A stretch of 64,000 bases of DNA, from the NCBI GenBank assembly GCA_003056245.1, contig MVDH01000003.1, positions 1,715,240 through 1,779,239 of the forward strand, written 5' to 3'. Shown here in pieces: positions 1 through 64,000 of the stretch. The stretch comes from Cellvibrio sp. 79. GTDB lineage: Bacteria > Pseudomonadota > Gammaproteobacteria > Pseudomonadales > Cellvibrionaceae. The number at the start of each line of letters is the position of its first letter. Position 1 is the first letter of the stretch. A program made the translations under genes and the position numbers. Below the pieces are notes generated by a model that had not been told where the DNA came from, searched no databases, and worked only from the letters and a program-made list of their open reading frames with translations.

Positions 1-522
1 TTCGCGCAGGAAATTAATTAATTTTCGATTTTGCAAAAACGGATGGACTTCAATCTGGTTGGTAGCAATGTTATTGGCTCCGATAAGGTCAATTGCTTCC
101 TGTATATGCTTGATAGTGAAATTGGAAATGCCGATTAATTCAGTCAACCCTTCACGTTTCGCTTGCAGCAATTGCTCCAGGTAAACTGCTGCCGGAATTT
201 CATCGTTGGGTGATGGCCAATGGATCAGCGTGAGATTCACTCGTTCCAGTTGCAATTTTTGTAGGCTTTCTTTCAAACTCGTAATTAATTTTCCTTCAGC
301 AAAACGATCGGTCCAGATTTTGGTGGTAACAAATAATTTGTTCGCAGAAATTTTGCTGGCCTTGATTGCCCTGCCCACATCAGCTTCGTTGTTGTAGGCT
401 CGCGCTGTATCAATATGGCGGTAACCGAGTTCAATGCCGTTATAAACTGCATCAAATGCTTGCTGGTCTTTCAAACGGAATGTGCCCAGGCCGAATGGTG
501 GAATATTTGCAGTACTCATCAT
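1..522 (-). CDS. dkgB: Aldo/keto reductase DkgB-like (C-terminus cut by window edge)
   Basis: This is the N-terminal 174 codons of an NADPH-dependent aldo/keto reductase of the 2,5-diketo-D-gluconate reductase B type, a cytosolic enzyme reducing aldehydes and keto sugars. Seen: an N-terminal FGLGTFRLKD, then YRHIDTA (catalytic-Asp region), TTKIW, LTLIHWPSPND (catalytic-His region) and IGISNF, in the order expected for AKR barrels and very close to E. coli DkgB as I recall it. The catalytic Tyr lies in YNNEA. Two ATGs are possible (522 or 519); GGAG lies 3 and 6 bases upstream of them, so 519 may be the real start. The gene follows the MFS gene by 38 bases and is probably cotranscribed with it. 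The C-terminal part lies outside the window. Confidence 0.9.
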   Translation of the reverse strand, partial: MMSTANIPPFGLGTFRLKDQQAFDAVYNGIELGYRHIDTARAYNNEADVGRAIKASKISANKLFVTTKIWTDRFAEGKLITSLKESLQKLQLERVNLTLIHWPSPNDEIPAAVYLEQLLQAKREGLTELIGISNFTIKHIQEAIDLIGANNIATNQIEVHPFLQNRKLINFLRE

Positions 523-560
523 TAACTCCGATAAAAATAGTGATGAAAAATGTAGCGAAT

Positions 561-1772
561 TTAGTGAGAACTAACAATCGTGTTCTCAGGTAATTCCATT
601 GGCAGTGGATTGGCTTTATCGAGCCTACCGCTCCAGCGTGTCAATAAAATTGCACCCACAACAATCAATGCGCCGATCCAGGGTGTATGTTGCAACCCCC
701 AGTTGGCGACAATTAATCCGCCTCCCCATGCGCCAAGTGCGATTCCCAAATTAAACGCAGCAATATTTAAACCGGATGCAACATCGATAGCTTGTGGCGC
801 GTGATGTGCGGCTTGTTGCACCACATACACTTGCAGGCCCGGCACATTACCGAATGCAAATGCTCCCCACACCAAAACCGTTGCAATTGCAAACCATGGA
901 TTACTGGCGGTGAATGTAAAAACAAATAACACGAGCGCCAATCCTGCGAAAATAATTTGCAGTGCAGGAATCGGACCTTTTTTGTCGGCAAGCTTTCCGC
1001 CCCAAATATTTCCTACTGCGACTGATACGCCATACACCAGTAAAATCAACGCGACACTGCTATTACTCAGGCCGGTGATCTGTTCCAGGATCGGCGCAAG
1101 AAATGTGAACGCGATAAATGTGCCGCCGTAACCAAACGCCGTCATCGCATATACCAACAGCAAACGTGGTTGTTTTAACACCTGCAATTGTTGCAAAACC
1201 GACGCCGGCTGGTTGTGTTGCAAATTACGCGGAATAAAAAACAAGCTCGCAAAAAATGCAATTACACCTAATGCAGATACCGCTAAAAATGTTGCGCGCC
1301 AACCAAAATGCTGACCGATAAATGTGCCGAGTGGTACACCTGTCACTAGCGCTACCGTCAGGCCGGAAAACATAATGGCAATCGCGCTGGCTGCTTTATC
1401 TTTCGCGACCAAATTGGTGGCGATAGTGGCGCCAATCGAAAAGAAAACACCGTGCGCAAGACCTGTCAGAATTCGTGCAACCACCAATGATTCATAACCG
1501 GGTGCCTGCCAAGCCACAAGGTTGCCCAGCGTGAATAACAACATCAAACCCAGCAGTAAAAATTTGCGTGGCAACTTGCCAGTGAGTGCCGTTAATACCG
1601 GCGCACCCACGGCAACCCCCAGGGCATAAAGGCTGACGAGCAATCCTGCCGACGGCAAACTTACCTGCAAATCGGCGGCAATAGTCGGAATCAAACCAAC
1701 AATTACAAACTCGGTGGTGCCTATGGCAAAGGCGCTGATAGTCAGCGCCAGTAAGGCAATGGGAATACGCAT
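561..1772 (-). CDS. MFS transporter, DHA1 drug/metabolite efflux family
   Basis: A 403-residue inner-membrane proton antiporter of the major facilitator superfamily. The protein is almost entirely hydrophobic, compatible with 12 helices. It carries the N-terminal signature IGTTEFVIVGLIPTIA, a loop 2-3 segment GKLPRK in the motif A position, and the repeat-half motif GGKLADKKG, all typical of the AraJ/YdhP/NepI group of DHA1 exporters. AGGAAAG precedes the ATG. The gene is divergent from a YafC-like LysR regulator and lies directly upstream of a dkgB-like reductase, so an aldehyde, sugar-derived or drug substrate is possible, but nothing in the sequence fixes the substrate. Confidence 0.85.
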   Translation of the reverse strand: MRIPIALLALTISAFAIGTTEFVIVGLIPTIAADLQVSLPSAGLLVSLYALGVAVGAPVLTALTGKLPRKFLLLGLMLLFTLGNLVAWQAPGYESLVVARILTGLAHGVFFSIGATIATNLVAKDKAASAIAIMFSGLTVALVTGVPLGTFIGQHFGWRATFLAVSALGVIAFFASLFFIPRNLQHNQPASVLQQLQVLKQPRLLLVYAMTAFGYGGTFIAFTFLAPILEQITGLSNSSVALILLVYGVSVAVGNIWGGKLADKKGPIPALQIIFAGLALVLFVFTFTASNPWFAIATVLVWGAFAFGNVPGLQVYVVQQAAHHAPQAIDVASGLNIAAFNLGIALGAWGGGLIVANWGLQHTPWIGALIVVGAILLTRWSGRLDKANPLPMELPENTIVSSH

Positions 1773-1829
1773 AACACTTTCCTCAATAGCGACAAATGGA
1801 CGATGAAGCTATTGTCGTCGGTTGATATT

Positions 1830-1853
1830 TGCAGAAAAATAGGTGTATCTGCA
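1830..1853. promoter_or_regulatory. Candidate LysR operator between MFS gene and yafC-like gene
   Basis: A perfect inverted repeat TGCAGA-N12-TCTGCA occupies the divergent intergenic region 1773-1909. A second, shorter one (ATCT-N5-AGAT, 1847-1859 region) overlaps its right arm. LysR regulators usually bind such interrupted dyads next to their own divergent promoter, so this is the best candidate site for the neighbouring regulator. No binding evidence exists. Confidence 0.45.
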
Positions 1854-1909
1854 TAAGATCTTTGCAAAAAAATCAATAAAGGGGCGAAAACTCAATAATG
1901 AGGTGGGCG

Positions 1910-2806
1910 ATGAAAACAACATTCGATGAAATGCAGGCGTTTATGCGGGTGGTAGACACAGGTTCGATCACCGCTGCTGCCGATCAATTAGGGCAAACGG
2001 TATCCGCATTAAGCCGCGCGCTGGCACGGTTGGAAGAAAAGCTGGAAGTCACTTTAATGCGCCGCACCACACGCCGCCTGGAATTAACCGAAGAAGGGCA
2101 AGTGTTCCTCGCGCAAGCGCGCAAAATTATTAGCGCAGTGGAAGAAGCCGAAGAGCAAATGGAAATTCGCCGCAAATTACCGGCGGGTTTATTGCGTGTA
2201 AATGCGGCCTCGCCGTTTATGCTGCATGTGTTGGTGCCGTTGGTGCGTGGTTTTCGCCAGCGTTATCCGGATATTGATCTCGAATTAAATACTAATGATC
2301 AAATTATCGATTTGCTTGAGCATCGCACCGATATTGCCATTCGCATCGGCGCACTCAGCGATTCAAGTTTGCATGCGCGACCATTGATGACTAATCGTTT
2401 GCGCGTTCTCGCTAGCCCGAAATATTTACACGAAATGGGCGCGCCAAAATCACCCGATGATTTGTTGTCGCATCGCCTGCTTGGTTTTTCGCGTCCCGAA
2501 TCCTTGAATGCATGGCCGTTACGAAATGCGCAGGGAGATAGATTTATTATTGCACCGCAAGTACTTGCATCGAGTGGAGAAACATTACGGCAACTCGCAT
2601 TAGCGGGAGAAGGAATTGTTTGCCTTGCGGATTTTATGACGAGCGAAGATAGAAAAAATGGCAGTCTGATTGAGATACTAACGGGGGATACGGTGGAGGT
2701 ATTGCAGCCGGTAAATGCAGTCTATTATCGCAATACCGCATTGGCTTCGCGTATTTCCTGTTTTCTGGACTATGTAAGCGAGCACGTGGGAAAAGAAAAA
2801 ATTTAA
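1910..2806 (+). CDS. yafC: LysR-family transcriptional regulator, YafC-like
   Basis: A 298-residue LysR-type regulator. Residues 1-60 form the winged helix-turn-helix (FDEMQAFMRVVDTGSITAAA, then SALSRALARLEEKL and RRTTRRLELTEEG); residues about 90-295 form the periplasmic-binding-like effector domain with GLLRVNAASPF and the LARPL-like segment. It resembles E. coli YafC, which also sits beside dkgB, so the neighbourhood (LysR, MFS, dkgB) supports the name. An ATG at 1898 would add four residues, but GAGGTGGG lies just upstream of the ATG at 1910, which I chose. It probably controls the divergent MFS-dkgB pair and itself. Confidence 0.85.
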   Translation: MKTTFDEMQAFMRVVDTGSITAAADQLGQTVSALSRALARLEEKLEVTLMRRTTRRLELTEEGQVFLAQARKIISAVEEAEEQMEIRRKLPAGLLRVNAASPFMLHVLVPLVRGFRQRYPDIDLELNTNDQIIDLLEHRTDIAIRIGALSDSSLHARPLMTNRLRVLASPKYLHEMGAPKSPDDLLSHRLLGFSRPESLNAWPLRNAQGDRFIIAPQVLASSGETLRQLALAGEGIVCLADFMTSEDRKNGSLIEILTGDTVEVLQPVNAVYYRNTALASRISCFLDYVSEHVGKEKI

Positions 2807-2839
2807 TTATCCTTAATCAATTTTATTGCCGGGAAAAAA

Positions 2840-3484
2840 TTATTTTTCACCACCAGAGCAAGGCCAGGTTGGTTTTGCGCTAAACCAGAATTCCGGTTTC
2901 AAACCAATCAGGCGATAAATCGCAGTGGGTAAATCGCTGCGCACATTATCAATACAGCGTGTTACACGTGCATGCGTAATCAAACCTTGTACATATTGCT
3001 GCATCAAGCGCGCGGTTTGTTCGATATCTTTTTGCTCACACAAATAATTGCCGCTCAACAAACTGCGCACCAATGCCTGATTGTATTTTGCGCCGCGCTC
3101 AGTCATCAGCTGCAAGGTTTCAGTAATGCGCGGTTCACTACAACCTGCCTGCATACCAGCACTGAAAAAAGCGCAACCGGGAACGTTGTCTTTATCTTCG
3201 CCCACTTTGTTCACATAAATAAATTGCAGCCAGTTTTCCAATTGCTCAAGCGGTGTATTGATGGGCGAAAGCATGCAATCCATGTCCTGGCGAATTTTCT
3301 CCCAGTGATGGCTGGTTGCTTCGCAGAACAATTCTGCTTTGGATTCAAAATGGTGGTAGAAACTTCCCTTGGTTACCCCTGCTTGTTTGCAGATTTCATT
3401 CACGCCCACAGCGCTGTAGTTGCTGTTCCAGATCAGGTCCAGAGCGGTTTCCAGTAGCAATGTGCGGGTGTCAGGGGAGTTCAT
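2840..3484 (-). CDS. TetR/AcrR-family repressor of the adjacent efflux operon
   Basis: A 214-residue TetR-family regulator. The N-terminal helix-turn-helix is clear: TRTLLLETALDLIWNSNYSA followed by GVNEICKQAGVTKGSFYHHF (about residues 7-47). The rest is a helical ligand domain with a TetR_C-like segment. The gene is divergent from the RND pump operon. Its own promoter region carries ATACC-N4-GGTAT (3534-3547), which recurs in the pump promoter (3716-3729), so it probably represses both its own gene and the pump. Inducer unknown. Confidence 0.88.
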   Translation of the reverse strand: MNSPDTRTLLLETALDLIWNSNYSAVGVNEICKQAGVTKGSFYHHFESKAELFCEATSHHWEKIRQDMDCMLSPINTPLEQLENWLQFIYVNKVGEDKDNVPGCAFFSAGMQAGCSEPRITETLQLMTERGAKYNQALVRSLLSGNYLCEQKDIEQTARLMQQYVQGLITHARVTRCIDNVRSDLPTAIYRLIGLKPEFWFSAKPTWPCSGGEK

Positions 3485-3527
3485 AAACAGCTCTACTCAT
3501 AAAGATGGGCGTACAAATGTTGTGGTT

Positions 3528-3556
3528 ATTATGATACCGGGTGGTATGTTTTTCAA
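3528..3556 (-). promoter_or_regulatory. tetR promoter with embedded operator
   Basis: On the minus strand TTGAAA (3551-3556) and CATAAT (3528-3533) are separated by 17 bases, a good sigma70 promoter. The spacer contains the dyad ATACC-GGGT-GGTAT (3534-3547). A repressor bound here would cover both promoter elements, implying autoregulation of the TetR gene. Confidence 0.6.
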
Positions 3557-3706
3557 TCGCATACTAGTGCTTTAAACCGCCGGTACGGGAAAGATACCGT
3601 TTTGTAGAAAATCCTGCAACTGTGCAAATCCCTTGATTTTATTGGGGTTTTGACCTGTTTAGGCATCTGCATCTGCCCTGCAAAACCGGCGAAATAAAAA
3701 ATTCTG

Positions 3707-3736
3707 TTGACCGGCATACCAACCGGTATGTATAGT
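3707..3736 (+). promoter_or_regulatory. Efflux operon promoter with embedded TetR operator
   Basis: TTGACC (3707-3712) and TATAGT (3731-3736) are separated by 18 bases. The spacer holds a perfect CATACC-AACC-GGTATG dyad (3715-3730), the same ATACC-N4-GGTAT core as the site in the tetR promoter. A third, looser dyad CGGTA-N9-TACCG lies at 3581-3599 between the two promoters. The remaining part of the 343-base gap shows nothing else recognisable. Confidence 0.65.
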
Positions 3737-3827
3737 TTGCCGAAATGTCCGGTTCAACCTCTCCGTTTTTGTTTTCCCAAAGGGAGCTTAACTCGTCATT
3801 GATTTGCAAGAGCAACAGGAGCCCATC

Positions 3828-5009
3828 ATGTCTAGCACAAATCTATCTCGCAAAGTTATTACCTACGCTGCCATCGCCATACTGACAGGTATTGCCAGTG
3901 TTCATTATGTCTCTGGTGTAGTTGCGGCAACTCCCGCAGCCGTACCACCCGCCCCGGCGGTTGATATCGTTGTTTTACAACCGCAGGAAATCCGTTCCTG
4001 GGCAGGTTTCTCCGGTCGTTTGGCGCCGGTAGAAAGCGCCGCAATCAAGCCTCTGGTGAGCGGCACTATCCAAAAAGTGCTGTTTACCGAAGGCCAGCAA
4101 GTGAAAAAAGGCGAGCCACTGTTTGTGATTGATCCGCGTCCGCACCAGGCGTCAGTGCAACGTGCACAAGCGCAATTGGCGACGGCACAATCGCGCGCAA
4201 AACTCGCTCAGGATGAATTGACCCGTGCCGAGCAATTAATCGGTGCAAAGCTTGTGTCGCAGAGTGTTTACGATTCTGCCCTCAGCGCCCATCAAGTCGC
4301 CCAGGCGGATGTGAAACAAGCTGATGCCGCATTGAATCAGGCAAAGCTTGATCTGGAATACGCACACATCAGCGCGCCGATTTCCGGTCGTGTTGGCCGT
4401 GCTGAACTTACCGTCGGCAACGTTGTGGAAGCCGGTGTGAATGCGCCAGTGCTTACGCAAATTGTTGCTAACGACAAACTCTACGCCGAATTTAATGTGG
4501 ATGAAGCTACCTACGTCCAACTGGTGCGCAACACCAAAGATGTACAAGCGATGCCGGTGGAGTTGAGTTTGGCAGGTGATACCAAAGCTGGTTATGAAGG
4601 TCATATTTATGCATTCGATAACCGTCTGGATACCAACAGCGGCACCATCCGTGCTCGCGCTATTTTTGACAACAAAGATGGGGCATTGACCGCGGGAATG
4701 TTTGCGAATGTGCGTTTGGGGTCGGCGGAAAAAGTGCAAGCGTTGTTAGTGCCCGAGCGCGCGATTGGTACTAACCAAAGCAAAAAATATGTGTTGGTGG
4801 TGGATGAAACCAACACCGCAAATTATCGCGAAGTGACCCTTGGTGATCACTACGAAGGCCAGCGTGTTATTCAGGTTGGTGTAAACGCTGGTGAAAAAGT
4901 GATTGTGAATGGCCTCTCCCATGTGCGACCGAAAAGTGTCGTGAATCCAACTGTTGCGGTAACCAAAAAATCGGATGAAGAAGATACGCGAGTTGCGTCA
5001 ATTCATTAG
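3828..5009 (+). CDS. RND efflux periplasmic adaptor (membrane fusion protein)
   Basis: A 393-residue periplasmic adaptor of the AcrA/MexA/MexE class linking an inner-membrane RND pump to an outer-membrane channel. N-terminal signal or anchor segment (about residues 5-32), a biotinyl-lipoyl half motif before the hairpin (ESAAIKPLVSGTIQKVLFTE), a long alpha-helical hairpin rich in Ala and Gln (about residues 90-165), the second lipoyl half (DLEYAHISAPISGRVGRAEL), then the beta-barrel and membrane-proximal domains. An in-frame TTG lies upstream at 3804, but AGGAG seven bases before ATG 3828 decides the start. No Cys lipobox is seen. First gene of the pump operon. Confidence 0.92.
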   Translation: MSSTNLSRKVITYAAIAILTGIASVHYVSGVVAATPAAVPPAPAVDIVVLQPQEIRSWAGFSGRLAPVESAAIKPLVSGTIQKVLFTEGQQVKKGEPLFVIDPRPHQASVQRAQAQLATAQSRAKLAQDELTRAEQLIGAKLVSQSVYDSALSAHQVAQADVKQADAALNQAKLDLEYAHISAPISGRVGRAELTVGNVVEAGVNAPVLTQIVANDKLYAEFNVDEATYVQLVRNTKDVQAMPVELSLAGDTKAGYEGHIYAFDNRLDTNSGTIRARAIFDNKDGALTAGMFANVRLGSAEKVQALLVPERAIGTNQSKKYVLVVDETNTANYREVTLGDHYEGQRVIQVGVNAGEKVIVNGLSHVRPKSVVNPTVAVTKKSDEEDTRVASIH

Positions 5010-5066
5010 TCTGATTCGTTGTTCGCAGTCCTGTAACACAATTAAATTTTGAAAGAGCACAGCGAG

Positions 5067-5089
5067 GCACCGGTAAATGTTACCGGTGC
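5067..5089 (+). other. Intercistronic hairpin in efflux operon
   Basis: GCACCGGTAA-ATG-TTACCGGTGC is a perfect 10-bp stem with a 3-base loop in the 148-base gap between adaptor and pump genes. There is no T-run, so it is more likely an mRNA stability or attenuation element than a terminator. Confidence 0.45.
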
Positions 5090-5157
5090 TCTCCAAACTC
5101 ATCCCATAAAACCCCGGTCTCTATAAGACCCTGGCCATAAAAGCTGGCAGGTACACC

Positions 5158-8100
5158 ATGAATATATCCAGATTTTTTGTGGATCGCCCCATTTTTGCCG
5201 GAGTGATTTCACTACTGATTTTTATCGCTGGCTTCATTGCCATGTTTCAATTACCGATTTCAGAATATCCCGACGTATCGCCACCATCTGTTGTTGTAAA
5301 TGCATCCTATCCCGGTGCAAACCCGAAAGTAATTGCGGAAACGGTTGCAACACCGCTGGAAGAGCAGCTCGCTGGAACAGAAAATATGTTGTACATGTTT
5401 TCGCAAGCAACTACCGATGGTCGCTTAACCTTAACAGTAACGTTCCGTATCGGTACTGATCCTGATCTCGCACAACAAATGGTACAAAACCGCATTTCGC
5501 AAGCCTTGCCTCGCTTGCCGGATGTAACGCGTCAACGCGGTGTGACCGTTGTGAAAAGTTCGCCCGATTTAACCATGGTGGTGCATTTAATTTCGCCGGA
5601 TAAAAGTTACGACGAACTTTATTTGCGCAACTATGCGTTGATGAATATCAAAGACGAACTCGCCAAAGTGCAGGGCGTCGGCATGGTGCGTTTATTCGGT
5701 TCCGGTGATTACGCGATGCGTATCTGGTTGAATCCGGAAAAAATTGCCGAGAAAAATCTCACCGCGAATGAAGTTGTGAATGCTATTCGCGAGCAAAACG
5801 TACAAGTGGCTGCCGGTATTATCGGTGGTGCACCGGTGACTGATTTAGTAGATGTGCAATTGCCCGTTAACGCCAAAGGCCGTTTGGATAATCCTGAAGA
5901 GTTCGGTGAAATTATTATTCGCGCTGGCAGCAACGGTGAAATCACGCGTTTGAAAGATGTTGCGCGCGTTGAAATGGGGGCATCGGAATTTGCACTCAAT
6001 TCCATGCTCGATAGTCAGCCTGCTGTTGCTATCCCGATTTTCCAGGCGCCCGGTGCCAACGCGATTCAAATTTCTGACAACGTTCGCGCCACCATGGCGG
6101 AATTGAAAAAACGTTTCCCGGAGGGCGTTGATTATCACGTTGTTTACGACCCAACTATTTTCGTAAAAAGCTCGATCAAAGCGGTAATTAAAACGCTGGC
6201 GGAAGCGCTCGCGCTGGTTGTTATTGTCGTAATTCTGTTTTTGCAAACCTGGCGTGCGTCCATCATTCCATTGTTGGCGGTTCCGGTTTCAATTATCGGT
6301 ACCTTTGCATTGATGTGGGCCTTTGGATTTTCCATCAACACACTCTCATTATTTGGCCTTGTATTGGCAATTGGTATCGTGGTTGATGATGCGATTGTCG
6401 TCGTGGAAAACGTAGAGCGGAATATTGAGGAAGGATTAACACCGATTGCTGCGACGTATAAAGCGATGCAGGAAGTAAGCGGACCGATTATCGCGATCTC
6501 ATTAACATTGATTGCCGTGTTTGTACCTATCGCATTTGTCAGTGGTTTGACGGGCCAGTTCTACAAACAATTTGCGTTGACGATTGCAATATCGACAGTG
6601 ATCTCAGCAATTAACTCGTTAACGTTGAGTCCTGCACTGGCTGCATTGTTACTGAAAGGCCACAACGAACCCAAGGATCGTTTGACTATTGGTATGGATA
6701 AAGTATTTGGTCGCTTCTTCGCATGGTTCAATCGCAGCTTTGCGCGTGCATCCGGAAACTATTCAACAAAAGTTGGAAAAATTCTTGGCCGTAAAATGGC
6801 TGCAGTTGGTGTGTATGCAATTTTGCTCGGTATTGCTGTAGTTGGTTTTAATATTATCCCTAAAGGCTTTGTGCCTGCGCAGGACAAGCAATACCTGATC
6901 GCGTTTGCGCAATTGCCTGATGGCGCGACCCTGGATCGCACCGAAAAAGTAATCCGTGAAATGGGTGAAATTGGTTTGGCAGAAGCGGGTGTGGAAAACG
7001 CAGTGCAATTCCCTGGTTTGAGTATTAACGGTTTCACCAACAGTTCCAGTGCCGGTATTGTGTTCTTCCCGTTAAAAGATTTTGATCAGCGTACCAGTGA
7101 TGATCTGTCGGCAGCGGCAATTTCACAAAAACTGCAAATGAAATTTGGTGGAATCGAAGAAGCGTTTATTGCGATTTTCCCTCCACCACCCGTGCGCGGT
7201 TTAGGTACAACCGGTGGCTTTAAATTGCAAATTGAAGATCGCGCCGGTTTGGGTTACGAGAAGCTTGCGGAAGTTGTTGCGCAGGTGCAGCAAAAAGCGA
7301 TGCAACGTCCCGAGTTGGCGAGTGTGTTCTCCAACTACAAAATCAACGTGCCGCAATTGTATGCCGATGTGGATCGTACCAAAGCCAAACAGCTTGGGTT
7401 AAATGTGAAAGAAATTTTTGACACCATGCAAGTTTATCTGGGCTCGCTTTATGTAAATGATTTCAATCAGTTTGGCCGTACTTATCAAGTGATCGCACAA
7501 GCGGATGCGCCATATCGCAATACGCCGGAAGATGCGCTGAATTTAAAAGTGCGTAATGCTCAAGGCGATATGGTTCCGTTAGGTGCAGTGTTAACAATGA
7601 AAGAAAGTTACGGTCCTGAAAGTGCCGCGCATTACAACGGCTATTTAGCGGCAGATATTAATGGCAACGCAGCACCCGGATATTCAAGCGGGCAGGCGCA
7701 AGATGCAATCGCCGAAATTCTGGATGAAGTGTTACCGGCGGGTATTGTGTATGAATGGACTGATTTGACCTATCAGGAGGTATTGGCTGGCAATACTGCG
7801 ATTTATATTTTGCCATTGTGTTTGTTGCTGGTGTTTTTAGTGTTGGCTGCGCAATACGAAAGTCTGGCGTTGCCACTGGTGGTGGTAACTATTGTCCCGC
7901 TGTCGATTTTGTCTGCACTCTTCGGTGTGTGGGTTACCAATGGCGATAACAATATCTTTACGCAAATAAGTTTGTTTGTACTCGCCGGCCTCGCTAGTAA
8001 GAATGCGATTTTGATTGTGGAATTTGCGCGTGAATTGGAAATCCGCGGAATGCAAACTTATGAGGCTGCAATCACTGCCAGCCGTATGCGTTTGCGCCCG

Positions 8101-8364
8101 ATTCTGATGACATCGTTTGCATTTATCATGGGTGTATTGCCAATGGTGTTCTCAACCGGCGCCGGTGCAGAAATGCGTAGCGTCATGGGGATTGCGGTGT
8201 TTTCCGGAATGTTGGGTGTAACTTTCTTTGGTTTGTTCTTCACGCCGATGTTTTATGTGTTGTTGCGCAAGCTGGAAGGTAATCGCAAATATCATCACCA
8301 CGATGAAACTGCAGAAAATTTTCAGCAACAACCGGCAATTACCCATCATGAGGTGAAGGCATGA
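5158..8364 (+). CDS. RND multidrug efflux pump, HAE1 family (MexF/OqxB/AcrB-like)
   Basis: A 1068-residue inner-membrane drug/proton antiporter, the full length expected for the family. It begins with the typical FFVDRPIFAGVISLLIFIAG first helix; TM4 carries the proton-relay pair Asp410-Asp411 in GIVVDDAIVVVENVERN, and TM10 carries Lys948 in GLASKNAILIVEFARE. Two large periplasmic loops (about residues 35-335 and 565-870) provide porter and docking domains. The start segment SVVVNASYPGANPKVIAETV recalls MexF/OqxB more than AcrB. It lies between adaptor and channel genes, overlapping the channel gene by four bases, and is probably repressed by the divergent TetR protein. Substrates cannot be deduced from sequence. 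Confidence 0.95.
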   Translation: MNISRFFVDRPIFAGVISLLIFIAGFIAMFQLPISEYPDVSPPSVVVNASYPGANPKVIAETVATPLEEQLAGTENMLYMFSQATTDGRLTLTVTFRIGTDPDLAQQMVQNRISQALPRLPDVTRQRGVTVVKSSPDLTMVVHLISPDKSYDELYLRNYALMNIKDELAKVQGVGMVRLFGSGDYAMRIWLNPEKIAEKNLTANEVVNAIREQNVQVAAGIIGGAPVTDLVDVQLPVNAKGRLDNPEEFGEIIIRAGSNGEITRLKDVARVEMGASEFALNSMLDSQPAVAIPIFQAPGANAIQISDNVRATMAELKKRFPEGVDYHVVYDPTIFVKSSIKAVIKTLAEALALVVIVVILFLQTWRASIIPLLAVPVSIIGTFALMWAFGFSINTLSLFGLVLAIGIVVDDAIVVVENVERNIEEGLTPIAATYKAMQEVSGPIIAISLTLIAVFVPIAFVSGLTGQFYKQFALTIAISTVISAINSLTLSPALAALLLKGHNEPKDRLTIGMDKVFGRFFAWFNRSFARASGNYSTKVGKILGRKMAAVGVYAILLGIAVVGFNIIPKGFVPAQDKQYLIAFAQLPDGATLDRTEKVIREMGEIGLAEAGVENAVQFPGLSINGFTNSSSAGIVFFPLKDFDQRTSDDLSAAAISQKLQMKFGGIEEAFIAIFPPPPVRGLGTTGGFKLQIEDRAGLGYEKLAEVVAQVQQKAMQRPELASVFSNYKINVPQLYADVDRTKAKQLGLNVKEIFDTMQVYLGSLYVNDFNQFGRTYQVIAQADAPYRNTPEDALNLKVRNAQGDMVPLGAVLTMKESYGPESAAHYNGYLAADINGNAAPGYSSGQAQDAIAEILDEVLPAGIVYEWTDLTYQEVLAGNTAIYILPLCLLLVFLVLAAQYESLALPLVVVTIVPLSILSALFGVWVTNGDNNIFTQISLFVLAGLASKNAILIVEFARELEIRGMQTYEAAITASRMRLRPILMTSFAFIMGVLPMVFSTGAGAEMRSVMGIAVFSGMLGVTFFGLFFTPMFYVLLRKLEGNRKYHHHDETAENFQQQPAITHHEVKA

Positions 8365-9806
8365 ATCAAAAAACTTTAATCAAAGCATTTAGCATTGCGT
8401 TATTGCCATTGATGATTAGCGCATGTAGCGGATTTAAATCGGTAGAAAATGCACAACAACTAACGCAATTACCAGCAACCCCTGCGGCATTTAATTTGCC
8501 GCAGGGAGTGAGTGCGGAAAAACCGGTTGCCGATTGGTGGGCGCAATTGCAAGACACGCAATTAAATCAATTGATTGCGGATTCATTGCAACACAACCAC
8601 AGTATTCGTATCGCACAAGCATCGTTGGAAGAGTCGCGCGCATATTTGCGTAATAGCAGATTGGATCGTTATCCAACGGTTGAGGCTAATGTAAGCGGTA
8701 CACGCCAACGGCAAAGTGTGGATATCAGTGGTGACGTTAATGCTCCCATTACTGAAACCTATCAAGCCGGTTTTGATGCGAGTTGGGAGCTGGACATTTT
8801 TGGCCGCGTGCGTAACGGCGTGAAATTATCCAAAGCGCAAGTTGCTGCGCGTAAGGCAGATTTGCAAGCGGCACAAGTGAGTGTTGCTGCAGAAGTGGCA
8901 AGTGCGTACATCAGTTTACGCGGCAACCAATATTTATTGGATGTCGCTGAACGCAATGCAAAAAATCAACAGGAATCTTTGCAGCTAACGCAACGTTTTG
9001 AGGAAGTAGGGCGCGGCGATCAATTGGATGTGGCGCGCGCGGAAGCACAGCTTGAATTAACGCGCGCAACTATTCCGGCGCTGCAAGCACAAGTGAATAC
9101 AGCGCTTAATCGCATCGGCGTATTAACCGGTACACCAACGGAGCAATTAAAAACATCGTTGGCGGAAGTGAAATCATTGCCGGATATTCCAGCGTCGTTT
9201 GCGGTAGGAAATCCTGCGGATTTATTAAAGCGTCGCCCGGATATTCGCCGCGCAGAACAAGCTCTGGCTGGATCGGTTGCTGAATACAATATTCGAGTGG
9301 CGGATTTGTATCCGGGAATTAGTTTTACCGGTGGCCTCGGTTATTTATCAACGGATTGGGACCGCCTGGGAAATCAGGAGACCGAAACTTTTTCATTTAC
9401 ACCGCGAATCCATTGGGCCGCGTTTAATCTTGGCCGCGTAGATGCACAAATTGATGCAGCCGATGCGCGTACGCATCAGCGCATCGCCGAGTTTGAGCAG
9501 CGCGTGTTGATTGCTTTGGAAGAAACGGATAACGCCCTGCAAAATTTCGCACGCGAAGAAGAGCGCCGTACCGGTTTGCAACGCGCATTAGCGGCCAGCA
9601 ATCAGGCCGCATTTTTTGCGCGCAAAAAATTTGAAGTAGGTAGCAGCGATTTTCTAACCGTTTTAGATGCCGAGCGTTCGCAGCTAAATGTAAGTGCACA
9701 ATTAGCGCAAAGCGATATGCAAGTGTTACTGAACTTGGTTGCTGTGTATAAAACCCTGGGTGGTGGTTGGGAATTGCAACAAAATCCTGTAGCGATTAAT
9801 CCTTAA
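8361..9806 (+). CDS. Outer-membrane efflux lipoprotein, OprM/NodT family
   Basis: A 481-residue outer-membrane channel of the TolC-like OMF group. The N-terminus is a lipoprotein signal with lipobox ISAC (Cys22), predicting acylation. Two repeated OEP halves follow: the first contains YLRNSRLDRYPTVEANVSG and SWELDIFGRVRN, the second LLKRRPDIRRAEQAL and LYPGISFTGGLGYLS. The start codon overlaps the pump stop codon (ATGA), indicating translational coupling, so this is the third component of the tripartite pump. A stem-loop terminator follows at 9902. Confidence 0.93.
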   Translation: MNQKTLIKAFSIALLPLMISACSGFKSVENAQQLTQLPATPAAFNLPQGVSAEKPVADWWAQLQDTQLNQLIADSLQHNHSIRIAQASLEESRAYLRNSRLDRYPTVEANVSGTRQRQSVDISGDVNAPITETYQAGFDASWELDIFGRVRNGVKLSKAQVAARKADLQAAQVSVAAEVASAYISLRGNQYLLDVAERNAKNQQESLQLTQRFEEVGRGDQLDVARAEAQLELTRATIPALQAQVNTALNRIGVLTGTPTEQLKTSLAEVKSLPDIPASFAVGNPADLLKRRPDIRRAEQALAGSVAEYNIRVADLYPGISFTGGLGYLSTDWDRLGNQETETFSFTPRIHWAAFNLGRVDAQIDAADARTHQRIAEFEQRVLIALEETDNALQNFAREEERRTGLQRALAASNQAAFFARKKFEVGSSDFLTVLDAERSQLNVSAQLAQSDMQVLLNLVAVYKTLGGGWELQQNPVAINP

Positions 9807-9901
9807 ATGCTAGTGATTGGCTCTTGTAACGCCAATGTTTTTAACGGTTTTTATATTGGAAAACCGACTCTTTAAGCCCTTCATGTAAAGAGTTGCTCTT
9901 T

Positions 9902-9952
9902 GCCCGCCGTGTTGCTCCTACCCCTTGGGTCTTGCACGAGCGGGCTTTTTTC
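9902..9952 (+). terminator. Terminator of the efflux operon
   Basis: GCCCGC (9902-9907) and GCGGGC (9940-9945) pair, with further inner pairing GTGTTGC/GCAC, followed by seven T (9946-9952 region). It lies about 95 bases after the channel gene. Confidence 0.7.
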
Positions 9953-10036
9953 TGTTCCATTTTTTGTGGCGGTATTGAACTCTGGTAAGCTATGGCCATC
10001 CCAATAATTAATTGTTATTTATCCGTGGAAAATACT

Positions 10037-10477
10037 ATGAGCAGTGTTCAAATTAATTGCCCGCATTGTTTTGCTACCAACCGCCTTCCTGGTGAGCGTT
10101 TGGAGGACAAACCTAATTGTGGTAAATGTAAACGCCCGCTATTCAGTGGCAAGTCGATGACATTAAATCCCGGCAATGTGGCTAACACATTGGAAGGAAA
10201 TGATATTCCGGTGCTGGTGGATTGCTGGGCTCCATGGTGCGGCCCCTGTGTGGGATTTGCGCCGGTCTTTGAAGAAGCGGCAGCGCGAATGGAGCCATAT
10301 ATTCGTTTCGCTAAACTGAATACTGAAGAGGTGCCGAGTATTGGCCAACGATGGAATATTCGCAGTATCCCAACGTTGATTTTGTTTCATCATGGAAAAG
10401 AAGTGCAGCGTGTTTCCGGCGCCTTACCTATGCCGCAACTGATGAAATGGTTGCATGAATCGGGGTTGTTTGGTTAA
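10037..10477 (+). CDS. trxC: Thioredoxin 2 (TrxC-type) with N-terminal zinc motif
   Basis: A 146-residue thioredoxin of the TrxC class, a cytosolic disulfide reductase. Residues 8-31 carry two CxxC pairs (Cys8/Cys11 and Cys28/Cys31) that bind zinc in E. coli Trx2; the thioredoxin fold follows with active site WCGPC (Cys68, Cys71) and the cis-proline region RSIPTLILF. An ATG at 9992 would add 15 residues with no family counterpart; the chosen start gives the expected length and the usual CxxC distance from the N-terminus. The upstream Shine-Dalgarno is weak. Single gene bounded by terminators on both sides. Confidence 0.92.
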   Translation: MSSVQINCPHCFATNRLPGERLEDKPNCGKCKRPLFSGKSMTLNPGNVANTLEGNDIPVLVDCWAPWCGPCVGFAPVFEEAAARMEPYIRFAKLNTEEVPSIGQRWNIRSIPTLILFHHGKEVQRVSGALPMPQLMKWLHESGLFG

Positions 10478-10532
10478 TGAACGTATTTGGTTGATGCGGT
10501 ATTCGAAATTTTTTTTCATAAAACCGTATTGA

Positions 10533-10569
10533 AAATAAATAAGGGCCTGTAACGGGCCCTTATTTATTT
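10533..10569. terminator. Bidirectional terminator
   Basis: A perfect 15-bp inverted repeat (AAATAAATAAGGGCC, 10533-10547, and its complement, 10555-10569) with a 7-base loop. The A-rich and T-rich outer arms give a U tract on either strand, serving trxC and the minus-strand remnant. Confidence 0.85.
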
Positions 10570-10575
10570 CACGCT

Positions 10576-10857
10576 TTATAATTTTCCACTAATGGTAATT
10601 CCCGCCCAGCGCGGCGTGTTGGGAATGGCGATATTCCACAGGGGTTGATAGCCATATTCCACATCAAATAAATTCTTTACGACCAAACTAATCTGGAATT
10701 TTTCATTGCTGGTCCCGTAGCCCACACTAATATCAGTAAGCCCGCAATTGGTTAGTCCTACACCGGGCAAACGGCATCCGCTAATGTCATAGTAGGTTGT
10801 GCTGGTCCACCGAGTTCGAGCGATTTGCCTGCTTCTTTGAAAGCTTCGTAATTTTAA
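10576..10857 (-). pseudogene. C-terminal remnant of a TonB-dependent receptor
   Basis: The minus strand is open from about 10857 to a stop at 10576 without a plausible start. It encodes WTSTTYYDISGCRLPGVG, then FQISLVVKNLFDVEYGYQPL and IPNTPRWAGITISGKL, a typical last-strand region of a TonB-dependent outer-membrane receptor (NLFD motif, two terminal beta strands). The roughly 600-residue upstream part is absent: the frame hits a stop and the next 330 bases are AT-rich non-coding DNA. This is best read as the 3-prime end left by a deletion or insertion. An alternative TTG start at 10770 would make a 64-residue peptide of no known use. Confidence 0.75.
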
Positions 10858-11187
10858 TTAAGCATTTATTCCATTATATGGCACATATCTCATATTAGGT
10901 GTTAGTAACAAGGTATGAATTTATAAGTAATGCCTCGTAGTCGGAATGGTTTCACTTATTAATTTTTTGAAAAGCATTAAATAATTTCTCAAATTAGAAA
11001 AATCCCGGCGTCCCGATTCTCATTTTCGTAGGGATGAACGTCATTTTTTTGGGACGTCATTGACTTAGGCATGAGCCAGAAACTAATCTCTCTCTGTAAA
11101 TTTATGAGCTTAAGCTAATATTTTTAACTCTACTCATGTTTTTACTTCTAAATAGGTTTAAATTCGATGGAATAATATGGAGCGTTT
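10858..11187. other. AT-rich intergenic region
   Basis: No gene is visible. The stretch is markedly AT-rich and contains a small dyad around the direct GTCCC/GGGAC elements (about 11012-11058). The 3-prime end must hold the promoter for the next gene; GGAG lies at 11179-11182, six bases before the ATG. It separates the receptor remnant from two orphan genes, so a junction of a past rearrangement may lie here. Confidence 0.5.
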
Positions 11188-11730
11188 ATGAATAATTTTG
11201 TTAAGAAGGCAGGATGGAATGTATTAGCTATTGCTACATTGATTAGTTTCACTTCCTTTTCAGCGATCGCAGATGATCTGGGAGTAATAGAAATAATTGG
11301 TACGCCGTATGATACTGGCGATGATCCTGGCTTCTCCACGGTGTTTTCCGGTTTCATCCCCCCAACGCCCGGTGGGATTCGTATTCATGATCTACATAAT
11401 GTTCAACAAGCGTTAGCTGCTAAAAGGGCTTGTAAAAATAAAGCGACTGAATATTTAAGAGGCTGTAATACGGGCCGAAACTTGCTGCACAAAGCCAGTA
11501 GCGCATACTGTAGTACGGCATTCTGGATTGGTGGTGCCCTCGGCCTTGCAGGTGGCTGGGCGGCCTTGGAGGGCGAGGGCGGTGCGTTCCTGCTATTGGG
11601 TGGGTCAAGCTACATCACACTACAATGGGGAGCTGATTGCCAGACTGATATGGATAGAGCATATACTGCTGGCTTGGCTCAGTGCACGGTTGAATATGAG
11701 CAGTTTAATAATGCCTGCGACGAAATGTAA
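11188..11730 (+). CDS. Hypothetical exported cysteine-rich protein
   Basis: A 180-residue protein of unknown function. Residues 1-28 form a signal peptide (Lys-rich start, hydrophobic core, likely cleavage after AIA). The mature part has Cys residues in RACKNKATEYLRGCNTG, AYCSTA, GADCQTD, QCTVEYEQFNNACDEM, suggesting periplasmic disulfides, and a Gly-rich hydrophobic middle (IGGALGLAGGWAALEGEGG then LLLGGSSY, about residues 113-143) that may insert in a membrane. I recognise no family. It is followed after 19 bases by another orphan gene with a good Shine-Dalgarno, probably one operon. Both are more AT-rich than flanking genes. Confidence 0.65.
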   Translation: MNNFVKKAGWNVLAIATLISFTSFSAIADDLGVIEIIGTPYDTGDDPGFSTVFSGFIPPTPGGIRIHDLHNVQQALAAKRACKNKATEYLRGCNTGRNLLHKASSAYCSTAFWIGGALGLAGGWAALEGEGGAFLLLGGSSYITLQWGADCQTDMDRAYTAGLAQCTVEYEQFNNACDEM

Positions 11731-11749
11731 TTTAAGGAGATTTTAAATC

Positions 11750-12565
11750 ATGGCATTGATATCGAAAAAAAGCGTTAACTGGGCAATGGTTGTTATCGGT
11801 TTAATGCTTTTCGCATATGGATATTACTTAAACCAACGATCTTCTGCCAACAAGCAGGATGATTCGCTTGCCCGCGAGATTATTGTGCATGAGGTAAAAG
11901 AAATCGATTTTGTTGCCGATGATGAGCATCAATCTGGCACCCCAGCTAATGTTAATTCAACAGATGTAAAAGTGCACAGAAAACTGGGGCTTTCTGAGTA
12001 TCAGGAATTAGTTCGCTGGGACGATGAACGAGGTTATATATCCGGAAATGATATGCAGATTTATCAATCTTACAGTGAGGAAACGCTAAAAGATTTATCC
12101 GACTCCGGGGATGTCAAAGCAATGATTATGCTAGGTTCTTATTACATACAAAAAGAAAATAAGCCCGAAGAATCTGCTGCGCAATATCATAAAGCCGCAG
12201 TTTATGGTGCAACCTCTGTTTTTGCAGACCTCGCATCAAAAGCTCAAATAGATGCTCTTAGTAATGAAACTGATAAAACGGACGAGGGGCGAGAGCAGGT
12301 TGTAACAGAAGTGATGGCATTATATAAAGTAGTTGCCATGAGAGGTGATCCCCGTGGATCGACTGCTAATATTAATGCGTACCAAGAGGTTTACAAAGTA
12401 CGCTATAAACAGGAACTTTCGCTTGGGGAAGATCAGTTAAATAAAATTGATTTGCGGGCTAAGGCGATTTACGACGAGTTGCAGAAGGAGCGTCATCAAT
12501 TGGGATTAGGTGACTTCGATAATTCAACGCCTGATGTAATAAAAAAAAGCTACAGTAAATCTTAA
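11750..12565 (+). CDS. Membrane-anchored Sel1/TPR-like protein, function unknown
   Basis: A 271-residue protein with one N-terminal membrane helix (VNWAMVVIGLMLFAYGYYL, about residues 9-27) and the rest predicted outside the cytoplasm. Residues about 117-160 look like Sel1-type helical repeats: DSGDVKAMIMLGSYYIQKEN then EESAAQYHKAAVYGAT. Charged linkers flank this region. AAGGAG precedes the ATG. It is in an apparent operon with the upstream exported Cys-rich protein and ends before a strong hairpin terminator. No specific function can be given; Sel1 proteins usually act as scaffolds. Confidence 0.65.
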   Translation: MALISKKSVNWAMVVIGLMLFAYGYYLNQRSSANKQDDSLAREIIVHEVKEIDFVADDEHQSGTPANVNSTDVKVHRKLGLSEYQELVRWDDERGYISGNDMQIYQSYSEETLKDLSDSGDVKAMIMLGSYYIQKENKPEESAAQYHKAAVYGATSVFADLASKAQIDALSNETDKTDEGREQVVTEVMALYKVVAMRGDPRGSTANINAYQEVYKVRYKQELSLGEDQLNKIDLRAKAIYDELQKERHQLGLGDFDNSTPDVIKKSYSKS

Positions 12566-12590
12566 ATCTGAATCATGGATATAAACCTAT

Positions 12591-12617
12591 AAGGCCGCAG
12601 ACGCGGCCTTTTATATT
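12591..12617 (+). terminator. Terminator after the 11.2-12.6 kb orphan pair
   Basis: AAGGCCGC-AGAC-GCGGCCTT (12591-12610), a perfect 8-bp stem with a 4-base loop followed by a T-rich run. Confidence 0.85.
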
Positions 12618-12763
12618 TGTAGCCTTTCTTGCGTATGAAGATAAAACCTTGGTTAAACATGCAATTGATCAGGTAGGGCACTGAAATATTTAATCCTAAA
12701 CGCTTGGTAAAATTTGAAGGTTGATAAATGTGGCTATCGAGCATGTTGTTAATAATGCTAAAT

Positions 12764-13084
12764 TTATTGTGCAGTTGTATTGCTAGCGCTGTTAGTTTTG
12801 TTCATCAATTGTTGATGAAACTCTAATGCTTGTTGTAGCTTGAGGTTTTCTTTGTTGGCGTGTTCTATCGTTTTGTTGTGGTATTGCGTATCGCGCTGCA
12901 ATTTTTCGATGGTTGCTAATTTTTCCAGCAACACAGTTTCTCTGGCGTTACTTTCAGCAAGTTGGCCGGCAAATGAATTGCGATAAAACAGCCAGTATCC
13001 CAACGCGTTGCCAATAAAGCTGGCAAGGACTACTAGTAGAAATAAAGCGGCCATAAATTGCTGAATCCTTGTCAACTTTTTCAT
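12764..13084 (-). CDS. Small membrane protein with coiled coil, unknown
   Basis: A 106-residue protein with one membrane helix near the N-terminus (FMAALFLLVVLASFIGNALG) followed by a Gln/Glu/Lys-rich heptad region (about residues 45-95) predicted to form a coiled coil. In-frame starts exist at 13105 and 13090, but AAGGA seven bases before the ATG at 13084 fits best and removes overlap with the upstream gene. It lies 14 bases downstream of the Crp/Fnr gene and is probably cotranscribed with it. No family recognised. Confidence 0.6.
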   Translation of the reverse strand: MKKLTRIQQFMAALFLLVVLASFIGNALGYWLFYRNSFAGQLAESNARETVLLEKLATIEKLQRDTQYHNKTIEHANKENLKLQQALEFHQQLMNKTNSASNTTAQ

Positions 13085-13098
13085 GGCCATCTTCCTTA

Positions 13099-13779
13099 TT
13101 ACCAATAGCGGGGTAGCGGCTTTTTAATTTCAATGTAGCCGGAGCATTGCTCGATATATTCGCCAATGAGCAATTGCTTCATGATCCTGCTCACCATTTC
13201 GCGCGATGAGCCAACCATATTGGCAATATCCTGGTGGGTAACTTTAGGGTTGTGAATGCGCTTGTTGTCGTCGCTCAGTTTTTCCAGCGCGGCACTTACA
13301 CGACCATACACATCCAGCAGTGCCATGTCTTTTACGCTATCAGTCAGTTCGCGTACACGGCGTGTGACTTCAGTGAGAAGTTGCATCGCAAAATCCGGAT
13401 GTTTGCGAATTAATTCCTGCACGCTGGCGCGCGACACCAGAATGATTTCGCAATCACTGATGGTCATGACCGATGCAGAGCGGGGCTTGCCATCAATCAA
13501 TGACAGCTCGCCAAAATATTCGCCCTCGTGCATGTAATTCAAATTAACCTGGCGGCCATCTTCATTGTTCAGGTAACAGCTGACCGTACCTTTGCGCAGG
13601 ATATATAGATGAGTTGATTCGTCGCCTTCCGTGACCAATACAGTGTTTTTGGGGTATTTACGTACAACACTGAGCTTTTCCAGTTCCGCAAGGTAATGCG
13701 GGGGTACATCGGCAAACAAGCTGACGTTCTCTAACATGGCAATGGCTTCTTGGAATAGTTGATTGGCAAGGGCAATCAT
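13099..13779 (-). CDS. Crp/Fnr-family regulator with cAMP-type pocket
   Basis: A 226-residue cyclic-nucleotide-responsive transcription factor. Residues about 18-130 form the cNMP-binding barrel; the phosphate-binding cassette reads GEYFGELSLIDGKPRSASV, keeping Glu and Arg-Ser at the positions of E. coli CRP Glu72, Arg82, Ser83. The dimer helix contains DMALLDVYGRV. By hand alignment CRP Thr127/Ser128 correspond to Leu/Thr, so the second contact is altered. The helix-turn-helix is VTHQDIANMVGSSREMVSRI. GTGAGG precedes the ATG. It is divergent from a class III nucleotide cyclase, suggesting that the cyclase product is its ligand. Confidence 0.88.
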   Translation of the reverse strand: MIALANQLFQEAIAMLENVSLFADVPPHYLAELEKLSVVRKYPKNTVLVTEGDESTHLYILRKGTVSCYLNNEDGRQVNLNYMHEGEYFGELSLIDGKPRSASVMTISDCEIILVSRASVQELIRKHPDFAMQLLTEVTRRVRELTDSVKDMALLDVYGRVSAALEKLSDDNKRIHNPKVTHQDIANMVGSSREMVSRIMKQLLIGEYIEQCSGYIEIKKPLPRYW

Positions 13780-13798
13780 AACGCCTCACCTTTAGCTT

Positions 13799-13814
13799 GC
13801 GCCAATTTTGGCGC
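13799..13814. promoter_or_regulatory. Perfect 16-bp palindrome upstream of the Crp/Fnr gene
   Basis: GCGCCAATTTTGGCGC is a fully symmetric 16-mer located 20-35 bases before the Crp/Fnr start codon. It may be an operator or, in the mRNA, a hairpin next to the ribosome site. It does not resemble a CRP half-site. Confidence 0.45.
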
Positions 13815-13831
13815 CAAATTCTTCAAAAACT

Positions 13832-13847
13832 TGTGGATTGTCTCACG
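13832..13847. promoter_or_regulatory. CRP-like site between regulator and cyclase genes
   Basis: TGTGG-ATTGTC-TCACG matches the CRP consensus TGTGA-N6-TCACA at 8 of 10 informative bases with the exact 6-base spacer. It lies in the shared divergent region, so the regulator could control itself and the cyclase. Confidence 0.4.
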
Positions 13848-13990
13848 TTACTAACGCTCTCCTTCTGATTGGTTGTTATTGTCACCAAAACACACAATAA
13901 TCTCGCCCTTGTTTGCCCGATAATTCGAGGCAAGGATCATAATTTATCCCTTAACCATTAAACGCTATCGCACGGAGAGCCGACTGCCCC

Positions 13991-16201
13991 ATGGTCGCCG
14001 ATTCTATTCAGCATTGTGAACAAACATTAATGTTCACCGACATTGTTGGCTACTCGCGCCTTATGGGGCGCAATGAGTCGCTGGCGGTCGAAATGCTGGG
14101 CGATTACCGCAAAATTTTGCTCTCGCACATTGAAGCGCAAGGCGGGCAATTAGTGGAATTTGTGGGCGACGCAATTTTTGCGCGCTTCGATACTGCAGCT
14201 TCAGCTGTTGCGGCGGCTATCGCCATCCAGCAACATTTGCTCGCGTTTAATGAAGCGCGTGATAAAAGACTTCCCCGTTTGCAAACTCGCATTGGCCTGA
14301 ACAAAGGCGAAGTGATGTTGCGCGATGGTGCAGTATTTGGCGATAGTGTAAATATCGCCGCGCGCCTGGAGCCGCTTGCCGTTGCCGATGGGATTTGTAT
14401 TTCACAAAGCGTTTATGACGAGGTTCGCTTTTCGCTCTCTGCGCCCGCAAAACGGTTGGGCGCACACACATTAAAAAACATTCAGCAAAAAGTCCGTGTG
14501 TATTTAATCAAGCCCGCAGGAATTGGCTGGCGTGATCACCTGCATTATTTTTTGTGCGGCCTTAACAGAAAAATTGTCGCCTACCGCTACCCAATCGCCG
14601 CCACCATACTGGCGCTAATTGCTGCGGGCATCTACTTTATTCCTCGTTGGTTGGTTCCTGGTTATGCCGCCAACTATGTGGAAATCGCCGATTTTAAAAA
14701 TCTGATGAACGAAAAAGGCGATGCAGATTATTTCTCCGCCGGAATCACCGAAGCCGTCCGCTCGCAACTCGCCGACATGCGCGAGGTGTATATCGTCGAT
14801 GCAAAAGAAGGTATTCACGCACCGATACGACTGGAAGGCAGCGTACAAAAACTCGGTGATAACTTACGCATTGCTTACCGCTTATTCCGCCGCAAAGACA
14901 ATGTACAAATCGCCGGCGGAAAACTGGATGGAACTTATCAAGATATTTTTATTTTGCAGGATCGTTTGGTTGGGGAAATCGCGCGTTATCTTGCCGATGA
15001 ATTTAAATTGCAAAATTTCAGACCTGCGCCGTTACGGTTGACTAATGATATTACGGCGTATGATTTTTATTTGAAGGGGTTGGATTTTCTTGAGAAGGCA
15101 ACTACTCATGAAAATGTAGATGAAGCAATAAAATCTTTAAATACATCATTGGTTCATGATTCTAAATTTCCACTTGCCTATACCGGTTTATGCAAGGCTT
15201 ATTGGAAAAAATATGAAATTACAAATTCATCAGGGTGGTTAAGTAGCGCGGAGAAATATTGCCTCACTGCTGTTGGTTTTGATCCTAATTTATCAGAGGC
15301 ATATAAGGCTCTTGGTGCCATATATCGCGATACGGGAAGGTTTGAAAAGGCAATTGAAATTTTTATTAAAGCAGGTCTGTTGAACCAGCATGACGCATCC
15401 ATTAAAGTGCTACTTGCCTCAACTTATTCTATGAGTGGCGACAAAGGTAAATCTGAACGTTTATTTTTGGATGCTTTGGAGCAGGACCCCAAAAATTGGA
15501 AGTCATATTTTGGTTATGCATTTTTCTTGACTAAGATTGGGCGTCATTCAGAGGCAATTGAGTATTACAATAAAACTTTAGAATTTCTTCCTGAAAATAT
15601 CAATGCGTTAAATAATTTAGCGGCGAGCTATGTTTATCTAAATGATAATGAAAAAGCCGTTGAGATATTTGAACGTGCGGCTGCTTTGGATCCTAGTAGT
15701 TATATATTCGCAAATATTGGAACTATGTATTATTTTTTAAAAAATTTTGAAAAATCCGCTTTGTTTTATAATAAAGCCCATGTTTTGGAGCCCACAAATT
15801 ATCAATGGATGGCATTTTTGGGGGATGCCTATAAATTTATGCCAAATAAAAAATATTTGGCTGATAATTTTTTCAACTCTGTCATTAAATATGCATATGA
15901 AGATATTGATAGAAATAAAAATGTAGCTACATCATATTTGTATTTGGCTCGTGCTTATGCGTATTTTAATGATTTTTCAAATGCGAACCAGATGATTCAG
16001 ATGGCTGACAATTTGGGAGGGCATGGCTTGGAATTTTATTACTCAGGTTTGAGGGTTGCTGTATTGGAGGGAGATGACCAAAAAATAAGTGAATACACTA
16101 AATACTTGTTAGAGACAGAATATTCTGCCAGTGTATTATTGTCGGACCCGGATTTTTCAGTTTTACAGGGTAAAAAATACGAAGGCTTGTTTAAAAATTA
16201 A
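13991..16201 (+). CDS. Class III adenylate/guanylate cyclase with FlgO-like and TPR domains
   Basis: A 736-residue signalling enzyme. Residues 8-175 are a class III cyclase domain: metal-binding Asp17 (FTDIVGYS) and Asp60 (FVGDAIF), and the GDSVNIAAR motif with Asp118, Asn121 and Arg125. The usual adenylate-specifying Lys four residues before Asp60 is Glu56, so cAMP versus cGMP is not certain. A membrane helix follows (about residues 200-220), then a FlgO/TolB-like segment (about 230-345) and about eight TPRs (350-640). Base composition drops sharply after about 15050: one 60-base line at 14041 has 36 G+C, one at 15121 has 17. It is divergent from a Crp/Fnr gene and followed 17 bases later by a lipoprotein gene. 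Confidence 0.88.
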   Translation: MVADSIQHCEQTLMFTDIVGYSRLMGRNESLAVEMLGDYRKILLSHIEAQGGQLVEFVGDAIFARFDTAASAVAAAIAIQQHLLAFNEARDKRLPRLQTRIGLNKGEVMLRDGAVFGDSVNIAARLEPLAVADGICISQSVYDEVRFSLSAPAKRLGAHTLKNIQQKVRVYLIKPAGIGWRDHLHYFLCGLNRKIVAYRYPIAATILALIAAGIYFIPRWLVPGYAANYVEIADFKNLMNEKGDADYFSAGITEAVRSQLADMREVYIVDAKEGIHAPIRLEGSVQKLGDNLRIAYRLFRRKDNVQIAGGKLDGTYQDIFILQDRLVGEIARYLADEFKLQNFRPAPLRLTNDITAYDFYLKGLDFLEKATTHENVDEAIKSLNTSLVHDSKFPLAYTGLCKAYWKKYEITNSSGWLSSAEKYCLTAVGFDPNLSEAYKALGAIYRDTGRFEKAIEIFIKAGLLNQHDASIKVLLASTYSMSGDKGKSERLFLDALEQDPKNWKSYFGYAFFLTKIGRHSEAIEYYNKTLEFLPENINALNNLAASYVYLNDNEKAVEIFERAAALDPSSYIFANIGTMYYFLKNFEKSALFYNKAHVLEPTNYQWMAFLGDAYKFMPNKKYLADNFFNSVIKYAYEDIDRNKNVATSYLYLARAYAYFNDFSNANQMIQMADNLGGHGLEFYYSGLRVAVLEGDDQKISEYTKYLLETEYSASVLLSDPDFSVLQGKKYEGLFKN

Positions 16202-16218
16202 TATTAGGAGATTCTATA

Positions 16219-16686
16219 ATGTATCGTAAATCGATTTTATTTAGCTTTTGTTTAATCTTATTGAATGGGTGTGCTACTGCAGCGGATGAGAAAGGTCGTG
16301 GTGAATTGGTTAAACCCGATCCGCAGAAATTGGCTATAAGTTATGCTTTGCAAGGAACTAGAACAGCAGTGGTTGGGATCGCCATCGATAAAAAAGGATA
16401 TCCATTAGAAACTGTAAAGGCAATTGTTTTGACTCCAGGTCAAAAGGTTATATTTGCTGGTCCAGATGAATTTCAAATTGCTTTTAAAAACAAAAAAGCA
16501 CCTGCTGCGCAACTGGATTATAGATCCGAAAAAGGCGTTATTACGGTTGAGATCCCAAAAGATATTTTGGAAAAGCCTGAATATAAGCGAGAGTATGCAA
16601 AGAACAAGTCGGTTGAGTTTAACTACGCTATTCGCATAAATGGACGTGAACTTGATCCTCCGATTATTGTTAAGCGCGAAGAGTAA
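16219..16686 (+). CDS. Small lipoprotein, unknown function
   Basis: A 155-residue predicted lipoprotein: signal SILFSFCLILLNGC with Cys18 in lipobox LNGC. The mature part is beta-rich, with IAIDKKGYPLETVKAIVLTP, then VIFAGPDEFQIAFKNKKAP, resembling a compact beta sandwich, but I recognise no family. AGGAGA precedes the ATG, and the gene begins 17 bases after the cyclase, so it is probably cotranscribed with it. It is AT-rich like the 3-prime half of the cyclase. Ends before a good terminator. Confidence 0.65.
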   Translation: MYRKSILFSFCLILLNGCATAADEKGRGELVKPDPQKLAISYALQGTRTAVVGIAIDKKGYPLETVKAIVLTPGQKVIFAGPDEFQIAFKNKKAPAAQLDYRSEKGVITVEIPKDILEKPEYKREYAKNKSVEFNYAIRINGRELDPPIIVKREE

Positions 16687-16714
16687 TTTCCACTTCAATT
16701 GAAATGTCGCGTAT

Positions 16715-16741
16715 AAAAGCCGGCAAATGCCGGCTTTTTTA
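16715..16741 (+). terminator. Terminator of the cyclase-lipoprotein operon
   Basis: AAAAGCCGGC-AAAT-GCCGGCTTTT (16715-16738) followed by further T; perfect 10-bp stem. Confidence 0.88.
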
Positions 16742-16747
16742 TTTCAT

Positions 16748-16760
16748 GTGAATAAGTCAC
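16748..16760. promoter_or_regulatory. GTGAATAnnTCAC palindrome, copy 1
   Basis: GTGAATAAGTCAC, extended to ATGTGA-N5-TCACAT. The same GTGAATAnnTCAC pattern recurs at 18848 and 19459, always in non-coding DNA of the secreted-protein cluster. The 5-base spacer differs from the 6-base spacer of CRP sites. Confidence 0.45.
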
Positions 16761-16821
16761 ATCCACATCCTCCAAAACCTCACATCCCCAAAACCCCAAA
16801 CACGATATCTTGTTTTCCAGT

Positions 16822-16958
16822 AGCAGGGCGTCTGCAAGGATACGCGAGCGGAATTGGTTTTTCGCCATTCAAGGACAAGACGCTGCTTGCAACATAAATC
16901 CAAGGTGGCAAGGACGCATATCAGGCATTACGCCTCCCCCAATCGCTTTGGATTTATG
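16822..16958. other. Nested inverted repeats in a 585-base non-coding gap
   Basis: The gap 16687-17271 carries no convincing long gene. Here AGCAGGGCGTCTG (16822-16834) is inverted imperfectly as CAAGACGCTGCT (about 16875-16887), and CATAAATCCAA (16893-16903) is inverted exactly at 16948-16958; between and after them CAGGyATTACGCC occurs twice as a direct repeat (about 16922 and 16961). This could be a structured RNA or a decayed mobile element. Confidence 0.4.
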
Positions 16959-17077
16959 GTGCAGGTATTACGCCATGCGGCAGGGCGCCCGGCTACAATT
17001 TCCCTTGTTTTATCTCTCTGAAAGCATTCAGTTGAAGGATTAAATCCAGTTTTTCTGTGTAAAAAGGAGTTATGCGA

Positions 17078-17110
17078 ATGACACTTCACTTATCTGTTGT
17101 GCCCTCGTAA
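17078..17110 (+). CDS. Possible 10-codon leader peptide
   Basis: AAGGAG is placed eight bases before ATG 17078, which opens a 10-residue frame (MTLHLSVVPS) ending at TAA 17110, in the long leader of the next secreted-protein gene. The context GGAGnTAyGCGAATG recurs before the real gene at 18993, so this may instead be the decayed start of a similar gene. Confidence 0.25.
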   Translation: MTLHLSVVPS

Positions 17111-17133
17111 ATCCATCAAACCTTTTTCGGGAA

Positions 17134-17220
17134 ACTCGTAACGAGTGACTCGCAGAATTCTTTTCGCGTTTGCGAAATGAATAGGGCCCCTGTTTTTTTA
17201 AACGGGGGTTCAGGTTGTAT
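17134..17220 (+). promoter_or_regulatory. Hairpin-rich leader upstream of the 17272 gene
   Basis: Three potential hairpins lie in series: ACTCGTAACGAGT (17134-17146), TTTTCGC-GTTT-GCGAAA (about 17161-17177) and CCCCTGTTT/AAACGGGG (about 17187-17209). No known riboswitch class was matched. The gene itself starts at 17272 with AAGGAG. Confidence 0.35.
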
Positions 17221-17271
17221 CGCTTTAAACCACAGTGATGTTCTTTTTTAAACGAGTTAAGGAGAAATGTT

Positions 17272-17760
17272 ATGTCTACGTTTATAAGAAATTATCGGGT
17301 TTTGGTGTCTTTTGGATTGTTAATGTGCGGGCTTTTCTATTCCAGTTTTTCTTCAGCGGGGCTGTGTGTTGTGCCCAAGGAGGTGGGGACATGGGTCAAT
17401 AGTGATCCCAATACCAATGGAGTAACGAAAGTCGTTATTGAAATGGTGTGCGAGGACACACCTATTTATAACTGTAGCGGCAATATTTGCTCGGTGACTT
17501 ATAGCGTTACACCACGCTATTACGTAAAAGTCTGGGGTAAATGTTCGCCCTCGGATTGTTATTGGGGTCGTGTAGAAGGACGGCGTACATCGGCCAATTG
17601 GCAAAATTTCTTTTACAACCAGGGCTTCGCAACACGCGATGTCTGGGCGCAGATCTGGTCCGGGTCGGATGCATGGCTGCGTGTCATTATCGATACACAT
17701 TTCACCGATTCATCCGGCCGTGCGGATTATCGCATCGACAACTGGTTCAAACGTTTGTAA
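17272..17760 (+). CDS. Secreted Cys/Trp-rich protein, unknown
   Basis: A 162-residue protein with signal peptide (residues 1-30, cleavage near FSSAG). The mature protein is beta-rich with many aromatics. It contains VGTWVNSDPNTNGVTKVVIE and VKVWGKCSPSDCYWG, a pattern (VGTW.N.DP...T, then WGKC.P.DC.WG) that I recall from small secreted bacterial proteins of unknown role. Cys residues are placed to form disulfides. AAGGAG lies eight bases before the ATG. A terminator follows immediately, so it is probably monocistronic, though it belongs to a run of exported proteins ending in a subtilisin-like protease. Confidence 0.7.
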   Translation: MSTFIRNYRVLVSFGLLMCGLFYSSFSSAGLCVVPKEVGTWVNSDPNTNGVTKVVIEMVCEDTPIYNCSGNICSVTYSVTPRYYVKVWGKCSPSDCYWGRVEGRRTSANWQNFFYNQGFATRDVWAQIWSGSDAWLRVIIDTHFTDSSGRADYRIDNWFKRL

Positions 17761-17766
17761 TCACGG

Positions 17767-17794
17767 GTGGGGGCTATTATGCCCCCGCTTTTTT
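17767..17794 (+). terminator. Terminator after the 17272 gene
   Basis: GGGGGC-TATTAT-GCCCCC (17769-17786) extended by one wobble and one G-C pair, then six T (17789-17794). Confidence 0.85.
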
Positions 17795-17820
17795 CAGAAA
17801 AATTTTCAAAGGTGAGGGCT

Positions 17821-18792
17821 ATGGAATCGTCACTTCTAACTCCGAAGGTCACTATATTTTTTGCTGGCGTTTTATTGTTATTGATGTGGTGGTTGTCGAA
17901 TAGCAATCCTATAGAAAAAAATATGCCAGACACAAATTTTGAAAAAACCGAATCCGTTGTTGATGAGGTTCCTATAAAAAAAGTTGAGGGTACAAAGAAA
18001 TTGATAATTAACGAGGGTGTTTATTTCAATTCAACCAATGGACACGTATCGATAAATATCCAGCACATGCCGCGCTTATTGATTGTTCAGCAATTGGCAG
18101 AAGCGGCAAATTTTAATTTTAGTTTACCGGATCAGGACATTGATTATTGGGCAGAGCCAATCACGGTAAGTATTCAGGAGCAGCCCATTACCAACGCGCT
18201 GTCCACTGTTATTGGCAATAAAGAATTTACCCTGGAAATGTCCTACAACTCTGCGCAAGCTGCACACAACGTATCAGCCGTGTTTTTAGCAAAAGAGATG
18301 CTGCGCACTGATCAACATTCGCCGCTGGGGAAAGACCAGCCGCTACCGGTCGAAAAAAATATAACAGAAGCTCCGGCGGTAAACGTAAATACACCGGTTG
18401 AGCAGCAATCAAAACGCGACAATTTTTTTGCGGCGGATGACCAAACACGCATTGCCATTCTGCAGGGTATGTCGCCGGTCGGTGATGATTTGCGTTATAT
18501 CGTTTCCAGTTTGCGCCACGACAAAAACCCGCAAATTCGTGCGCTTGCGGCGCAACGGTTGTCATTCAGCGAAAATTTCGGGGCAACCCAGAGTTTGATT
18601 GACGCATTATCGGATAAAGATTCAACCGTTGTGCAAATGGCCGTGGAATCCCTGGTGTCGTTAGGTGATGCATCGGTTATTTCTGCGATGGAATCCAAGC
18701 TAGGCGCCGCTGAAAATGGTAAAACAATTTTGCGCGATGCCTCAGCTCGCATTCAATCGCGTTTCTCGATTGCAGCGGATTCAACGCATTAA
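17821..18792 (+). CDS. Membrane-anchored STN-like plus HEAT-repeat protein
   Basis: A 323-residue protein anchored by one N-terminal helix (VTIFFAGVLLLLMWWL, about residues 10-26). Residues about 65-155 match the secretin/TonB short N-terminal fold in pattern: VSINIQHMPRLLIVQQLAEA, then PITVSIQEQPITNALSTVIG, then a closing strand. A Pro/Thr-rich linker follows, and residues about 215-320 are HEAT-like repeats (NPQIRALAAQRLSF, STVVQMAVESLVSLGDA). The start is chosen after the upstream terminator because GGTGAGG precedes ATG 17821. The domain pairing suggests a periplasmic docking protein; no family name or partner is recognised. Confidence 0.65.
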   Translation: MESSLLTPKVTIFFAGVLLLLMWWLSNSNPIEKNMPDTNFEKTESVVDEVPIKKVEGTKKLIINEGVYFNSTNGHVSINIQHMPRLLIVQQLAEAANFNFSLPDQDIDYWAEPITVSIQEQPITNALSTVIGNKEFTLEMSYNSAQAAHNVSAVFLAKEMLRTDQHSPLGKDQPLPVEKNITEAPAVNVNTPVEQQSKRDNFFAADDQTRIAILQGMSPVGDDLRYIVSSLRHDKNPQIRALAAQRLSFSENFGATQSLIDALSDKDSTVVQMAVESLVSLGDASVISAMESKLGAAENGKTILRDASARIQSRFSIAADSTH

Positions 18793-18805
18793 TTACCAGG
18801 TAGTA

Positions 18806-18860
18806 GATGAGCGGTCATTTGACCGTTCATCGGATGGGGCGGCTGATGTGAATATTTCAC
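18806..18860. promoter_or_regulatory. Hairpin plus GTGAATAnnTCAC palindrome, copy 2
   Basis: GATGAGCGGTC-ATTT-GACCGTTCATC (18806-18831) is an 11-bp stem with one G-T pair and no T tail. GTGAATATTTCAC (18848-18860) follows and is continued by AGCCCGG. The same 20-base block GTGAATATTTCACAGCCyGG occurs at 19459. Upstream of the 18993 gene. Confidence 0.45.
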
Positions 18861-18992
18861 AGCCCGGTGCTGGCGAAGCCGCTAAGCTGGCCATCCGTAT
18901 CAAGCTTGGATTGGTTGATTGGCGTCACCACCGGCATTGGTATTAAAGGACACAGATCTAGCGTTTATCAAAAAGGAAAAGGAGCTACGCGA

Positions 18993-19373
18993 ATGGTCTC
19001 TCACTCTCTCATCGTCAGCGCGTTGCTCTCTTTTTCTATGGCTGTGCAGGCAGGTTCTATAGCTATAGATGGACAATCTATAGAAACAAATCCTGCCGAA
19101 ATTCCAGCTGATGTAAGCGCGGTCTTGCACAAGGAGGTGGGGCTTCAACAAAGAGGGAATGATGGCAAGGATGTCCAGGAAGCGCTGCATGGCACAACTG
19201 GATGCGCGAATGATAATTGTAAATTCATCGCGCAGGTACCAAACGCACAAACGCTTGGTGACTTGCTGGACCTAAATAAAGAGTCATCGGGATTGGGTCC
19301 TTTGGTTGCTTTATTGATTATTGTTGTTGCTACCGGCATTTACATATCCCGTCGTTCTCCTTCCCATAAATAA
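18993..19373 (+). CDS. Small exported protein with C-terminal membrane helix
   Basis: A 126-residue protein with signal peptide (residues 1-22, cleavage near VQAG) and a C-terminal hydrophobic helix followed by Arg-Arg (GPLVALLIIVVATGIYISRR). The topology, periplasmic middle plus C-terminal anchor with basic tail, recalls sorting tails of the GlyGly-CTERM kind (SGLG precedes the helix), but the match is loose. The middle has one Cys pair (GCANDNCKF). AGGAG lies nine bases before ATG 18993; upstream in-frame starts lack a ribosome site. Unknown function; it may serve the protease that follows. Confidence 0.55.
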   Translation: MVSHSLIVSALLSFSMAVQAGSIAIDGQSIETNPAEIPADVSAVLHKEVGLQQRGNDGKDVQEALHGTTGCANDNCKFIAQVPNAQTLGDLLDLNKESSGLGPLVALLIIVVATGIYISRRSPSHK

Positions 19374-19458
19374 TCATTACCCACTATCTTGCAGTAAAAG
19401 CGAATGTGCTTTTCTCTCGCCTTCACAACATTTTCTTCACACGTAATTATTTTTCAGC

Positions 19459-19471
19459 GTGAATATTTCAC
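19459..19471. promoter_or_regulatory. GTGAATAnnTCAC palindrome, copy 3
   Basis: GTGAATATTTCAC followed by AGCCTGG, nearly identical to copy 2, placed 123 bases before the protease start codon. It probably lies in the promoter or leader of the protease gene. Confidence 0.45.
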
Positions 19472-19593
19472 AGCCTGGACGGCGTTTTTTCGCTGAATTT
19501 TTCGCGCATTACGCGCACACTGGATTTGTTCAGTATAAGGCCAGGAGCTTGACTGAACTCACTAACCCATCCATTTTCTTGAAGGATCGCATT

Positions 19594-21843
19594 ATGAAAA
19601 GTTCACACAAATCCCAACAGCACGCATTGCTTAAACCTCTCGCCCATGCAATTTTTATCGCGATAGCAACAGCATCGACGATGAGTTTTGCCGATGATGA
19701 TCGGAAAGTCGAAACGCCTAAAGCTGATGCGGTAGTAAAAGTAGATCCCTATCTTGAACGACTTGCTGCCCAGCAAACCAGTCTGCCAGTTATTATTATT
19801 TTTGGTGAACAACCGCAGCGCAAAATTGCGCGTTCACTCAGTGAAAAATATGAACCGCAAATTGATGCATTGGCAGCGCGTGTGCGCGGTATTTATGACA
19901 AATATTTACCCAAAGATAATATTGCCGGTGAAGATAAAGAGATCGAACAAAGTAAATTGCTCAGCCAATATGTTACCGATGCGGATAAAAAAGAAATCCG
20001 CGCGCTTAACGAGCAACGCGAAAAACTGGTGCGCGAATTGCGCCAAAATATTGGCCGTGAATCGGCTGCTGCCGTAGCAGAAGTGCAAAAAATTTACTCC
20101 GGTCGCATTAGTAGCCTGGGCGCAAGAATCCAGGAAAAATATGCAACGTTGAATGCGATTAGTGCAGAAATCCCGACGGCTTCCCTGAAAGAAATTGCCA
20201 GCCTGAGTGGTGTTGCCGAAATTGTTTACGATAATCCAGGTAAAGCGGAATTAAGTAATCAAACCCAATCGCTGGGTGCTGATACCTGGTGGGCTTCCGG
20301 TTTTGATGGTGGTGTGTGGGATGTCGGTGTTATTGATGAAGGCGTGCTGGAAACCCATCCTGCATTATCTGGCCATACTTTTTATGAAAATTTTGCCGGC
20401 AATGGAAATCACGGTACCGGTGTGGCTTGTATGTATGCGAGTACTCACGCAACGCATCGCGGTTTGGCGTTCGGTTTAAATTCAATTCTGGTGGAAGATG
20501 CGGGTTCTTCTGCAACGACTATGGCAGGCGCTGACTGGATGTTGCGTTCAGCGGGCGATGATCCGGAAGTCATTAATTATTCCTGGGGCAATGGCGATGC
20601 CACTGGTGAAGACTGGCATTCACTGTCCCGCTTTGTGGATGGTGTTGTGTTTGATTACTCAACCAACTGGGCTAAATCCGCCGGCAATCAGGGCGCGGGT
20701 ACCAATACCATGACTATCCCTGCAAACAACTACAACGGTTTAACGGTTGCGAATATGTTTGATAACAACACCATCACACGCAGTGATGATGTGATTTGGG
20801 ATTCCAGTAGTCGCGGCCCCACTGTTGGTGGTCGTAAAAAGCCTGATCTGGCAGCGCCAGGACACCAAACCATGACCTGCACCAGCAGCGGTGGTTACGG
20901 CAATTTGGGTGGTACCAGTTCTGCTGCGCCGAAAGTCGGTGCTGCAACTTTATTGTTAACTGATGGTGGCAACTGGGACCCGCGCGCGATCAAAGCGGTA
21001 TTAATTAATACTGCCGATTCCTGGGAAGACAACAACACCAACACTGCTGCCGATGACGGCGCAAAAACCGGCAAGGAGTGGAATAAAACGTACGGTTGGG
21101 GTTATCTGGATTTATGGCATGCGCATTTCCATCGTAACGATTATTTCTCCAGCAGTGTTAAACCTAAAGGTCAGACCGGAAGTTATAAATTTTATAAAGG
21201 CCATATGTATAACGGCGATAAGGCAACGTTAGTGTGGGAGCGCGATGTTGATTACAACAACGCTGCAACGCCAACCAGCTATCGCAATTTATCGGACCTG
21301 GATTTAAAACTCTACGCCGAAACCTCCAATACACAATTGGATTCTGATGTTACTGTAAAAGATAATGTGCATCAGGTTGCTGCAAATGCTAGCCAGGCAG
21401 CAGTAGTAAAAGTCTATGCATACAGCACATCATTTGATGGTGCGAGTAGCGAGCCTTATAGTTTGGCGACAGAAGAAAATTTCTCGCTCGCGACTGGCCC
21501 TGCGTTCACGAATACCATCACAGCACCGGCAAGTGTTTATCGCAATTTTAATTTTACTTATACGGTGACAGTAAAAAATACTGGTGATCTGGATGCGCAC
21601 AATACAACCGTTACTATTAATTTGCCGTCCGGTTTTACCCTGGCTTCCGGTACTGCCAGCCAAACCCTGGGTAGCATTGCCGATGGCGCAACGAAAACGG
21701 TGAGCTGGACAGTGAAAGCACCAAACGTAGTAACGACGGCTAGCATCAGTGCAACGACAAAAAGTAATTCTTACGGTGAAAGTTTTAGCGCGTCTGCGGC
21801 TAAATCGATTAGCGTAAAAAATTTAGTGCTGACACTGCCGTAA
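19594..21843 (+). CDS. Secreted S8 subtilisin-like serine protease
   Basis: A 749-residue secreted peptidase. Signal peptide residues 1-34 (cleavage near MSFA), a charged helical propeptide-like region to about residue 225, then the S8 domain with catalytic Asp248 (VGVIDEGV), His273 (GNHGTGVA) and Ser442 (GGTSSAAP). The Asp motif is DEG rather than the common DTG. Residues about 640-740 form a CARDB/DUF11-like Ig module (NFTYTVTVKNTGDLDAHNTT). GAAGGA lies seven bases before ATG 19594; an in-frame GTG at 19459 would only translate the conserved palindrome block. It ends a run of secreted unknowns; substrate not evident. A terminator follows. Confidence 0.9.
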   Translation: MKSSHKSQQHALLKPLAHAIFIAIATASTMSFADDDRKVETPKADAVVKVDPYLERLAAQQTSLPVIIIFGEQPQRKIARSLSEKYEPQIDALAARVRGIYDKYLPKDNIAGEDKEIEQSKLLSQYVTDADKKEIRALNEQREKLVRELRQNIGRESAAAVAEVQKIYSGRISSLGARIQEKYATLNAISAEIPTASLKEIASLSGVAEIVYDNPGKAELSNQTQSLGADTWWASGFDGGVWDVGVIDEGVLETHPALSGHTFYENFAGNGNHGTGVACMYASTHATHRGLAFGLNSILVEDAGSSATTMAGADWMLRSAGDDPEVINYSWGNGDATGEDWHSLSRFVDGVVFDYSTNWAKSAGNQGAGTNTMTIPANNYNGLTVANMFDNNTITRSDDVIWDSSSRGPTVGGRKKPDLAAPGHQTMTCTSSGGYGNLGGTSSAAPKVGAATLLLTDGGNWDPRAIKAVLINTADSWEDNNTNTAADDGAKTGKEWNKTYGWGYLDLWHAHFHRNDYFSSSVKPKGQTGSYKFYKGHMYNGDKATLVWERDVDYNNAATPTSYRNLSDLDLKLYAETSNTQLDSDVTVKDNVHQVAANASQAAVVKVYAYSTSFDGASSEPYSLATEENFSLATGPAFTNTITAPASVYRNFNFTYTVTVKNTGDLDAHNTTVTINLPSGFTLASGTASQTLGSIADGATKTVSWTVKAPNVVTTASISATTKSNSYGESFSASAAKSISVKNLVLTLP

Positions 21844-21867
21844 GCTTAAAGTGAAAGCTTGATAGAT

Positions 21868-21908
21868 AAAAAATCGCCCGGCATGATTTCATGGCGGGCG
21901 ATTTTTTT
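21868..21908. terminator. Bidirectional terminator between protease and pectate lyase
   Basis: AAATCGCCCG pairs with CGGGCGATTT across a 14-base loop; A-run before and eight T after give termination on both strands. Confidence 0.88.
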
Positions 21909-21962
21909 TGCGTAACAATAAATGACTTACAAAAAATTAAATGGCTTACAAGAAATTAGCGA

Positions 21963-23552
21963 TTAACGCTTGTAAGAACATTTATTTGGATTGCCGCCTG
22001 GATCAGAACCGAACGCGGCAACGGTACAGGCAATCGAACCACCAACAGTTACTTTTTTGGTAACCCACTTGCCTTTACGGCCGAATGCAACCCAGCCATC
22101 GCCAGATTCCACTGCACAGGTTTCTCCCAAATCAGCACACTTGGAAAAGCCGCTCGGGTAATCACCGGTGCCACCAAGCACAGGTGCGCCGCTGGCAGAG
22201 CTGGATGATTTGCTGGAAGAAACCGCAACTGAACTTGACGATTTGCTAGATGAACTTACTGCAACCGAGCTGGACGATTTGCTTGAAGAAACTACCGCAA
22301 CTGAACTGGATGATTTGCTGCTGGAAGAAACCACAGGCGTTGAACTGGCAACGGAAGAACTGGTGGTGCCACCACACACAGCTGACGTCAACGTTGCACC
22401 ATTTTTGCCAACACCGGCAACTTGCGCAATTTTATCTTTCACACATTGTGGTGACACCGGCGAATAGCTGTAAGGAATACTAATCGGGAACGGGGCAGTG
22501 GTTGTCCAGTTGGTTGCATCAACGGTGCCGCCTTCGGTCCAGGTGATATTGTAAGTTGCAAAATCACCGGGGTTGGTGATGTTATTACCGCGCAATTCCC
22601 ACTTGCCACAATTGCTGCTGTCGTAACGACAAGTCACCGGGTTGAGAGAATTCTGGAACCAGTTGTTTTCAATCAATGCATAACCGGCTTGACGAACGTT
22701 AATACCGGAACCGGTAATGCCGTCATACAGGTTGTTATACATATGCGTCCAGCCACCGCGTTGCAATGGCAAGCGCGCATTTACATTTTTGTAAATATTA
22801 TGATGGAAAGTAATTTCACGACCGCCGGCGATATCGCTACTGCTGGAGCCATCAAGGCCCACTTTTTTGCTATCGCGAATAATGTTGTAAGAAACGGTAA
22901 TGTTGTGCGAATCTTTTTTAATATCGATTGCACTTTCAAATGTTAAGTCGCCATCCGGTGAGCCATTACATTCATTGTTCACTGCAAACAATTCGTTGTG
23001 ATCAATCCACACGTTGGTACCGCTGTCGATGCGCAACATATCCGCATCGTTATTCGCACCGGCCAACGCACCGATTTTCATATTACGCACAATGACGTTG
23101 CTGGATTTGTTAACAACAATACCGAAATTTGCCGAAGAACCATTGGCTCCAATGATGGTAATGCCTTTGGTAAATTCTTTAATTTCCACGTAACGATACG
23201 CATCATTCCAGCGCGGTTTCGGACAATTTCCTGATGCGTCTACGGTGTGATCTTTAATGACCTGGTTAATTAAAGAATCTTCATTACCGGTGTAAGTAAT
23301 GATTAATGGATACGCGCCGCCACTCACCTTGCTGCCGTTCGCATCCAATTTTGCGTTGGCAATAATGGTGTTGATTTGTTCGTAGGTTGATGCAGTAAAT
23401 GATTTTGCGCCGCTAACATTACCGCCATCGGTGGTGGAGAAACCGCCGGTGGTTGCAGCAAACGTTGATGATCCAGCGATCATCGCTAACGCAGCAGTTG
23501 CTGTTAATGCAATTTTTTTATTGGCTGATTTTGGTTGGTGCAAAGTGGACAT
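21963..23552 (-). CDS. Pectate lyase, PL1 family, with Ser linker and C-terminal module
   Basis: A 529-residue secreted enzyme cleaving polygalacturonate by calcium-dependent beta-elimination. Signal peptide residues 1-32. The parallel beta-helix domain (about 35-370) shows VWIDHNELF, the Asp-rich calcium region (DGDLTFESAIDIKKDS) and ARLPLQRGGWTHMYNNLYDG, which holds the catalytic Arg region of PL1. A linker of repeated SSSSKSSSSVAV (about 395-455) leads to a 60-residue C-terminal module with four Cys (CADLGETC, ACTVAAF, KCSYKR) and aromatic residues, probably carbohydrate-binding but not assigned to a CBM family. A structured leader precedes it. Monocistronic. Confidence 0.92.
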   Translation of the reverse strand: MSTLHQPKSANKKIALTATAALAMIAGSSTFAATTGGFSTTDGGNVSGAKSFTASTYEQINTIIANAKLDANGSKVSGGAYPLIITYTGNEDSLINQVIKDHTVDASGNCPKPRWNDAYRYVEIKEFTKGITIIGANGSSANFGIVVNKSSNVIVRNMKIGALAGANNDADMLRIDSGTNVWIDHNELFAVNNECNGSPDGDLTFESAIDIKKDSHNITVSYNIIRDSKKVGLDGSSSSDIAGGREITFHHNIYKNVNARLPLQRGGWTHMYNNLYDGITGSGINVRQAGYALIENNWFQNSLNPVTCRYDSSNCGKWELRGNNITNPGDFATYNITWTEGGTVDATNWTTTAPFPISIPYSYSPVSPQCVKDKIAQVAGVGKNGATLTSAVCGGTTSSSVASSTPVVSSSSKSSSSVAVVSSSKSSSSVAVSSSSKSSSSVAVSSSKSSSSASGAPVLGGTGDYPSGFSKCADLGETCAVESGDGWVAFGRKGKWVTKKVTVGGSIACTVAAFGSDPGGNPNKCSYKR

Positions 23553-23662
23553 AGTTACAATCTCGTCTTAATTATTTATTAAAGTTAGACGGATTGACCG
23601 AAACCAAGCTGGGTAGCATGGGTAATTCCGATAGAGATAACGCAATTTATTTTTATTGTGTG

Positions 23663-23719
23663 CCCGGAGACAACTCTCCAAACCGGTGATACCTCTTCCG
23701 GGTGTAACTCTTTACGAGT
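23663..23719 (-). promoter_or_regulatory. Structured leader of the pectate lyase gene
   Basis: On the minus strand, ACTC-GTAAA-GAGT is followed by segments that can pair in alternative ways: CCGG/CCGG around an 11-base loop, GGAGA-GTTG-TCTCC, or an enclosing CCCGGA/TCCGGG stem. These are mutually exclusive in part, as in regulatory leaders. It lies about 110 bases before the start codon. The rest of the 347-base gap holds AT-rich promoter sequence and a GTCAC-N5-GTGA element near 23741. No known riboswitch class recognised. Confidence 0.4.
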
Positions 23720-23899
23720 GTAGAAGTCCTGAGCGAAAAGTCACACTACGTGAATTATGTGACGCAATCAAGATTTTTCAGCGGTGAAGAATTTTGTAGG
23801 GAGGAGAGTGGGGATTTTCCGGAATTGGCCGTTTCCTATCGTTACAGTCAACGTAGTCATCTATCCAATTCCGGAAATACTGTGCGGGAAATAAAAAAG

Positions 23900-24751
23900 C
23901 TAAAGGGTTTTGCCCATTGCTTCGCCCATTTTGGTAGGCGTGCACGCAACGAAGGTTTCATCCCATTGCATTTTATTATTGGCAAACAACACTACGGCCG
24001 TGGACCCAAGTTTAAAGCGGCCCATCTCATCGCCTTTATTCAAATAAATATTCTGGTAAGGATAATTGGAGGTGGCAATTTCGCGACTCGCGAAAGGTGC
24101 GATCTGGCCATCCCACACCGTTTCGATACCGGCCACAATCATCGCACCGACCAACACCACTGCCATTGGACCGATCTCGGTATCGAAAATCGCAACGGCC
24201 CTTTCATTGCGCGAAAACAAGCGCGGTACATTTTCAGCGGTGACGGTATTTACTGAAAACAATTCGCCCGGGACGCTGATCATGCTGCGCAGTTTGCCAC
24301 CGAAGGGCATGTGCACTCGGTGATAATCGCGCGGCGATAAATAAACCGTTGCGAATTTGCCGCCAGCGAATTCAGCGGCAAGTGCTTCATCGCCACCCAG
24401 CAATTCGAGTGCAGTGTAATCCTGGCCTTTGGCCTGGAAAATTTTTCCGTCGATGATGTTGCCCAATTGGCTGATGGCGCCATCAGCGGGGCACACAATG
24501 CTATTGCTATGCGTATCAATCGGGCGTGCTCCCGGCTTTAGCGCGCGGGTAAAGAAATCATTGAAGCAACTGTAGGCGAGCGGGTTTTCTTCTACAGCGA
24601 AGCTCATATCAACCTGATAGCGCTTCACAAACCATTTGATAAAGGTGTTTTTGATAAACGCTGTTTGGGTGCTGGCGAGCCAACCTGCTGCACGTGACAG
24701 CGCATGTTGCGGAACCAGATGTTGCAAACCAATAAAAATACGAGGATTCAT
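23900..24751 (-). CDS. psd: Phosphatidylserine decarboxylase
   Basis: A 283-residue proenzyme converting phosphatidylserine to phosphatidylethanolamine at the inner membrane. The self-cleavage motif LGST is present (Ser250 would become the pyruvoyl group), together with FFTRALKPGARPID, the PADG segment and YLSPRDYHRVHMP, all hallmark regions of the short bacterial form. The ATG at 24751 matches the family N-terminus; the upstream TTG adds only three residues. Stands alone, convergent with nothing close; its upstream region is shared with the divergent small exported protein. Confidence 0.95.
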   Translation of the reverse strand: MNPRIFIGLQHLVPQHALSRAAGWLASTQTAFIKNTFIKWFVKRYQVDMSFAVEENPLAYSCFNDFFTRALKPGARPIDTHSNSIVCPADGAISQLGNIIDGKIFQAKGQDYTALELLGGDEALAAEFAGGKFATVYLSPRDYHRVHMPFGGKLRSMISVPGELFSVNTVTAENVPRLFSRNERAVAIFDTEIGPMAVVLVGAMIVAGIETVWDGQIAPFASREIATSNYPYQNIYLNKGDEMGRFKLGSTAVVLFANNKMQWDETFVACTPTKMGEAMGKTL

Positions 24752-24962
24752 GCGTAACAAAATTCCTTAAGCAGCCAGTTTCAAATATTCAGTGATTGAT
24801 CGGGGGCGCAAAACCGGGTCGCAGTGTAGCAAACTCTGTCGGGTGCGCGTGAAACTTGCTACAGCCGCCCTATGCAAAGAAGCGTATGTCTGCTCGAATA
24901 GCCCGGTGTACAAATTGTGCGCAGTTTGATGATCTATTCATAACAATAATCCGGAGTTATCT

Positions 24963-25349
24963 ATGAAATATTTATTGCGCAGTTTGGTGTTTGGCATCTC
25001 CTGCCTGTTGGCACTGGCGAGCTATGGACATGAAGGGCATGAGCACGGCCCGGTATCGATAAAGGCGGCGCTGGAAATTGGTTTAAAAGCGGTTAAAAAC
25101 TATTCCATCAAACCATCACCATTTGTTGTGGGTCAATTACCTGCCAGTTGGGCATCGCTAACTGAAGATGACGCCAAAATCCACGAGAACAAAATCGGTT
25201 ACTACATTGTGCGTGTTGAAAATATGCAGGAGAAGCAAACCGTTTATCTAAAAATTTTGTTGGATGGAACCATCAAAGATGCAAATTACACGGGGATTTT
25301 TACGATTTCGTCAGCTAAATCATCTTCGCCTCCGACATCTGGCAGTTAA
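24963..25349 (+). CDS. Small periplasmic protein with His-rich N-terminus
   Basis: A 128-residue exported protein. Signal peptide residues 1-22, then a histidine-rich mature start (HEGHEHG) that could bind metal. The middle (VSIKAALEIGLKAVKNYSIK, LPASWASL, YYIVRVENMQEKQTVYLKIL, LLDGTIKDANYTG) resembles the DUF6488-like exported proteins and PepSY-type beta hairpins. GGAG lies before the ATG. Divergent from psd. Metal binding is inference from the His cluster only. Confidence 0.65.
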   Translation: MKYLLRSLVFGISCLLALASYGHEGHEHGPVSIKAALEIGLKAVKNYSIKPSPFVVGQLPASWASLTEDDAKIHENKIGYYIVRVENMQEKQTVYLKILLDGTIKDANYTGIFTISSAKSSSPPTSGS

Positions 25350-25771
25350 ATCTTTTTTATGCGTGTTTTTAGTGCACAAATTCATTTTATTGATCATCTA
25401 CATTGTTTTTAACAATTTGACAGCGCTGTCTGTTGAGGGCAAAACTTCCTTCGGCTCAGTTGTCTACTTGTCCACTGGATTTAATGGTGAACATTTAAAA
25501 AATAATAATAGCGATGCTTCTCTCTGATGATTTTGCAGTTCATAAGCTCGCCAGGACTACTGAGGAAGGTAAGTCTCTCCGGCAAATCTGTTTGCTGTTG
25601 TAGTGTCATTTTGTGGATAAGTAATTCCGGCTAAAAGCCCATTCGGCTTTCACAGGTAGTTCTTTCATTGCTTGAGTTGCTTGCAGTTTCCCAAGGCAGG
25701 TTTTCCGGGGGTTATTGGTTCCCAATGGGAATCTTTTCTTCTCTATCCGGTTAAGTGAAGGAGTGTGAATA
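25350..25771 (+). other. Long leader/promoter region of the LPMO gene
   Basis: A 422-base gap without a convincing gene. It contains a weak hairpin AAAAGCC-CATTC-GGCTTT (about 25633-25650), which may terminate the upstream gene, and a 13-base palindrome TTCCCA-A-TGGGAA (25719-25731) about 40 bases before the LPMO start, a possible operator. GAAGGAG precedes the LPMO ATG. Downstream frames here are short and lack ribosome sites. Confidence 0.4.
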
Positions 25772-26767
25772 ATGAATAAGAACTTTATCCAAAAAAGCGG
25801 GTTGGGCGCGATGTTGCTGATGTTTTCTGCAGTAACGTTCGGTCACGGTTTTGTTGATAGCCCCGGTGCACGTAACTATTTTTGCGGCAAGATAACCAAG
25901 CCTGATGAAGTCGCTAATGGTGTCGCAAAATACCCGGTTTGTGGTGATGCGTTCGCGTCTGACCCCAACGGCGGGTATTCCTATATGAGCGTGCTCAATC
26001 ACCATCAAGGCCGCAAAGTGCTGGGGCCGGTGACGAAAAATGTGTGCGGGTTTGATAGTGAAACCTGGAAGGGCGGTAAAACTCCCTGGGACAATTCCAT
26101 CAATTGGCCCGTCAATAACATCAATTCCGGCAGCCTGGTATTTTCCTGGGATATTAGCAATGGCCCGCATTTTGATGACTCTTCGGACTTCCGTTACTGG
26201 ATCACCAAGCCAGGGTTTGTTTATCAAGTCGGTAAGGAATTGACCTGGGCAGATTTTGAAGACCAGCCCTTCTGCGATCTTCCTTACAACGATGATAATC
26301 CGGGGGCTTACCCGAATGTGCGCGCTGATAAAGGCAATGCCCATATCCATACAACCTGTACAGTTCCGTCCCGATCCGGTCGCCATGTGATCTACGCCGA
26401 GTGGGGCCGCGAACCGCCTACTTATGAGCGTTTCCACGGGTGTATTGATGTGCAGATTGGCGGAGGCGGTAATACCAGTTCAACACCGGCGACTTCATCG
26501 AGCCGTTCCAGTGTTGTGCCCGGTTCTTCCAGTCGTTCGAGCGTGATACCCAGCTCGTCCAGCCGCTCAAGTGTAGTGCCGAGCTCTTCCAGTCGGTCGA
26601 GTGTGGTTCCCAGTTCATCAAGCCGCGCTGCATCGTCGGTAGGAAATACGGCTTATTGCAACTGGTATGGGTGGCAGGTGCCAATCTGTAAGACCCAGAC
26701 CACAGGTTGGGGGAATGAAAATAACCAGACCTGTGTTGGTCAGGTAACCTGCGACGCTCCGCGTTAA
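25772..26767 (+). CDS. AA10 lytic polysaccharide monooxygenase with CBM10
   Basis: A 331-residue secreted copper enzyme that oxidatively cleaves crystalline cellulose or chitin. Cleavage after residue 24 exposes His25 (HGFVDSPGAR), the first copper ligand; His133 (SNGPHFDD) is the likely second half of the histidine brace. The AA10 domain spans residues 25-235. A linker with five near-repeats of SSSRSSVVP (about 240-290) leads to a CBM10 module (about residues 294-331: CNWYGWQVPICKTQTTGWG, NNQTC). CBM10 is a cellulose-binding family well known in Cellvibrio, so cellulose is the likely target; chitin activity cannot be excluded. Monocistronic or with the following gene. Confidence 0.93.
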   Translation: MNKNFIQKSGLGAMLLMFSAVTFGHGFVDSPGARNYFCGKITKPDEVANGVAKYPVCGDAFASDPNGGYSYMSVLNHHQGRKVLGPVTKNVCGFDSETWKGGKTPWDNSINWPVNNINSGSLVFSWDISNGPHFDDSSDFRYWITKPGFVYQVGKELTWADFEDQPFCDLPYNDDNPGAYPNVRADKGNAHIHTTCTVPSRSGRHVIYAEWGREPPTYERFHGCIDVQIGGGGNTSSTPATSSSRSSVVPGSSSRSSVIPSSSSRSSVVPSSSSRSSVVPSSSSRAASSVGNTAYCNWYGWQVPICKTQTTGWGNENNQTCVGQVTCDAPR

Positions 26768-26841
26768 GGGTTTAAACCTCTGGCGGTTCGCCGCCAGGGG
26801 TTGTAATTGTTTCCAATCATTGGGATAAGTGAGGTGTTGCT

Positions 26842-27462
26842 GTGAGTCTGCACGCTGTGAAAGCCAAATTGCCGTTGTGGGGCGGTGCTCTTTTATTACC
26901 AATATTGGCTGTGGGTTTTTATCTGGATAACCAGCGTCATGTGCCTGCTATCCAGCCTCATCCGATTATGAATCCGGTATCAACGAGCCAGCCAGTGATT
27001 CAAACAACAAGGATTCGCGATCAGCTTCCTCCTGCAATGACTCAAAAATCCTCACCGGAAACAGCTCCAGTGGTTGGGCTTGAGCCTGAGGCTGCGCGCC
27101 AGGCTGTTTTTCGCAAGGAAAATAATGTTTATGAAAAGGCCGCAAACTTGTTTGAAGCCGAACTGATCGATACCGAATGGGCCAGCGCTTACGAAGCATC
27201 CCTGCGCGATATGTTTGCATCCCATAATGGGTTAACGCGCGTCAGCGTTAATACCATCAGTTGCCGTACCAGCATGTGCCGCATTGAGGTTTTTACCCCG
27301 CGCGACACCGATGCCGATTATTTCACCGCAATGTTTTATAACGCACTGGATAATTTCCGCGATGGAACTCTGAAAGAGGAGGCGTCTATCGCCCGCCGCA
27401 TGGAAGTGGGCATGACATCGGTTTATATCGCGCGCAAAGGTCATACCCTGGCTTTCTATTAA
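26842..27462 (+). CDS. Membrane-anchored periplasmic protein, unknown
   Basis: A 206-residue protein starting at GTG, preceded by GTGAGG. One N-terminal helix (LWGGALLLPILAVGFYL), a Pro/Thr/Gln-rich stalk (about residues 35-85), then a folded domain with paired Cys in ISCRTSMCRIEVFTPRD and alternating strand and helix pattern. Proteins with this C-x4-C-RIE pattern occur as uncharacterised periplasmic proteins in several bacterial groups, from memory. It lies 74 bases after the LPMO gene on the same strand without a clear terminator between, so cotranscription is possible. Function unknown. Confidence 0.6.
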   Translation: MSLHAVKAKLPLWGGALLLPILAVGFYLDNQRHVPAIQPHPIMNPVSTSQPVIQTTRIRDQLPPAMTQKSSPETAPVVGLEPEAARQAVFRKENNVYEKAANLFEAELIDTEWASAYEASLRDMFASHNGLTRVSVNTISCRTSMCRIEVFTPRDTDADYFTAMFYNALDNFRDGTLKEEASIARRMEVGMTSVYIARKGHTLAFY

Positions 27463-27518
27463 TTCACCCGGCGCGAGCTGTGGTATCGTGGCGGCCTTGA
27501 TTCGCGCGAGGCTTCACT

Positions 27519-28166
27519 GTGCTGCACTACCAGATAATCCCCGTTACCCACTACCAACAAAATTGCACTTTGCTTTGGTGCGATCAAACCCGTGAAGCAG
27601 CGGTTGTTGACCCGGGTGGCGATATAGAACGAATTCTGGCGGCAGTAAAATCCCTGGATGTGAAACTCACGCAAATCCTGCTTACACATGGCCATCTCGA
27701 TCACGTTGGCGGCACTGCCGAATTGTTAAAACTGTTAGACCTGCCGGTTATCGGTCCTCACGCAGATGACCTGTTCTGGATCAATTTATTGCCCCAACAA
27801 ACTCAGATGATGGGCTTCGCCCCGGTCGACAATTTCCAACCCACGCAATTATTGAATCACGGGGATGTTGTAAAAGTCGGCACGGCTGAACTGGATGTGT
27901 TGCATTGCCCCGGCCACACCCCCGGGCATGTGATTTTCTTTCATCGCGCCACCGGCTTGGCATTGGTGGGGGATGTGCTGTTTAAAGGCTCTATCGGGCG
28001 CACGGATTTTCCGCGCGGCAATTATGCCGATTTGATCAATGCCATCCGCACCCGCGTTTTCCCCCTGGGTGATGACGTGCGTTTTATTCCCGGGCATGGC
28101 CCTATGTCCACGCTCGGGCATGAGCGAAAAACCAATCCTTTTGTCGCTGATAAAAACGTTGGTTAA
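27519..28166 (+). CDS. ycbL: Metallo-beta-lactamase-fold hydrolase, YcbL/glyoxalase II-like
   Basis: A 215-residue cytosolic metallohydrolase. The zinc motif THGHLDHVGG gives His57, His59, Asp61 and His62; further ligands lie in CPGHTPGHV, GDVLFKGSIGRTDFPRG and IPGHGP. Length and sequence run very close to E. coli YcbL, a type II glyoxalase hydrolysing S-lactoylglutathione, and it lacks the C-terminal HAGH domain of GloB, as YcbL does. GTG start gives the family N-terminus MLHYQIIPVT. Followed six bases later by a YgjP-like metalloprotease gene, probably one operon. Confidence 0.9.
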   Translation: MLHYQIIPVTHYQQNCTLLWCDQTREAAVVDPGGDIERILAAVKSLDVKLTQILLTHGHLDHVGGTAELLKLLDLPVIGPHADDLFWINLLPQQTQMMGFAPVDNFQPTQLLNHGDVVKVGTAELDVLHCPGHTPGHVIFFHRATGLALVGDVLFKGSIGRTDFPRGNYADLINAIRTRVFPLGDDVRFIPGHGPMSTLGHERKTNPFVADKNVG

Positions 28167-28172
28167 TTCGCG

Positions 28173-28910
28173 ATGGATGAAGTTATCGGCCTCAAAAAAA
28201 ACGCGCTCGAATCTGAATTGGGATTTGAGTTTACGGTTGCGCGTTCAGCGCGACGGCGCACGGTAAGCATTGAAGTTCGCGCCGCCAAAGTCGTGATTCG
28301 CGCCCCGCTCAATACCGCGAAAACGTTTTTGATGGCATTCCTGCAGCAAAAGGCTGCATGGGTCAGGGCCAAAATTGCCGAGCAGCAAACGCTGATTGGG
28401 TCATTGCCCCCTGTACCGGACTACACGCAGGGAACTGGTATTGCGTTTATGGATGAGACCTTGCGTCTGGTATTGGGCCGCGGCCCGCGCGCCGCTATTG
28501 CGCGGGTAGGGCAGGAGTTACACCTGATTTTATCGACCCGTGTGCGCATGACCGAGCAGGAGCAAATTCGTGCTTTACTGGCGCGCTGGTACCAACAACA
28601 GGCGTTGCAAATCCTCACGCGTAAAACGGCGGAATTGTGCGCGCGCGCCGGTTTGCTATTCAGCTCGGTAAACGTTCGGGCGACTCGCTCTAAATGGGGG
28701 CATTGCACCAGCAAAGGCGCAATCCAATATAACTGGCAGATACTGCTGGCCCCGGAAGCTATAGTCGATTATCTTGTCGCCCACGAAGTCAGCCACCTGC
28801 GCCACCAGAATCACAGCGCCGATTTCTGGGCATTAGTCACTGCCCTTTGTCCCAGTTGCAAAACTGACAGGGCCTGGCTTAAAGCCAACGGCGCACGGCT
28901 GTGTTTGTAA
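28173..28910 (+). CDS. YgjP-like metal-dependent hydrolase (WLM/DUF45)
   Basis: A 245-residue zinc metallopeptidase-like protein. The catalytic motif HEVSHLRHQNHS supplies His204, Glu205, His208 and a third ligand about His214; RSKWGHCTSKGAIQYNW upstream of it is the family signature (SRWGSC-type). It is the M48-related YgjP group, cytosolic. Six bases separate it from the YcbL-like gene, and the DUF2750-like gene follows after 30 bases. Substrate unknown; family members are annotated as peptidases or, in E. coli, as a pyrophosphatase of uncertain status. Confidence 0.85.
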   Translation: MDEVIGLKKNALESELGFEFTVARSARRRTVSIEVRAAKVVIRAPLNTAKTFLMAFLQQKAAWVRAKIAEQQTLIGSLPPVPDYTQGTGIAFMDETLRLVLGRGPRAAIARVGQELHLILSTRVRMTEQEQIRALLARWYQQQALQILTRKTAELCARAGLLFSSVNVRATRSKWGHCTSKGAIQYNWQILLAPEAIVDYLVAHEVSHLRHQNHSADFWALVTALCPSCKTDRAWLKANGARLCL

Positions 28911-28940
28911 TTCGAAAGCAAAACTCCAAAGGCAATCAGC

Positions 28941-29324
28941 ATGAATGACACTACCGCAATTGAACCCCTGGGTGATGATCCCGCCGAAAACCTCGACCGC
29001 TTTATTGTTGAAGCTATGGAGCTTGGCTGTGTCTGGGGGCTGCAAGGGCCGGATGGCTGGGCGCTGAGCGCCTCGGAAGATCATGACGATGTGGATGTAA
29101 TGCCGTTCTGGTCGCAAGAATCTTTTGCCCGCACACATTGCGTGGATGACTGGAAAAATTATCACCCGGTTCCGGTTGATCTGGAGGAATTCCTCGAGGA
29201 TTGGTTGCCTGGCATGCATGAAGATGTACTGTTAATCGGTATTAACTGGAATGAGGATCTGGACGGTGAAGAAATTGAACCGCTGGATTTGCTAGAAGAA
29301 TTTGAGGCTGAAATGGGTGATTAA
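28941..29324 (+). CDS. DUF2750-like small acidic protein
   Basis: A 127-residue cytosolic protein, strongly acidic at its C-terminus (DLDGEEIEPLDLLEEFEAEM). The core GCVWGLQGPDGWALSASEDHD, then MPFWSQESFARTHCVDDW, with LEEFLEDWLPGM and LLIGINWN, matches the DUF2750 pattern as I remember it. No catalytic motif is visible. Third gene of the 27.5-29.3 kb run. Confidence 0.75.
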   Translation: MNDTTAIEPLGDDPAENLDRFIVEAMELGCVWGLQGPDGWALSASEDHDDVDVMPFWSQESFARTHCVDDWKNYHPVPVDLEEFLEDWLPGMHEDVLLIGINWNEDLDGEEIEPLDLLEEFEAEMGD

Positions 29325-29348
29325 TGATCATCCATTCCCAAACAGTTT

Positions 29349-29723
29349 TTAATAAAAGGCTTCGCGCGATACATCCTGATCATCCCCGTCATCGCCAATT
29401 AAATGCATGTGCAGCAGATCAATTTCGTATTTTTTGCAGTAGTCGTTGAGTTGTTTCAGGCTTTCGGTTCCAGGCGACAGGCTATACCAACAGTTGGTGG
29501 TTTCATCGTGCAGCGCGAGGACAAATTCCAATTGGCCGGGAACCATTTTGCGCGATAAATGACTGAATATTTTGCGCTGTAATTGCAACACGGAAAAATT
29601 AAAATCAGCGCACAAGCGCATAAGTTGCGGGTAATGGGATTCGCGCCGGTCATGAAAACGAATTTCACGGCTTCCAAATAAATCATCCGGATTGATTAAT
29701 TGTTTTTGGGGTGAGTTCAACAT
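29349..29723 (-). CDS. Hypothetical cytosolic protein
   Basis: A 124-residue protein with no signal or membrane segment. It has basic and aromatic patches (HDRRESHYPQLMRLCADFNF, VLALHDETTNCWYSLSPG) and ends in an acidic tail. It is convergent with the DUF2750-like gene, with 24 bases between stops. No family recognised; no strong Shine-Dalgarno. The frame is long relative to chance and its codon use looks like its neighbours, so I take it as real. Confidence 0.55.
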   Translation of the reverse strand: MLNSPQKQLINPDDLFGSREIRFHDRRESHYPQLMRLCADFNFSVLQLQRKIFSHLSRKMVPGQLEFVLALHDETTNCWYSLSPGTESLKQLNDYCKKYEIDLLHMHLIGDDGDDQDVSREAFY

Positions 29724-30029
29724 AAATCAGTCATGGTAATAACACTGATAAGCTGACCATCAATGGCAAAAAATGCAGTGTGCGAATCCGGCAACTGCCC
29801 GCTGGGCGGGTCGTAAAAACATAAAACCTGGCCTTGGTCCTTACACGAAAATGCGGTGTCCGGTTAGTTCATTATTTTAAGGTGTTTGTTTATTGCACCA
29901 AAATAAGATTAGCCAGTTAAAAGCGAGCGGATTAGATCACAGAGTTGTTACAACGAGGGTGCAGCTAATTCACAGTTTTCGGCTTATAAGGTTATTATCA
30001 GCCACATATTTTTCAGGAAACGCACCGAA
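29724..30029. other. Intergenic region, nothing recognised
   Basis: A 306-base gap between divergent genes. No gene, repeat or clear operator was seen; it must contain the promoters for both flanking genes. AGGAAAC precedes the next ATG. Confidence 0.4.
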
Positions 30030-30521
30030 ATGGCTAAAATTTCTTCAAATTTATCATTGGTATGGACTCGGCTTTTTTTTATAACTGTTTGTTTATTGCT
30101 CGCGAGTTGCGCCAGTTTGCAACCAAAGCTGGAGCAACCCACGGTTAAAGTTGCCGGATTGCAGTTGCTTCCTGCCCAAGGGTTTACCCAGCCGATTGAA
30201 GTCAGTTTGTTGATCGCCAACCCTAATGATCGCGATTTATCCCTGCGTGGGATTTCCTACACGGTCGGGATTGAAAATTTTGATGTGCTCAGCGGTGTGA
30301 GCAACGAGTTGCCGCTGCTGACCGCCTATAAAGAAACGCCAGTAAAAGTAGTCGTAAGCGCAAATGTCATTCAACTGGTGCGTTTGCTGGAGCATTTCAG
30401 CCGCACCGGTGTGCGTGAGGAAGTGAATTATAATTTTTCCGCAAAACTGGATTTCAGTGCCTGGTTGCCCGCGTTGCGCGTTAATGAAAAAGGCGCGATT
30501 CCACTCGCGACTAAAAAATAA
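30030..30521 (+). CDS. LEA type 2 (WHy-domain) lipoprotein
   Basis: A 163-residue lipoprotein: signal ending in lipobox LLASC (Cys26), followed by a single LEA_2/WHy domain (about residues 40-155) with VAGLQLLPAQGFTQPIEVSL and LLIANPNDRDLSLRGISYTV, the typical NPN.. strand motif. Such proteins sit in the envelope; the bacterial members are linked to desiccation or stress by family membership only. It lies 82 bases upstream of parC on the same strand, possibly sharing its promoter. Confidence 0.8.
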   Translation: MAKISSNLSLVWTRLFFITVCLLLASCASLQPKLEQPTVKVAGLQLLPAQGFTQPIEVSLLIANPNDRDLSLRGISYTVGIENFDVLSGVSNELPLLTAYKETPVKVVVSANVIQLVRLLEHFSRTGVREEVNYNFSAKLDFSAWLPALRVNEKGAIPLATKK

Positions 30522-30603
30522 AAAAGCGCAAATTATTATCGATGGTTTTCAGACCATTTGCTGTTAACGAATTAATCTGAATTTTGTTTTATCAGGATGT
30601 TAA

Positions 30604-32862
30604 ATGAGTGACGAAATAACCCTGCCCGAAGCTGATGAGCGTATTGCGCTCAAGGACTATACCGAGAAAGCCTATCTCGATTATTCCATGTATGTCATTC
30701 TCGACCGCGCCCTGCCGCACATCGGCGACGGTCTCAAACCGGTTCAGCGCCGCATTGTGTATGCGATGAGTGAATTGGGTTTAAAAGCGAGTGCAAAATA
30801 TAAAAAATCCGCGCGTACTGTGGGCGATGTGATCGGTAAATTTCATCCGCACGGTGATTCCGCTTCCTATGAAGCCATGGTGTTGATGGCCCAGCCATTT
30901 TCCTATCGCTACACATTGGTTGATGGTCAGGGCAACTGGGGTTCTCCTGATGATCCAAAATCATTTGCAGCGATGCGTTATACCGAGTCGCGCCTCACCA
31001 AGTACAGCGAGGTATTGCTGGAAGAATTGGGGCAGGGCACTGTCGATTGGCAACCAAACTTCGATGGAACGCTTGAGGAACCAATGGTTTTGCCCGCACG
31101 CGTTCCTAATGTGTTGCTGAATGGTACTACCGGTATTGCAGTGGGTATGGCGACGGATATTCCGCCGCATAACTTGCGCGAAGTGGTAAATGCCTGCGTG
31201 CATTTACTGGATAATCCTAACGCGACAGTGACTGAACTTTGCCAGCACATCCTCGGCCCGGATATGCCGACCGAAGCAGAAATTATTTCTTCGCGCGATG
31301 ACATTATCAAAATGTACGAAACCGGCCGCGGTAGTATTCGTATGCGCGCGGTCTGGCAAAAAGATGAAGAAGGTGGCGATATTATTATCACCGCACTGCC
31401 GCATCAGGTAAGTGGTGCAAAAATCCTTGAGCAAATCGCCGCGCAAATGCAGGCGAAAAAATTGCCGATGGTGGCGGATTTGCGCGATGAATCCGATCAT
31501 GAAAATCCCACGCGCCTGGTCATCGTTCCACGCTCAAATCGCGTTGACCTTGAACAAATCATGCAGCATTTGTTTGCAACTACCGAGCTTGAGCGTACCT
31601 ATCGTGTGAATATGAACATGATTGGTATCGATGGTCGCCCGGCGGTAAAACCACTGAATAAAATCCTTGCCGAGTGGTTGAGTTTTCGCACCGTTACCAC
31701 GCGTCGCCGTTTGCAATATCGCCTGGAAAAAGTGGAAGAGCGTTTGCTGCGTTTGGCGGCGTTGATGATTGTGTTCCTCAATGTGGATGAAGTGATCCGC
31801 ATTATCCGCGAGGAAGAAAATCCCAAGCCGGTCTTGATGAAGCGTTTCAATTTAGTTGAAATGCAGGCGGAATATATCCTTGAAACCAAATTGCGCCAGT
31901 TAGCGCGTTTGGAAGAAATGAAAATCCGCGAAGAGCAAAATGATTTAATCAAAGAGCGCGATGGTTTACAAAAAATTCTCGATTCAGCCGTGAAATTAAA
32001 AAATCTGGTGCGCAAGGAATTATTGCAAGTTGCCGATCAATTTGGCGATGAGCGTCGCTCCCCCATTGTGGAACGCGCTGAAGCACAAGCGCTGAGCGAA
32101 ACTGAATTGGTCAGCGCTGAAGCAATCACGGTTGTGATCTCGGATAAAGGCTGGATTCGCGCCGCCAAAGGCCATGAAGTTGATGCGGCGGGTTTAAGCT
32201 ACAAAGCGGGCGACAGCTTTAAATTTGCGGTGCAAGGCAAGAGTAACCAGAGTGTCATTTTGCTGGATTCTACCGGGCGCAGTTATGCGGTACCCGCGCA
32301 CAATTTGCCGTCAGCGCGTGGCCAGGGCGAGCCATTAAGTGGCCGTATAAGCCCGCCCAGTGGCGCCACTTTTGAAGGGGCGTTAATGGGAGTTGAGAGT
32401 CAGCGAGTACTGATTGCATCGGATGCCGGTTACGGTTTTGTCGCCAAGCTTGAAGATCTGGCCAGCAAAAACAAAGCGGGTAAAGCCTTGCTGACGTTGC
32501 CGGACGGGGCATTGGTATTGCCACCGCAATTAATCAACAACCCTGAGTCTGCGTTATTGGCAGCTGTCAGCAACGATGGTCGCTTGCTGGTATTTCCGGT
32601 AACCGAATTGCCCGAACTGGCTAAAGGCAAGGGCAACAAGATCATGAGCATTCCGGGGGCCAAGGTCGTAAGCCGTGAAGAGTTTGTGGTGGCTCTCAAT
32701 GTTATTCATCCGGGCCAGTTGCTCACGCTCTATTCGGGTAAGCGCCACATCACCCTGAAAGCATCTGATCTGGAGCATTACAAAGGTGAACGCGGCCGTC
32801 GTGGTAACAAATTACCGCGCGGTTTCCAGAAAGTGGATAAGGCAGAAGTCAGCGACAAGTGA
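30604..32862 (+). CDS. parC: DNA topoisomerase IV subunit A
   Basis: A 752-residue ParC, which with ParE decatenates replicated chromosomes. The breakage-reunion domain has the active Tyr126 in AAMRYTESR and the quinolone region [11 protein letters not shown] with Ser86 and Glu90, the usual sensitive-type residues. The C-terminal domain (about residues 500-740) is a beta-pinwheel with several degenerate repeats and ends basic. Length matches gammaproteobacterial ParC. AGGATG precedes the ATG. parE is not in the window. Confidence 0.97.
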
Positions 32863-32875
32863 TACTCTGTATACA

Positions 32876-32907
32876 TTCTGCCCAACCTGAAAACCGGGCG
32901 GGCAGAA
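32876..32907 (+). other. Hairpin after parC
   Basis: TTCTGCCC (32876-32883) pairs exactly with GGGCAGAA (32900-32907) over a 16-base loop. No T-run follows, so it is a weak terminator at best. Confidence 0.4.
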
Positions 32908-32949
32908 CCCCACTGGGTTTCAATAGTAAAAAAATAACCAGGTAGACAC

Positions 32950-33219
32950 ATGTCTAAAGAAAAACGCAGACACATCCGCACCCCTTTTGCTTGCCGCATT
33001 AAAATAGTTCACGATAGTATTGGCGAGTTGCTGGTAAAGACCCGCGACGTTTCTGACGGCGGAGTATTTGTTGTACTGGAACCAGAGCAGATTCCACCGA
33101 TTGGAACTGTGGTGTCCGGCCAGGTTCAGGGCCTGATGGACGATGCACCGGTACTGCAAATGGAAGTAGTGCGCGTAGAGCCTGTTGGCGTAGGTCTGCG
33201 TTTTTTGCAAGACGATTGA
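32950..33219 (+). CDS. PilZ-domain c-di-GMP receptor protein
   Basis: An 89-residue stand-alone PilZ domain. The c-di-GMP motif is intact: RRHIR (RxxxR-type, residues 6-10) and DVSDGGVFV (D/NxSxxG, about residues 34-42), followed by beta-barrel strands and GVGLRFL near the end. It would act as a cytosolic receptor coupling c-di-GMP to surface or polysaccharide functions. It is followed by the 1256-residue membrane protein and a polysaccharide deacetylase on the same strand, which may be functionally linked. Confidence 0.88.
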   Translation: MSKEKRRHIRTPFACRIKIVHDSIGELLVKTRDVSDGGVFVVLEPEQIPPIGTVVSGQVQGLMDDAPVLQMEVVRVEPVGVGLRFLQDD

Positions 33220-33354
33220 TACCCGTCATATCCTTCAAAGATTAATTTTCCGATAATACCGCTGCAAAGCGCTTCCGTTTTAGTGCTTTCAGATCTGCCC
33301 TCTGTATAACCTGAATAATATCGGGGCAGCTCACTGAAAACTGCAGGAGTTCTT

Positions 33355-36300
33355 GTGTACAAACTCACCTATAAGGGCCAATTTGTCGATGGATTCGATA
33401 CGGATCAGGTAGTTGGCAACCTGGCCCAGTTATTGAACCTCAAGCCCAAAGCTGTGCGCCTCGCATTTTTGTCGGAGCGCCCCAGCGTAATCAAAATGCT
33501 CGACTCTCCCAGTGAAGTGGAGCGGTGGTGCGCTGCCTTTCAGGAAGCGGGTGTTTACCTGGATGTTGTTGGCGTAGATTCACCTGATGCGAGCAGCATT
33601 TCCGATCAGATCGAGCTGGAGCTGGAGTTACATCAGCTGGATTTTACCGACGACGAGCCCGACGAGCGCCTGTACTTGATTCGCAAAGCGCCTGCCATGG
33701 ATGCTGCTGAGCCGCAAACCTTTGCCAACCAGCCCCTCGCGACGCGCCCCATTGCCGATTATCCGGTCAATGAGAATCAGCCATCCGGCGCGAAAGCTGC
33801 GACCACCAACGGTAGCCCTGCAAATAGCCATGCAGTGAATGGCCACGATGCCAAGGGCAAAACGGTTAATGGCAAGCAAGCAAATGGCAGCGCGGTCAAT
33901 GGTTCCCATCAGAATGGCAAAACCAACGGTACCCATACATCAATTGTTACCGGGACTGCTGAGCCTATTGATGTTTCGGCGGCGGCGAAGGCTAAAAAAT
34001 CCGCCCCGGCAGCAAAAGCGCCAGAAGTAAAAGCCTCTGTAGCAGAGATACCTCTGACAGAAGTAAAAGAAACGGCGGTTCATAATTTATCGGTGGCCCA
34101 AATCGATGCGCTGGCAGCCCAGCAGCTAGTGGATGAGCCAGTAGCAGAGCAAATTACTGAAACCGTTCAGGCAGAGACTGCCACCGACGCTAAAAAGACC
34201 GCAGCGCAACAAGCAGCGACAAAACAAGCTTCAGTAAAAAAAGTAGCGGCCCAAAGTGCTGCGGTAGAAAACGTTTCTAGCGCGAGCGAAGACGCTCCAG
34301 TTGCAAAAGTTTCTCCCGGGCAACAATTTGTAGAACAACCATCACCCGTTGATGAAGCGCTGGACGAACGTCAACGCGAAGAGCTGTTCGATGAAGAGAA
34401 TCTGGATATTCCGCAGGTCGATGATGAATGGTTAACTGAAGAAGAGTTGGCCCTGCGCGAAGCGCAACTTGCAGAAGATGTTGACGACGAGTTGCATGAG
34501 GATGTTAATTTCCACAAGTCCCATTTTGTGTGGGGCATGTTGGTAATCCTGTTGGCAATTATCGTAACGGCAGGCACGATCCTTTGGTTAAAACGCTCCA
34601 GCTGGACACCGGTTTCCGTCGCTCCACAAGAGTTAAAAATTAATGATGCGATAGCATCGTCATCGTTATTTGGTTTGTTGCATGCCGATGTTGATCGCTT
34701 GCAATTGCTTTCTCCAACCACCGATGTATTCGCCCATTTTGCCGAACCCAAACCCGGATTCTGGGATGGCCTTACCAAAGCCGGTATTGATGTGAGGCAG
34801 CAAGTGAACGATGCCTGGTTAGGTGTCTATGGACAAAACGGCCAAAGTAAAAGCCTGTGGGTATTGCAGGGGAATTTTCCCGCTGACGCATGGCGCGAAT
34901 GGCTAAAAAAAAATTACATTATTGATAGCGACAGCCCCGAAGGACTTATTTTCTCCACAATGGATGAGTACACCTGCGAAAAATCGCCGGTGTTGTCTGC
35001 AAGTATCAGTAATAACCAGATAGCGCTGGGAGCGCCGGAACTGGTTGCTGCGTTTAATGGCCGTTTGCAAGCGGGCGCTGCCGCTGAGAGAAATCTTGAA
35101 ACCTGGACGAAGGGATACAACAACCAAATGATCTCCGCCGTCCTGTTTCAACCAGGGCAGCTGCCGGAGGGATCTGCCGCAATGGCGCTGGGAAAGTTGT
35201 CGCTGGCGGCAGAGCCTATTCAGGGAATTTATCTCGGGCTTGAGCCAAAATCTTTTCCTCCTGCGGTGGAATTCAATGCAATTATTGCGAGCAATGATCA
35301 GCAATTTATTGCTGATGCATCCAATAAATTAATTGCAGCGACATCTGTTGCGAAAACGACTATCGCTACCGATTGGCCGGAAACCCTGCCGTTCTATGAG
35401 CGCATGAAAATTGCGCACGACACTAATCAGGTGCGTGCCTCGCTCAATATGGATGAGCAGGCGTTAACGAGCTTACATCTTTGGTCTTCATCCCTGCTGA
35501 GTCGCGCATTTGGTGTAGACAATGCAGCACCGGTTGTCGATGGTGAGCGCCTGGAAACCAACCCTGCGCAATTCGTTACCTTGCCATCAAGCGAGTTGCC
35601 GCCTTTTGCAACTGCAAAACATTTCAACGAAGCATTTATTGCACAGACATCGTCAGGTCCTTTCGGGATTGGTATTCGCACCGTTGAACAAACGGACCAG
35701 GGTGTTGAAATTAATCTGGACGTAAACGCATTTAATTTGCCGAACCTGGGCAAAGAAAGTGACAGCGTTGCACTGCGTATTACCGATATCGTTGATCATC
35801 AGGACCAATCATTAATTCCAGCGTCCACTGGTTGCGCTGGCGGTATAAAGCAGCCGAGTAATGTCAATCTCGTGTATCAAGGCAATGCGATGGAAAATGG
35901 CCAGGCTGTTAGTTTTACCGGCTTGCAAGGCGCAAAAAAAATTATCCTTCCTGCCGGTATTGCATTAACCAGCGTTGGCGCAGTTAAAGGTGTAATCACA
36001 CAGCAATTGCCGGTGGATGTGGAACGCGTAAACCTGAATGGTCCTCTTGCAGGAAAAACCATTGATACCCAAGGCGTGCAGATTCGTTTTCTGTCATCGG
36101 GTCCCAGTCGTTTGTATTTTCAGGTTAGCGGTAATACTGCAGCGTTGCTGCAAGTGAATGCACTCAATGAAGATGGCAAACCACTTGCAAGTATCAATGC
36201 CATGCGCGGCAATAATTTTTATGATGCGGGCAAAACCATCAGTATCGATTACCAGGGCAAAATTGCAGCGGCGGAAATTATCGTTGCCAGCAAATTGGAA

Positions 36301-37125
36301 AATAAAAAATACGAATTCAGTGTCGCGCGTTTGTTTCCGCCCGCTAAACCATTTCTGGTGGAAAAATCCGAGCCTGTGCGTTTGACGGCAACGGCCTTGC
36401 CGGCATTGGAAAAAGATTCCCCACCCAATGATGTGGTTTATCCCTATCAGTCCCCCAAACAAACAATTGCGGCGGGACCGGCGTTAATTGCGTTAAATGA
36501 ATTGAATCTCGTTGGCGGGCATTTTTCGCTGTTGGCTGATGTGTATACACGTAGCTCCCATCCGCTGGCAGGCCAATTAAGCGCAGTGCGTTTGGTCATT
36601 AGTGAAATTGAGGATTCTGCCGGTAATTTACATTCAGTTAATCATCAAATGCCAATTGCGATGGAGCACATGGGTGGCGGTTGGGTAAATGGCAAATATG
36701 AACCTGATCCCGCGCGTCCCTGGTTGCGTGGACAAATAGAAATGCGCGAGCGCCCGCTGGAGCAGGGTGATGCCGTCGCCTTGTGGGGCAAGATGGTATT
36801 TTTAGCCACTGAAGATCCAATCTCAATCAAAGTGCCGTTCCAGTTTGGTATGCAGTGGAATAGCAACGAAGGTGTTTTAAAATTGCGCCGCTGGGAAGCG
36901 GGTCGTTTGGTATTTGATGTGGAAGGAAACTTTCCGGATCTGATGGCGGTAAAGGCATTGGATGACACCGGCACAGTCGTTAGCCAGCCGGCAGAGTTGC
37001 GCACCAGTTTTGGCAAAAATACTATCGAGCTGGATGTAAAACAAATTCCCGAAACGATCGAATTTAATCTCGCACGCACGCAAAAGCCAAAAGAGTTTCC
37101 GGTGGAGATTCGTGTGTTGCAATAA
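33355..37125 (+). CDS. Large membrane protein with long low-complexity region, unknown
   Basis: A 1256-residue protein starting at GTG with AGGAG seven bases upstream. Residues 1-75 form a small domain (YKLTYKGQFVDGFDTDQVVG, NLAQLLNLKP) resembling the N-terminal module seen before some DUF805 proteins. Residues about 145-195 are a VNG/ANG/NGK-rich low-complexity stretch, then an Ala/Lys/Glu-rich region to about 385. One membrane helix (FVWGMLVILLAIIVTAGTIL, about 388-408) places the last 850 residues in the periplasm, where beta-rich segments predominate. I recognise no family for that part. It lies between PilZ and deacetylase genes and ends 21 bases before the latter. Confidence 0.7.
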   Translation: MYKLTYKGQFVDGFDTDQVVGNLAQLLNLKPKAVRLAFLSERPSVIKMLDSPSEVERWCAAFQEAGVYLDVVGVDSPDASSISDQIELELELHQLDFTDDEPDERLYLIRKAPAMDAAEPQTFANQPLATRPIADYPVNENQPSGAKAATTNGSPANSHAVNGHDAKGKTVNGKQANGSAVNGSHQNGKTNGTHTSIVTGTAEPIDVSAAAKAKKSAPAAKAPEVKASVAEIPLTEVKETAVHNLSVAQIDALAAQQLVDEPVAEQITETVQAETATDAKKTAAQQAATKQASVKKVAAQSAAVENVSSASEDAPVAKVSPGQQFVEQPSPVDEALDERQREELFDEENLDIPQVDDEWLTEEELALREAQLAEDVDDELHEDVNFHKSHFVWGMLVILLAIIVTAGTILWLKRSSWTPVSVAPQELKINDAIASSSLFGLLHADVDRLQLLSPTTDVFAHFAEPKPGFWDGLTKAGIDVRQQVNDAWLGVYGQNGQSKSLWVLQGNFPADAWREWLKKNYIIDSDSPEGLIFSTMDEYTCEKSPVLSASISNNQIALGAPELVAAFNGRLQAGAAAERNLETWTKGYNNQMISAVLFQPGQLPEGSAAMALGKLSLAAEPIQGIYLGLEPKSFPPAVEFNAIIASNDQQFIADASNKLIAATSVAKTTIATDWPETLPFYERMKIAHDTNQVRASLNMDEQALTSLHLWSSSLLSRAFGVDNAAPVVDGERLETNPAQFVTLPSSELPPFATAKHFNEAFIAQTSSGPFGIGIRTVEQTDQGVEINLDVNAFNLPNLGKESDSVALRITDIVDHQDQSLIPASTGCAGGIKQPSNVNLVYQGNAMENGQAVSFTGLQGAKKIILPAGIALTSVGAVKGVITQQLPVDVERVNLNGPLAGKTIDTQGVQIRFLSSGPSRLYFQVSGNTAALLQVNALNEDGKPLASINAMRGNNFYDAGKTISIDYQGKIAAAEIIVASKLENKKYEFSVARLFPPAKPFLVEKSEPVRLTATALPALEKDSPPNDVVYPYQSPKQTIAAGPALIALNELNLVGGHFSLLADVYTRSSHPLAGQLSAVRLVISEIEDSAGNLHSVNHQMPIAMEHMGGGWVNGKYEPDPARPWLRGQIEMRERPLEQGDAVALWGKMVFLATEDPISIKVPFQFGMQWNSNEGVLKLRRWEAGRLVFDVEGNFPDLMAVKALDDTGTVVSQPAELRTSFGKNTIELDVKQIPETIEFNLARTQKPKEFPVEIRVLQ

Positions 37126-37146
37126 TGTGGGGATGATGTACTTGCT

Positions 37147-38211
37147 GTGAAATGTATTCGCTGGTTTTTGTTGCTACTCGTTATTTGTTCAATTCCTTCC
37201 CGCGCGGCAGTGGTGTTGCTCTACCATCATGTGAGTAACACCACACCGAAATCCACCAGCATTAATCCTGAGGCATTTGAAGCCCAGATGGATTACCTGG
37301 AAAAAAATCAATTCAATGTAGTCCCCTTACCTGAACTAGTAGAAAAGTTGCGTAAGGGCACCCCGCTCCCTGATAAAACCGTTGCCATCAGTTTTGATGA
37401 TTCCTATGCGAGCGTTTATGAGTCTGCTTATCCGCGTTTAAAAAGGCGTGGGTGGCCTTTTACTTTTTTTGTAAACACGGATTCCGTCAGCACAGCAAAA
37501 TTATTTGTCAGCTGGGACCAGTTACGTGAGATGGCAAAAAACGGCGTCACTATCGCTAATCACACCAGCACACATATTCATTTGCCGCGCAAGAATGAAG
37601 GCGAAAGTTCGAGTGATTATCGCCAGCGAATTCAAAACGATATTGAACGTGCCCAGCAAAAAATTAAACAGGAAATTGGATCGGCGCAGATGATACTTGC
37701 CTATCCTTTTGGTGAGTACGATGTTGATGTCCAACGCATTGCAAAAAAATTAGGTTACATCGCGTTCGGCCAGCAATCCGGTGCGCTTTACGAACAAGGC
37801 GATTTGCAAGCGGTGCCGCGTTTTCCTTTTGGCGGCAGCTTCACTGAACTTGATGATTTCATCATGAAAGTTAACACCAAACCTATGCCAACCAGCGCAG
37901 TACAATTTTATGAAAATAAAAATAAGGAGCTGCAAAGCCTAATCGTTAAGTCCGGCGATAAGCCGTGGTTGGTCTTAACGTTAACTGATGAGAGTTTGCT
38001 TAAAAAAGTGAATTGTTTTGCCACCGGTCAGGGCCCGATTACGGTTGAAGTTATTGATCAGCAATTATGGGTGCAAGCAAAGCAACCGTTAAATACGGGG
38101 CGAACCCGCTACAATTGCACAGCGTATGCCGGTGAAAAAGGTCGCTTTTATTGGTACACCCAGCAGTGGCTTGCGACTGATAAAAATGGTAAGTGGACAT
38201 ATAAGGATTAA
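37147..38211 (+). CDS. Periplasmic polysaccharide deacetylase (NodB family, CE4)
   Basis: A 354-residue exported protein with signal peptide (residues 1-21). The NodB domain shows VVLLYHHV (start), SFDDSY (metal-binding Asp pair; the usual TFDDG is changed to SFDDS) and NHTSTHIHL (HxxxH metal site), as in PgaB-type de-N-acetylases. A 120-residue C-terminal region follows that I cannot assign. GTG start. It lies 21 bases after the 1256-residue protein gene, suggesting one transcript, and ends before a strong terminator. Likely substrate is an N-acetylated polymer or peptidoglycan; this is inferred from family only. Confidence 0.82.
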   Translation: MKCIRWFLLLLVICSIPSRAAVVLLYHHVSNTTPKSTSINPEAFEAQMDYLEKNQFNVVPLPELVEKLRKGTPLPDKTVAISFDDSYASVYESAYPRLKRRGWPFTFFVNTDSVSTAKLFVSWDQLREMAKNGVTIANHTSTHIHLPRKNEGESSSDYRQRIQNDIERAQQKIKQEIGSAQMILAYPFGEYDVDVQRIAKKLGYIAFGQQSGALYEQGDLQAVPRFPFGGSFTELDDFIMKVNTKPMPTSAVQFYENKNKELQSLIVKSGDKPWLVLTLTDESLLKKVNCFATGQGPITVEVIDQQLWVQAKQPLNTGRTRYNCTAYAGEKGRFYWYTQQWLATDKNGKWTYKD

Positions 38212-38250
38212 TCGAAAATATTCTCCATTAATGGTTTTGAAATAAATAGC

Positions 38251-38280
38251 AAAAACGGAATCCAACTGGATTCCGTTTTT
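38251..38280. terminator. Bidirectional terminator
   Basis: AAAAACGGAATCC-AACT-GGATTCCGTTTTT, perfect 13-bp stem with A-run and T-run ends; serves the deacetylase and the convergent DUF1552 gene. Confidence 0.92.
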
Positions 38281-38313
38281 TATCGATAGTTGTTACTCAA
38301 ATTACTATTTAAT

Positions 38314-39558
38314 TTACACGACTACACCTGCAATTGGCCCTGCTGTGCTATAGGCGGGAATTTTTCCGTAAAGGCCCACAGCTTGCGCCACCGTATCCAG
38401 CACCTGGGTATGTAATGGCGCGGTAACGACTTGTCCCCGACGAATTGAACTGCCGCCCCCGGCGAACATAAAGGGCGCGTTGTAGCCGGAATTTTCGTTG
38501 GTGTTACCCATGTTGGTCACTTGCACAACCAATGTTGAATCCAGTAGCGGTGCGCCGTTGATATCGGTCGTTGTTTTTAGTTGCTGGATCAAATAAGTAA
38601 GCCGCTGGCTAAAGTAAGCGCGGTAAGCAATATATTCGCGCATGGTGCCGAAGGCGTTTGCCGCTGCGGCGTAAGTGAAATTAAAACCGGGTACGATAAA
38701 ATCTTCCTGATCACTTCCCATTAGCAAAGTCACTACGCGCGTTAAACCGCATTTGATGGCGGTTACGGCATTGCCGGTTTGCAACTCCCACAAACGAGTA
38801 AAGTGTTGCCCGTCATTAGGGTTAAGGCTTTCAGCGGGCCAGGCTTGTTGCTGTAAATCGCACCCGGGAGCATAACCACCCGCAGGGATCTCTGCTTGCA
38901 ATTGGGTTATTGCATCCTGGTTCGATTGCAGGCGCACGCTGGCAAAACTACCCAGCTGTTGCTGCAGTTGTTGCACGGCTTTTAAATTAATTTCCAACTG
39001 CTTATGTTGTTGTTGCAGTGCAGGATTATTTGATGCTTGCACATTGCGTAGAACTTCAAAGACTTGCGCCGGGTCTTTAATGACCGGTGTTCTGGTCCAA
39101 TTATTCACCGCGGAAATAGAAGTGTCGGCCGATACAACACCCAGTTGAATCGATGAAAAGGGGGTATTGCTTCCGAGCACATCGCCCAGTGCCAGATCGA
39201 TAGTTTTAGGCGCTTTGGTTAAACCGCCCAAGGCGTTTTGTGGAAGACCATGACCTGCAAAACCGTCCATGTCCGTCCGCGAAAAAAATACACATTCCTG
39301 CTTCACCGGTTCCAGCGGCGCAGAACTTGGCCCTAATTCCAATGTTGCTGTTGGTGTAAAGGTATTGGGTGGTGCACCCCCGGGAATAAAAACAAAAATA
39401 ACATTTTTTACTGATGTTGCCGCACTCACTGCACTGCTCAAACCAGCGCCTGCGCTTAATAAGCCGGCATTTATCAAGGGGGCAGAAGCAGCTCCACCGG
39501 CCATCATTTTTAATAATTGACGACGATTATTTTTTTCAAATTTTTCTTGGGTTTTCAT
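38314..39558 (-). CDS. Tat-exported DUF1552-family protein
   Basis: A 414-residue protein with a twin-arginine signal (RRQLLKMMAGG, Arg12-Arg13, hydrophobic Ala-rich core to about residue 46), so it is probably folded, perhaps with cofactor, before export. The mature part has VIFVFIPGGAPPN, CVFFSRTDMDGFAGHG, LLMGSDQEDFIVPG and TLVVQVTNMGNT, resembling the DUF1552/DUF1501 sulfatase-like proteins that accompany DUF1592 proteins in Planctomycetes and other bacteria. AAGGAAGG precedes the ATG. It lies 40 bases downstream of the CBM2-DUF1592 gene, almost certainly cotranscribed. Enzymatic activity is not known. Confidence 0.8.
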   Translation of the reverse strand: MKTQEKFEKNNRRQLLKMMAGGAASAPLINAGLLSAGAGLSSAVSAATSVKNVIFVFIPGGAPPNTFTPTATLELGPSSAPLEPVKQECVFFSRTDMDGFAGHGLPQNALGGLTKAPKTIDLALGDVLGSNTPFSSIQLGVVSADTSISAVNNWTRTPVIKDPAQVFEVLRNVQASNNPALQQQHKQLEINLKAVQQLQQQLGSFASVRLQSNQDAITQLQAEIPAGGYAPGCDLQQQAWPAESLNPNDGQHFTRLWELQTGNAVTAIKCGLTRVVTLLMGSDQEDFIVPGFNFTYAAAANAFGTMREYIAYRAYFSQRLTYLIQQLKTTTDINGAPLLDSTLVVQVTNMGNTNENSGYNAPFMFAGGGSSIRRGQVVTAPLHTQVLDTVAQAVGLYGKIPAYSTAGPIAGVVV

Positions 39559-39598
39559 AATTAAAACCTTCCTTAAGTCACAAATGTGAATGTGAAAA

Positions 39599-41788
39599 TT
39601 ATTGGCTGCGATCTTTGCGATAACGTGCGGCGGATAAGCTGCCGATGCGTTTCAGCATGGCGCGCGCGCTCATGCCATTGCTGGTCATCGCATAATCGAG
39701 TCGATCTTTTTCACAGGCATAATCCGCTTGTTCCGCGGCAGACAAGGTCACTGCACCGGCTTTGGCTGGGTCAAATGTTTTTGTTCCGGTACCAAAGGCC
39801 GCGCGGAAATTGTGTTCTACAAAGCAATAGCGAACTGCATCCAATGGTGCGAGTTTTTGCGCGAGGTCTTCAGCATTCGTAAAGGTGATGGTGGTGCCAT
39901 CGGAAACGCTAGTGATGCCGGTAAATACGCCAGCGGAATTGATCGGGTTGTTGTATTGATCCTGCGTGCGTTTGCGGCTGCCTGCATCCAGGTTTTGATA
40001 GGCGTAGCCCACTTGCCAGAATGGATTAGCGCGCAGGTTTTGTGCGTCGAGCGTGGCGGGGCCGTAAGCATCCTGACAGAGCAGGCGATTGCGAATTGCC
40101 AGCGCGACATTCGCGGGGGCAGGCTCCGTCAATGAACTTTTGCTGGCAACAAATGCACCGCTGGTTAATAAACCACCCTGGCGTAGATAACTCGGGAAAT
40201 TGGTTTTAGCGAATTTATCCTGCGTCACCGTAACGTTGCCCAAGCCATAATAATTAATCAGGGTTTCGTTCACTATGCCGTAATTATTTACCAGCAACTT
40301 GCTGAATGGTCCCGCTTCGTCCAACACAATATGATTGAAATATCCTTGCAGTTCCTCACGCATGGATTTATCAACCGTTGTGTTAAATCCAAACAGCGAA
40401 ACCGGATATAAACCGGGCCCATTGGTCTCTGTACCTAACCATTGTTCTGCGAATTTACCCAGATGATTCCGCGTGCTGGTTTTATTCAACAGGCGATCTA
40501 CCTGCTTTTCAATTTGCGCATCACTGGCAAGCGTCCCATTTTTTGCGGCGTCCAGTAATTCGGCGTCGGGCGTGCTACCGGTATAGGTAAATGCCAGGAA
40601 CGACGCAAGCTCATACGGTGTTAATACATATGCGTCGTTGTCGATAGTCTGTGAGGGCAACGAGGCAGCATTGTTCCCAGCACGAATGTCGTTTACCGCT
40701 ATGCCCGTTTCCTGGCGATATAAAAACTGCGGTGATGTCAGTGCTGTGCCCAGGGCCACGCCTAATGCAGCGGTTATTTGTTCGCTGGTGTTCGCACTGG
40801 CAAACAATTCACGGTATTGCTGGATTTCCAGATCGGTTGCAGGCCGACGGAAAATACGTGTTAGGCTTTGGGTGGTAAATTGGATTGCACATTGTTCGGC
40901 AGCTAAACCGGAGCAATTGAGCAATGTGCTGAAATTGTTTGTTGCGGCTTTATTGACGACATTGTTTGCTAACTTGCTCAAACCACCCAGCACAAATTTG
41001 TCAACAGTTTCTTGCGTATTGTTAGCGAACCCGTTGATGCGCGAGTCTGCCAATAACAAATCCACACTGCGTGCAGGCAAATCGGTTTCTATATTTACAC
41101 CGATTAAATCACGAATACTGTTAACGTATTCTTCGCGCGTGAGCACGCGCAATAAACGCGGGCCATAGGTCAAATTGTTGCCATTACAATTTGCCAGGAC
41201 AGGCGTTGATGACGAACTGGATGAACTGCTTGATGAGCTCTTTGAGCTAAATGAAATCAGGCTGCTGCTTGATGAGCGGATTGAGCTGCTCGATGAAATA
41301 ATTGAGCTTGATGATGACAACACCGAACTGGAGGAGCTGATAATACTGCTCGAACTTTTGCTACTGGAACTCTTGCTGCTGGAAACACTGGAGGATATTT
41401 TTCCAACACACTTCATGCCATCCAAATAAAATTCCACCGGTTTTACCAGCGTGCTTCCGCTTGGGTAGCCAATGTTAAATCCGAAATTTATTGTTTGATT
41501 GGTATTGATGGCGCCATTCCAGCCGGCATTTTTTACACGAACTGCTTGACCTGTCTGGCCATAAGTACCATTCCACAATTGGGAAATTTTTTCCGCATTG
41601 GAAAAGTTCCAGGCTAATTCCCACGTGGTTTTTGGTGCGCCGAGATTGGTGATGTCAACACTCAATGTTGCACCACTGCCCCAGTTACTATTAATTGTGT
41701 ATTTCACATCGCATTGCGCCTGCACATTGATGGTGTAAGTCATCAATATGCCTGCTGCGGATAAAAGGGATACGCTTTTTAACTTCAC
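39599..41788 (-). CDS. CBM2 - polySer linker - DUF1587/1592/1588/1585 protein
   Basis: A 729-residue secreted protein starting at GTG (AAGGAG upstream). Signal peptide 1-24; residues 26-127 are a CBM2 cellulose-binding module with flanking Cys and Trp-rich strands (TTWELAWNF, NAGWNGAIN, NFGFNIGYP). A linker of runs of Ser (about 131-196) follows. Then come DUF1587 (LTREEYVNSIRDLIGVNIET), DUF1592, DUF1588 (YLRQGGLLTSGAFVASKS, RLLCQDAYG) and DUF1585 (EHNFRAAFGTGT) in family order. No CxxCH heme motif is present. Fusion of this Planctomycete-type module to CBM2 points to action on cellulose or plant cell wall; reaction unknown. Upstream of the DUF1552 gene. Confidence 0.85.
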   Translation of the reverse strand: MKLKSVSLLSAAGILMTYTINVQAQCDVKYTINSNWGSGATLSVDITNLGAPKTTWELAWNFSNAEKISQLWNGTYGQTGQAVRVKNAGWNGAINTNQTINFGFNIGYPSGSTLVKPVEFYLDGMKCVGKISSSVSSSKSSSSKSSSSIISSSSSVLSSSSSIISSSSSIRSSSSSLISFSSKSSSSSSSSSSSTPVLANCNGNNLTYGPRLLRVLTREEYVNSIRDLIGVNIETDLPARSVDLLLADSRINGFANNTQETVDKFVLGGLSKLANNVVNKAATNNFSTLLNCSGLAAEQCAIQFTTQSLTRIFRRPATDLEIQQYRELFASANTSEQITAALGVALGTALTSPQFLYRQETGIAVNDIRAGNNAASLPSQTIDNDAYVLTPYELASFLAFTYTGSTPDAELLDAAKNGTLASDAQIEKQVDRLLNKTSTRNHLGKFAEQWLGTETNGPGLYPVSLFGFNTTVDKSMREELQGYFNHIVLDEAGPFSKLLVNNYGIVNETLINYYGLGNVTVTQDKFAKTNFPSYLRQGGLLTSGAFVASKSSLTEPAPANVALAIRNRLLCQDAYGPATLDAQNLRANPFWQVGYAYQNLDAGSRKRTQDQYNNPINSAGVFTGITSVSDGTTITFTNAEDLAQKLAPLDAVRYCFVEHNFRAAFGTGTKTFDPAKAGAVTLSAAEQADYACEKDRLDYAMTSNGMSARAMLKRIGSLSAARYRKDRSQ

Positions 41789-42156
41789 AATTGAACTCCT
41801 TTTTTACAGCATTTGGATAATCGTAAATGAACTGCTATTCGCCAGATGAAGCAGGCTGGTCATTGCGTGTATTCACACCAACGAAGAACAGGATTTAATG
41901 GTTGATAGGACTGTCTGGTTATATAAGTGAATTTGTGACTTGGGTCTTATATTTTAAAAGTTATTATTTTTCTTGTTACGGGAAAAATTAAAAAACAAAA
42001 AATCACTTAAGCAGTGAAGTTTGCAGGTTGGATTTTTTTACAGGTGGAAAAAATATCGCTCGAATCAGTGTATTTATTTTATTTTTTGCGCAAAAAATAT
42101 TGAATTGTTTATAAGGCGGATAGGAATTGCTGTCAACTATTCTGATCGCAAAATAG
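41789..42156. other. Upstream region of the CBM2-DUF1592 operon
   Basis: AT-rich, no gene recognised. Contains AAGTGAATTTGTGACTT near 41930, with a related AAGTCACAAAT in the gap between the two DUF genes (about 39572-39582), a possible shared operator. Promoter for the minus-strand operon must lie here. Confidence 0.35.
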
Positions 42157-42190
42157 AAAAGGCCGCGCTCAATGTGAGGGCGGCCTTTTT
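42157..42190 (-). terminator. Terminator of the Ig-like lipoprotein operon
   Basis: AAAAGGCCGC (42157-42166) pairs with GCGGCCTTTT (42180-42189) across a 13-base loop; the minus strand ends in a T-rich run after the stem. Confidence 0.8.
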
Positions 42191-42225
42191 GTCAAATGAA
42201 TCAACCGTTAAATAATAGAAGGAAA

Positions 42226-43536
42226 TTAATTGCGGTTAATAGTAACGTCAATGGTATCCGAAAGTGGGGAACCGTTTGATCCATTGATAACCACACCGTT
42301 GCTATCCTGTACTTCCGCTTTCACATAAATTGTAGAGGCGACGTTGAGATCCAGATCACCATCGATTTCCAATTGACCTGGTGTAGTGTCGGAAAAAGAA
42401 ATTTTATCTTCCTTATCATCAGGAATGACATTATTGGTATCGTCATAATCCCAGACGACTTTGGAGGCGTAATTTTCATTTTTGGTGTTGTCGGGATAAG
42501 TAGCTACTACTTTTAGCTTCAAGCTACTGCCTTCGGTCACCGATAAATTAGTGGTGTTACTACCGCTACTGCTTTGGATTTGAATTGAGGTTGCCTGGCG
42601 CTCTTTTATTGTTAACGCCAGCGAGCCACTGGCGCCACCACAATCGCCTTTGAGTGTTACAGTCGCTCCACTCGCAGTGCCTTCTTTGGCGGTAATTTGT
42701 GTTCCTTCAATTTTCAAATGTTTAGCCGGGTCAGCGGAGAGTGTTGAATTATCGGTAATGTCAATGGGATTGTTAGCATCGCCATAAATACCTTTTACCG
42801 TTACTGTCGCGGTTTCGTCATCGCGCATTTCGGCATTTTTGTCGGTAGATACGGTAATTTTGGTCAGCGCTTCATTGATAGTAAACGTAAATGCTTCCGA
42901 TACAACTTCCTTCCCGGTGTTATCCACACCACTGGCAACGACTTTCACACTACCATTATTTTTAGTGCTAAGAATTCCTTTGGTGGCATCTTTAAAGCTG
43001 GCAATGGTCCCGCCTTCAGTGACTTTCCAGTTGGTATCGTAGGGGAGGGTTTTTCCATTGTCGAATTTGGCTAATGCAGTGAAGGTTGAGTTTTTACACT
43101 CATCTACCGATGAGGCAGCATTTTGTACCGTGATACTTTGCAGATTCGCATCGGAGACATTGATTTCCTGGGGGGCCGCAGCAATGCCTGCGTATGTCGC
43201 AGTCAGCGTGAAATTTCCCGCTTTGTGTGCCGCTTTGAAATAGCCATCTTTAATTTCACCTAAAGTGGGATCGCTAATTTTCCAGGTGGCTTTTCGGGTT
43301 AAATCAATTTTGTTGCCTTGCTCATCAGTACCAATCAATTCAAATTGATAATAACTTTTGTAGTGAACATATTGTTCGTTTGCTGCGATGGCAACTTTGG
43401 TAACCGTATTTTTAGCGGCATCAACGGTTTGCGCAACACGTGCACTGTCGCCGTCACCACCACCGCAACCGGTTAATGAAATAATTCCCAGGCTTGCGAT
43501 CAACGCCAATGACAAATGAATTCCATTAGAACGCAT
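42226..43536 (-). CDS. Ig-like (BID2-type) repeat lipoprotein
   Basis: A 436-residue lipoprotein: signal with lipobox SLTGC (Cys about 24) followed by GGGDGDS. The mature part contains four or so bacterial Ig-like repeats with the usual pattern (ANEQYVHYKSYYQFELIGTD, ATWKISDPTLGEIKDG; TNWKVTEGG; VVWDYDD; LKVVATYPDNTKN), as in adhesins and surface proteins. GGGAG precedes ATG 43536; an upstream in-frame ATG lies inside the previous gene. It overlaps the barrel-protein gene by 11 bases, implying translational coupling and joint function at the cell surface. Confidence 0.78.
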   Translation of the reverse strand: MRSNGIHLSLALIASLGIISLTGCGGGDGDSARVAQTVDAAKNTVTKVAIAANEQYVHYKSYYQFELIGTDEQGNKIDLTRKATWKISDPTLGEIKDGYFKAAHKAGNFTLTATYAGIAAAPQEINVSDANLQSITVQNAASSVDECKNSTFTALAKFDNGKTLPYDTNWKVTEGGTIASFKDATKGILSTKNNGSVKVVASGVDNTGKEVVSEAFTFTINEALTKITVSTDKNAEMRDDETATVTVKGIYGDANNPIDITDNSTLSADPAKHLKIEGTQITAKEGTASGATVTLKGDCGGASGSLALTIKERQATSIQIQSSSGSNTTNLSVTEGSSLKLKVVATYPDNTKNENYASKVVWDYDDTNNVIPDDKEDKISFSDTTPGQLEIDGDLDLNVASTIYVKAEVQDSNGVVINGSNGSPLSDTIDVTINRN

Positions 43537-44086
43537 AGGTAACTCCCAGGCCGCAGCCATCTACTCGTAAATCATCATCTTTATAAGAGCGCACGCAATC
43601 CAGGCTCCAATACAGCGGTTTGTTTTCCAGAATGGGATCTTGCAATGAAAAACCGTAACTAAAACCGGAAAAGGTATCACTGTAGGGCGCGCCCAAACGC
43701 GGCAGGTGAGTTTCAATTTCGGTTGAGGCATAGCCCAGCAGAATACTGATTTTCAGATCACCCTCTTCATACTCGGGGTTGGTGAGCGTTACGTAAGCGG
43801 CGGTTTGCTCGGTAACTTCCATGGTGACACCGTGTTTGTCGTCATTGCTCATGGGCACGCCAACCACACCCTGAAGACCTATGCCATCAAGCAGGCCATC
43901 ATCAAACTCCAAACCGCCTTTAAATAAAAACACGGTCGGTGAGAAGCGTTCGCCTCCCGCTTTAATCATGGTGTAAGTAGCTTGGCCGGAGACGTGGAAG
44001 TCCAGTGGGATTTCCGCCTTGGCGCCGATACTGGCGAAGGCGCCGATGAGCAGCGCACTGAGCGGTTTAACCAGTCGTTTACACAT
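43526..44086 (-). CDS. Small outer-membrane barrel-like protein
   Basis: A 186-residue exported protein with signal peptide (residues 1-23, cleavage after AKA). The mature sequence alternates in strands (FHVSGQATYTMIK, PTVFLFKGGLEFDDGLL, GIGLQGVVGVPM, GDLKISILLGYA, GFSYGFSLQ) and ends in Phe (GLGVTYAF), the typical C-terminal signature of outer-membrane beta barrels. AAGGAAT precedes ATG 44086. Its stop overlaps the Ig-like lipoprotein start. An 8-strand barrel, or a periplasmic surface-display partner for the lipoprotein, is plausible; function unknown. Confidence 0.68.
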   Translation of the reverse strand: MCKRLVKPLSALLIGAFASIGAKAEIPLDFHVSGQATYTMIKAGGERFSPTVFLFKGGLEFDDGLLDGIGLQGVVGVPMSNDDKHGVTMEVTEQTAAYVTLTNPEYEEGDLKISILLGYASTEIETHLPRLGAPYSDTFSGFSYGFSLQDPILENKPLYWSLDCVRSYKDDDLRVDGCGLGVTYAF

Positions 44087-44164
44087 AAGGATTCCTTGCT
44101 GTGTGATCAATGTTATTAGTCAGAAGTTATTTCTTTTCGTTTTATTTAAATCGTTGGCTTGTGG

Positions 44165-44959
44165 TTATTCGAGGTTATTGCCGCGAATAACAGTGCGCAA
44201 TTCATGGATATAAGCGTTGCCACGCCCGGAATATTTACCTAATTCCGCCACCATGGCAACACCGGTAAAGGCTTGCGGCTGGTCGCGCAGTTGGGCGCGC
44301 AATTGCCGCCAGGCGCGATAGGCGTTGTGGGTATTAATGTTGTTGAAGTATGCCGTAAGCGATTCTTCAACATTGTTAAATTTTTTAACCTCATGTTTGG
44401 CGCGTGCTGAACGCTTGCCGGGCACTATGCCGCAGCCCGGTTTATAACACCAATGGCCAAACAAATTATGGGCTTCTTCCGCAAAACGCGAGGTCCCCCA
44501 GCCGGATTCCACTGCGGCTTGTGCCAGTACCATGGAGGACGGAATGCTATCTACCCGCAGTAGCAAAATATCAACCGCTTTGTCATCCTCGGGGTAGGTC
44601 TCATAAGTTACATGGAATTTCTCACGCAGCTTTTCCAGGTTGCGCTTGTTTACGCCGCTGATGGTTTGCGAGTTATCCCATTCGGCTTTGATTTTTAATA
44701 AACGTTCACGGGATTTTAATAATTTTGCATTTTTTTCATCCACCAGCGGGCGCAACATGGCAAGGAATTGTTCCTTGCGCTCAGGTGTCTGGTTGATGGC
44801 GGCAAAATCGGGCAGCAAGGTGCTGCTGGTGAGTTCATCGTCGTCCATAAAAACGTGATGGATTGGAATGCTCATTAAACCCAACACCATGATCAATGTA
44901 GCGATAGGAAATGCCAGTAGTAAAAGGCCAAGAAACCACTGTGAAGCTTGCTTGTTCAT
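44165..44959 (-). CDS. Bax-like peptidoglycan glucosaminidase, membrane-anchored
   Basis: A 264-residue protein with one N-terminal helix (WFLGLLLLAFPIATLIMVLG) and a glucosaminidase (PF01832-type) domain at about residues 120-255. The key segment SSMVLAQAAVESGWGTSRFA includes the catalytic Glu, followed by HNLFGHWCYKPGCGIVPG and a YFNNINTHNAYRAWR substrate segment, as in E. coli Bax. It would cleave the glycan strand of peptidoglycan in the periplasm. Alternative start at 44974 (TTG). It may be in a transcript with the barrel/Ig genes downstream. Confidence 0.85.
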   Translation of the reverse strand: MNKQASQWFLGLLLLAFPIATLIMVLGLMSIPIHHVFMDDDELTSSTLLPDFAAINQTPERKEQFLAMLRPLVDEKNAKLLKSRERLLKIKAEWDNSQTISGVNKRNLEKLREKFHVTYETYPEDDKAVDILLLRVDSIPSSMVLAQAAVESGWGTSRFAEEAHNLFGHWCYKPGCGIVPGKRSARAKHEVKKFNNVEESLTAYFNNINTHNAYRAWRQLRAQLRDQPQAFTGVAMVAELGKYSGRGNAYIHELRTVIRGNNLE

Positions 44960-45080
44960 AACACGGTTTACCAAATAATTAATAATTAACGTTAACTACA
45001 CGAGCGAAGCGCTTCTAATAAAAAGCACCATCAATAAACAGGTACGGCAAAAATTATTGGCAATAAAAACGAATGGAAAA

Positions 45081-45770
45081 CTAGATATCCAATTGTTTGC
45101 GCAATTCTTCCATGCGCTTGAGATTTTCTTCGCGGCTGAGCGGTGTTTCTATTGTTTGTGGCAATGCTGGCGCATTGGGTGCCGGTAATTGCTCGCCATT
45201 GATGACGCGCTCGCATATTTTTAGATAATGTCGCTCGAAAATCGGAAAGGCGATTTTTTCCGGATTGCTCGCCAGAAAATACCAATCACTTGCGCAACCC
45301 GCGTGATACACCGCCGCGTGGCTCCAGCGGTAAGCCGCTTTAGGGCTGGATGCGCGACAGGCTTCTACATAAGCGGCATGAGCATCAATCAACCCGAATT
45401 TTTCCGGCTCGCCCTGGCAGGCTCGAATCATACGGTGCAACGTTGGCAAATACTCTGACTCTTCTATCACTTTGCGTGCGCCGCGCAGGATTGTTTCCGG
45501 CGCAAAATGCGCAAGTGAATTTAGCCACAAGCGGCGTGCCTGATTGAGCAATTCGTTATCTTTAAACGCGCTGTAATACTGGTTGTGATAGTTAATGCGG
45601 AACAATGCAAATATTTGATTGATCGCATCCACATGCGCATCCGTCGGCGCACCGCGTTGTTCGCGTTGAGCATATGCAGAATCAGCTTGCCCAGCTGCGG
45701 TCGTTGAGCTGTTCTGCGAGGCTGCTATCTCTTGTGCGACTTGATTGATGAGCGTTTTGCTGTCCTGCAT
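45081..45770 (-). CDS. Replication protein P-like helicase-loader homologue
   Basis: A 229-residue cytosolic protein. The core LFRINYHNQYYSAFKDNELL, then RRLWLNSLAHFAPETILRGARKVIE and YLPTLHRMIRACQGEP resembles lambda replication protein P homologues that are encoded chromosomally in Pseudomonas-like bacteria. These deliver DnaB helicase. Only one ATG fits, so its first 89 bases overlap the end of the DnaT-like gene in another frame. It pairs with that gene as a possible replication-restart module. No phage genes are nearby, arguing for a resident rather than prophage gene. Confidence 0.7.
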   Translation of the reverse strand: MQDSKTLINQVAQEIAASQNSSTTAAGQADSAYAQREQRGAPTDAHVDAINQIFALFRINYHNQYYSAFKDNELLNQARRLWLNSLAHFAPETILRGARKVIEESEYLPTLHRMIRACQGEPEKFGLIDAHAAYVEACRASSPKAAYRWSHAAVYHAGCASDWYFLASNPEKIAFPIFERHYLKICERVINGEQLPAPNAPALPQTIETPLSREENLKRMEELRKQLDI

Positions 45771-46851
45771 GGTTAACCTGCTGCGAGTTGACGGTGGTTA
45801 ATGCGTGTTGTTTGGCCCAGTGATATTTCACGTGCTGCAAAAATTTGGTATTCCAACTGGCGTAAACCTGGTTGCTGTCGCGCCAGAAAAGTACAAACTC
45901 GGCTACTTGTTGCTGCGCGAATTGCAAATCGATATTCGCCAGTTTCAAAACGTCGTAGACATCTCTACCGGGCTGCCAGTTCTCGGGAATGCGCTTGGGT
46001 TCGGTATCGTGTTCCAGGGCGGAGCTGTAGCGCAGCCACTGGCGTTTTACGTGCTGGATAAATTTACTATTCCAGGTGCGGCCCACTTCGCCGCGCTCTT
46101 GCCAGTACACCACAAATTCCGGAATCGAATCTTCCACGAATGCGAGGCTGATGCCTGCGTGCTTTACTAGTACTTCCAATGCATCGCGGCTTGGCCGCCA
46201 TTGGCTGTGCATCGCAATTTCCTGATCGCGTTTTAAAAATTCTGCATCGCGTTCGCGCACTTGCCGTTCATTATCTTCACGTTGCTGGCGAGCATTTACG
46301 GTTTCGTGGTTGCGCCATTTATGCAGCACATCTTTCAAAAATTTCGCACCCCAGCTGTGGCTGGTTTCACCGCGTTCGCGCCAATAGGTAACGAATTCAG
46401 GTAACTGCTGCCACACAAACTCCTGTGCAATATTGTACTGGGCGATTTGCCGCATTAACTCCTGGTCGGGCTGCCAGTTAGGAGGAATCAGATTGGCCCC
46501 GGGAGTGATCTGGGGAGCGGAAGGCATCAGGTTGGTGCATACGGGGTTGCTATCAAGTGATAAGGTCAATCGACGGCTTTCCACAAACGGTGCCGAAACC
46601 AGTTGAATCACGCCTTTCTCATGCAGGTTACGGCTAATTCGCTGGATATCGTAATCGGTCCAAAACGGCATCATTCGTTCCGCCCAGCTACCATCCACAT
46701 CCAGCCATTGGCGACCATTGGAGGGCGTAAGCGGCAGGAAATTAGCCAATTCCGCCAAAATCCCCAGCATGCATGCCTCTTCCAGGCCAATAGTCGCGGC
46801 GAGGGAAGGGGAGATCAGCAGCGGGCGCTCGGGAATCAAGGGTGAAGTCAT
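45682..46851 (-). CDS. DnaT-like protein with three DnaT DNA-binding repeats
   Basis: A 389-residue cytosolic protein. Residues 1-105 form a winged-helix-like domain (EEACMLGILAELANFL, DIQRISRNLHEKGVI). Three DnaT-type repeats follow at about 123-182, 215-275 and 288-348, each with W.P......L....I...F....PEFV.YW..RGE...SW..KF..HV...W (for example WQPDQELMRQIAQYNIA). E. coli DnaT has one such unit, so a triple repeat is unusual. The C-terminus overlaps the P-like gene by 89 bases. Role: single-strand DNA binding in replication restart, inferred from the domain. Confidence 0.82.
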   Translation of the reverse strand: MTSPLIPERPLLISPSLAATIGLEEACMLGILAELANFLPLTPSNGRQWLDVDGSWAERMMPFWTDYDIQRISRNLHEKGVIQLVSAPFVESRRLTLSLDSNPVCTNLMPSAPQITPGANLIPPNWQPDQELMRQIAQYNIAQEFVWQQLPEFVTYWRERGETSHSWGAKFLKDVLHKWRNHETVNARQQREDNERQVRERDAEFLKRDQEIAMHSQWRPSRDALEVLVKHAGISLAFVEDSIPEFVVYWQERGEVGRTWNSKFIQHVKRQWLRYSSALEHDTEPKRIPENWQPGRDVYDVLKLANIDLQFAQQQVAEFVLFWRDSNQVYASWNTKFLQHVKYHWAKQHALTTVNSQQVNHAGQQNAHQSSRTRDSSLAEQLNDRSWAS

Positions 46852-46965
46852 GGTAATAACAGGGCAAAAAACCGAAACATAGAAGGTCGGGAATTGTAGG
46901 CTGATAGGCTAATCGGCGCCAGTGCAAAAGGGGCGTTGGCTGCTTTCCTTATCGGGCGGCTGGTG

Positions 46966-48345
46966 TTATTGCTGATGTAGCGGGGCTGTTTTGGGGATGT
47001 TCAGGGTAAATGCGGCGCCTTGCGATTGATCTTCATTAATACTGATGTCACCGCCCAACTTGTGCGTAATCAGGTTATACACAATCGACAAGCCCAGGCC
47101 TGAACCGCCGGTACGGCGCGCGGTAGTAAAGAAGGGCTCAAAAATTTTCGCGCGAATATCCTCCGCAATTCCGCAGCCATTATCCGTGTAATGAATTGCA
47201 ACCTGTTGCGGTGTTTCATGTAGCTGGATGTGTATTTTCTTTTCAGGCGTATTGTTAAAAGCGTGATGAATCGAGTTGGTAATCAGGTTGGTAATAATTT
47301 GGGCGATGGCGCCGGGGTAACTATTGATTTGAATAGGGGCGCCAGTGTCCAGTTGGCAATTAACCTGGCTTTTTTTTAACAGCGGCTGCAAGCTTTTCAA
47401 GGTGAGCGCAATGCAATCGCGCAGCTCAAATTGCTCTTCTTCATTCGCAGTATGAATCGCGCCGGATAATTTAAAATTTTGCACCAGGGTTGCTGCGCGG
47501 TTGAGATTATTGTTAATTAGCCCCAAACCATCATCGATACTCTCCAGAAATTGCGCAAAATCCTGCTCATTTAATTGTTCGTCATGATAGAGGTGCTGGA
47601 TGCGTTTTAACTCATTCGCGCAATGACTGGCAGAGGTAACTGCGATGCCCAACGGTGTGTTGATTTCATGAGCGAGCCCGGAAACCAATCGCCCGAGGGA
47701 TGCCAGTTTTTCGCTCTCGATTAATTTTGCCTGGGTGTGATTTAAATTGCGCAATGCATGTTGCAGTATTTCGGTGCGCTCGTTAATTTTTTGCTCAAGC
47801 TGGTCATTAATTTCTTGCAGCTGGCGCTCGTAATCATTGCGTTGTGCGGCACTGATCGCGCGGCCATAGGTATCTGCCAGCGCGCTTGCAAACGCAATTT
47901 CTTCACTGCTCCATTGGCGCTCTGGCCCCTGATGCTCGCAGCAAATAATACCGAGCATATTGCCGCGGTGGCGAATGGGGGCATCGAGCATGGAAGTAAT
48001 ACCAAAGGGAATTAAATAGCCATCGCGAAATTCAATGGTGCTGCTGTGTTCCTGTGCATTGTCAGCGACGATTGCGCGTTCATTATCCAGCGCAAGAAAA
48101 TAATTGGGATAAGTAGCACGCATGAGTTCCAGTTCACCATCAATAACACAATCATCACCATCAATCAGCATACGGCAGCGAATGGCCTGTTTGTCGTCGG
48201 TGAATATCCAGATACCAACACGATTAATCTGCAAACCGTGTAGCGCAGCGGTGAGAATTAATAGCCCAGCGGCTTGTAAGTCCCCATCGTCAACCATGCT
48301 GGATTTGGAAACATCATGCAGGATATCGTAGAGCGTACGGTACAT
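46966..48345 (-). CDS. GAF-domain sensor histidine kinase
   Basis: A 459-residue cytosolic kinase without membrane helices. Residues about 20-165 are a GAF domain, 165-210 a coiled coil, then HisKA with phosphoacceptor His226 (GRLVSGLAHEINTPLGIA) and a HATPase_c domain (NLITNSIHHAFN; DNGCGIAEDI; GSGLGLSIVYNL). It lies 25 bases after the HD-GYP response regulator gene in the same direction, so the pair is probably one two-component cassette, with the kinase phosphorylating the regulator. The GAF ligand is unknown. Confidence 0.9.
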   Translation of the reverse strand: MYRTLYDILHDVSKSSMVDDGDLQAAGLLILTAALHGLQINRVGIWIFTDDKQAIRCRMLIDGDDCVIDGELELMRATYPNYFLALDNERAIVADNAQEHSSTIEFRDGYLIPFGITSMLDAPIRHRGNMLGIICCEHQGPERQWSSEEIAFASALADTYGRAISAAQRNDYERQLQEINDQLEQKINERTEILQHALRNLNHTQAKLIESEKLASLGRLVSGLAHEINTPLGIAVTSASHCANELKRIQHLYHDEQLNEQDFAQFLESIDDGLGLINNNLNRAATLVQNFKLSGAIHTANEEEQFELRDCIALTLKSLQPLLKKSQVNCQLDTGAPIQINSYPGAIAQIITNLITNSIHHAFNNTPEKKIHIQLHETPQQVAIHYTDNGCGIAEDIRAKIFEPFFTTARRTGGSGLGLSIVYNLITHKLGGDISINEDQSQGAAFTLNIPKTAPLHQQ

Positions 48346-48370
48346 AAAAAATTATTATCCCGGAAAATAA

Positions 48371-49912
48371 TTAATGGCTGGTGTGATCGGGGAAGTTGAT
48401 GCGAATTTCACGAAAGTGTTCAAACAGCGATAATGCCGCATCAACCATTGCAGGATCGAATTGCTTGCCGCTGCGTTCGCTGACGTAATGGATAATATCG
48501 TTTTCCTGCCAAGGCTTTTTGTAGGCTCGCTCTGATCCTAACGCGTCGATTACATCGATAATCGCCACTATGCGCCCTTCGAGTGGAATTGCCTCGCCTT
48601 TTAAACCTTTTGGGTAACCACTGCCGTCCCAGTGTTCGTGATGGCTCAATGCAATACGAGCACCCATTTTGGCAATAGTGCGGGTGGAATCTTTTAATAG
48701 CTCGTAGCCTATCAGTGCATGGGTTTTCATCGTTTCCCATTCACTGTCGGTGAGTTTGCCAGGTTTGTGCAAAATGGTTTCCGGAATGCCGATTTTGCCT
48801 ATGTCATGCAATGGCGAGGCATATTTTAACGTTTCCGCATACTCACTGGTTTGGCCCAACTTTAAGGCCATTAACTCACACATCAACGCAACACGCCGCA
48901 CATGCGCACCGGTTTCCTTGGAGCGTTGCTCAATTGCATCGCCTAGTATTAGCAATAATTCTTTTTGCGTTTCCTGGGTATGTTCGCGGCTGTAAAGGTT
49001 TTGGAAAATCAAGGTGATATTAGCGGCAAATAATTTCAGTATTTCATCTTGCAAAGAGTTGTGCGGTTCGCGAAAACGGGTGTAGAGCACGCTCTGGGTT
49101 TTTTCATGGGTATGGTAATAACCGATAAAAATATCGTCGGTCACTGCGGATTCTTTTTTCTCCAATGTTTCTTCAATCGCTGCACGGACATCAGCGGGCA
49201 GTATTTCTGTATCCCACTGATTATTCAGTTTGACTTTATCGCCAGTGGCCGCCAATAAAATCAATTCGGCATCGCCAAATAAATCCACATGCCGGCTGAC
49301 CAAATACATTTCCGCTGTTTTGATATTCAGTAACTGAATGGTGTGGTTCAGGATGGCATTGCCAAATTGGTAGAGCGTTTGGCTGCGCAACACTGAATCG
49401 GATGCGGCAATAACTCTTTGCATTCCACGTTTGCTGGTTTCAATGGTAAGAATGTCGCGATAGGAACGAATCGATGAATAAACACAGGTTTTTAATTTGG
49501 TGTCAGTCAGTTCGGTTTTGCTTTTGTAATCATTAATGTCGTAGGTGCGAATAACGGTTTCTTCGGGCGATGATCCCGGTTGCCCGGTACGTAAAACAAT
49601 GCGTGTGGAATGATTGTTTAATTGATTGCGAATTTTATGGATTAATTCCAGGCCTGCTTCATCGCTCTCCATAACTACATCAATAAATGCCAGTGCGATA
49701 TCCGGGTGATCCTGAAATAACCGCAAGCCATCGGCCGCGCTATGGGCATTTAAAAATGCCAGTGGTTGTTCATCGATTTTGGTATTTTTCAATACCATTT
49801 GGGTGACTGCATGCACCTGTTCCTCATCATCAATAATTGCCACTTTCCACGGTTTTACCATTAGCTGGGGATTTATTGCGGTGGCAGCATCTGCAGGTTT
49901 AAGAAATTTCAT
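48371..49912 (-). CDS. Response regulator with HD-GYP c-di-GMP phosphodiesterase domain
   Basis: A 513-residue cytosolic output protein. Residues 20-140 form a receiver with phosphorylated Asp78 (FIDVVME). Residues about 160-310 form a DUF3369-like linker domain. Residues 320-505 are HD-GYP, with HDIGKIGIPETILHKPGKL and HHEHWDGSGYPKGL present, so c-di-GMP hydrolysis is expected. ATG 49912 preceded by AGGA is preferred to an ATG 15 codons upstream. First gene of a two-gene operon with the GAF kinase; couples a signal to c-di-GMP loss. PilZ receptor at 32950 is a possible downstream reader. Confidence 0.9.
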   Translation of the reverse strand: MKFLKPADAATAINPQLMVKPWKVAIIDDEEQVHAVTQMVLKNTKIDEQPLAFLNAHSAADGLRLFQDHPDIALAFIDVVMESDEAGLELIHKIRNQLNNHSTRIVLRTGQPGSSPEETVIRTYDINDYKSKTELTDTKLKTCVYSSIRSYRDILTIETSKRGMQRVIAASDSVLRSQTLYQFGNAILNHTIQLLNIKTAEMYLVSRHVDLFGDAELILLAATGDKVKLNNQWDTEILPADVRAAIEETLEKKESAVTDDIFIGYYHTHEKTQSVLYTRFREPHNSLQDEILKLFAANITLIFQNLYSREHTQETQKELLLILGDAIEQRSKETGAHVRRVALMCELMALKLGQTSEYAETLKYASPLHDIGKIGIPETILHKPGKLTDSEWETMKTHALIGYELLKDSTRTIAKMGARIALSHHEHWDGSGYPKGLKGEAIPLEGRIVAIIDVIDALGSERAYKKPWQENDIIHYVSERSGKQFDPAMVDAALSLFEHFREIRINFPDHTSH

Positions 49913-50054
49913 GGTAGTTGTCCTATAGGTTGAGTTAATTATAGGTAGTGCTACCAACTTGGGTGCTTGATGTTTAGATTGTTTTCATAATGCCTTTCAG
50001 GGTGAAGGAATTAATTGCAATAACTGGATGGTATTTGCATGAAGTTTGTAATGG

Positions 50055-50094
50055 CTTGTTACAGTCTGATACAGACCCATGCGCCTTGTTACAG
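50055..50094. promoter_or_regulatory. Phased TACAG repeats before the TonB-receptor operon
   Basis: CTTGTTACAG occurs twice (50055-50064 and 50085-50094), and a third TACAG lies at 50070-50074, so TACAG units are spaced 10 and 20 bases apart. Direct repeats one or two helical turns apart are the usual layout for OmpR-family regulators, and one is encoded in this operon. ATG 50153 is preceded by AAGGA. Confidence 0.45.
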
Positions 50095-50152
50095 CCAAGC
50101 TGTGCATGAGTGTTTAGGCTGCGAGCCCTCTCTCAGTCAAAAGGAAACTGTC

Positions 50153-52228
50153 ATGCTCAAGCCTGAATTTCGTCGCCATCCACTTAGTCTCCTGTTTTCC
50201 CTTCTACCGCTGGTTGCGGTTAATGCCTATGCGCAGCAAGCGACGCCCCAACGGGATGATGTGAGTGCTGCTGATACTGCAGTTGAAGAGGTGTTGGTAC
50301 GCGGCCGCCAAAGTGATTACTCGGTCATTACTGAAAATGCGCAAAAAATTGTGGATGTACCCGGTTCGCTGGGTGATCCATTGATGGCGGTATTTAGTTT
50401 GCCCGGCGTATTAAGTGAAGGGGATGGTGGCGGCGCACCGGCGGTGCGTGGTTCATCGCCCAGTGACAACCGTTACCTGGTAGATGGTGCACCGGCCGGT
50501 TACGTATTCCATGCGTTTTCCACGTCTATTTTTAATGAAAATATTATCCAGGATTTCCAATTGTTTTCTGCTGGCTTTGGACCACAGTACAACAATGCTA
50601 TTGGCGGTATCTTCGATATTAAATTGCGCGATCCGCGCCAGCAGGATTTTACAACGAAAGTTGATGTGTCGATTTTGCGTGCAGGAATATTTACCGAAGG
50701 ACAAGTTAGCGAAAACTCGGCGTTGTATTTATCGGCCCGAACCAGTTTATTGCAATATTTTTTTGATAAAGATGAGGCGGAAAAGGAGGATGGTATCCGT
50801 GTGCAGGACGCACCGGAAGACACGGATTACCAGTTCAAATACCAATACCGTTTAGGTGATAACCATAAGCTCACACTCAGCGCCAATGGCGCCAGTGATT
50901 TGGCCGCCGCAGAATTTACTGAACGTTCAACCGAAGCAATGGAAGAGCCGGATTTTGTCGGCAGTGCAAAAATCGACAACACTTTCCATAACCAGAGTTT
51001 GCGTTGGCAATTTGACGGCGATAGCGGTTCCGCATTTGATGCGCAAATCGGCCATTATGAAAATACCCAGGATACATTCTGGGGCGGCGATAAATATTTT
51101 TTCGACATGAAAAATTCCGATGTTTACGCATTGGCTAATTATTCATTTGTGGTGGGTGATAGCCACAACATTTCATTGGGTGGCGAACACCATGCTACCG
51201 AATACAGTTACGACGCCCGTTTTATTAATTATGTGTGTACCGAATTTGATCCGGACTGCGAGTTGCGCCGCGGTGAATTGATTGATGCGGAAGATAAAAT
51301 TCGCATCAAGGAATCATCGGTATACCTGAATGATCATTGGAGCCTTGGCGAACGATTTTCATTGGATGTCGGTGTGCAAAGCCATTACAACGATTACACC
51401 AAAGAAACGTTTACCCATCCGCGGGTGGCCATGAGTTGGGAGTTTGTTGACAAATGGACGCTAACTTCTTCGGCGGGTTCCTATAACCGTTTGCCGGATA
51501 TTGATAAAACATTTCCTGAAATTGGCAACACTGAACTCGATTCTCCGACGTCGGAACATTTTACGTTGGGAATCAAACAGGAATTGGCAAATGAATGGAG
51601 TTGGTCGGTGACGACTTATTACAAAACCATGGATAATTTGCCTCTTGCCAGTGACATCAACGATGACAGTAAACCGCTCTACACCAACAATGTGGAAGGT
51701 GAGGCTTATGGTGTAGATTTATTTATCAGCAAGGAGCGTACTGACCGTTGGTACGGTTGGCTTGCCATTAGCGCTTCACACAGTAATCGCACCAATAAGC
51801 TCACTGGAATTGAACGCGATTATTATCTGGATACACCACTGGTACTTAATTGGGTGATGAATTACCAGATTAATAAATTGTGGACGGTGGGCGGGCGTTT
51901 TACCGCACAATCCGGCCGCGCTTACACACCAATCACGGGTATCCAAAAAAATCCCTGGTTTGAAAACCGGATTTTGCCTGTCTATGGTGAACCTTATTCT
52001 GATCGCTTGCCGGTTTATGCGCGACTGGATTTGCGTTTCCAGCGTGAAATGACATTGTGGGGTTATCCCGGCACCTACAATATTGATATTCTTAACGCCC
52101 TCAATCGACGTAACGTGACTGACCGCAATCTCGATTATAAACGCACTTCATCGCCACAGGATTTCAAGCTGGAAGATGAAGTGGGATTGGGTGTAATTCC
52201 TGCGGTGGGTATGTCGCTGACTTTTTAA
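50153..52228 (+). CDS. TonB-dependent outer-membrane receptor
   Basis: A 691-residue receptor. Signal peptide 1-29, then a plug domain with EEVLVRGRQ, GSLGDPLMAVFSLPGVLSEG, PAVRGSSPSDNRYLVDGAP and FGPQYNNAIGGIFDIKLRDP, followed by an about 500-residue barrel ending in Phe (AVGMSLTF). The TonB box is not obvious. An in-frame ATG at 50039 would add a non-signal N-terminus; AAGGA before ATG 50153 decides. It heads a five-gene run (MipA/OmpV, DUF3019, response regulator, kinase). Ligand unknown; the operon context suggests response to an envelope-active compound. Confidence 0.88.
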   Translation: MLKPEFRRHPLSLLFSLLPLVAVNAYAQQATPQRDDVSAADTAVEEVLVRGRQSDYSVITENAQKIVDVPGSLGDPLMAVFSLPGVLSEGDGGGAPAVRGSSPSDNRYLVDGAPAGYVFHAFSTSIFNENIIQDFQLFSAGFGPQYNNAIGGIFDIKLRDPRQQDFTTKVDVSILRAGIFTEGQVSENSALYLSARTSLLQYFFDKDEAEKEDGIRVQDAPEDTDYQFKYQYRLGDNHKLTLSANGASDLAAAEFTERSTEAMEEPDFVGSAKIDNTFHNQSLRWQFDGDSGSAFDAQIGHYENTQDTFWGGDKYFFDMKNSDVYALANYSFVVGDSHNISLGGEHHATEYSYDARFINYVCTEFDPDCELRRGELIDAEDKIRIKESSVYLNDHWSLGERFSLDVGVQSHYNDYTKETFTHPRVAMSWEFVDKWTLTSSAGSYNRLPDIDKTFPEIGNTELDSPTSEHFTLGIKQELANEWSWSVTTYYKTMDNLPLASDINDDSKPLYTNNVEGEAYGVDLFISKERTDRWYGWLAISASHSNRTNKLTGIERDYYLDTPLVLNWVMNYQINKLWTVGGRFTAQSGRAYTPITGIQKNPWFENRILPVYGEPYSDRLPVYARLDLRFQREMTLWGYPGTYNIDILNALNRRNVTDRNLDYKRTSSPQDFKLEDEVGLGVIPAVGMSLTF

Positions 52229-52247
52229 ATGACAGGTTAATATTTTT

Positions 52248-53096
52248 ATGCTGATGAATTGTTGGCGCACAGGATTGTCCATCGCGTGGTTATGGCTGGT
52301 AATTATCGTGCCGGTATTGGCAGGTGATTTATCGAGCGATGTACGTAAAGGAACCTCCGGCCCGGATAATAGTAATGGCGGTTATTTTGAAGTTGGAGTG
52401 GGGCTTTCCACTTATACCAATCCGGTAGTGGGTATGCCGGAAGGCAATGAAAAAGGTGAAGTCCACACAGAGGGGTTTCTGGATATCAGTGCACGTTACC
52501 AATACCGGTGTTTATTTGCCGAGTTGTTTTCGCAAAGCCTCGAGCAATTTACGATGGGTTGCAATTTTTATAATGGCAACAATTGGTCGCTGGATTGGGT
52601 GGGGATGGCTCCGCATGATGGAATGAGTGAAGAGGAGAGCAATGATTACCGCGGCTTGAACAAACGCCGCGATGATTTCATGTCAGGTTTGCGCACCACC
52701 GCCTACTTCGGCAATTACATCGTGCAAATGCATGCGCTCGTTGATATCAGCGATACCCATCATGGTGAATTATATTCTTTGAAGTTGGCTCGCCATTGGC
52801 AATATCGCAATTGGACTGTTCACGGTATTGTCGGGGCAACTTATCGCTCTCAACAAATTACCGATTATTATTTTTCAATTGATGAATCTGAAGCATCAGA
52901 AAAATATCCACAATTTGACGCGCGCGCCAGCATGGCTTACGTGGCAGAAGTAGGTGCTTCTTACCCTCTTAACGAAAAATGGGTATTTCGCAGTTTGATT
53001 CGCCGGATTAACCTGGATTCGCGCGCAATGGAAAGTCCGCTAATTCTGGATGATCACGGTCAGATGATCGCGACCTCCGTCAGTTATGTGTTCTAA
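52248..53096 (+). CDS. MipA/OmpV-family outer-membrane protein
   Basis: A 282-residue exported barrel protein. Signal peptide 1-25. Seen: GYFEVGVGLSTYTNPVVGMP, DISARYQYRCLFAELFSQS, a long HGIVGATYRSQQITDYYFS (the family Y.s..DYYFGV pattern), and a terminal SVSYVF. MipA/OmpV proteins in other bacteria are scaffolds for peptidoglycan enzymes or osmotic/antimicrobial response proteins. Second gene of the operon, 20 bases after the TonB receptor. Confidence 0.8.
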   Translation: MLMNCWRTGLSIAWLWLVIIVPVLAGDLSSDVRKGTSGPDNSNGGYFEVGVGLSTYTNPVVGMPEGNEKGEVHTEGFLDISARYQYRCLFAELFSQSLEQFTMGCNFYNGNNWSLDWVGMAPHDGMSEEESNDYRGLNKRRDDFMSGLRTTAYFGNYIVQMHALVDISDTHHGELYSLKLARHWQYRNWTVHGIVGATYRSQQITDYYFSIDESEASEKYPQFDARASMAYVAEVGASYPLNEKWVFRSLIRRINLDSRAMESPLILDDHGQMIATSVSYVF

Positions 53097-53101
53097 GGGC
53101 G

Positions 53102-53521
53102 ATGACCATGGCCCGGTTTATTCAAGGAATCTGGATTGCCCTGTTGCTGTTACCAGTAAAAAATGCTTATGCGATTAATGAAACAACAGCGACCACAAAT
53201 CCGGTGTCAGCAAGTTTGCTCCTGACGCCGGCGCGCTGTGTGGCTTTGCACCAGGGGCAAATATGTTACCAGCGCGTGCAAATTTCCTGGAGCAGTTCTG
53301 CGGTGGGAAATTATTGTGTTTATATGGAGGAGCAAGCGCAACCATTGCATTGCTGGCAGGAGCAAACACAGGGGACATTAGTCTTTGAGTTTGCGAGTGA
53401 CTCCTCGCGCTTACTGCAATTAAAAAATGCGCAACAAAATATTGTTGCCGAAGCAAGTATGGAGGTTGCCTGGGTTTACAAGGCCAACACTCGCCGAAAA
53501 ACCCACTGGCGTTTATTTTAA
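53102..53521 (+). CDS. DUF3019-family exported protein
   Basis: A 139-residue protein with signal peptide (residues 1-25). The mature part LLLTPARCVALHQGQICYQ, YCVYME and PLHCWQEQ has four Cys in the pattern I associate with DUF3019 proteins, which commonly lie beside MipA/OmpV and two-component genes in marine Gammaproteobacteria. The predicted fold is a small beta sandwich. Start may be 53102 or 53108. It shares one base with the response regulator start (TAATG), so translation is coupled. Confidence 0.8.
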   Translation: MTMARFIQGIWIALLLLPVKNAYAINETTATTNPVSASLLLTPARCVALHQGQICYQRVQISWSSSAVGNYCVYMEEQAQPLHCWQEQTQGTLVFEFASDSSRLLQLKNAQQNIVAEASMEVAWVYKANTRRKTHWRLF

Positions 53522-54264
53522 TGATGATAACTAACGACTCAGACCTAGCTGAAAAAAAATCATCCGCCGCCAGTATTTTATTGGTGGAAGACGATGCCTC
53601 GCTCGCGGAATGGATTCAGCAATACCTGCAAGGCCATGAATATCAACTGCGCCATCTTGCGCGTGGGGATTTGGTCATTGCCGAAGTTCAGCAATATAAA
53701 CCTGAATTAATTATTCTGGATGTAATGCTACCTGGCAAAAATGGTTTTGATATTTGTCGTGAATTGCGTGCGTTTTACAATGGCCCGATTTTGATGCTAA
53801 CCGCACTCAGCGATGAAACCGATGAAGTGTTGGGACTGGAACTGGGCGCTAATGATTACCTGAACAAACCCGTGCGGCCGCGCGTATTACTGGCGCGTAT
53901 CAAGGCCCTGTTGCGGCGTGAACCGCAGGAGCAACAGCACGAACAACAGGATGGGCATTTGCAATTTGGCCAGTTAAAAATATTGCGCGATGCCAAAACA
54001 GTATTTTATCGCGAGCAACTGGTGCCTTTGACAGCGAATGAGTTTGATGTGTTGTGGTTGCTGGCGAGTAGCGCTGGCCAGGTCATCAGCCGCGATCAGT
54101 TAGTTACCCAATTGCGTGGTTTTGAATACGATGGTTTTGATCGTTCCATTGATATTCGCGTTTCCCGCCTGCGAAAAAAATTACTCGATAATGCGGAACA
54201 ACCTTATCGTATAAAAACGGTCTGGGCGCGTGGGTATTTGTTTTCACCAGAAGCCTGGGATTAA
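53521..54264 (+). CDS. OmpR-family response regulator
   Basis: A 247-residue transcription factor. Receiver domain at about residues 15-132 with acidic pocket LVEDD, phosphorylated Asp67 (ILDVMLPGKNG), Thr/Lys switch residues in MLTALSDE and LNKPVRP; winged helix at about 150-245 with PLTANEFDVLWLLASSAGQV, ISRDQL, and RSIDIRVSRLRKKL. It overlaps the DUF3019 stop by one base and precedes its kinase by three. Likely binds the phased TACAG repeats at 50055 and controls its own operon. Confidence 0.92.
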   Translation: MMITNDSDLAEKKSSAASILLVEDDASLAEWIQQYLQGHEYQLRHLARGDLVIAEVQQYKPELIILDVMLPGKNGFDICRELRAFYNGPILMLTALSDETDEVLGLELGANDYLNKPVRPRVLLARIKALLRREPQEQQHEQQDGHLQFGQLKILRDAKTVFYREQLVPLTANEFDVLWLLASSAGQVISRDQLVTQLRGFEYDGFDRSIDIRVSRLRKKLLDNAEQPYRIKTVWARGYLFSPEAWD

Positions 54265-54267
54265 TTC

Positions 54268-55557
54268 GTGAGGAGGCTAACCCTTTCGCTTCTTATTGTT
54301 GTTGTATCTGCCGTAATCGGCTTGGGCTGGGGCATCGACCAGTGGTACAACGACCAGGATTCCAACCCGGAAGATGCTTCGTTAGTTGCTTACAAAACAG
54401 TTGGGCGCGAACTGGCAATTCTGCTGGATCAACAAGGTGTGCAGGTAGAGTGGGACGATTGGTTCGCATTTTCCACTATGCATCCACAGGTGATTCCTTA
54501 TCGTGAATTTCCGCTGCCGCAAAATTTGCAAAAAAATTTTGAAAACGGTGACGCCCTTTTGTTGGAGTCGGGCGATCAACTCAGTTTGAATTATTATCTC
54601 GCCAGCCAGGATCAAGTGCTTTCGCTAATGTTACCGGATGAGTTGCGGCAAGAATCCAACAGTTGGTTGAACTGGCTGCTGACTTTTTTGTTTTACGGTG
54701 GGGTTATTTTAGTGGTGCTGATTTGGCTTTATCCACTGCTGCGCCGTTTATCCCTACTGCGCCAAACTGCGCAGGAGTTTGGGGCCGGTAATTTGCAGGC
54801 GCGTATTGCGAGCGATAAAAATTCCTATATCAATAGTATTGAACTGGAATTTAACCGCATGGCTCAGCGTATTGAACAATTGATTGCCGATAATAAGTTG
54901 CTTTCGCGCGGTCTTTCCCATGATTTGCGCACACCGTTAGCGCGTTTGCGTTTTGGTTTGGACGTATTGGGCGAAGCGGAGTTGCCTGCATTGCAACAGC
55001 AACAGCTCGCGCATTTAAATCGCGATTTGGCGGCAATGGAATCACTGGTTGAAGCGTTGCTCAATTATGCGCGCATGGATCAGGTGCAAATCGCGTTTGC
55101 TCCGCGCGAATTAATACTGAGTGAATTTGTCAGACGCTTGCAGCGGGAATTTTATGTCGACCAGGTTGAGCTAGGCATTGATGATGTTGCAGAAAATCTT
55201 TCGGTGGGCGTGGATCCGGATTATCTCGCGATGGTGATCCACAATCTGGTACAAAACGCTCTGCGCTACGGTAACGGCATTGTGCGCGTATCGCTTGTGC
55301 GCAGCGACGCCCAGCTGGAATTGCGTGTGGAGGACAATGGTCCGGGTATCCCGCCCGATGAGCGTCAAAAAGTCTTGCAGCCGTTCTATCGCAGCAGTCA
55401 ATTGCAAAGCTCAGGTGATAATCGTGGCCACGGGTTGGGGTTGGCAGTGGTGGAGCGTATTGCCCAGTGGCATTCCGCAAGCCTGGATTTGACGCAATCG
55501 CCAGCGTTAGGTGGATTGCAAGTTTCGCTCACCTTTCAAATTGTGGCGCCCCGGTAA
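54268..55557 (+). CDS. Membrane sensor histidine kinase
   Basis: A 429-residue kinase starting at GTG. Helix 1 (about residues 4-20), a periplasmic sensor domain of about 110 residues rich in acidic residues, helix 2 (about 134-154), HAMP (about 155-205), HisKA with His218 (SRGLSHDLRTPLARLRFGLD), and HATPase_c (NLVQNALRYGNG, VEDNGPGIPPDE, GHGLGLAVVERI). Cognate to the response regulator three bases upstream. The acidic sensor region could bind cationic peptides or metals as in PhoQ/PmrB-like sensors; this is inference. Ends before a palindromic terminator. Confidence 0.92.
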   Translation: MRRLTLSLLIVVVSAVIGLGWGIDQWYNDQDSNPEDASLVAYKTVGRELAILLDQQGVQVEWDDWFAFSTMHPQVIPYREFPLPQNLQKNFENGDALLLESGDQLSLNYYLASQDQVLSLMLPDELRQESNSWLNWLLTFLFYGGVILVVLIWLYPLLRRLSLLRQTAQEFGAGNLQARIASDKNSYINSIELEFNRMAQRIEQLIADNKLLSRGLSHDLRTPLARLRFGLDVLGEAELPALQQQQLAHLNRDLAAMESLVEALLNYARMDQVQIAFAPRELILSEFVRRLQREFYVDQVELGIDDVAENLSVGVDPDYLAMVIHNLVQNALRYGNGIVRVSLVRSDAQLELRVEDNGPGIPPDERQKVLQPFYRSSQLQSSGDNRGHGLGLAVVERIAQWHSASLDLTQSPALGGLQVSLTFQIVAPR

Positions 55558-55566
55558 ATCCATCGA

Positions 55567-55590
55567 CCGACAACGTTGTCGGATGTTTTT
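55567..55590 (+). terminator. Terminator of the TonB-receptor/two-component operon
   Basis: CCGACAAC-GTTGTCGG, a perfect 16-base palindrome, followed by ATGTTTTT, ten bases after the kinase stop. Confidence 0.6.
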
Positions 55591-55618
55591 ACAGTTTGCG
55601 TTCCTTTCATCCTTTCTG

Positions 55619-55634
55619 TGTGATGCAAATCACT
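55619..55634. promoter_or_regulatory. CRP-like site upstream of the PEP-CTERM gene
   Basis: TGTGA-TGCAAA-TCACT matches the CRP consensus TGTGA-N6-TCACA at 9 of 10 bases with the correct spacer. It lies 24 bases upstream of the sigma54-like element. Confidence 0.55.
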
Positions 55635-55657
55635 GTTTTTATTGATTCTTCCCAAAA

Positions 55658-55673
55658 TGGTGCAAAAATTGCT
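55658..55673 (+). promoter_or_regulatory. Sigma54-type promoter of the PEP-CTERM gene
   Basis: TGGTGC-AAAAA-TTGCT fits the RpoN pattern TGGCAC-N5-TTGCw, with the required GG (55659-55660) and GC (55671-55672) ten bases apart. It lies about 108 bases before the GTG start. PEP-CTERM genes in several bacteria depend on RpoN and an enhancer-binding protein, from family knowledge. Confidence 0.55.
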
Positions 55674-55780
55674 GATTTACGCGCAACCGTAATGACCACA
55701 ACTTTCTAAAACAACCTCTCTTACATACAAATACGATAAATACGGTGTGAGATTAGTTAGTCAACCAAAGGGTATTTTCT

Positions 55781-56644
55781 GTGATTAAACAATTAATGAG
55801 AACGGCAGCAATGGTGTTGGCCATGGCTTCCAGCAGTGCTTTTGCATTGCCGGTAGATTTGGGCACTGCAAGCAATTACACCCTGTTGTCGCACGGCACC
55901 AATATTTGGCACGGCCAGCCGTTGTACGGCAACCTTGAGCTTGGCTCTGAAGCGGAAATCTATGGCAACGTAGGCGTGCGCAATACACTCAACATGGCAC
56001 ATGGCTCGGTGATTCACGGTAATGCGGATTTCGGTTCACTGACGCAAAATCCAGGATCTTCCATTAATGGCACTAAAGCTGTTCAGGGGGCGGGATTTTG
56101 GGATGCGTTATACGCTGACCTTAAAGGTGCATCGCAAAGTGCAAAAGCGCTCAGCGGTACTAACAAAGGTTATATCAATACGACCCAAACCTTTAATCGC
56201 CAGGGCGATGTATCGGTGTTCAACATTCTCGGTTTGAATTTGAGCGCGGGTAAAAGCCTTACGTTGAAAGGTAATGTTGATGATGTGTTCATCGTAAATG
56301 TGGATTATTTTGGTTTTATCCTCGGTGGCGGTGCGGCAATTATTCTTGATGGCATTTCGGCAGAGAATGTATTGTTCAACGTGCACGGCATCCTGAACAA
56401 CGGTCACGTAAATGTTGCTGCGGGTAGCATGCAAGGTACTTACATCGCGCCGGATGGTTATTTCCAATTGGGTGATGGTTTGACACTGGATGGCGTGCGC
56501 TTTTTAGGTGCTGGCATTTCCGGAAACCTGCAAACTGTTCACGGCTTTGAACCACCACCTGTAGTGACAGTACCAGAGCCTTCTGCATTGTTGCTGTTAG
56601 GTTTGGGCCTGATCGGTTTGAGTCTGGTTCGTCGTCGCGTTTAA
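55781..56644 (+). CDS. PEP-CTERM-anchored surface protein (choice-of-anchor A type)
   Basis: A 287-residue secreted protein. Signal peptide 1-22, mature start LPVDLGTASNYTLL, a repetitive beta region with ELGSEAEIYGNVGVRN, GSVIHGNADFG, VFNILGLNLSAGKSL and ILDGISAENVLFNVHG, as in the choice-of-anchor A / collagen-binding-like adhesin group. The C-terminus VPEPSALLLLGLGLIGL followed by RRR is a PEP-CTERM sorting signal processed by exosortase. No exosortase gene is in the window. GTG start at 55781, ATG at 55796 is possible. Likely an extracellular matrix or surface protein; monocistronic. Confidence 0.82.
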   Translation: MIKQLMRTAAMVLAMASSSAFALPVDLGTASNYTLLSHGTNIWHGQPLYGNLELGSEAEIYGNVGVRNTLNMAHGSVIHGNADFGSLTQNPGSSINGTKAVQGAGFWDALYADLKGASQSAKALSGTNKGYINTTQTFNRQGDVSVFNILGLNLSAGKSLTLKGNVDDVFIVNVDYFGFILGGGAAIILDGISAENVLFNVHGILNNGHVNVAAGSMQGTYIAPDGYFQLGDGLTLDGVRFLGAGISGNLQTVHGFEPPPVVTVPEPSALLLLGLGLIGLSLVRRRV

Positions 56645-56672
56645 TTTGCTCGAAAAATAGTTTTTATATCGC

Positions 56673-56712
56673 AAAAAAGCGAAGTTTGATTTCATCAAGC
56701 TTCGCTTTTTTT
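56673..56712 (+). terminator. Terminator after the PEP-CTERM gene
   Basis: AAAAAAGCGAAG (56673-56684) pairs with CTTCGCTTTTTT (56700-56711) with inner pairing, ending in T-run. Confidence 0.88.
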
Positions 56713-56742
56713 ATTTTGCATGAGTTATGGTCACAAAACCCA

Positions 56743-56790
56743 AGTTAATGGTTATTAATATTTTTCCTGACAAGTTAACAGATATTAACT
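56743..56790. promoter_or_regulatory. Tandem AGTTAA-N6-TTAACT operators
   Basis: AGTTAA-CAGATA-TTAACT (56773-56790) is a perfect inverted repeat. A degenerate copy AGTTAA-TGGTTA-TTAATA begins exactly 30 bases upstream (56743-56760). A further GGTTAA half-site lies at 56796. Together they look like a regulator binding array before the acyltransferase gene. Confidence 0.5.
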
Positions 56791-56851
56791 GGGTGGGTTA
56801 ACGGCATTCTTCTAGACTGCATGACAGTAAAAATAATGCAGGATAATAACG

Positions 56852-57928
56852 ATGAGTACCGAACGGTTTTATGAAATAGATTTGCTGCGTTTTATCGCGG
56901 CGCTCATGGTTGTGATCTTTCATTACACATTTGTTGGCTACATGCTCGGTTATGCACCGGAGCCGCGTACTGATGAATTGGGTATTTATACTCGCTATCT
57001 TTATCAGGGAATTAATTTCTTTTTTGTCATCAGCGGGTTTGTGATTTTGCTGAGTGCGCGCGATGGCAAGCCGCGTGAATTTTTTATTTCCCGTGCGTTG
57101 CGCCTTTATCCCGCCTATTGGTGCGGTGTATTACTCACATCGTTAGCGATTATTACCTTACAACAAGTGCAATTCCAGATCAGCTGGTCGCAGTTCCTCA
57201 TTAATTTAACGTTGTTGCAGGGTAGTGTTGGCGTGTCACCACTGGAAAGCGCCTATTGGACGTTATGGATCGAGCTGAAATTCTATGCGTTAATTCTGGC
57301 GATGGTGTGGCTAAAACTGCTGCGCTTTTTGCCATGGTTGTGTGCATTTGTTTTGGTGATATCCCTTATTGGGCTAAACACTTCTTATGCTCAATCACTC
57401 GATCCTTTTGTTAGTGGTTTTCCGCATTGGTGGGGTTATTTTGCGTGTGGATGTGTTTTCTACTTAATTAAAGCGCGTGGATTTTGTTGGCAATATGGTT
57501 TGCTAATTTTACTGGGGATTACTTTTTGTGTGCACCAGCCGTATGTGTTTAGTGAAATGATGAAAGGTTGGTATGGCGTCGAGTTTAGTGCCCTGGTTCT
57601 GGTAATTTCCAATCTGGTGTTTTTTTCGCTGATGAGTGTAATTGCACTAAGCAAAACCGGATTACTGCGCAATCGCTATTTTTATTATGCTGGTGTGCTG
57701 ACTTATCCTTTATATTTGTTGCACCAGAATATTGGCTACATGTTCTTTAATGTGTTGCATCAATATGTGCCGGGTTATTGGTTAATTGTAGCGACGATTA
57801 TTTTCTTTTTTGTCGTTGCCTGGTTAGTTCACATATGGGTGGAAAAACCGCTACAACAACCATTGAAACGGTTTTTGTTATTTATTACCCGTGCCCCGAT
57901 TGCCAGGCCCCATGCTGAAAAAGCATAG
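56852..57928 (+). CDS. Acyltransferase 3 family membrane protein
   Basis: A 358-residue inner-membrane O-acyltransferase with about ten hydrophobic helices. The N-terminus has EIDLLRFIAALMVVIFHYTF with the conserved His of the family, then FVISGFVILLSARDG (the R/F-x-x-GF-segment) and SRALRLYPAYWCG. Members transfer acetyl or other acyl groups to surface glycans or lipids, or to small molecules. AGGA precedes the ATG. Possibly linked to the PEP-CTERM gene upstream but separated by a terminator; it has its own operator array. Confidence 0.88.
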   Translation: MSTERFYEIDLLRFIAALMVVIFHYTFVGYMLGYAPEPRTDELGIYTRYLYQGINFFFVISGFVILLSARDGKPREFFISRALRLYPAYWCGVLLTSLAIITLQQVQFQISWSQFLINLTLLQGSVGVSPLESAYWTLWIELKFYALILAMVWLKLLRFLPWLCAFVLVISLIGLNTSYAQSLDPFVSGFPHWWGYFACGCVFYLIKARGFCWQYGLLILLGITFCVHQPYVFSEMMKGWYGVEFSALVLVISNLVFFSLMSVIALSKTGLLRNRYFYYAGVLTYPLYLLHQNIGYMFFNVLHQYVPGYWLIVATIIFFFVVAWLVHIWVEKPLQQPLKRFLLFITRAPIARPHAEKA

Positions 57929-57932
57929 GGCC
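57906..57932. terminator. Hairpin across the acyltransferase stop
   Basis: GGCCC-C-ATGCT-GAAAA-AGCAT-A-GGGCC forms an 11-position stem with one mismatch. The following AGCAATA-T-TATTGCT (57933-57947) is another palindrome. The convergent genes are only 11 bases apart, so these may block read-through. No T-run. Confidence 0.4.
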
Positions 57933-57939
57933 AGCAATA

Positions 57940-58749
57940 TTATTGCTCGACCGGCGTCGTTGGATGGTTGCCCCACTCCGCCCATGAGCCGTGATAGCCG
58001 CGAATATTTAATCCCACTGCCTTGCCCACCAAATACGTAAAACCGGAACGGTGATGGCTTTGGCAATGGGTAATAATGCGTTTATCCGATGTAAGGCCAA
58101 GGTTGGCCAGATATTCTCTCGCATCGCTGCGAATGCGCAATGCATTATTGCGATCCATCAAATTAGTCCAATCGCAATTTATTGCACCGGGCATGTGGCC
58201 ATTTTTTAGCGCAGTAATTTTTTCGCCCGAATGTTCTTGTGGGCTACGTGCATCCCATACAACAAAATCTGCGCGATCCATTTCACCAATAATATCGGGA
58301 ATTTCAATGACCACGGTGGGATCAATTTTTACTTCTACTTTGGATGGGGTAACGACAGGAATTTCACGGGTAACGGATTGGCCTGATGCTAACCATGCAT
58401 GCAATCCACCGTTCAAATAGGAATAGTGTTTGTGGCCAATAGCATCCAGCGTCCAAATCATTCGGCCAGCCCAGCCGCCGCCTTCATCGTCGTACACGAC
58501 TACGTGGGTATCGGGTGTTAAACCCAAAAACGAAAATACGCGATTCAATTTTTCTACCGATGCAATTTTTCCCGGCACCGGTGGTTCCGCAGCAAGGATT
58601 TTTTGTGGCGGAACATGAATGGCGCCGTCGATATGACCTTGTAAATACGTTTGCTCGGCGCACATATCAATAATTAATAATTTGTTATTGACGGGTTGTG
58701 CAAGCAGTGCAGCAAGTTGTGTGGGTTCGATAACAAAAGGGAGTGCCAT
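57940..58749 (-). CDS. rhdA: Rhodanese-type thiosulfate sulfurtransferase (RhdA-like)
   Basis: A 269-residue tandem-rhodanese enzyme transferring sulfane sulfur from thiosulfate or mercaptopyruvate to an acceptor. The active loop is CQSHHRSG with Cys229, close to the CQTHHRSG loop of Azotobacter RhdA rather than the CRKGVT of typical thiosulfate sulfurtransferases. Preceding features include YDDEGGGWAGRMIWTLDAIGH and VWDARSPQEHSG. Cytosolic, no signal peptide. Downstream of rsgA with a 135-base inverted repeat in the gap. Confidence 0.88.
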   Translation of the reverse strand: MALPFVIEPTQLAALLAQPVNNKLLIIDMCAEQTYLQGHIDGAIHVPPQKILAAEPPVPGKIASVEKLNRVFSFLGLTPDTHVVVYDDEGGGWAGRMIWTLDAIGHKHYSYLNGGLHAWLASGQSVTREIPVVTPSKVEVKIDPTVVIEIPDIIGEMDRADFVVWDARSPQEHSGEKITALKNGHMPGAINCDWTNLMDRNNALRIRSDAREYLANLGLTSDKRIITHCQSHHRSGFTYLVGKAVGLNIRGYHGSWAEWGNHPTTPVEQ

Positions 58750-58778
58750 ATTTTATTCCTTCGGAAAAGTTAACTCTT

Positions 58779-58913
58779 AACCCCCTCCCAACCTCCCGGC
58801 TGCGCGCCCCGCTTCAAAGGGGGAGGAGCCTTGATCCCCAAGCAATTAGTTTGCTCCAGAAGGCCCCTCCTCTTTGACGCGGGGCGCGCAGCTGTGATGG
58901 CTGGGGAGGGGTT
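58779..58913. repeat. Large imperfect inverted repeat (REP/MITE-like)
   Basis: The left arm (58779-58834, beginning AACCCCCTCCC, containing GGCTGCGCGCCCCGC and CAAAGGGGGAGG) is repeated in inverted form by the right arm (58860-58913, CCTCCTC, GCGGGGCGCGCAG, ending GGGGAGGGGTT). It fills nearly all of the space between rhdA and rsgA. The GC-rich arms differ from the surrounding composition. It could be a mobile non-autonomous element or a family of extragenic palindromes; no transposase is present. Its right end abuts the rsgA stop. Confidence 0.7.
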
Positions 58914-58915
58914 GT

Positions 58916-59935
58916 TTAATTCTCATTTAATGTACGCAAAATATAACGGTAAGAACTCATACGTGTTTCACTAATCTGACCATCATTCAATGCTTTCAAA
59001 ATTGCACAACCTGGTTCATGGCGGTGCGAGCAGTCACGAAATTTGCAGTGACCAATAAACGGTTTGAACTCAATAAATCCCTCCAGCACTTCATCTTCTT
59101 CCATGTGCCATAAACCAAATTCGCGAATGCCGGGTGAGTCAATTAAATGGCCGCCGTCTGGAAAATGTAAAAGCAATGCGCTGGTAGTTGTATGTGTACC
59201 TTGCTGGCGTTCGGATAAATCTCCCACGCGTAAATTGGATTCAGGCAGGAGCGCGTTAATTAATGAAGATTTTCCTACACCTGATTGCCCCACAAACACG
59301 CTGGTATAGTTTTTTAAATATTCGCGTAGCTCATCCAAACCGCGATCAGTTTTGGTAGAAACCATCAACACGGTGTAACCCAATTCGCGATAAGTATTTT
59401 CCAGGTACGAAACTTTTTCGCGCGTCGCGTCATCAATGCGGTCAACTTTATTAATTACTAACACAGGTTCTATTTCAATTGCGTTAGCGGCAACCAAATA
59501 ACGATCAATTAAATTGGCATGAGGTTCAGGGTAGGGGGCGACCACAATCATAATGCGATCAATATTTGCCGCCACCGTTTTCATATCCCCGTGCGGATCG
59601 GGTCGTTGTAATGCGGAATCGCGCGGCATTACCGCGACAACAACACCAGTCGGGTTACCTGCACGCCACACCACTCTATCGCCTGTGACCAGTGAGCCCA
59701 GGTTGCTGCGAAAATGGCAGCGCTGGTGTTGCCCTGCATTCTCGCCTTCGGTGGATTCCACCACTACCTGGGTGCCGAAATGGGTGATGATCAACCCGTG
59801 TTGCTCCGGACCCAATTCAGTGTCATTTAAATGTTCATCGGCCACTTGATCGCGTTTTGCCGCGCGGGCACTGCGTTCTTCCTGGATTTTGTCGATGCGC
59901 CATTGCTGGCGGCGAGTGAGTTTACGTTTGGACAT
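58916..59935 (-). CDS. rsgA: Ribosome small-subunit biogenesis GTPase RsgA
   Basis: A 339-residue circularly permuted GTPase that matures the 30S subunit. OB fold (about residues 40-115), then the permuted GTPase motifs NKVD (G4), [10 protein letters not shown] (G1), GTHTTT (G2), DSPGIREFG (G3), and a C-terminal zinc knuckle C-x4-C-x-H-x5-C ([14 protein letters not shown]). The start [10 protein letters not shown] at 59935 matches E. coli RsgA; an upstream ATG at 59995 adds 20 residues without family support. Divergent from orn, as in many gammaproteobacteria. Confidence 0.95.
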
Positions 59936-60021
59936 GCGTGGTTTTTCTGGTCTCGATTGGCTAGCGGGCGATTTATGGTTTAGTCTGGCAAACATTGTGC
60001 CTGATTTGTGAGGAATAACCT

Positions 60022-60579
60022 ATGACAACACCCACCCTGAACGAAAACAACCTGATCTGGATCGATCTGGAAATGACCGGCCTCGACCCCGACACCGACG
60101 TTATTATTGAGATCGCCACCATCGTCACCGATGCTGATCTGAACATCCTCGCCGAAGGCCCGGTTTTCGCTGTTCACCAGCCCGACAGCATCATGCTCAA
60201 CATGGACGAATGGAACACCAACCAACACGGCAAATCCGGCCTCACCCAACGCGTGCGCGACAGTAAAATCAGCGCAGAACAAGCGGAAGCGGAAACCATT
60301 AAATTCCTGGAGCAATGGGTTCCCAAAGGTAAATCGCCGATCAGCGGCAATTCCATTTGCCAGGATCGCCGCTTTTTAGTGCGTGGCATGCCAAAACTGG
60401 AAGCTTATTTCCACTATCGCAACTTGGACGTAAGCACCGTAAAAGAATTAGCCCGCCGCTGGCGCCCCGGTGTAATCGCTGGCGTGAAAAAGTCTGGCGC
60501 ACATTTGGCGTTGGATGATATTAAGGATTCGATTGCGGAGTTACAGCATTATCGCGCTACGTTTTTTAAGATGGATTAA
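60022..60579 (+). CDS. orn: Oligoribonuclease
   Basis: A 185-residue 3-prime exoribonuclease of the DEDDh family that degrades RNA di- to pentanucleotides, including pGpG from c-di-GMP breakdown. Motifs: [10 protein letters not shown] (Asp, Glu), [10 protein letters not shown], the Asp near LVRGMPKLE, and the [11 protein letters not shown] block. GAGGAAT precedes the ATG. Divergent from rsgA; terminator follows. By its pGpG role it complements the HD-GYP regulator at 48371. Confidence 0.96.
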
Positions 60580-60597
60580 TGTTTTTTAAAGTAGTGC

Positions 60598-60630
60598 AAA
60601 AGGCGACTTTTTAGTCGCCTTTATTTTTTG
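60598..60630 (+). terminator. Terminator of orn
   Basis: AAAAGGCGACT-TTTT-AGTCGCCTTT with T-rich tail (60622-60629), perfect 10-bp stem. Confidence 0.9.
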
Positions 60631-60639
60631 CTGAATTTA

Positions 60640-61509
60640 TTAATGATTGCGATTAAGAAAGTCGCGTATTAATTCGCTCGCTTGTTCCAAATGCGTTTCT
60701 AATATCCAGTGCCCGCCATCTTCAAGCAAATGTAACTCTGCGTTAGGAAGATCGCGCAAATAGGCTCGCGCCGAAGGTTCAGGCATAAATCCATCATTTG
60801 GTCCCCACACAATAAGCGTTGGCGGCTGGTGCTCACGCAAATATTTTTGATAACGCGAAAACCATTTACAGTTTTCGCGAAGCCCTGCGATAACCCTAGC
60901 TGCAATATCTTTACGTTGCTCCGTCATTAAACCCCAATGGAAAATCCACAAATCAGGCGGAACTCGTTCTGCGATTGTTGGGGTGACGTCATTCAAAAAT
61001 TCATCTTTAAAAGCATCCACATTGATCGAGTTACGTATTTCTTCGTAACGCGCCGGACTTGGGTCATTCCAGTATTCTTTTAACGCAGCATATTTCGGCC
61101 CCAGAGCATCCTCATAGATATCGCCGTTTTGAATAATCAGTGCTTTGATTTTTTCGGGATAGTTAATTGCGAAACGCAATCCGATTTGCGAGCCAAAATC
61201 ATGCAGATAAATAACAAAATTCTTAACTTCAAGTTGATTGCAAAACGCATTTAAAAACTGCGCAAAACCCCCGAATGAATAGTTAAAACTTTCTGGCGTA
61301 TCGCTTAATCCTGAACCGGGAAAGTCGGGCGCGATTAAATGCCATCGGTCAGCCAGCTTTGGCATGAGATTACGAAATTCGTACGATGAGCAAGGATAAC
61401 CATGGGGAAGTAAAATTGCTGGAGCATCTCGGCTGCCTGCTTCACGATAAAATATTTTCGCTCCACCAATTGACGTCCAGCGATGCTTTACAGTTGTATC
61501 TAGCGTCAT
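60640..61509 (-). CDS. Alpha/beta hydrolase, haloalkane dehalogenase/epoxide hydrolase-like
   Basis: A 289-residue cytosolic hydrolase. The nucleophile elbow is HDFGSQ with Asp104, the Asp-type seen in haloalkane dehalogenases and epoxide hydrolases rather than a Ser nucleophile. HGYP forms the oxyanion region; acid lies in WGPNDGF, and the catalytic His in DGGHWILE. Cap domain in residues about 130-200. GGAG lies before the ATG at 61509 (METVM at 61521 is possible but lacks a site). Exact substrate not assignable. Confidence 0.85.
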   Translation of the reverse strand: MTLDTTVKHRWTSIGGAKIFYREAGSRDAPAILLPHGYPCSSYEFRNLMPKLADRWHLIAPDFPGSGLSDTPESFNYSFGGFAQFLNAFCNQLEVKNFVIYLHDFGSQIGLRFAINYPEKIKALIIQNGDIYEDALGPKYAALKEYWNDPSPARYEEIRNSINVDAFKDEFLNDVTPTIAERVPPDLWIFHWGLMTEQRKDIAARVIAGLRENCKWFSRYQKYLREHQPPTLIVWGPNDGFMPEPSARAYLRDLPNAELHLLEDGGHWILETHLEQASELIRDFLNRNH

Positions 61510-62045
61510 AACAGTCTCCATGTATCTTGAGGTGCAGGATGATATTTTTTGGAGGTTGTAAAACGAACTTTGTTCCTATGGTCTTGGATAGGAAAATATT
61601 ACTGATGACATATTTGAAATGCTAAGTGCATTTTAGGTTCGAAGGTAATTAGCTAATAGTTTTTACTTCTCAATGGTGCAGATTAAAAAAGCTGAATCTG
61701 AATATTCATGTAATCCGCAATATCGGGAATTATAATTAAGAAAATAGTGCAGGCTTATAGTCAGGTAAGTGTTCACTGTTGTTGCGATGTTTTCCAACGA
61801 TGCAATTTTTTGGGTGTCCAGAGTATAGTTTTCTATGGCCACATTTTGGAATTTTTTATTGTTAATCTATGCAGTATTATAGTTTAGAAGTAAAATCTAG
61901 TTGGTGTAGATCAGCAATTATTTTAAATTTTTATTTATAAATAATTTTTTTGATGGTCAGGCTGCCAGGTATTAAATTGATAAGATAGTGTGGAAGTGTT
62001 AATTTCTAATATGGCGTAACAAAATAATAAAGTATGGAGGTTTTA
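61510..62045. other. AT-rich gap, no gene recognised
   Basis: A 536-base intergenic stretch, strongly AT-rich, with no frame supported by a ribosome site. It divides ordinary-composition genes from the AT-rich glycosyltransferase/PhyH pair, so a boundary of an acquired block may lie here. GGAGG at 62036-62040 is the ribosome site of the next gene. Confidence 0.5.
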
Positions 62046-63107
62046 ATGGGCGGACATTGTGCGTTTTCAGATTGTTTGGAAAGCTTGCCTTTTATAACAA
62101 TAATAATCCCCGTTTTTAACGAAGAGGAATACATTGGAGAAACTCTGGATCAGCTTGAAAAGCAAATATATCCACAACACCTTATGGAAATATTTTTAAT
62201 AGACGGTGGGTCTACTGACAAAACTATTCACGTAATAGCCAAGTGGTGTGAAAACTCAGGATTAACTATAAAAGTTATTTCTAATGTAAATAGAATCTCC
62301 AGTACTGCTCGAAACATTGGTATTAATTCTGCACAAGGAGAATATATACTATTCATCGACGCACATGTCTTTATTCCTTCGAATGATTTAATTAGAAATA
62401 TGGCAAATTCTGCAAGAACCATGAATGCCATGGTTCTTGGCCGTGCCCAGCCGTTAACGCCCCCGGAATTAAATGATTTTCAGACTATTGTGGCTGGTGT
62501 TCGAGGTTCTCTATTGGGGCACTCTACAAAGTCTTATATATACAGTGATCATGAAGGTTGGGTCAGCCCGGTAAGTATAGGTGTTATGTACCATCATTCT
62601 ATTTTTGAAAACTCCGAGAGATTTGACGAGTTTTTTGATGCTGCTGAAGACGTGGAATTTAATTACCGTCTTGAGTCTAAGGGATATAAAGCCTTCCTAA
62701 GTCCTGACTTCAAAATTTCATATTATCCAAGAAAAAACCTTTCAGGTCTTTTTAAGCAGATGTTTCGCTACGGCTTGGGGCGGGCAAGATTTACAAATAA
62801 ACATTTTAAAGGGTTTCAATGGGAAATATTTATGCCTGTTGCAGCGCTTTTTTCTCTGTTAATTGTTGGTAGTTTGGCTTTTAATAAAGATACCTTCTTT
62901 GCTTTTTTGGTACTGACAGCGACCGGCTATTCTTTATTGATAATTTATTTTTTGGGTGTTTTTTTTAAAACAAGACATTTATTATTGTCGCCGTTTTTTT
63001 TGCTGCTGGTGCATATTGGTTTAGCGTGTGGCCTTCTGGCTGGTTTAATTGAAGGGGTATCAATAAAATTGGCCAATATGAAAGGATTTTTTTATGAAAG
63101 AAATTAA
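62046..63107 (+). CDS. Glycosyltransferase family 2, membrane-associated
   Basis: A 353-residue transferase. GT-A domain: ITIIIPVFNEEEYIGETLDQ, the nucleotide region FLIDGGSTDKT, then LFIDAHVF (DxD-like position as DAH), and the acceptor loop with AAEDVEFNYRL; the C-terminal 100 residues contain about three membrane helices (MPVAALFSLLIVGSLAF and onwards). This layout is that of ExoA/succinoglycan-type enzymes that build surface polysaccharide. GGAGG precedes ATG 62046. AT-rich. Overlaps the PhyH-like gene by 14 bases. Confidence 0.85.
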   Translation: MGGHCAFSDCLESLPFITIIIPVFNEEEYIGETLDQLEKQIYPQHLMEIFLIDGGSTDKTIHVIAKWCENSGLTIKVISNVNRISSTARNIGINSAQGEYILFIDAHVFIPSNDLIRNMANSARTMNAMVLGRAQPLTPPELNDFQTIVAGVRGSLLGHSTKSYIYSDHEGWVSPVSIGVMYHHSIFENSERFDEFFDAAEDVEFNYRLESKGYKAFLSPDFKISYYPRKNLSGLFKQMFRYGLGRARFTNKHFKGFQWEIFMPVAALFSLLIVGSLAFNKDTFFAFLVLTATGYSLLIIYFLGVFFKTRHLLLSPFFLLLVHIGLACGLLAGLIEGVSIKLANMKGFFYERN

Positions 63108-63825
63108 GGGGGATCTTGAGAGGGCAGGATTTTGTCGGGTTAAGAATGTTTTTTCGAGTGAAGATCTCGATTATTGCGAAATAATAATTTCATCAATGAT
63201 GGAAAAAAAAGGAATTTTTTTGGATCGATTAAAAACGGATATGTCGAGTAAATTTTATCCCGAGTGCCAACAATTAGAATTAACCAGACCCGCATTGTTA
63301 TCTGCAAAATTGCGGAAATCATTAATATACAAACGTTGTCATTCTATAGCGAAGGAATATTTTGGCGGTCGAGCTTATTATCTATATGACCATGCAATTT
63401 TTAAAATGCCAAATAGCCCTACTATTACACCCTGGCATCAAGACCAGGCGTATCTGGGAGCTGATGTCGATATTCCAAGTTTGCATTTCTGGATTCCATT
63501 TCAAGATACAGGCATTGACAATGGTGCTATGCAATTTGTAGTAGGGAGGCATAGTGAGCTACTAAAGCATCAGCTGGCATATCAACAAAATTCGCATGTA
63601 TTGACAGTTACTGATCTGCCTGCCAATGACATTTTTACGATGAATATTAATCGTGGGGATGTTTCTTTGCATACTAATTTAACGCTGCACTCATCACTTG
63701 CAAATAACAGCGAGTTGCCGCGTAAGGCATGGATTATTCATTTTGGAAAAAAACCGGAGTTTTATAAATGGTTCTATAAAGTTAAAACGTTGATATCTAA
63801 AAAGCCATCTCTTGATCGCTGGTAA
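63094..63825 (+). CDS. PhyH-family Fe(II)/2-oxoglutarate dioxygenase
   Basis: A 243-residue oxygenase of the phytanoyl-CoA dioxygenase family. Metal ligands: His115 and Asp117 (WHQDQAYLG) and distal His199 (LTLHSSLANNSE) with Arg210 for 2-oxoglutarate. No signal peptide. Starts inside the glycosyltransferase gene (14-base overlap), so the two are translationally coupled and may modify the same glycan or lipid. AT-rich composition shared with its partner suggests joint transfer. Substrate unknown. Confidence 0.85.
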   Translation: MKEIKGDLERAGFCRVKNVFSSEDLDYCEIIISSMMEKKGIFLDRLKTDMSSKFYPECQQLELTRPALLSAKLRKSLIYKRCHSIAKEYFGGRAYYLYDHAIFKMPNSPTITPWHQDQAYLGADVDIPSLHFWIPFQDTGIDNGAMQFVVGRHSELLKHQLAYQQNSHVLTVTDLPANDIFTMNINRGDVSLHTNLTLHSSLANNSELPRKAWIIHFGKKPEFYKWFYKVKTLISKKPSLDRW

Positions 63826-63839
63826 AATGGTAGAAACAA

Positions 63840-64000
63840 TTATTCTTTTATACCTGCCTCCACCAAAAAATCAATAAATTCTCGCGTCTTCGGCGCAACA
63901 ATTCTATTCTGAGGATACAACACTGAAAAACTGCGCGAGGCGCCGCGATACGGTTTTAACACTTCCACCAAATTACTATATTGCTTTTGCGCAGCAATAA
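63840..64000 (-). CDS. LysR-family regulator, C-terminal fragment at window edge
   Basis: The minus strand runs open from the window end to TAA at 63840, encoding QYSNLVEVLKPYRG, then FSVLYPQNRIVAPKTREFID and FLVEAGIKE. The motif LYPQNR...P.TREFIDFL is the typical end of LysR effector domains of the DNA-binding regulators. Only 53 codons are inside the window; the helix-turn-helix is outside. Confidence 0.8.
   Translation of the reverse strand, partial: IAAQKQYSNLVEVLKPYRGASRSFSVLYPQNRIVAPKTREFIDFLVEAGIKE

What the first reader, a model, noticed from the sequence alone, without database searches (positions are those of the whole stretch)
38314..41788. Cellulose-targeted Planctomycete-type pair: CBM2-DUF1587/1592/1588/1585 plus Tat-exported DUF1552
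The DUF1592/DUF1552 pair is common in Planctomycetes without known chemistry. Here it is fused to a CBM2 module through a polyserine linker, which directs it to cellulose or plant cell wall, and the partner uses the Tat path, hinting at a folded or cofactor-bearing protein. No CxxCH heme is present. This may be an unrecognised cell-wall-active (possibly redox or ester/sulfate-directed) system working with the LPMO and pectate lyase.
Basis: partly seen in the sequence, partly recalled or inferred. Interest (0 to 1): 0.75.

Follow-up and report, generated by a model that had tools for sequence, protein, structure and literature searches.

The report
Cellulose-bound pair without redox sites
A Cellvibrio-like bacterium keeps, under purifying selection, a two-gene relative of the cellulose-linked redox protein Cbp2D and its usual neighbour in which the heme motif of one protein and the predicted metal-binding residues of the other are both absent, so the pair is predicted to sit on cellulose and likely works by binding rather than by redox chemistry.

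Summary
The two genes are real and placed as described. P0001 (39599-41788, minus) is CBM2, polyserine, then DUF1587/DUF1595/DUF1592; DUF1588 is only a sub-threshold remnant and DUF1585 is not detected. P0002 (38314-39558, minus) is a DUF1552 protein with an RR export signal. CBM fusion to this module is not new: Cbp2D of Cellvibrio japonicus has it (PMC8981238), and the window's own genome holds seven further CxxCH-bearing copies, each followed by a DUF1552 gene. What is unusual is what this copy lacks: the X158 and X183 domains, and the heme segment of the X132 module (absent in 21 of 21 clade members, present in 59 of 60 other relatives compared). The partner, predicted to have the alkaline-phosphatase fold, has A/G/S, N and N where the heme-type set has His in 34 of 34 (18 of 18 clade members), and Asn for Asp (17 of 18). 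dN/dS is about 0.06-0.15, and the three CBM2 Trp are kept. I read it as one old event that turned a cellulose-surface redox pair into a non-redox, probably non-catalytic, cellulose-bound pair. I found nothing that ties it to the window's LPMO or pectate lyase. Function is untested.

The parts
39599..41788 (-). P0001: CBM2 - polySer - X132-like scaffold (DUF1587/1595/1592), 729 aa, GTG start
41717..41788 (-). Sec-type signal peptide (by eye, residues 1-24)
   Evidence: sequence; similar in relatives
41408..41713 (-). CBM2, residues 26-127; Trp 36, 72 and 90 align with Trp of the 1exg cellulose-binding domain
41204..41395 (-). polyserine linker (residues about 132-195)
   Evidence: sequence
40943..41149 (-). 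PSD3/DUF1587, residues 214-282
40709..40891 (-). PSD5/DUF1595, residues 300-360
40241..40624 (-). PSD4/DUF1592, residues 389-516
39992..40078 (-). shortened segment where relatives carry CxxCH (28 residues here; 50-71 in 59 CxxCH-bearing relatives)
38314..39558 (-). P0002: DUF1552 (HXXSHH) protein, 414 aa, predicted AlkP fold
39421..39558 (-). predicted Tat signal region (Arg 12-13 invariant in 38 aligned)
38656..38670 (-). residues 297-301: the HxxxH of relatives replaced by AxxxN
38491..38514 (-). residues 349-356: the DMGxxxxH of relatives replaced by NMGxxxxN

Best explanation
This is a member of the Cbp2D-DUF1552 pair family with no CxxCH heme motif and with four conserved His/Asp of the partner exchanged, kept under purifying selection, and it likely works as a non-catalytic, cellulose-anchored binding or scaffold complex. 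Shown by sequence and calculation: the missing domains, the shortened heme segment, the concerted residue exchange, the retained CBM2 Trp triad and low dN/dS. Inferred: (a) Sec export of P0001 and Tat export of P0002, then secretion to the surface or medium; (b) CBM2 holds P0001 on cellulose; (c) the X132 shell binds P0002 as a fixed partner, as the recurrent gene pairing suggests; (d) in relatives the X132 heme and the predicted His/His/Asp/His metal site of DUF1552 form one functional unit, which is why both vanished together; (e) in this clade that pocket became an Asn/Ala-lined site that binds a ligand, for example a glycan end or a paralogous redox partner, instead of metal.
For: Own genome: 7 other DUF1592-type genes, all with CxxCH in the X132 part and all followed by DUF1552. 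The one such copy that I compared matches solved X158 (2x34, 2x32) and Cbp2D X183 (7b21) domains, which P0001 does not. Heme segment: 21 of 21 clade proteins (window included, near-copies not removed) have 28-30 residues and no CxxCH; 59 of 60 others have CxxCH (87 rows given, 6 dropped for lack of the anchor; the exception, P0117, has no residues in the segment). DUF1552: His 297, 301 and 356 are His in 34 of 34 non-redundant heme-type relatives but A/G/S, N and N in 18 of 18 of this clade; Asp 349 is D in 32 of 34 but N in 17 of 18 (the partly changed P0027 and P0040-P0043 were in neither set). Genus loci: 4 of 30 (window included) lack both CxxCH and the three His, 25 of 30 keep both (5 of these have Cys for the Asp), 1 (L044) has the His but no readable partner. 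24 of 24 further family loci keep both. The clade is one side of a branch (99/100) in a tree of 80. dN/dS for the least saturated pair: 0.11-0.15 (P0001) and 0.06-0.12 (P0002). CBM2 Trp 36/72/90 in 16 of 16 clade members compared.
Against: The joint loss is one evolutionary event, so coupling of the two sites rests on one instance plus joint retention elsewhere. Distant relatives show partial changes in the DUF1552 site (P0027, P0040, P0041, P0042, P0043), and their partners could not be read. No gene fusion of the two families appeared among the hits, nor at the one locus fetched for it. Nothing was tested at the bench; binding between P0001 and P0002 is inferred.
Confidence: 0.6

Rival explanations
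1. The pair is still a redox component: it borrows electrons from a heme-bearing Cbp2D paralogue or binds another cofactor, and supports an LPMO or a similar enzyme on cellulose.
For: All 4 genomes with this clade also hold at least one further DUF1552 match; Cbp2D and Cbp2E mutants grow more poorly on filter paper (PMC12542752, passages) and the Cbp2D X183 domain can reduce LPMOs, slowly (PMC8981238, abstract and passages).
Against: No X158, X183 or CxxCH in P0001; the would-be metal ligands of P0002 are exchanged. 12 of the 17 genus genomes without this clade also have a DUF1552 match, so co-occurrence is weak evidence. T. turnerae X183 domains did not drive its LPMO (PMC10916295, passages).
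Confidence: 0.15
2. P0002 is still a hydrolase of the alkaline-phosphatase/sulfatase superfamily that removes ester or sulfate groups from plant wall polymers at the cellulose surface.
Against: The site's three His and one Asp are replaced in this clade. The Asp that follows the first strand in known AlkP hydrolases (recalled) is Gly in this clade (residue 60, 18 of 18), although 14 of 34 heme-type relatives have Gly there too and 16 of 34 have Asp.
Confidence: 0.1
3. The pair is a decaying duplicate with no function.
For: Many domains and residues of the family are lost; the clade was found in only 4 of 144 genomes of the family, and P0001 at E 1e-60 only in the own genome among 293 sampled genomes of the order.
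Against: Both ORFs intact in 4 of 4 genomes; dN/dS well below 1; the exchanged residues are themselves fixed; in 3 of 4 copies an ORF of 354-356 aa lies next to P0002 on the opposite strand (Pfam polysaccharide deacetylase in the window, not scanned in the others).
Confidence: 0.05

Closest known systems
Cbp2D of Cellvibrio japonicus (CBM2, X158, FN3, X183, DUF1587, X132)
   Same: CBM2 joined by serine-rich linkers to the DUF1587/1595/1592 module; a DUF1552 gene follows the Cbp2D-like genes of this genome; a record named 'Putative cbp2D' (P0096) has the same Pfam set.
   Different: P0001 has no X158, no X183 and no CxxCH heme segment in X132; 729 aa against 1,122 aa (PMC12542752, passage).
Planctomycete-type PSCyt3/PSD3-5 protein plus DUF1552 neighbour
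   Same: Same gene order as in 64 of 80 loci, mostly labelled Gemmatimonadota or Acidobacteriota, by a strict motif test.
   Different: Those keep HxxSHH (79 of 80; the other is cut off by a contig end) and, where found, a PSCyt3-type CxxCH; the window pair has neither.
Alkaline phosphatase superfamily (sulfatases, NPPs, YejM)
   Same: Predicted fold of P0002.
   Different: The conserved His/Asp set of DUF1552 is exchanged. Whether that set equals AlkP metal ligands is inferred, not measured.

Membership tests
Cbp2D-type cellulose redox protein | CBM2 module | tested here: met
   Trp triad
Cbp2D-type cellulose redox protein | DUF1587/1595/1592 (X132-type) module | tested here: met
   that X132 equals this module is inferred from the PMC8981238 Fig. 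1A legend, P0096 and the CxxCH position
Cbp2D-type cellulose redox protein | X158 (YceI-like, quinone-binding) domain | tested here: not met
   present in paralogues
Cbp2D-type cellulose redox protein | CxxCH hemes (X183 and X132) | tested here: not met
DUF1552 / HXXSHH (PF07586) | profile match over cut-off | tested here: met
   89.1 bits against a cut-off of 30
DUF1552 / HXXSHH (PF07586) | the His motif that names the family | tested here: not met
   the exact HxxSHH is also absent from all 7 paralogues, which keep a HxxxH or shifted form
Alkaline phosphatase superfamily | fold | tested here: met
   (predicted model, pLDDT 81)
Alkaline phosphatase superfamily | two-metal site and nucleophile | tested here: inconclusive
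   candidate ligands exchanged, but no coordinates to superpose
LPMO electron donor | redox cofactor able to reduce LPMO copper | not testable with these tools
   no recognised cofactor motif in P0001

The most novel reading that the evidence does not exclude
The heme of the X132 module and the His/His/Asp/His site of DUF1552 together form a single two-protein active centre, so that one cannot be kept without the other; in one Cellvibrio clade the whole centre was switched off at once (heme segment cut out, ligands changed to an Asn/Ala set that then stayed fixed) and the empty shell was turned into a cellulose-surface receptor or regulator, the first known pseudo-Cbp2D.
Probability: 0.3. Interest if true: 0.72.

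Novelty: new variant of a known kind. Interest (0 to 1): 0.52.

Why it matters
What Cbp2D and its X132 module do is an open question in bacterial cellulose breakdown. The DUF1552 partner does not appear under that name in the three Cbp2D/X183 papers consulted here: the two full-text searches that include DUF1552 do not list PMC8981238, PMC12542752 or PMC10916295. A natural relative that keeps the cellulose binder, the scaffold and the partner but has no heme motif and no metal-ligand set is a ready-made control. Comparing it with a heme-bearing pair would show whether the X132-DUF1552 unit is a redox enzyme, a hydrolase or a binding machine. It also links the Planctomycete domains of unknown function to the Cbp2D problem.
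Full report
OBSERVATION. The window lies in a 5.7 Mb genome of 13 contigs. Its nearest named relatives at this locus are Cellvibrio. Two minus-strand ORFs, 39599-41788 (729 aa, GTG start) and 38314-39558 (414 aa), are 40 bp apart, each with a good ribosome-binding site by eye. Pfam gives CBM2, DUF1587, DUF1595 and DUF1592 in the first (P0001) and DUF1552 in the second (P0002). DUF1588 is only a sub-threshold half match and DUF1585 is not seen. There is no CxxCH. The second protein begins with a twin-Arg motif that is invariant in the 38 proteins aligned.

THE FAMILY IN THE SAME GENOME. The genome has 7 DUF1587 matches and 8 DUF1552 matches at the search threshold, the window's own included. 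Reading the loci gives 7 further DUF1592-type genes, each followed at once by a DUF1552 gene; the one on contig C4 was not among the DUF1587 matches and is recognised by alignment. Of the four copies that I scanned with Pfam, three have CBM2, YceI (X158) and DUF1587/1595/1592/1588; the fourth (2192 aa) carries CBM26 and a sugar-dehydrogenase domain instead. The one copy compared with solved structures matches X158 and Cbp2D X183. All 7 have two or more CxxCH, one of them in the DUF1588 part. A record named 'Putative cbp2D' has the same Pfam series (P0096). So the DUF1587-1588 series is very likely the X132 part of Cbp2D-type proteins, in line with the Fig. 1A legend of PMC8981238, which names DUF1587 beside the X domains (passages).

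WHAT IS DIFFERENT. P0001 lacks X158 and X183. In the X132 part, the stretch that holds CxxCH is shortened: 28-30 residues and no CxxCH in 21 of 21 clade members (P0044-P0064, the window protein included, near-copies not removed), against 50-71 residues with CxxCH in 59 of 60 other relatives. That call was given 87 rows: 80 of the 97 hits plus the 7 paralogues; P0065 (the own C11b again) and P0125-P0140 (mostly cellulases, four of them DUF1592 proteins) were not given. Six rows were dropped for lack of an anchor motif, and the one exception, P0117, has no residues in the segment. P0002 and its clade (24 of 24 readable proteins of 61-97% identity) lack three His. In non-redundant sets, position 297 is His in 34 of 34 heme-type relatives and Ala 13, Gly 4, Ser 1 in this clade; 301 and 356 are His in 34 of 34 and Asn in 18 of 18; 349 is Asp in 32 of 34 and Asn in 17 of 18 (18 of 25 and 34 of 41 rows kept at a 90% identity limit). 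P0027 and P0040-P0043, which show partial changes, were in neither set. His 103 (17 of 18) and His 383 (18 of 18) are kept. The site was thus exchanged as a set and the new letters stayed fixed, which is not how a dead gene drifts. For scale, a third of the sites in this clade are at least 95% conserved, so the fixation alone is not remarkable; the switch followed by fixation is.

DISTRIBUTION. In the genus, 16 of 21 genomes have a DUF1552 match to P0002; this clade is in 4 (72-100% identity, window included). In the three others, the upstream gene is again a CBM2 protein without CxxCH. Of 30 genus loci fetched (33 matches), 4 lack both heme motif and His set, 25 keep both and 1 (L044) keeps the His but has no readable partner; 5 of the 25 have Cys in place of the Asp. 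24 of 24 further loci fetched for the family keep both; lower-ranking matches were not read. In the family scan, 60 of 144 genomes have a match and this clade stays confined to the 4 genomes. Among 293 sampled genomes of the order, P0001 is matched at E 1e-60 only in the own genome. A tree of 80 DUF1552 proteins puts the clade on one side of a branch (support 99/100) next to heme-type lineages; the root drawn is the midpoint; P0003, P0025 and P0030 were left out of it, and 10 of the 30 genus loci were used. The nearest row, P0027 (51% identity), has lost HxxxH and Asp but keeps the last His; its partner is not known. P0040-P0043 also show partial changes. In 80 loci, mostly Gemmatimonadota and Acidobacteriota with some Gammaproteobacteria and others, found with one canonical protein, 79 keep HxxSHH and 64 have a PSCyt3-type CxxCH gene directly upstream by a strict motif test; 9 have the motif elsewhere in the locus, and of the 7 without it 6 are at contig ends and 1 (L162) has a CxxCH by eye.

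SELECTION. Codon comparison of four orthologous pairs gives dN/dS of 0.06-0.15 for both genes where it could be computed, but dS is high or saturated in most pairs. The usable pair is window against G016: P0001 0.11 (NG86) and 0.15 (YN00), P0002 0.06 and 0.12. The CBM2 keeps Trp 36, 72 and 90, aligned with Trp of the solved 1exg domain, in 16 of 16 clade members compared; the six paralogues aligned have Tyr at the third place. That these Trp form the cellulose face is recalled from the CBM2a literature.

FOLDS. P0002 is modelled with pLDDT 81 and matches the alkaline-phosphatase superfamily. The DMG motif follows directly after a strand (342-347) in the model, where AlkP enzymes place a metal-binding Asp (recalled), so a metal role of the lost residues is likely but not measured. 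The X132 part (residues 196-729) is modelled with pLDDT 89 and has no clear PDB match.

MECHANISM. In the heme-bearing relatives, a cellulose-binding quinone/cytochrome protein is encoded beside an AlkP-fold partner. Mutants of cbp2D and cbp2E in C. japonicus grow worse on filter paper (PMC12542752, passages) and the X183 domain can reduce LPMOs slowly (PMC8981238, abstract and passages), while T. turnerae X183 domains did not (PMC10916295, passages). The window pair has kept the binder, the scaffold and the partner and shed every reactive centre recognised in the relatives. The simplest reading is a non-catalytic cellulose-anchored complex that binds a ligand or a paralogue. The joint loss suggests that heme and DUF1552 site work as one unit, but it is one event.

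PRIOR REPORTS. PMC5615132 (passages) notes CBM domains in PSCyt genes of Verrucomicrobia and conserved neighbours of unknown function. PMC6004670 (Table 1 passages) lists CBM2 proteins whose best hit is WP_007644728 ('DUF1592 domain-containing' in one row): one among proteins unique to the straw-bound fraction and one found in both fractions, the latter beside a YceI protein on the same transcript; I infer a Cbp2D-type protein, unchecked. Searches for DUF1552/DUF1592 and for DUF1587/1588/1585/1595/HXXSHH list no paper whose title or shown abstract concerns a heme-free version; subscription papers are not in that library, and I read none of the listed papers in full.

VERDICT. A new, conserved variant of a known kind; ordinary in being a CBM2-DUF1592 fusion, unusual in the coordinated loss of both reactive centres. 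Interest 0.52.

Noticed in passing
L020:550-7128 (G000:C8): 2192-aa protein with three CBM26, a glucose/sorbosone dehydrogenase domain, cytochrome domains (four CxxCH) and DUF1587/1595/1592/1588/1585, followed by its own DUF1552 gene: a starch-directed dehydrogenase-cytochrome-X132 fusion.
   Followed up: partly
L016:9773-12637 (G000:C11): CBM2-GH5 cellulase with a C-terminal YceI/X158 domain (954 aa), directly upstream of a Cbp2D-like gene, where the C1 locus has a CBM2-YceI (Cbp2E-like) gene.
   Followed up: no
window:39602-41203: The DUF1587/1595/1592 module gives a confident model (pTM 0.91) with no clear match among solved structures.
   Followed up: partly
window:33355-37125: 1256-aa ORF next to a topoisomerase subunit gene with no Pfam or NCBIfam match; a 1249-aa ORF lies at the corresponding place in G016.
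   Followed up: no
L021 and L018 (G000:C4 and C7): Contigs of only 7.3 and 6.8 kb each hold a Cbp2D-like gene plus DUF1552; their signal regions are nearly identical, so repeats may have broken the assembly there.
   Followed up: no
P0027, P0040, P0041, P0042, P0043: Distant DUF1552 proteins with partial changes in the His/Asp site; their partner genes could test whether heme and site are lost together.
   Followed up: partly
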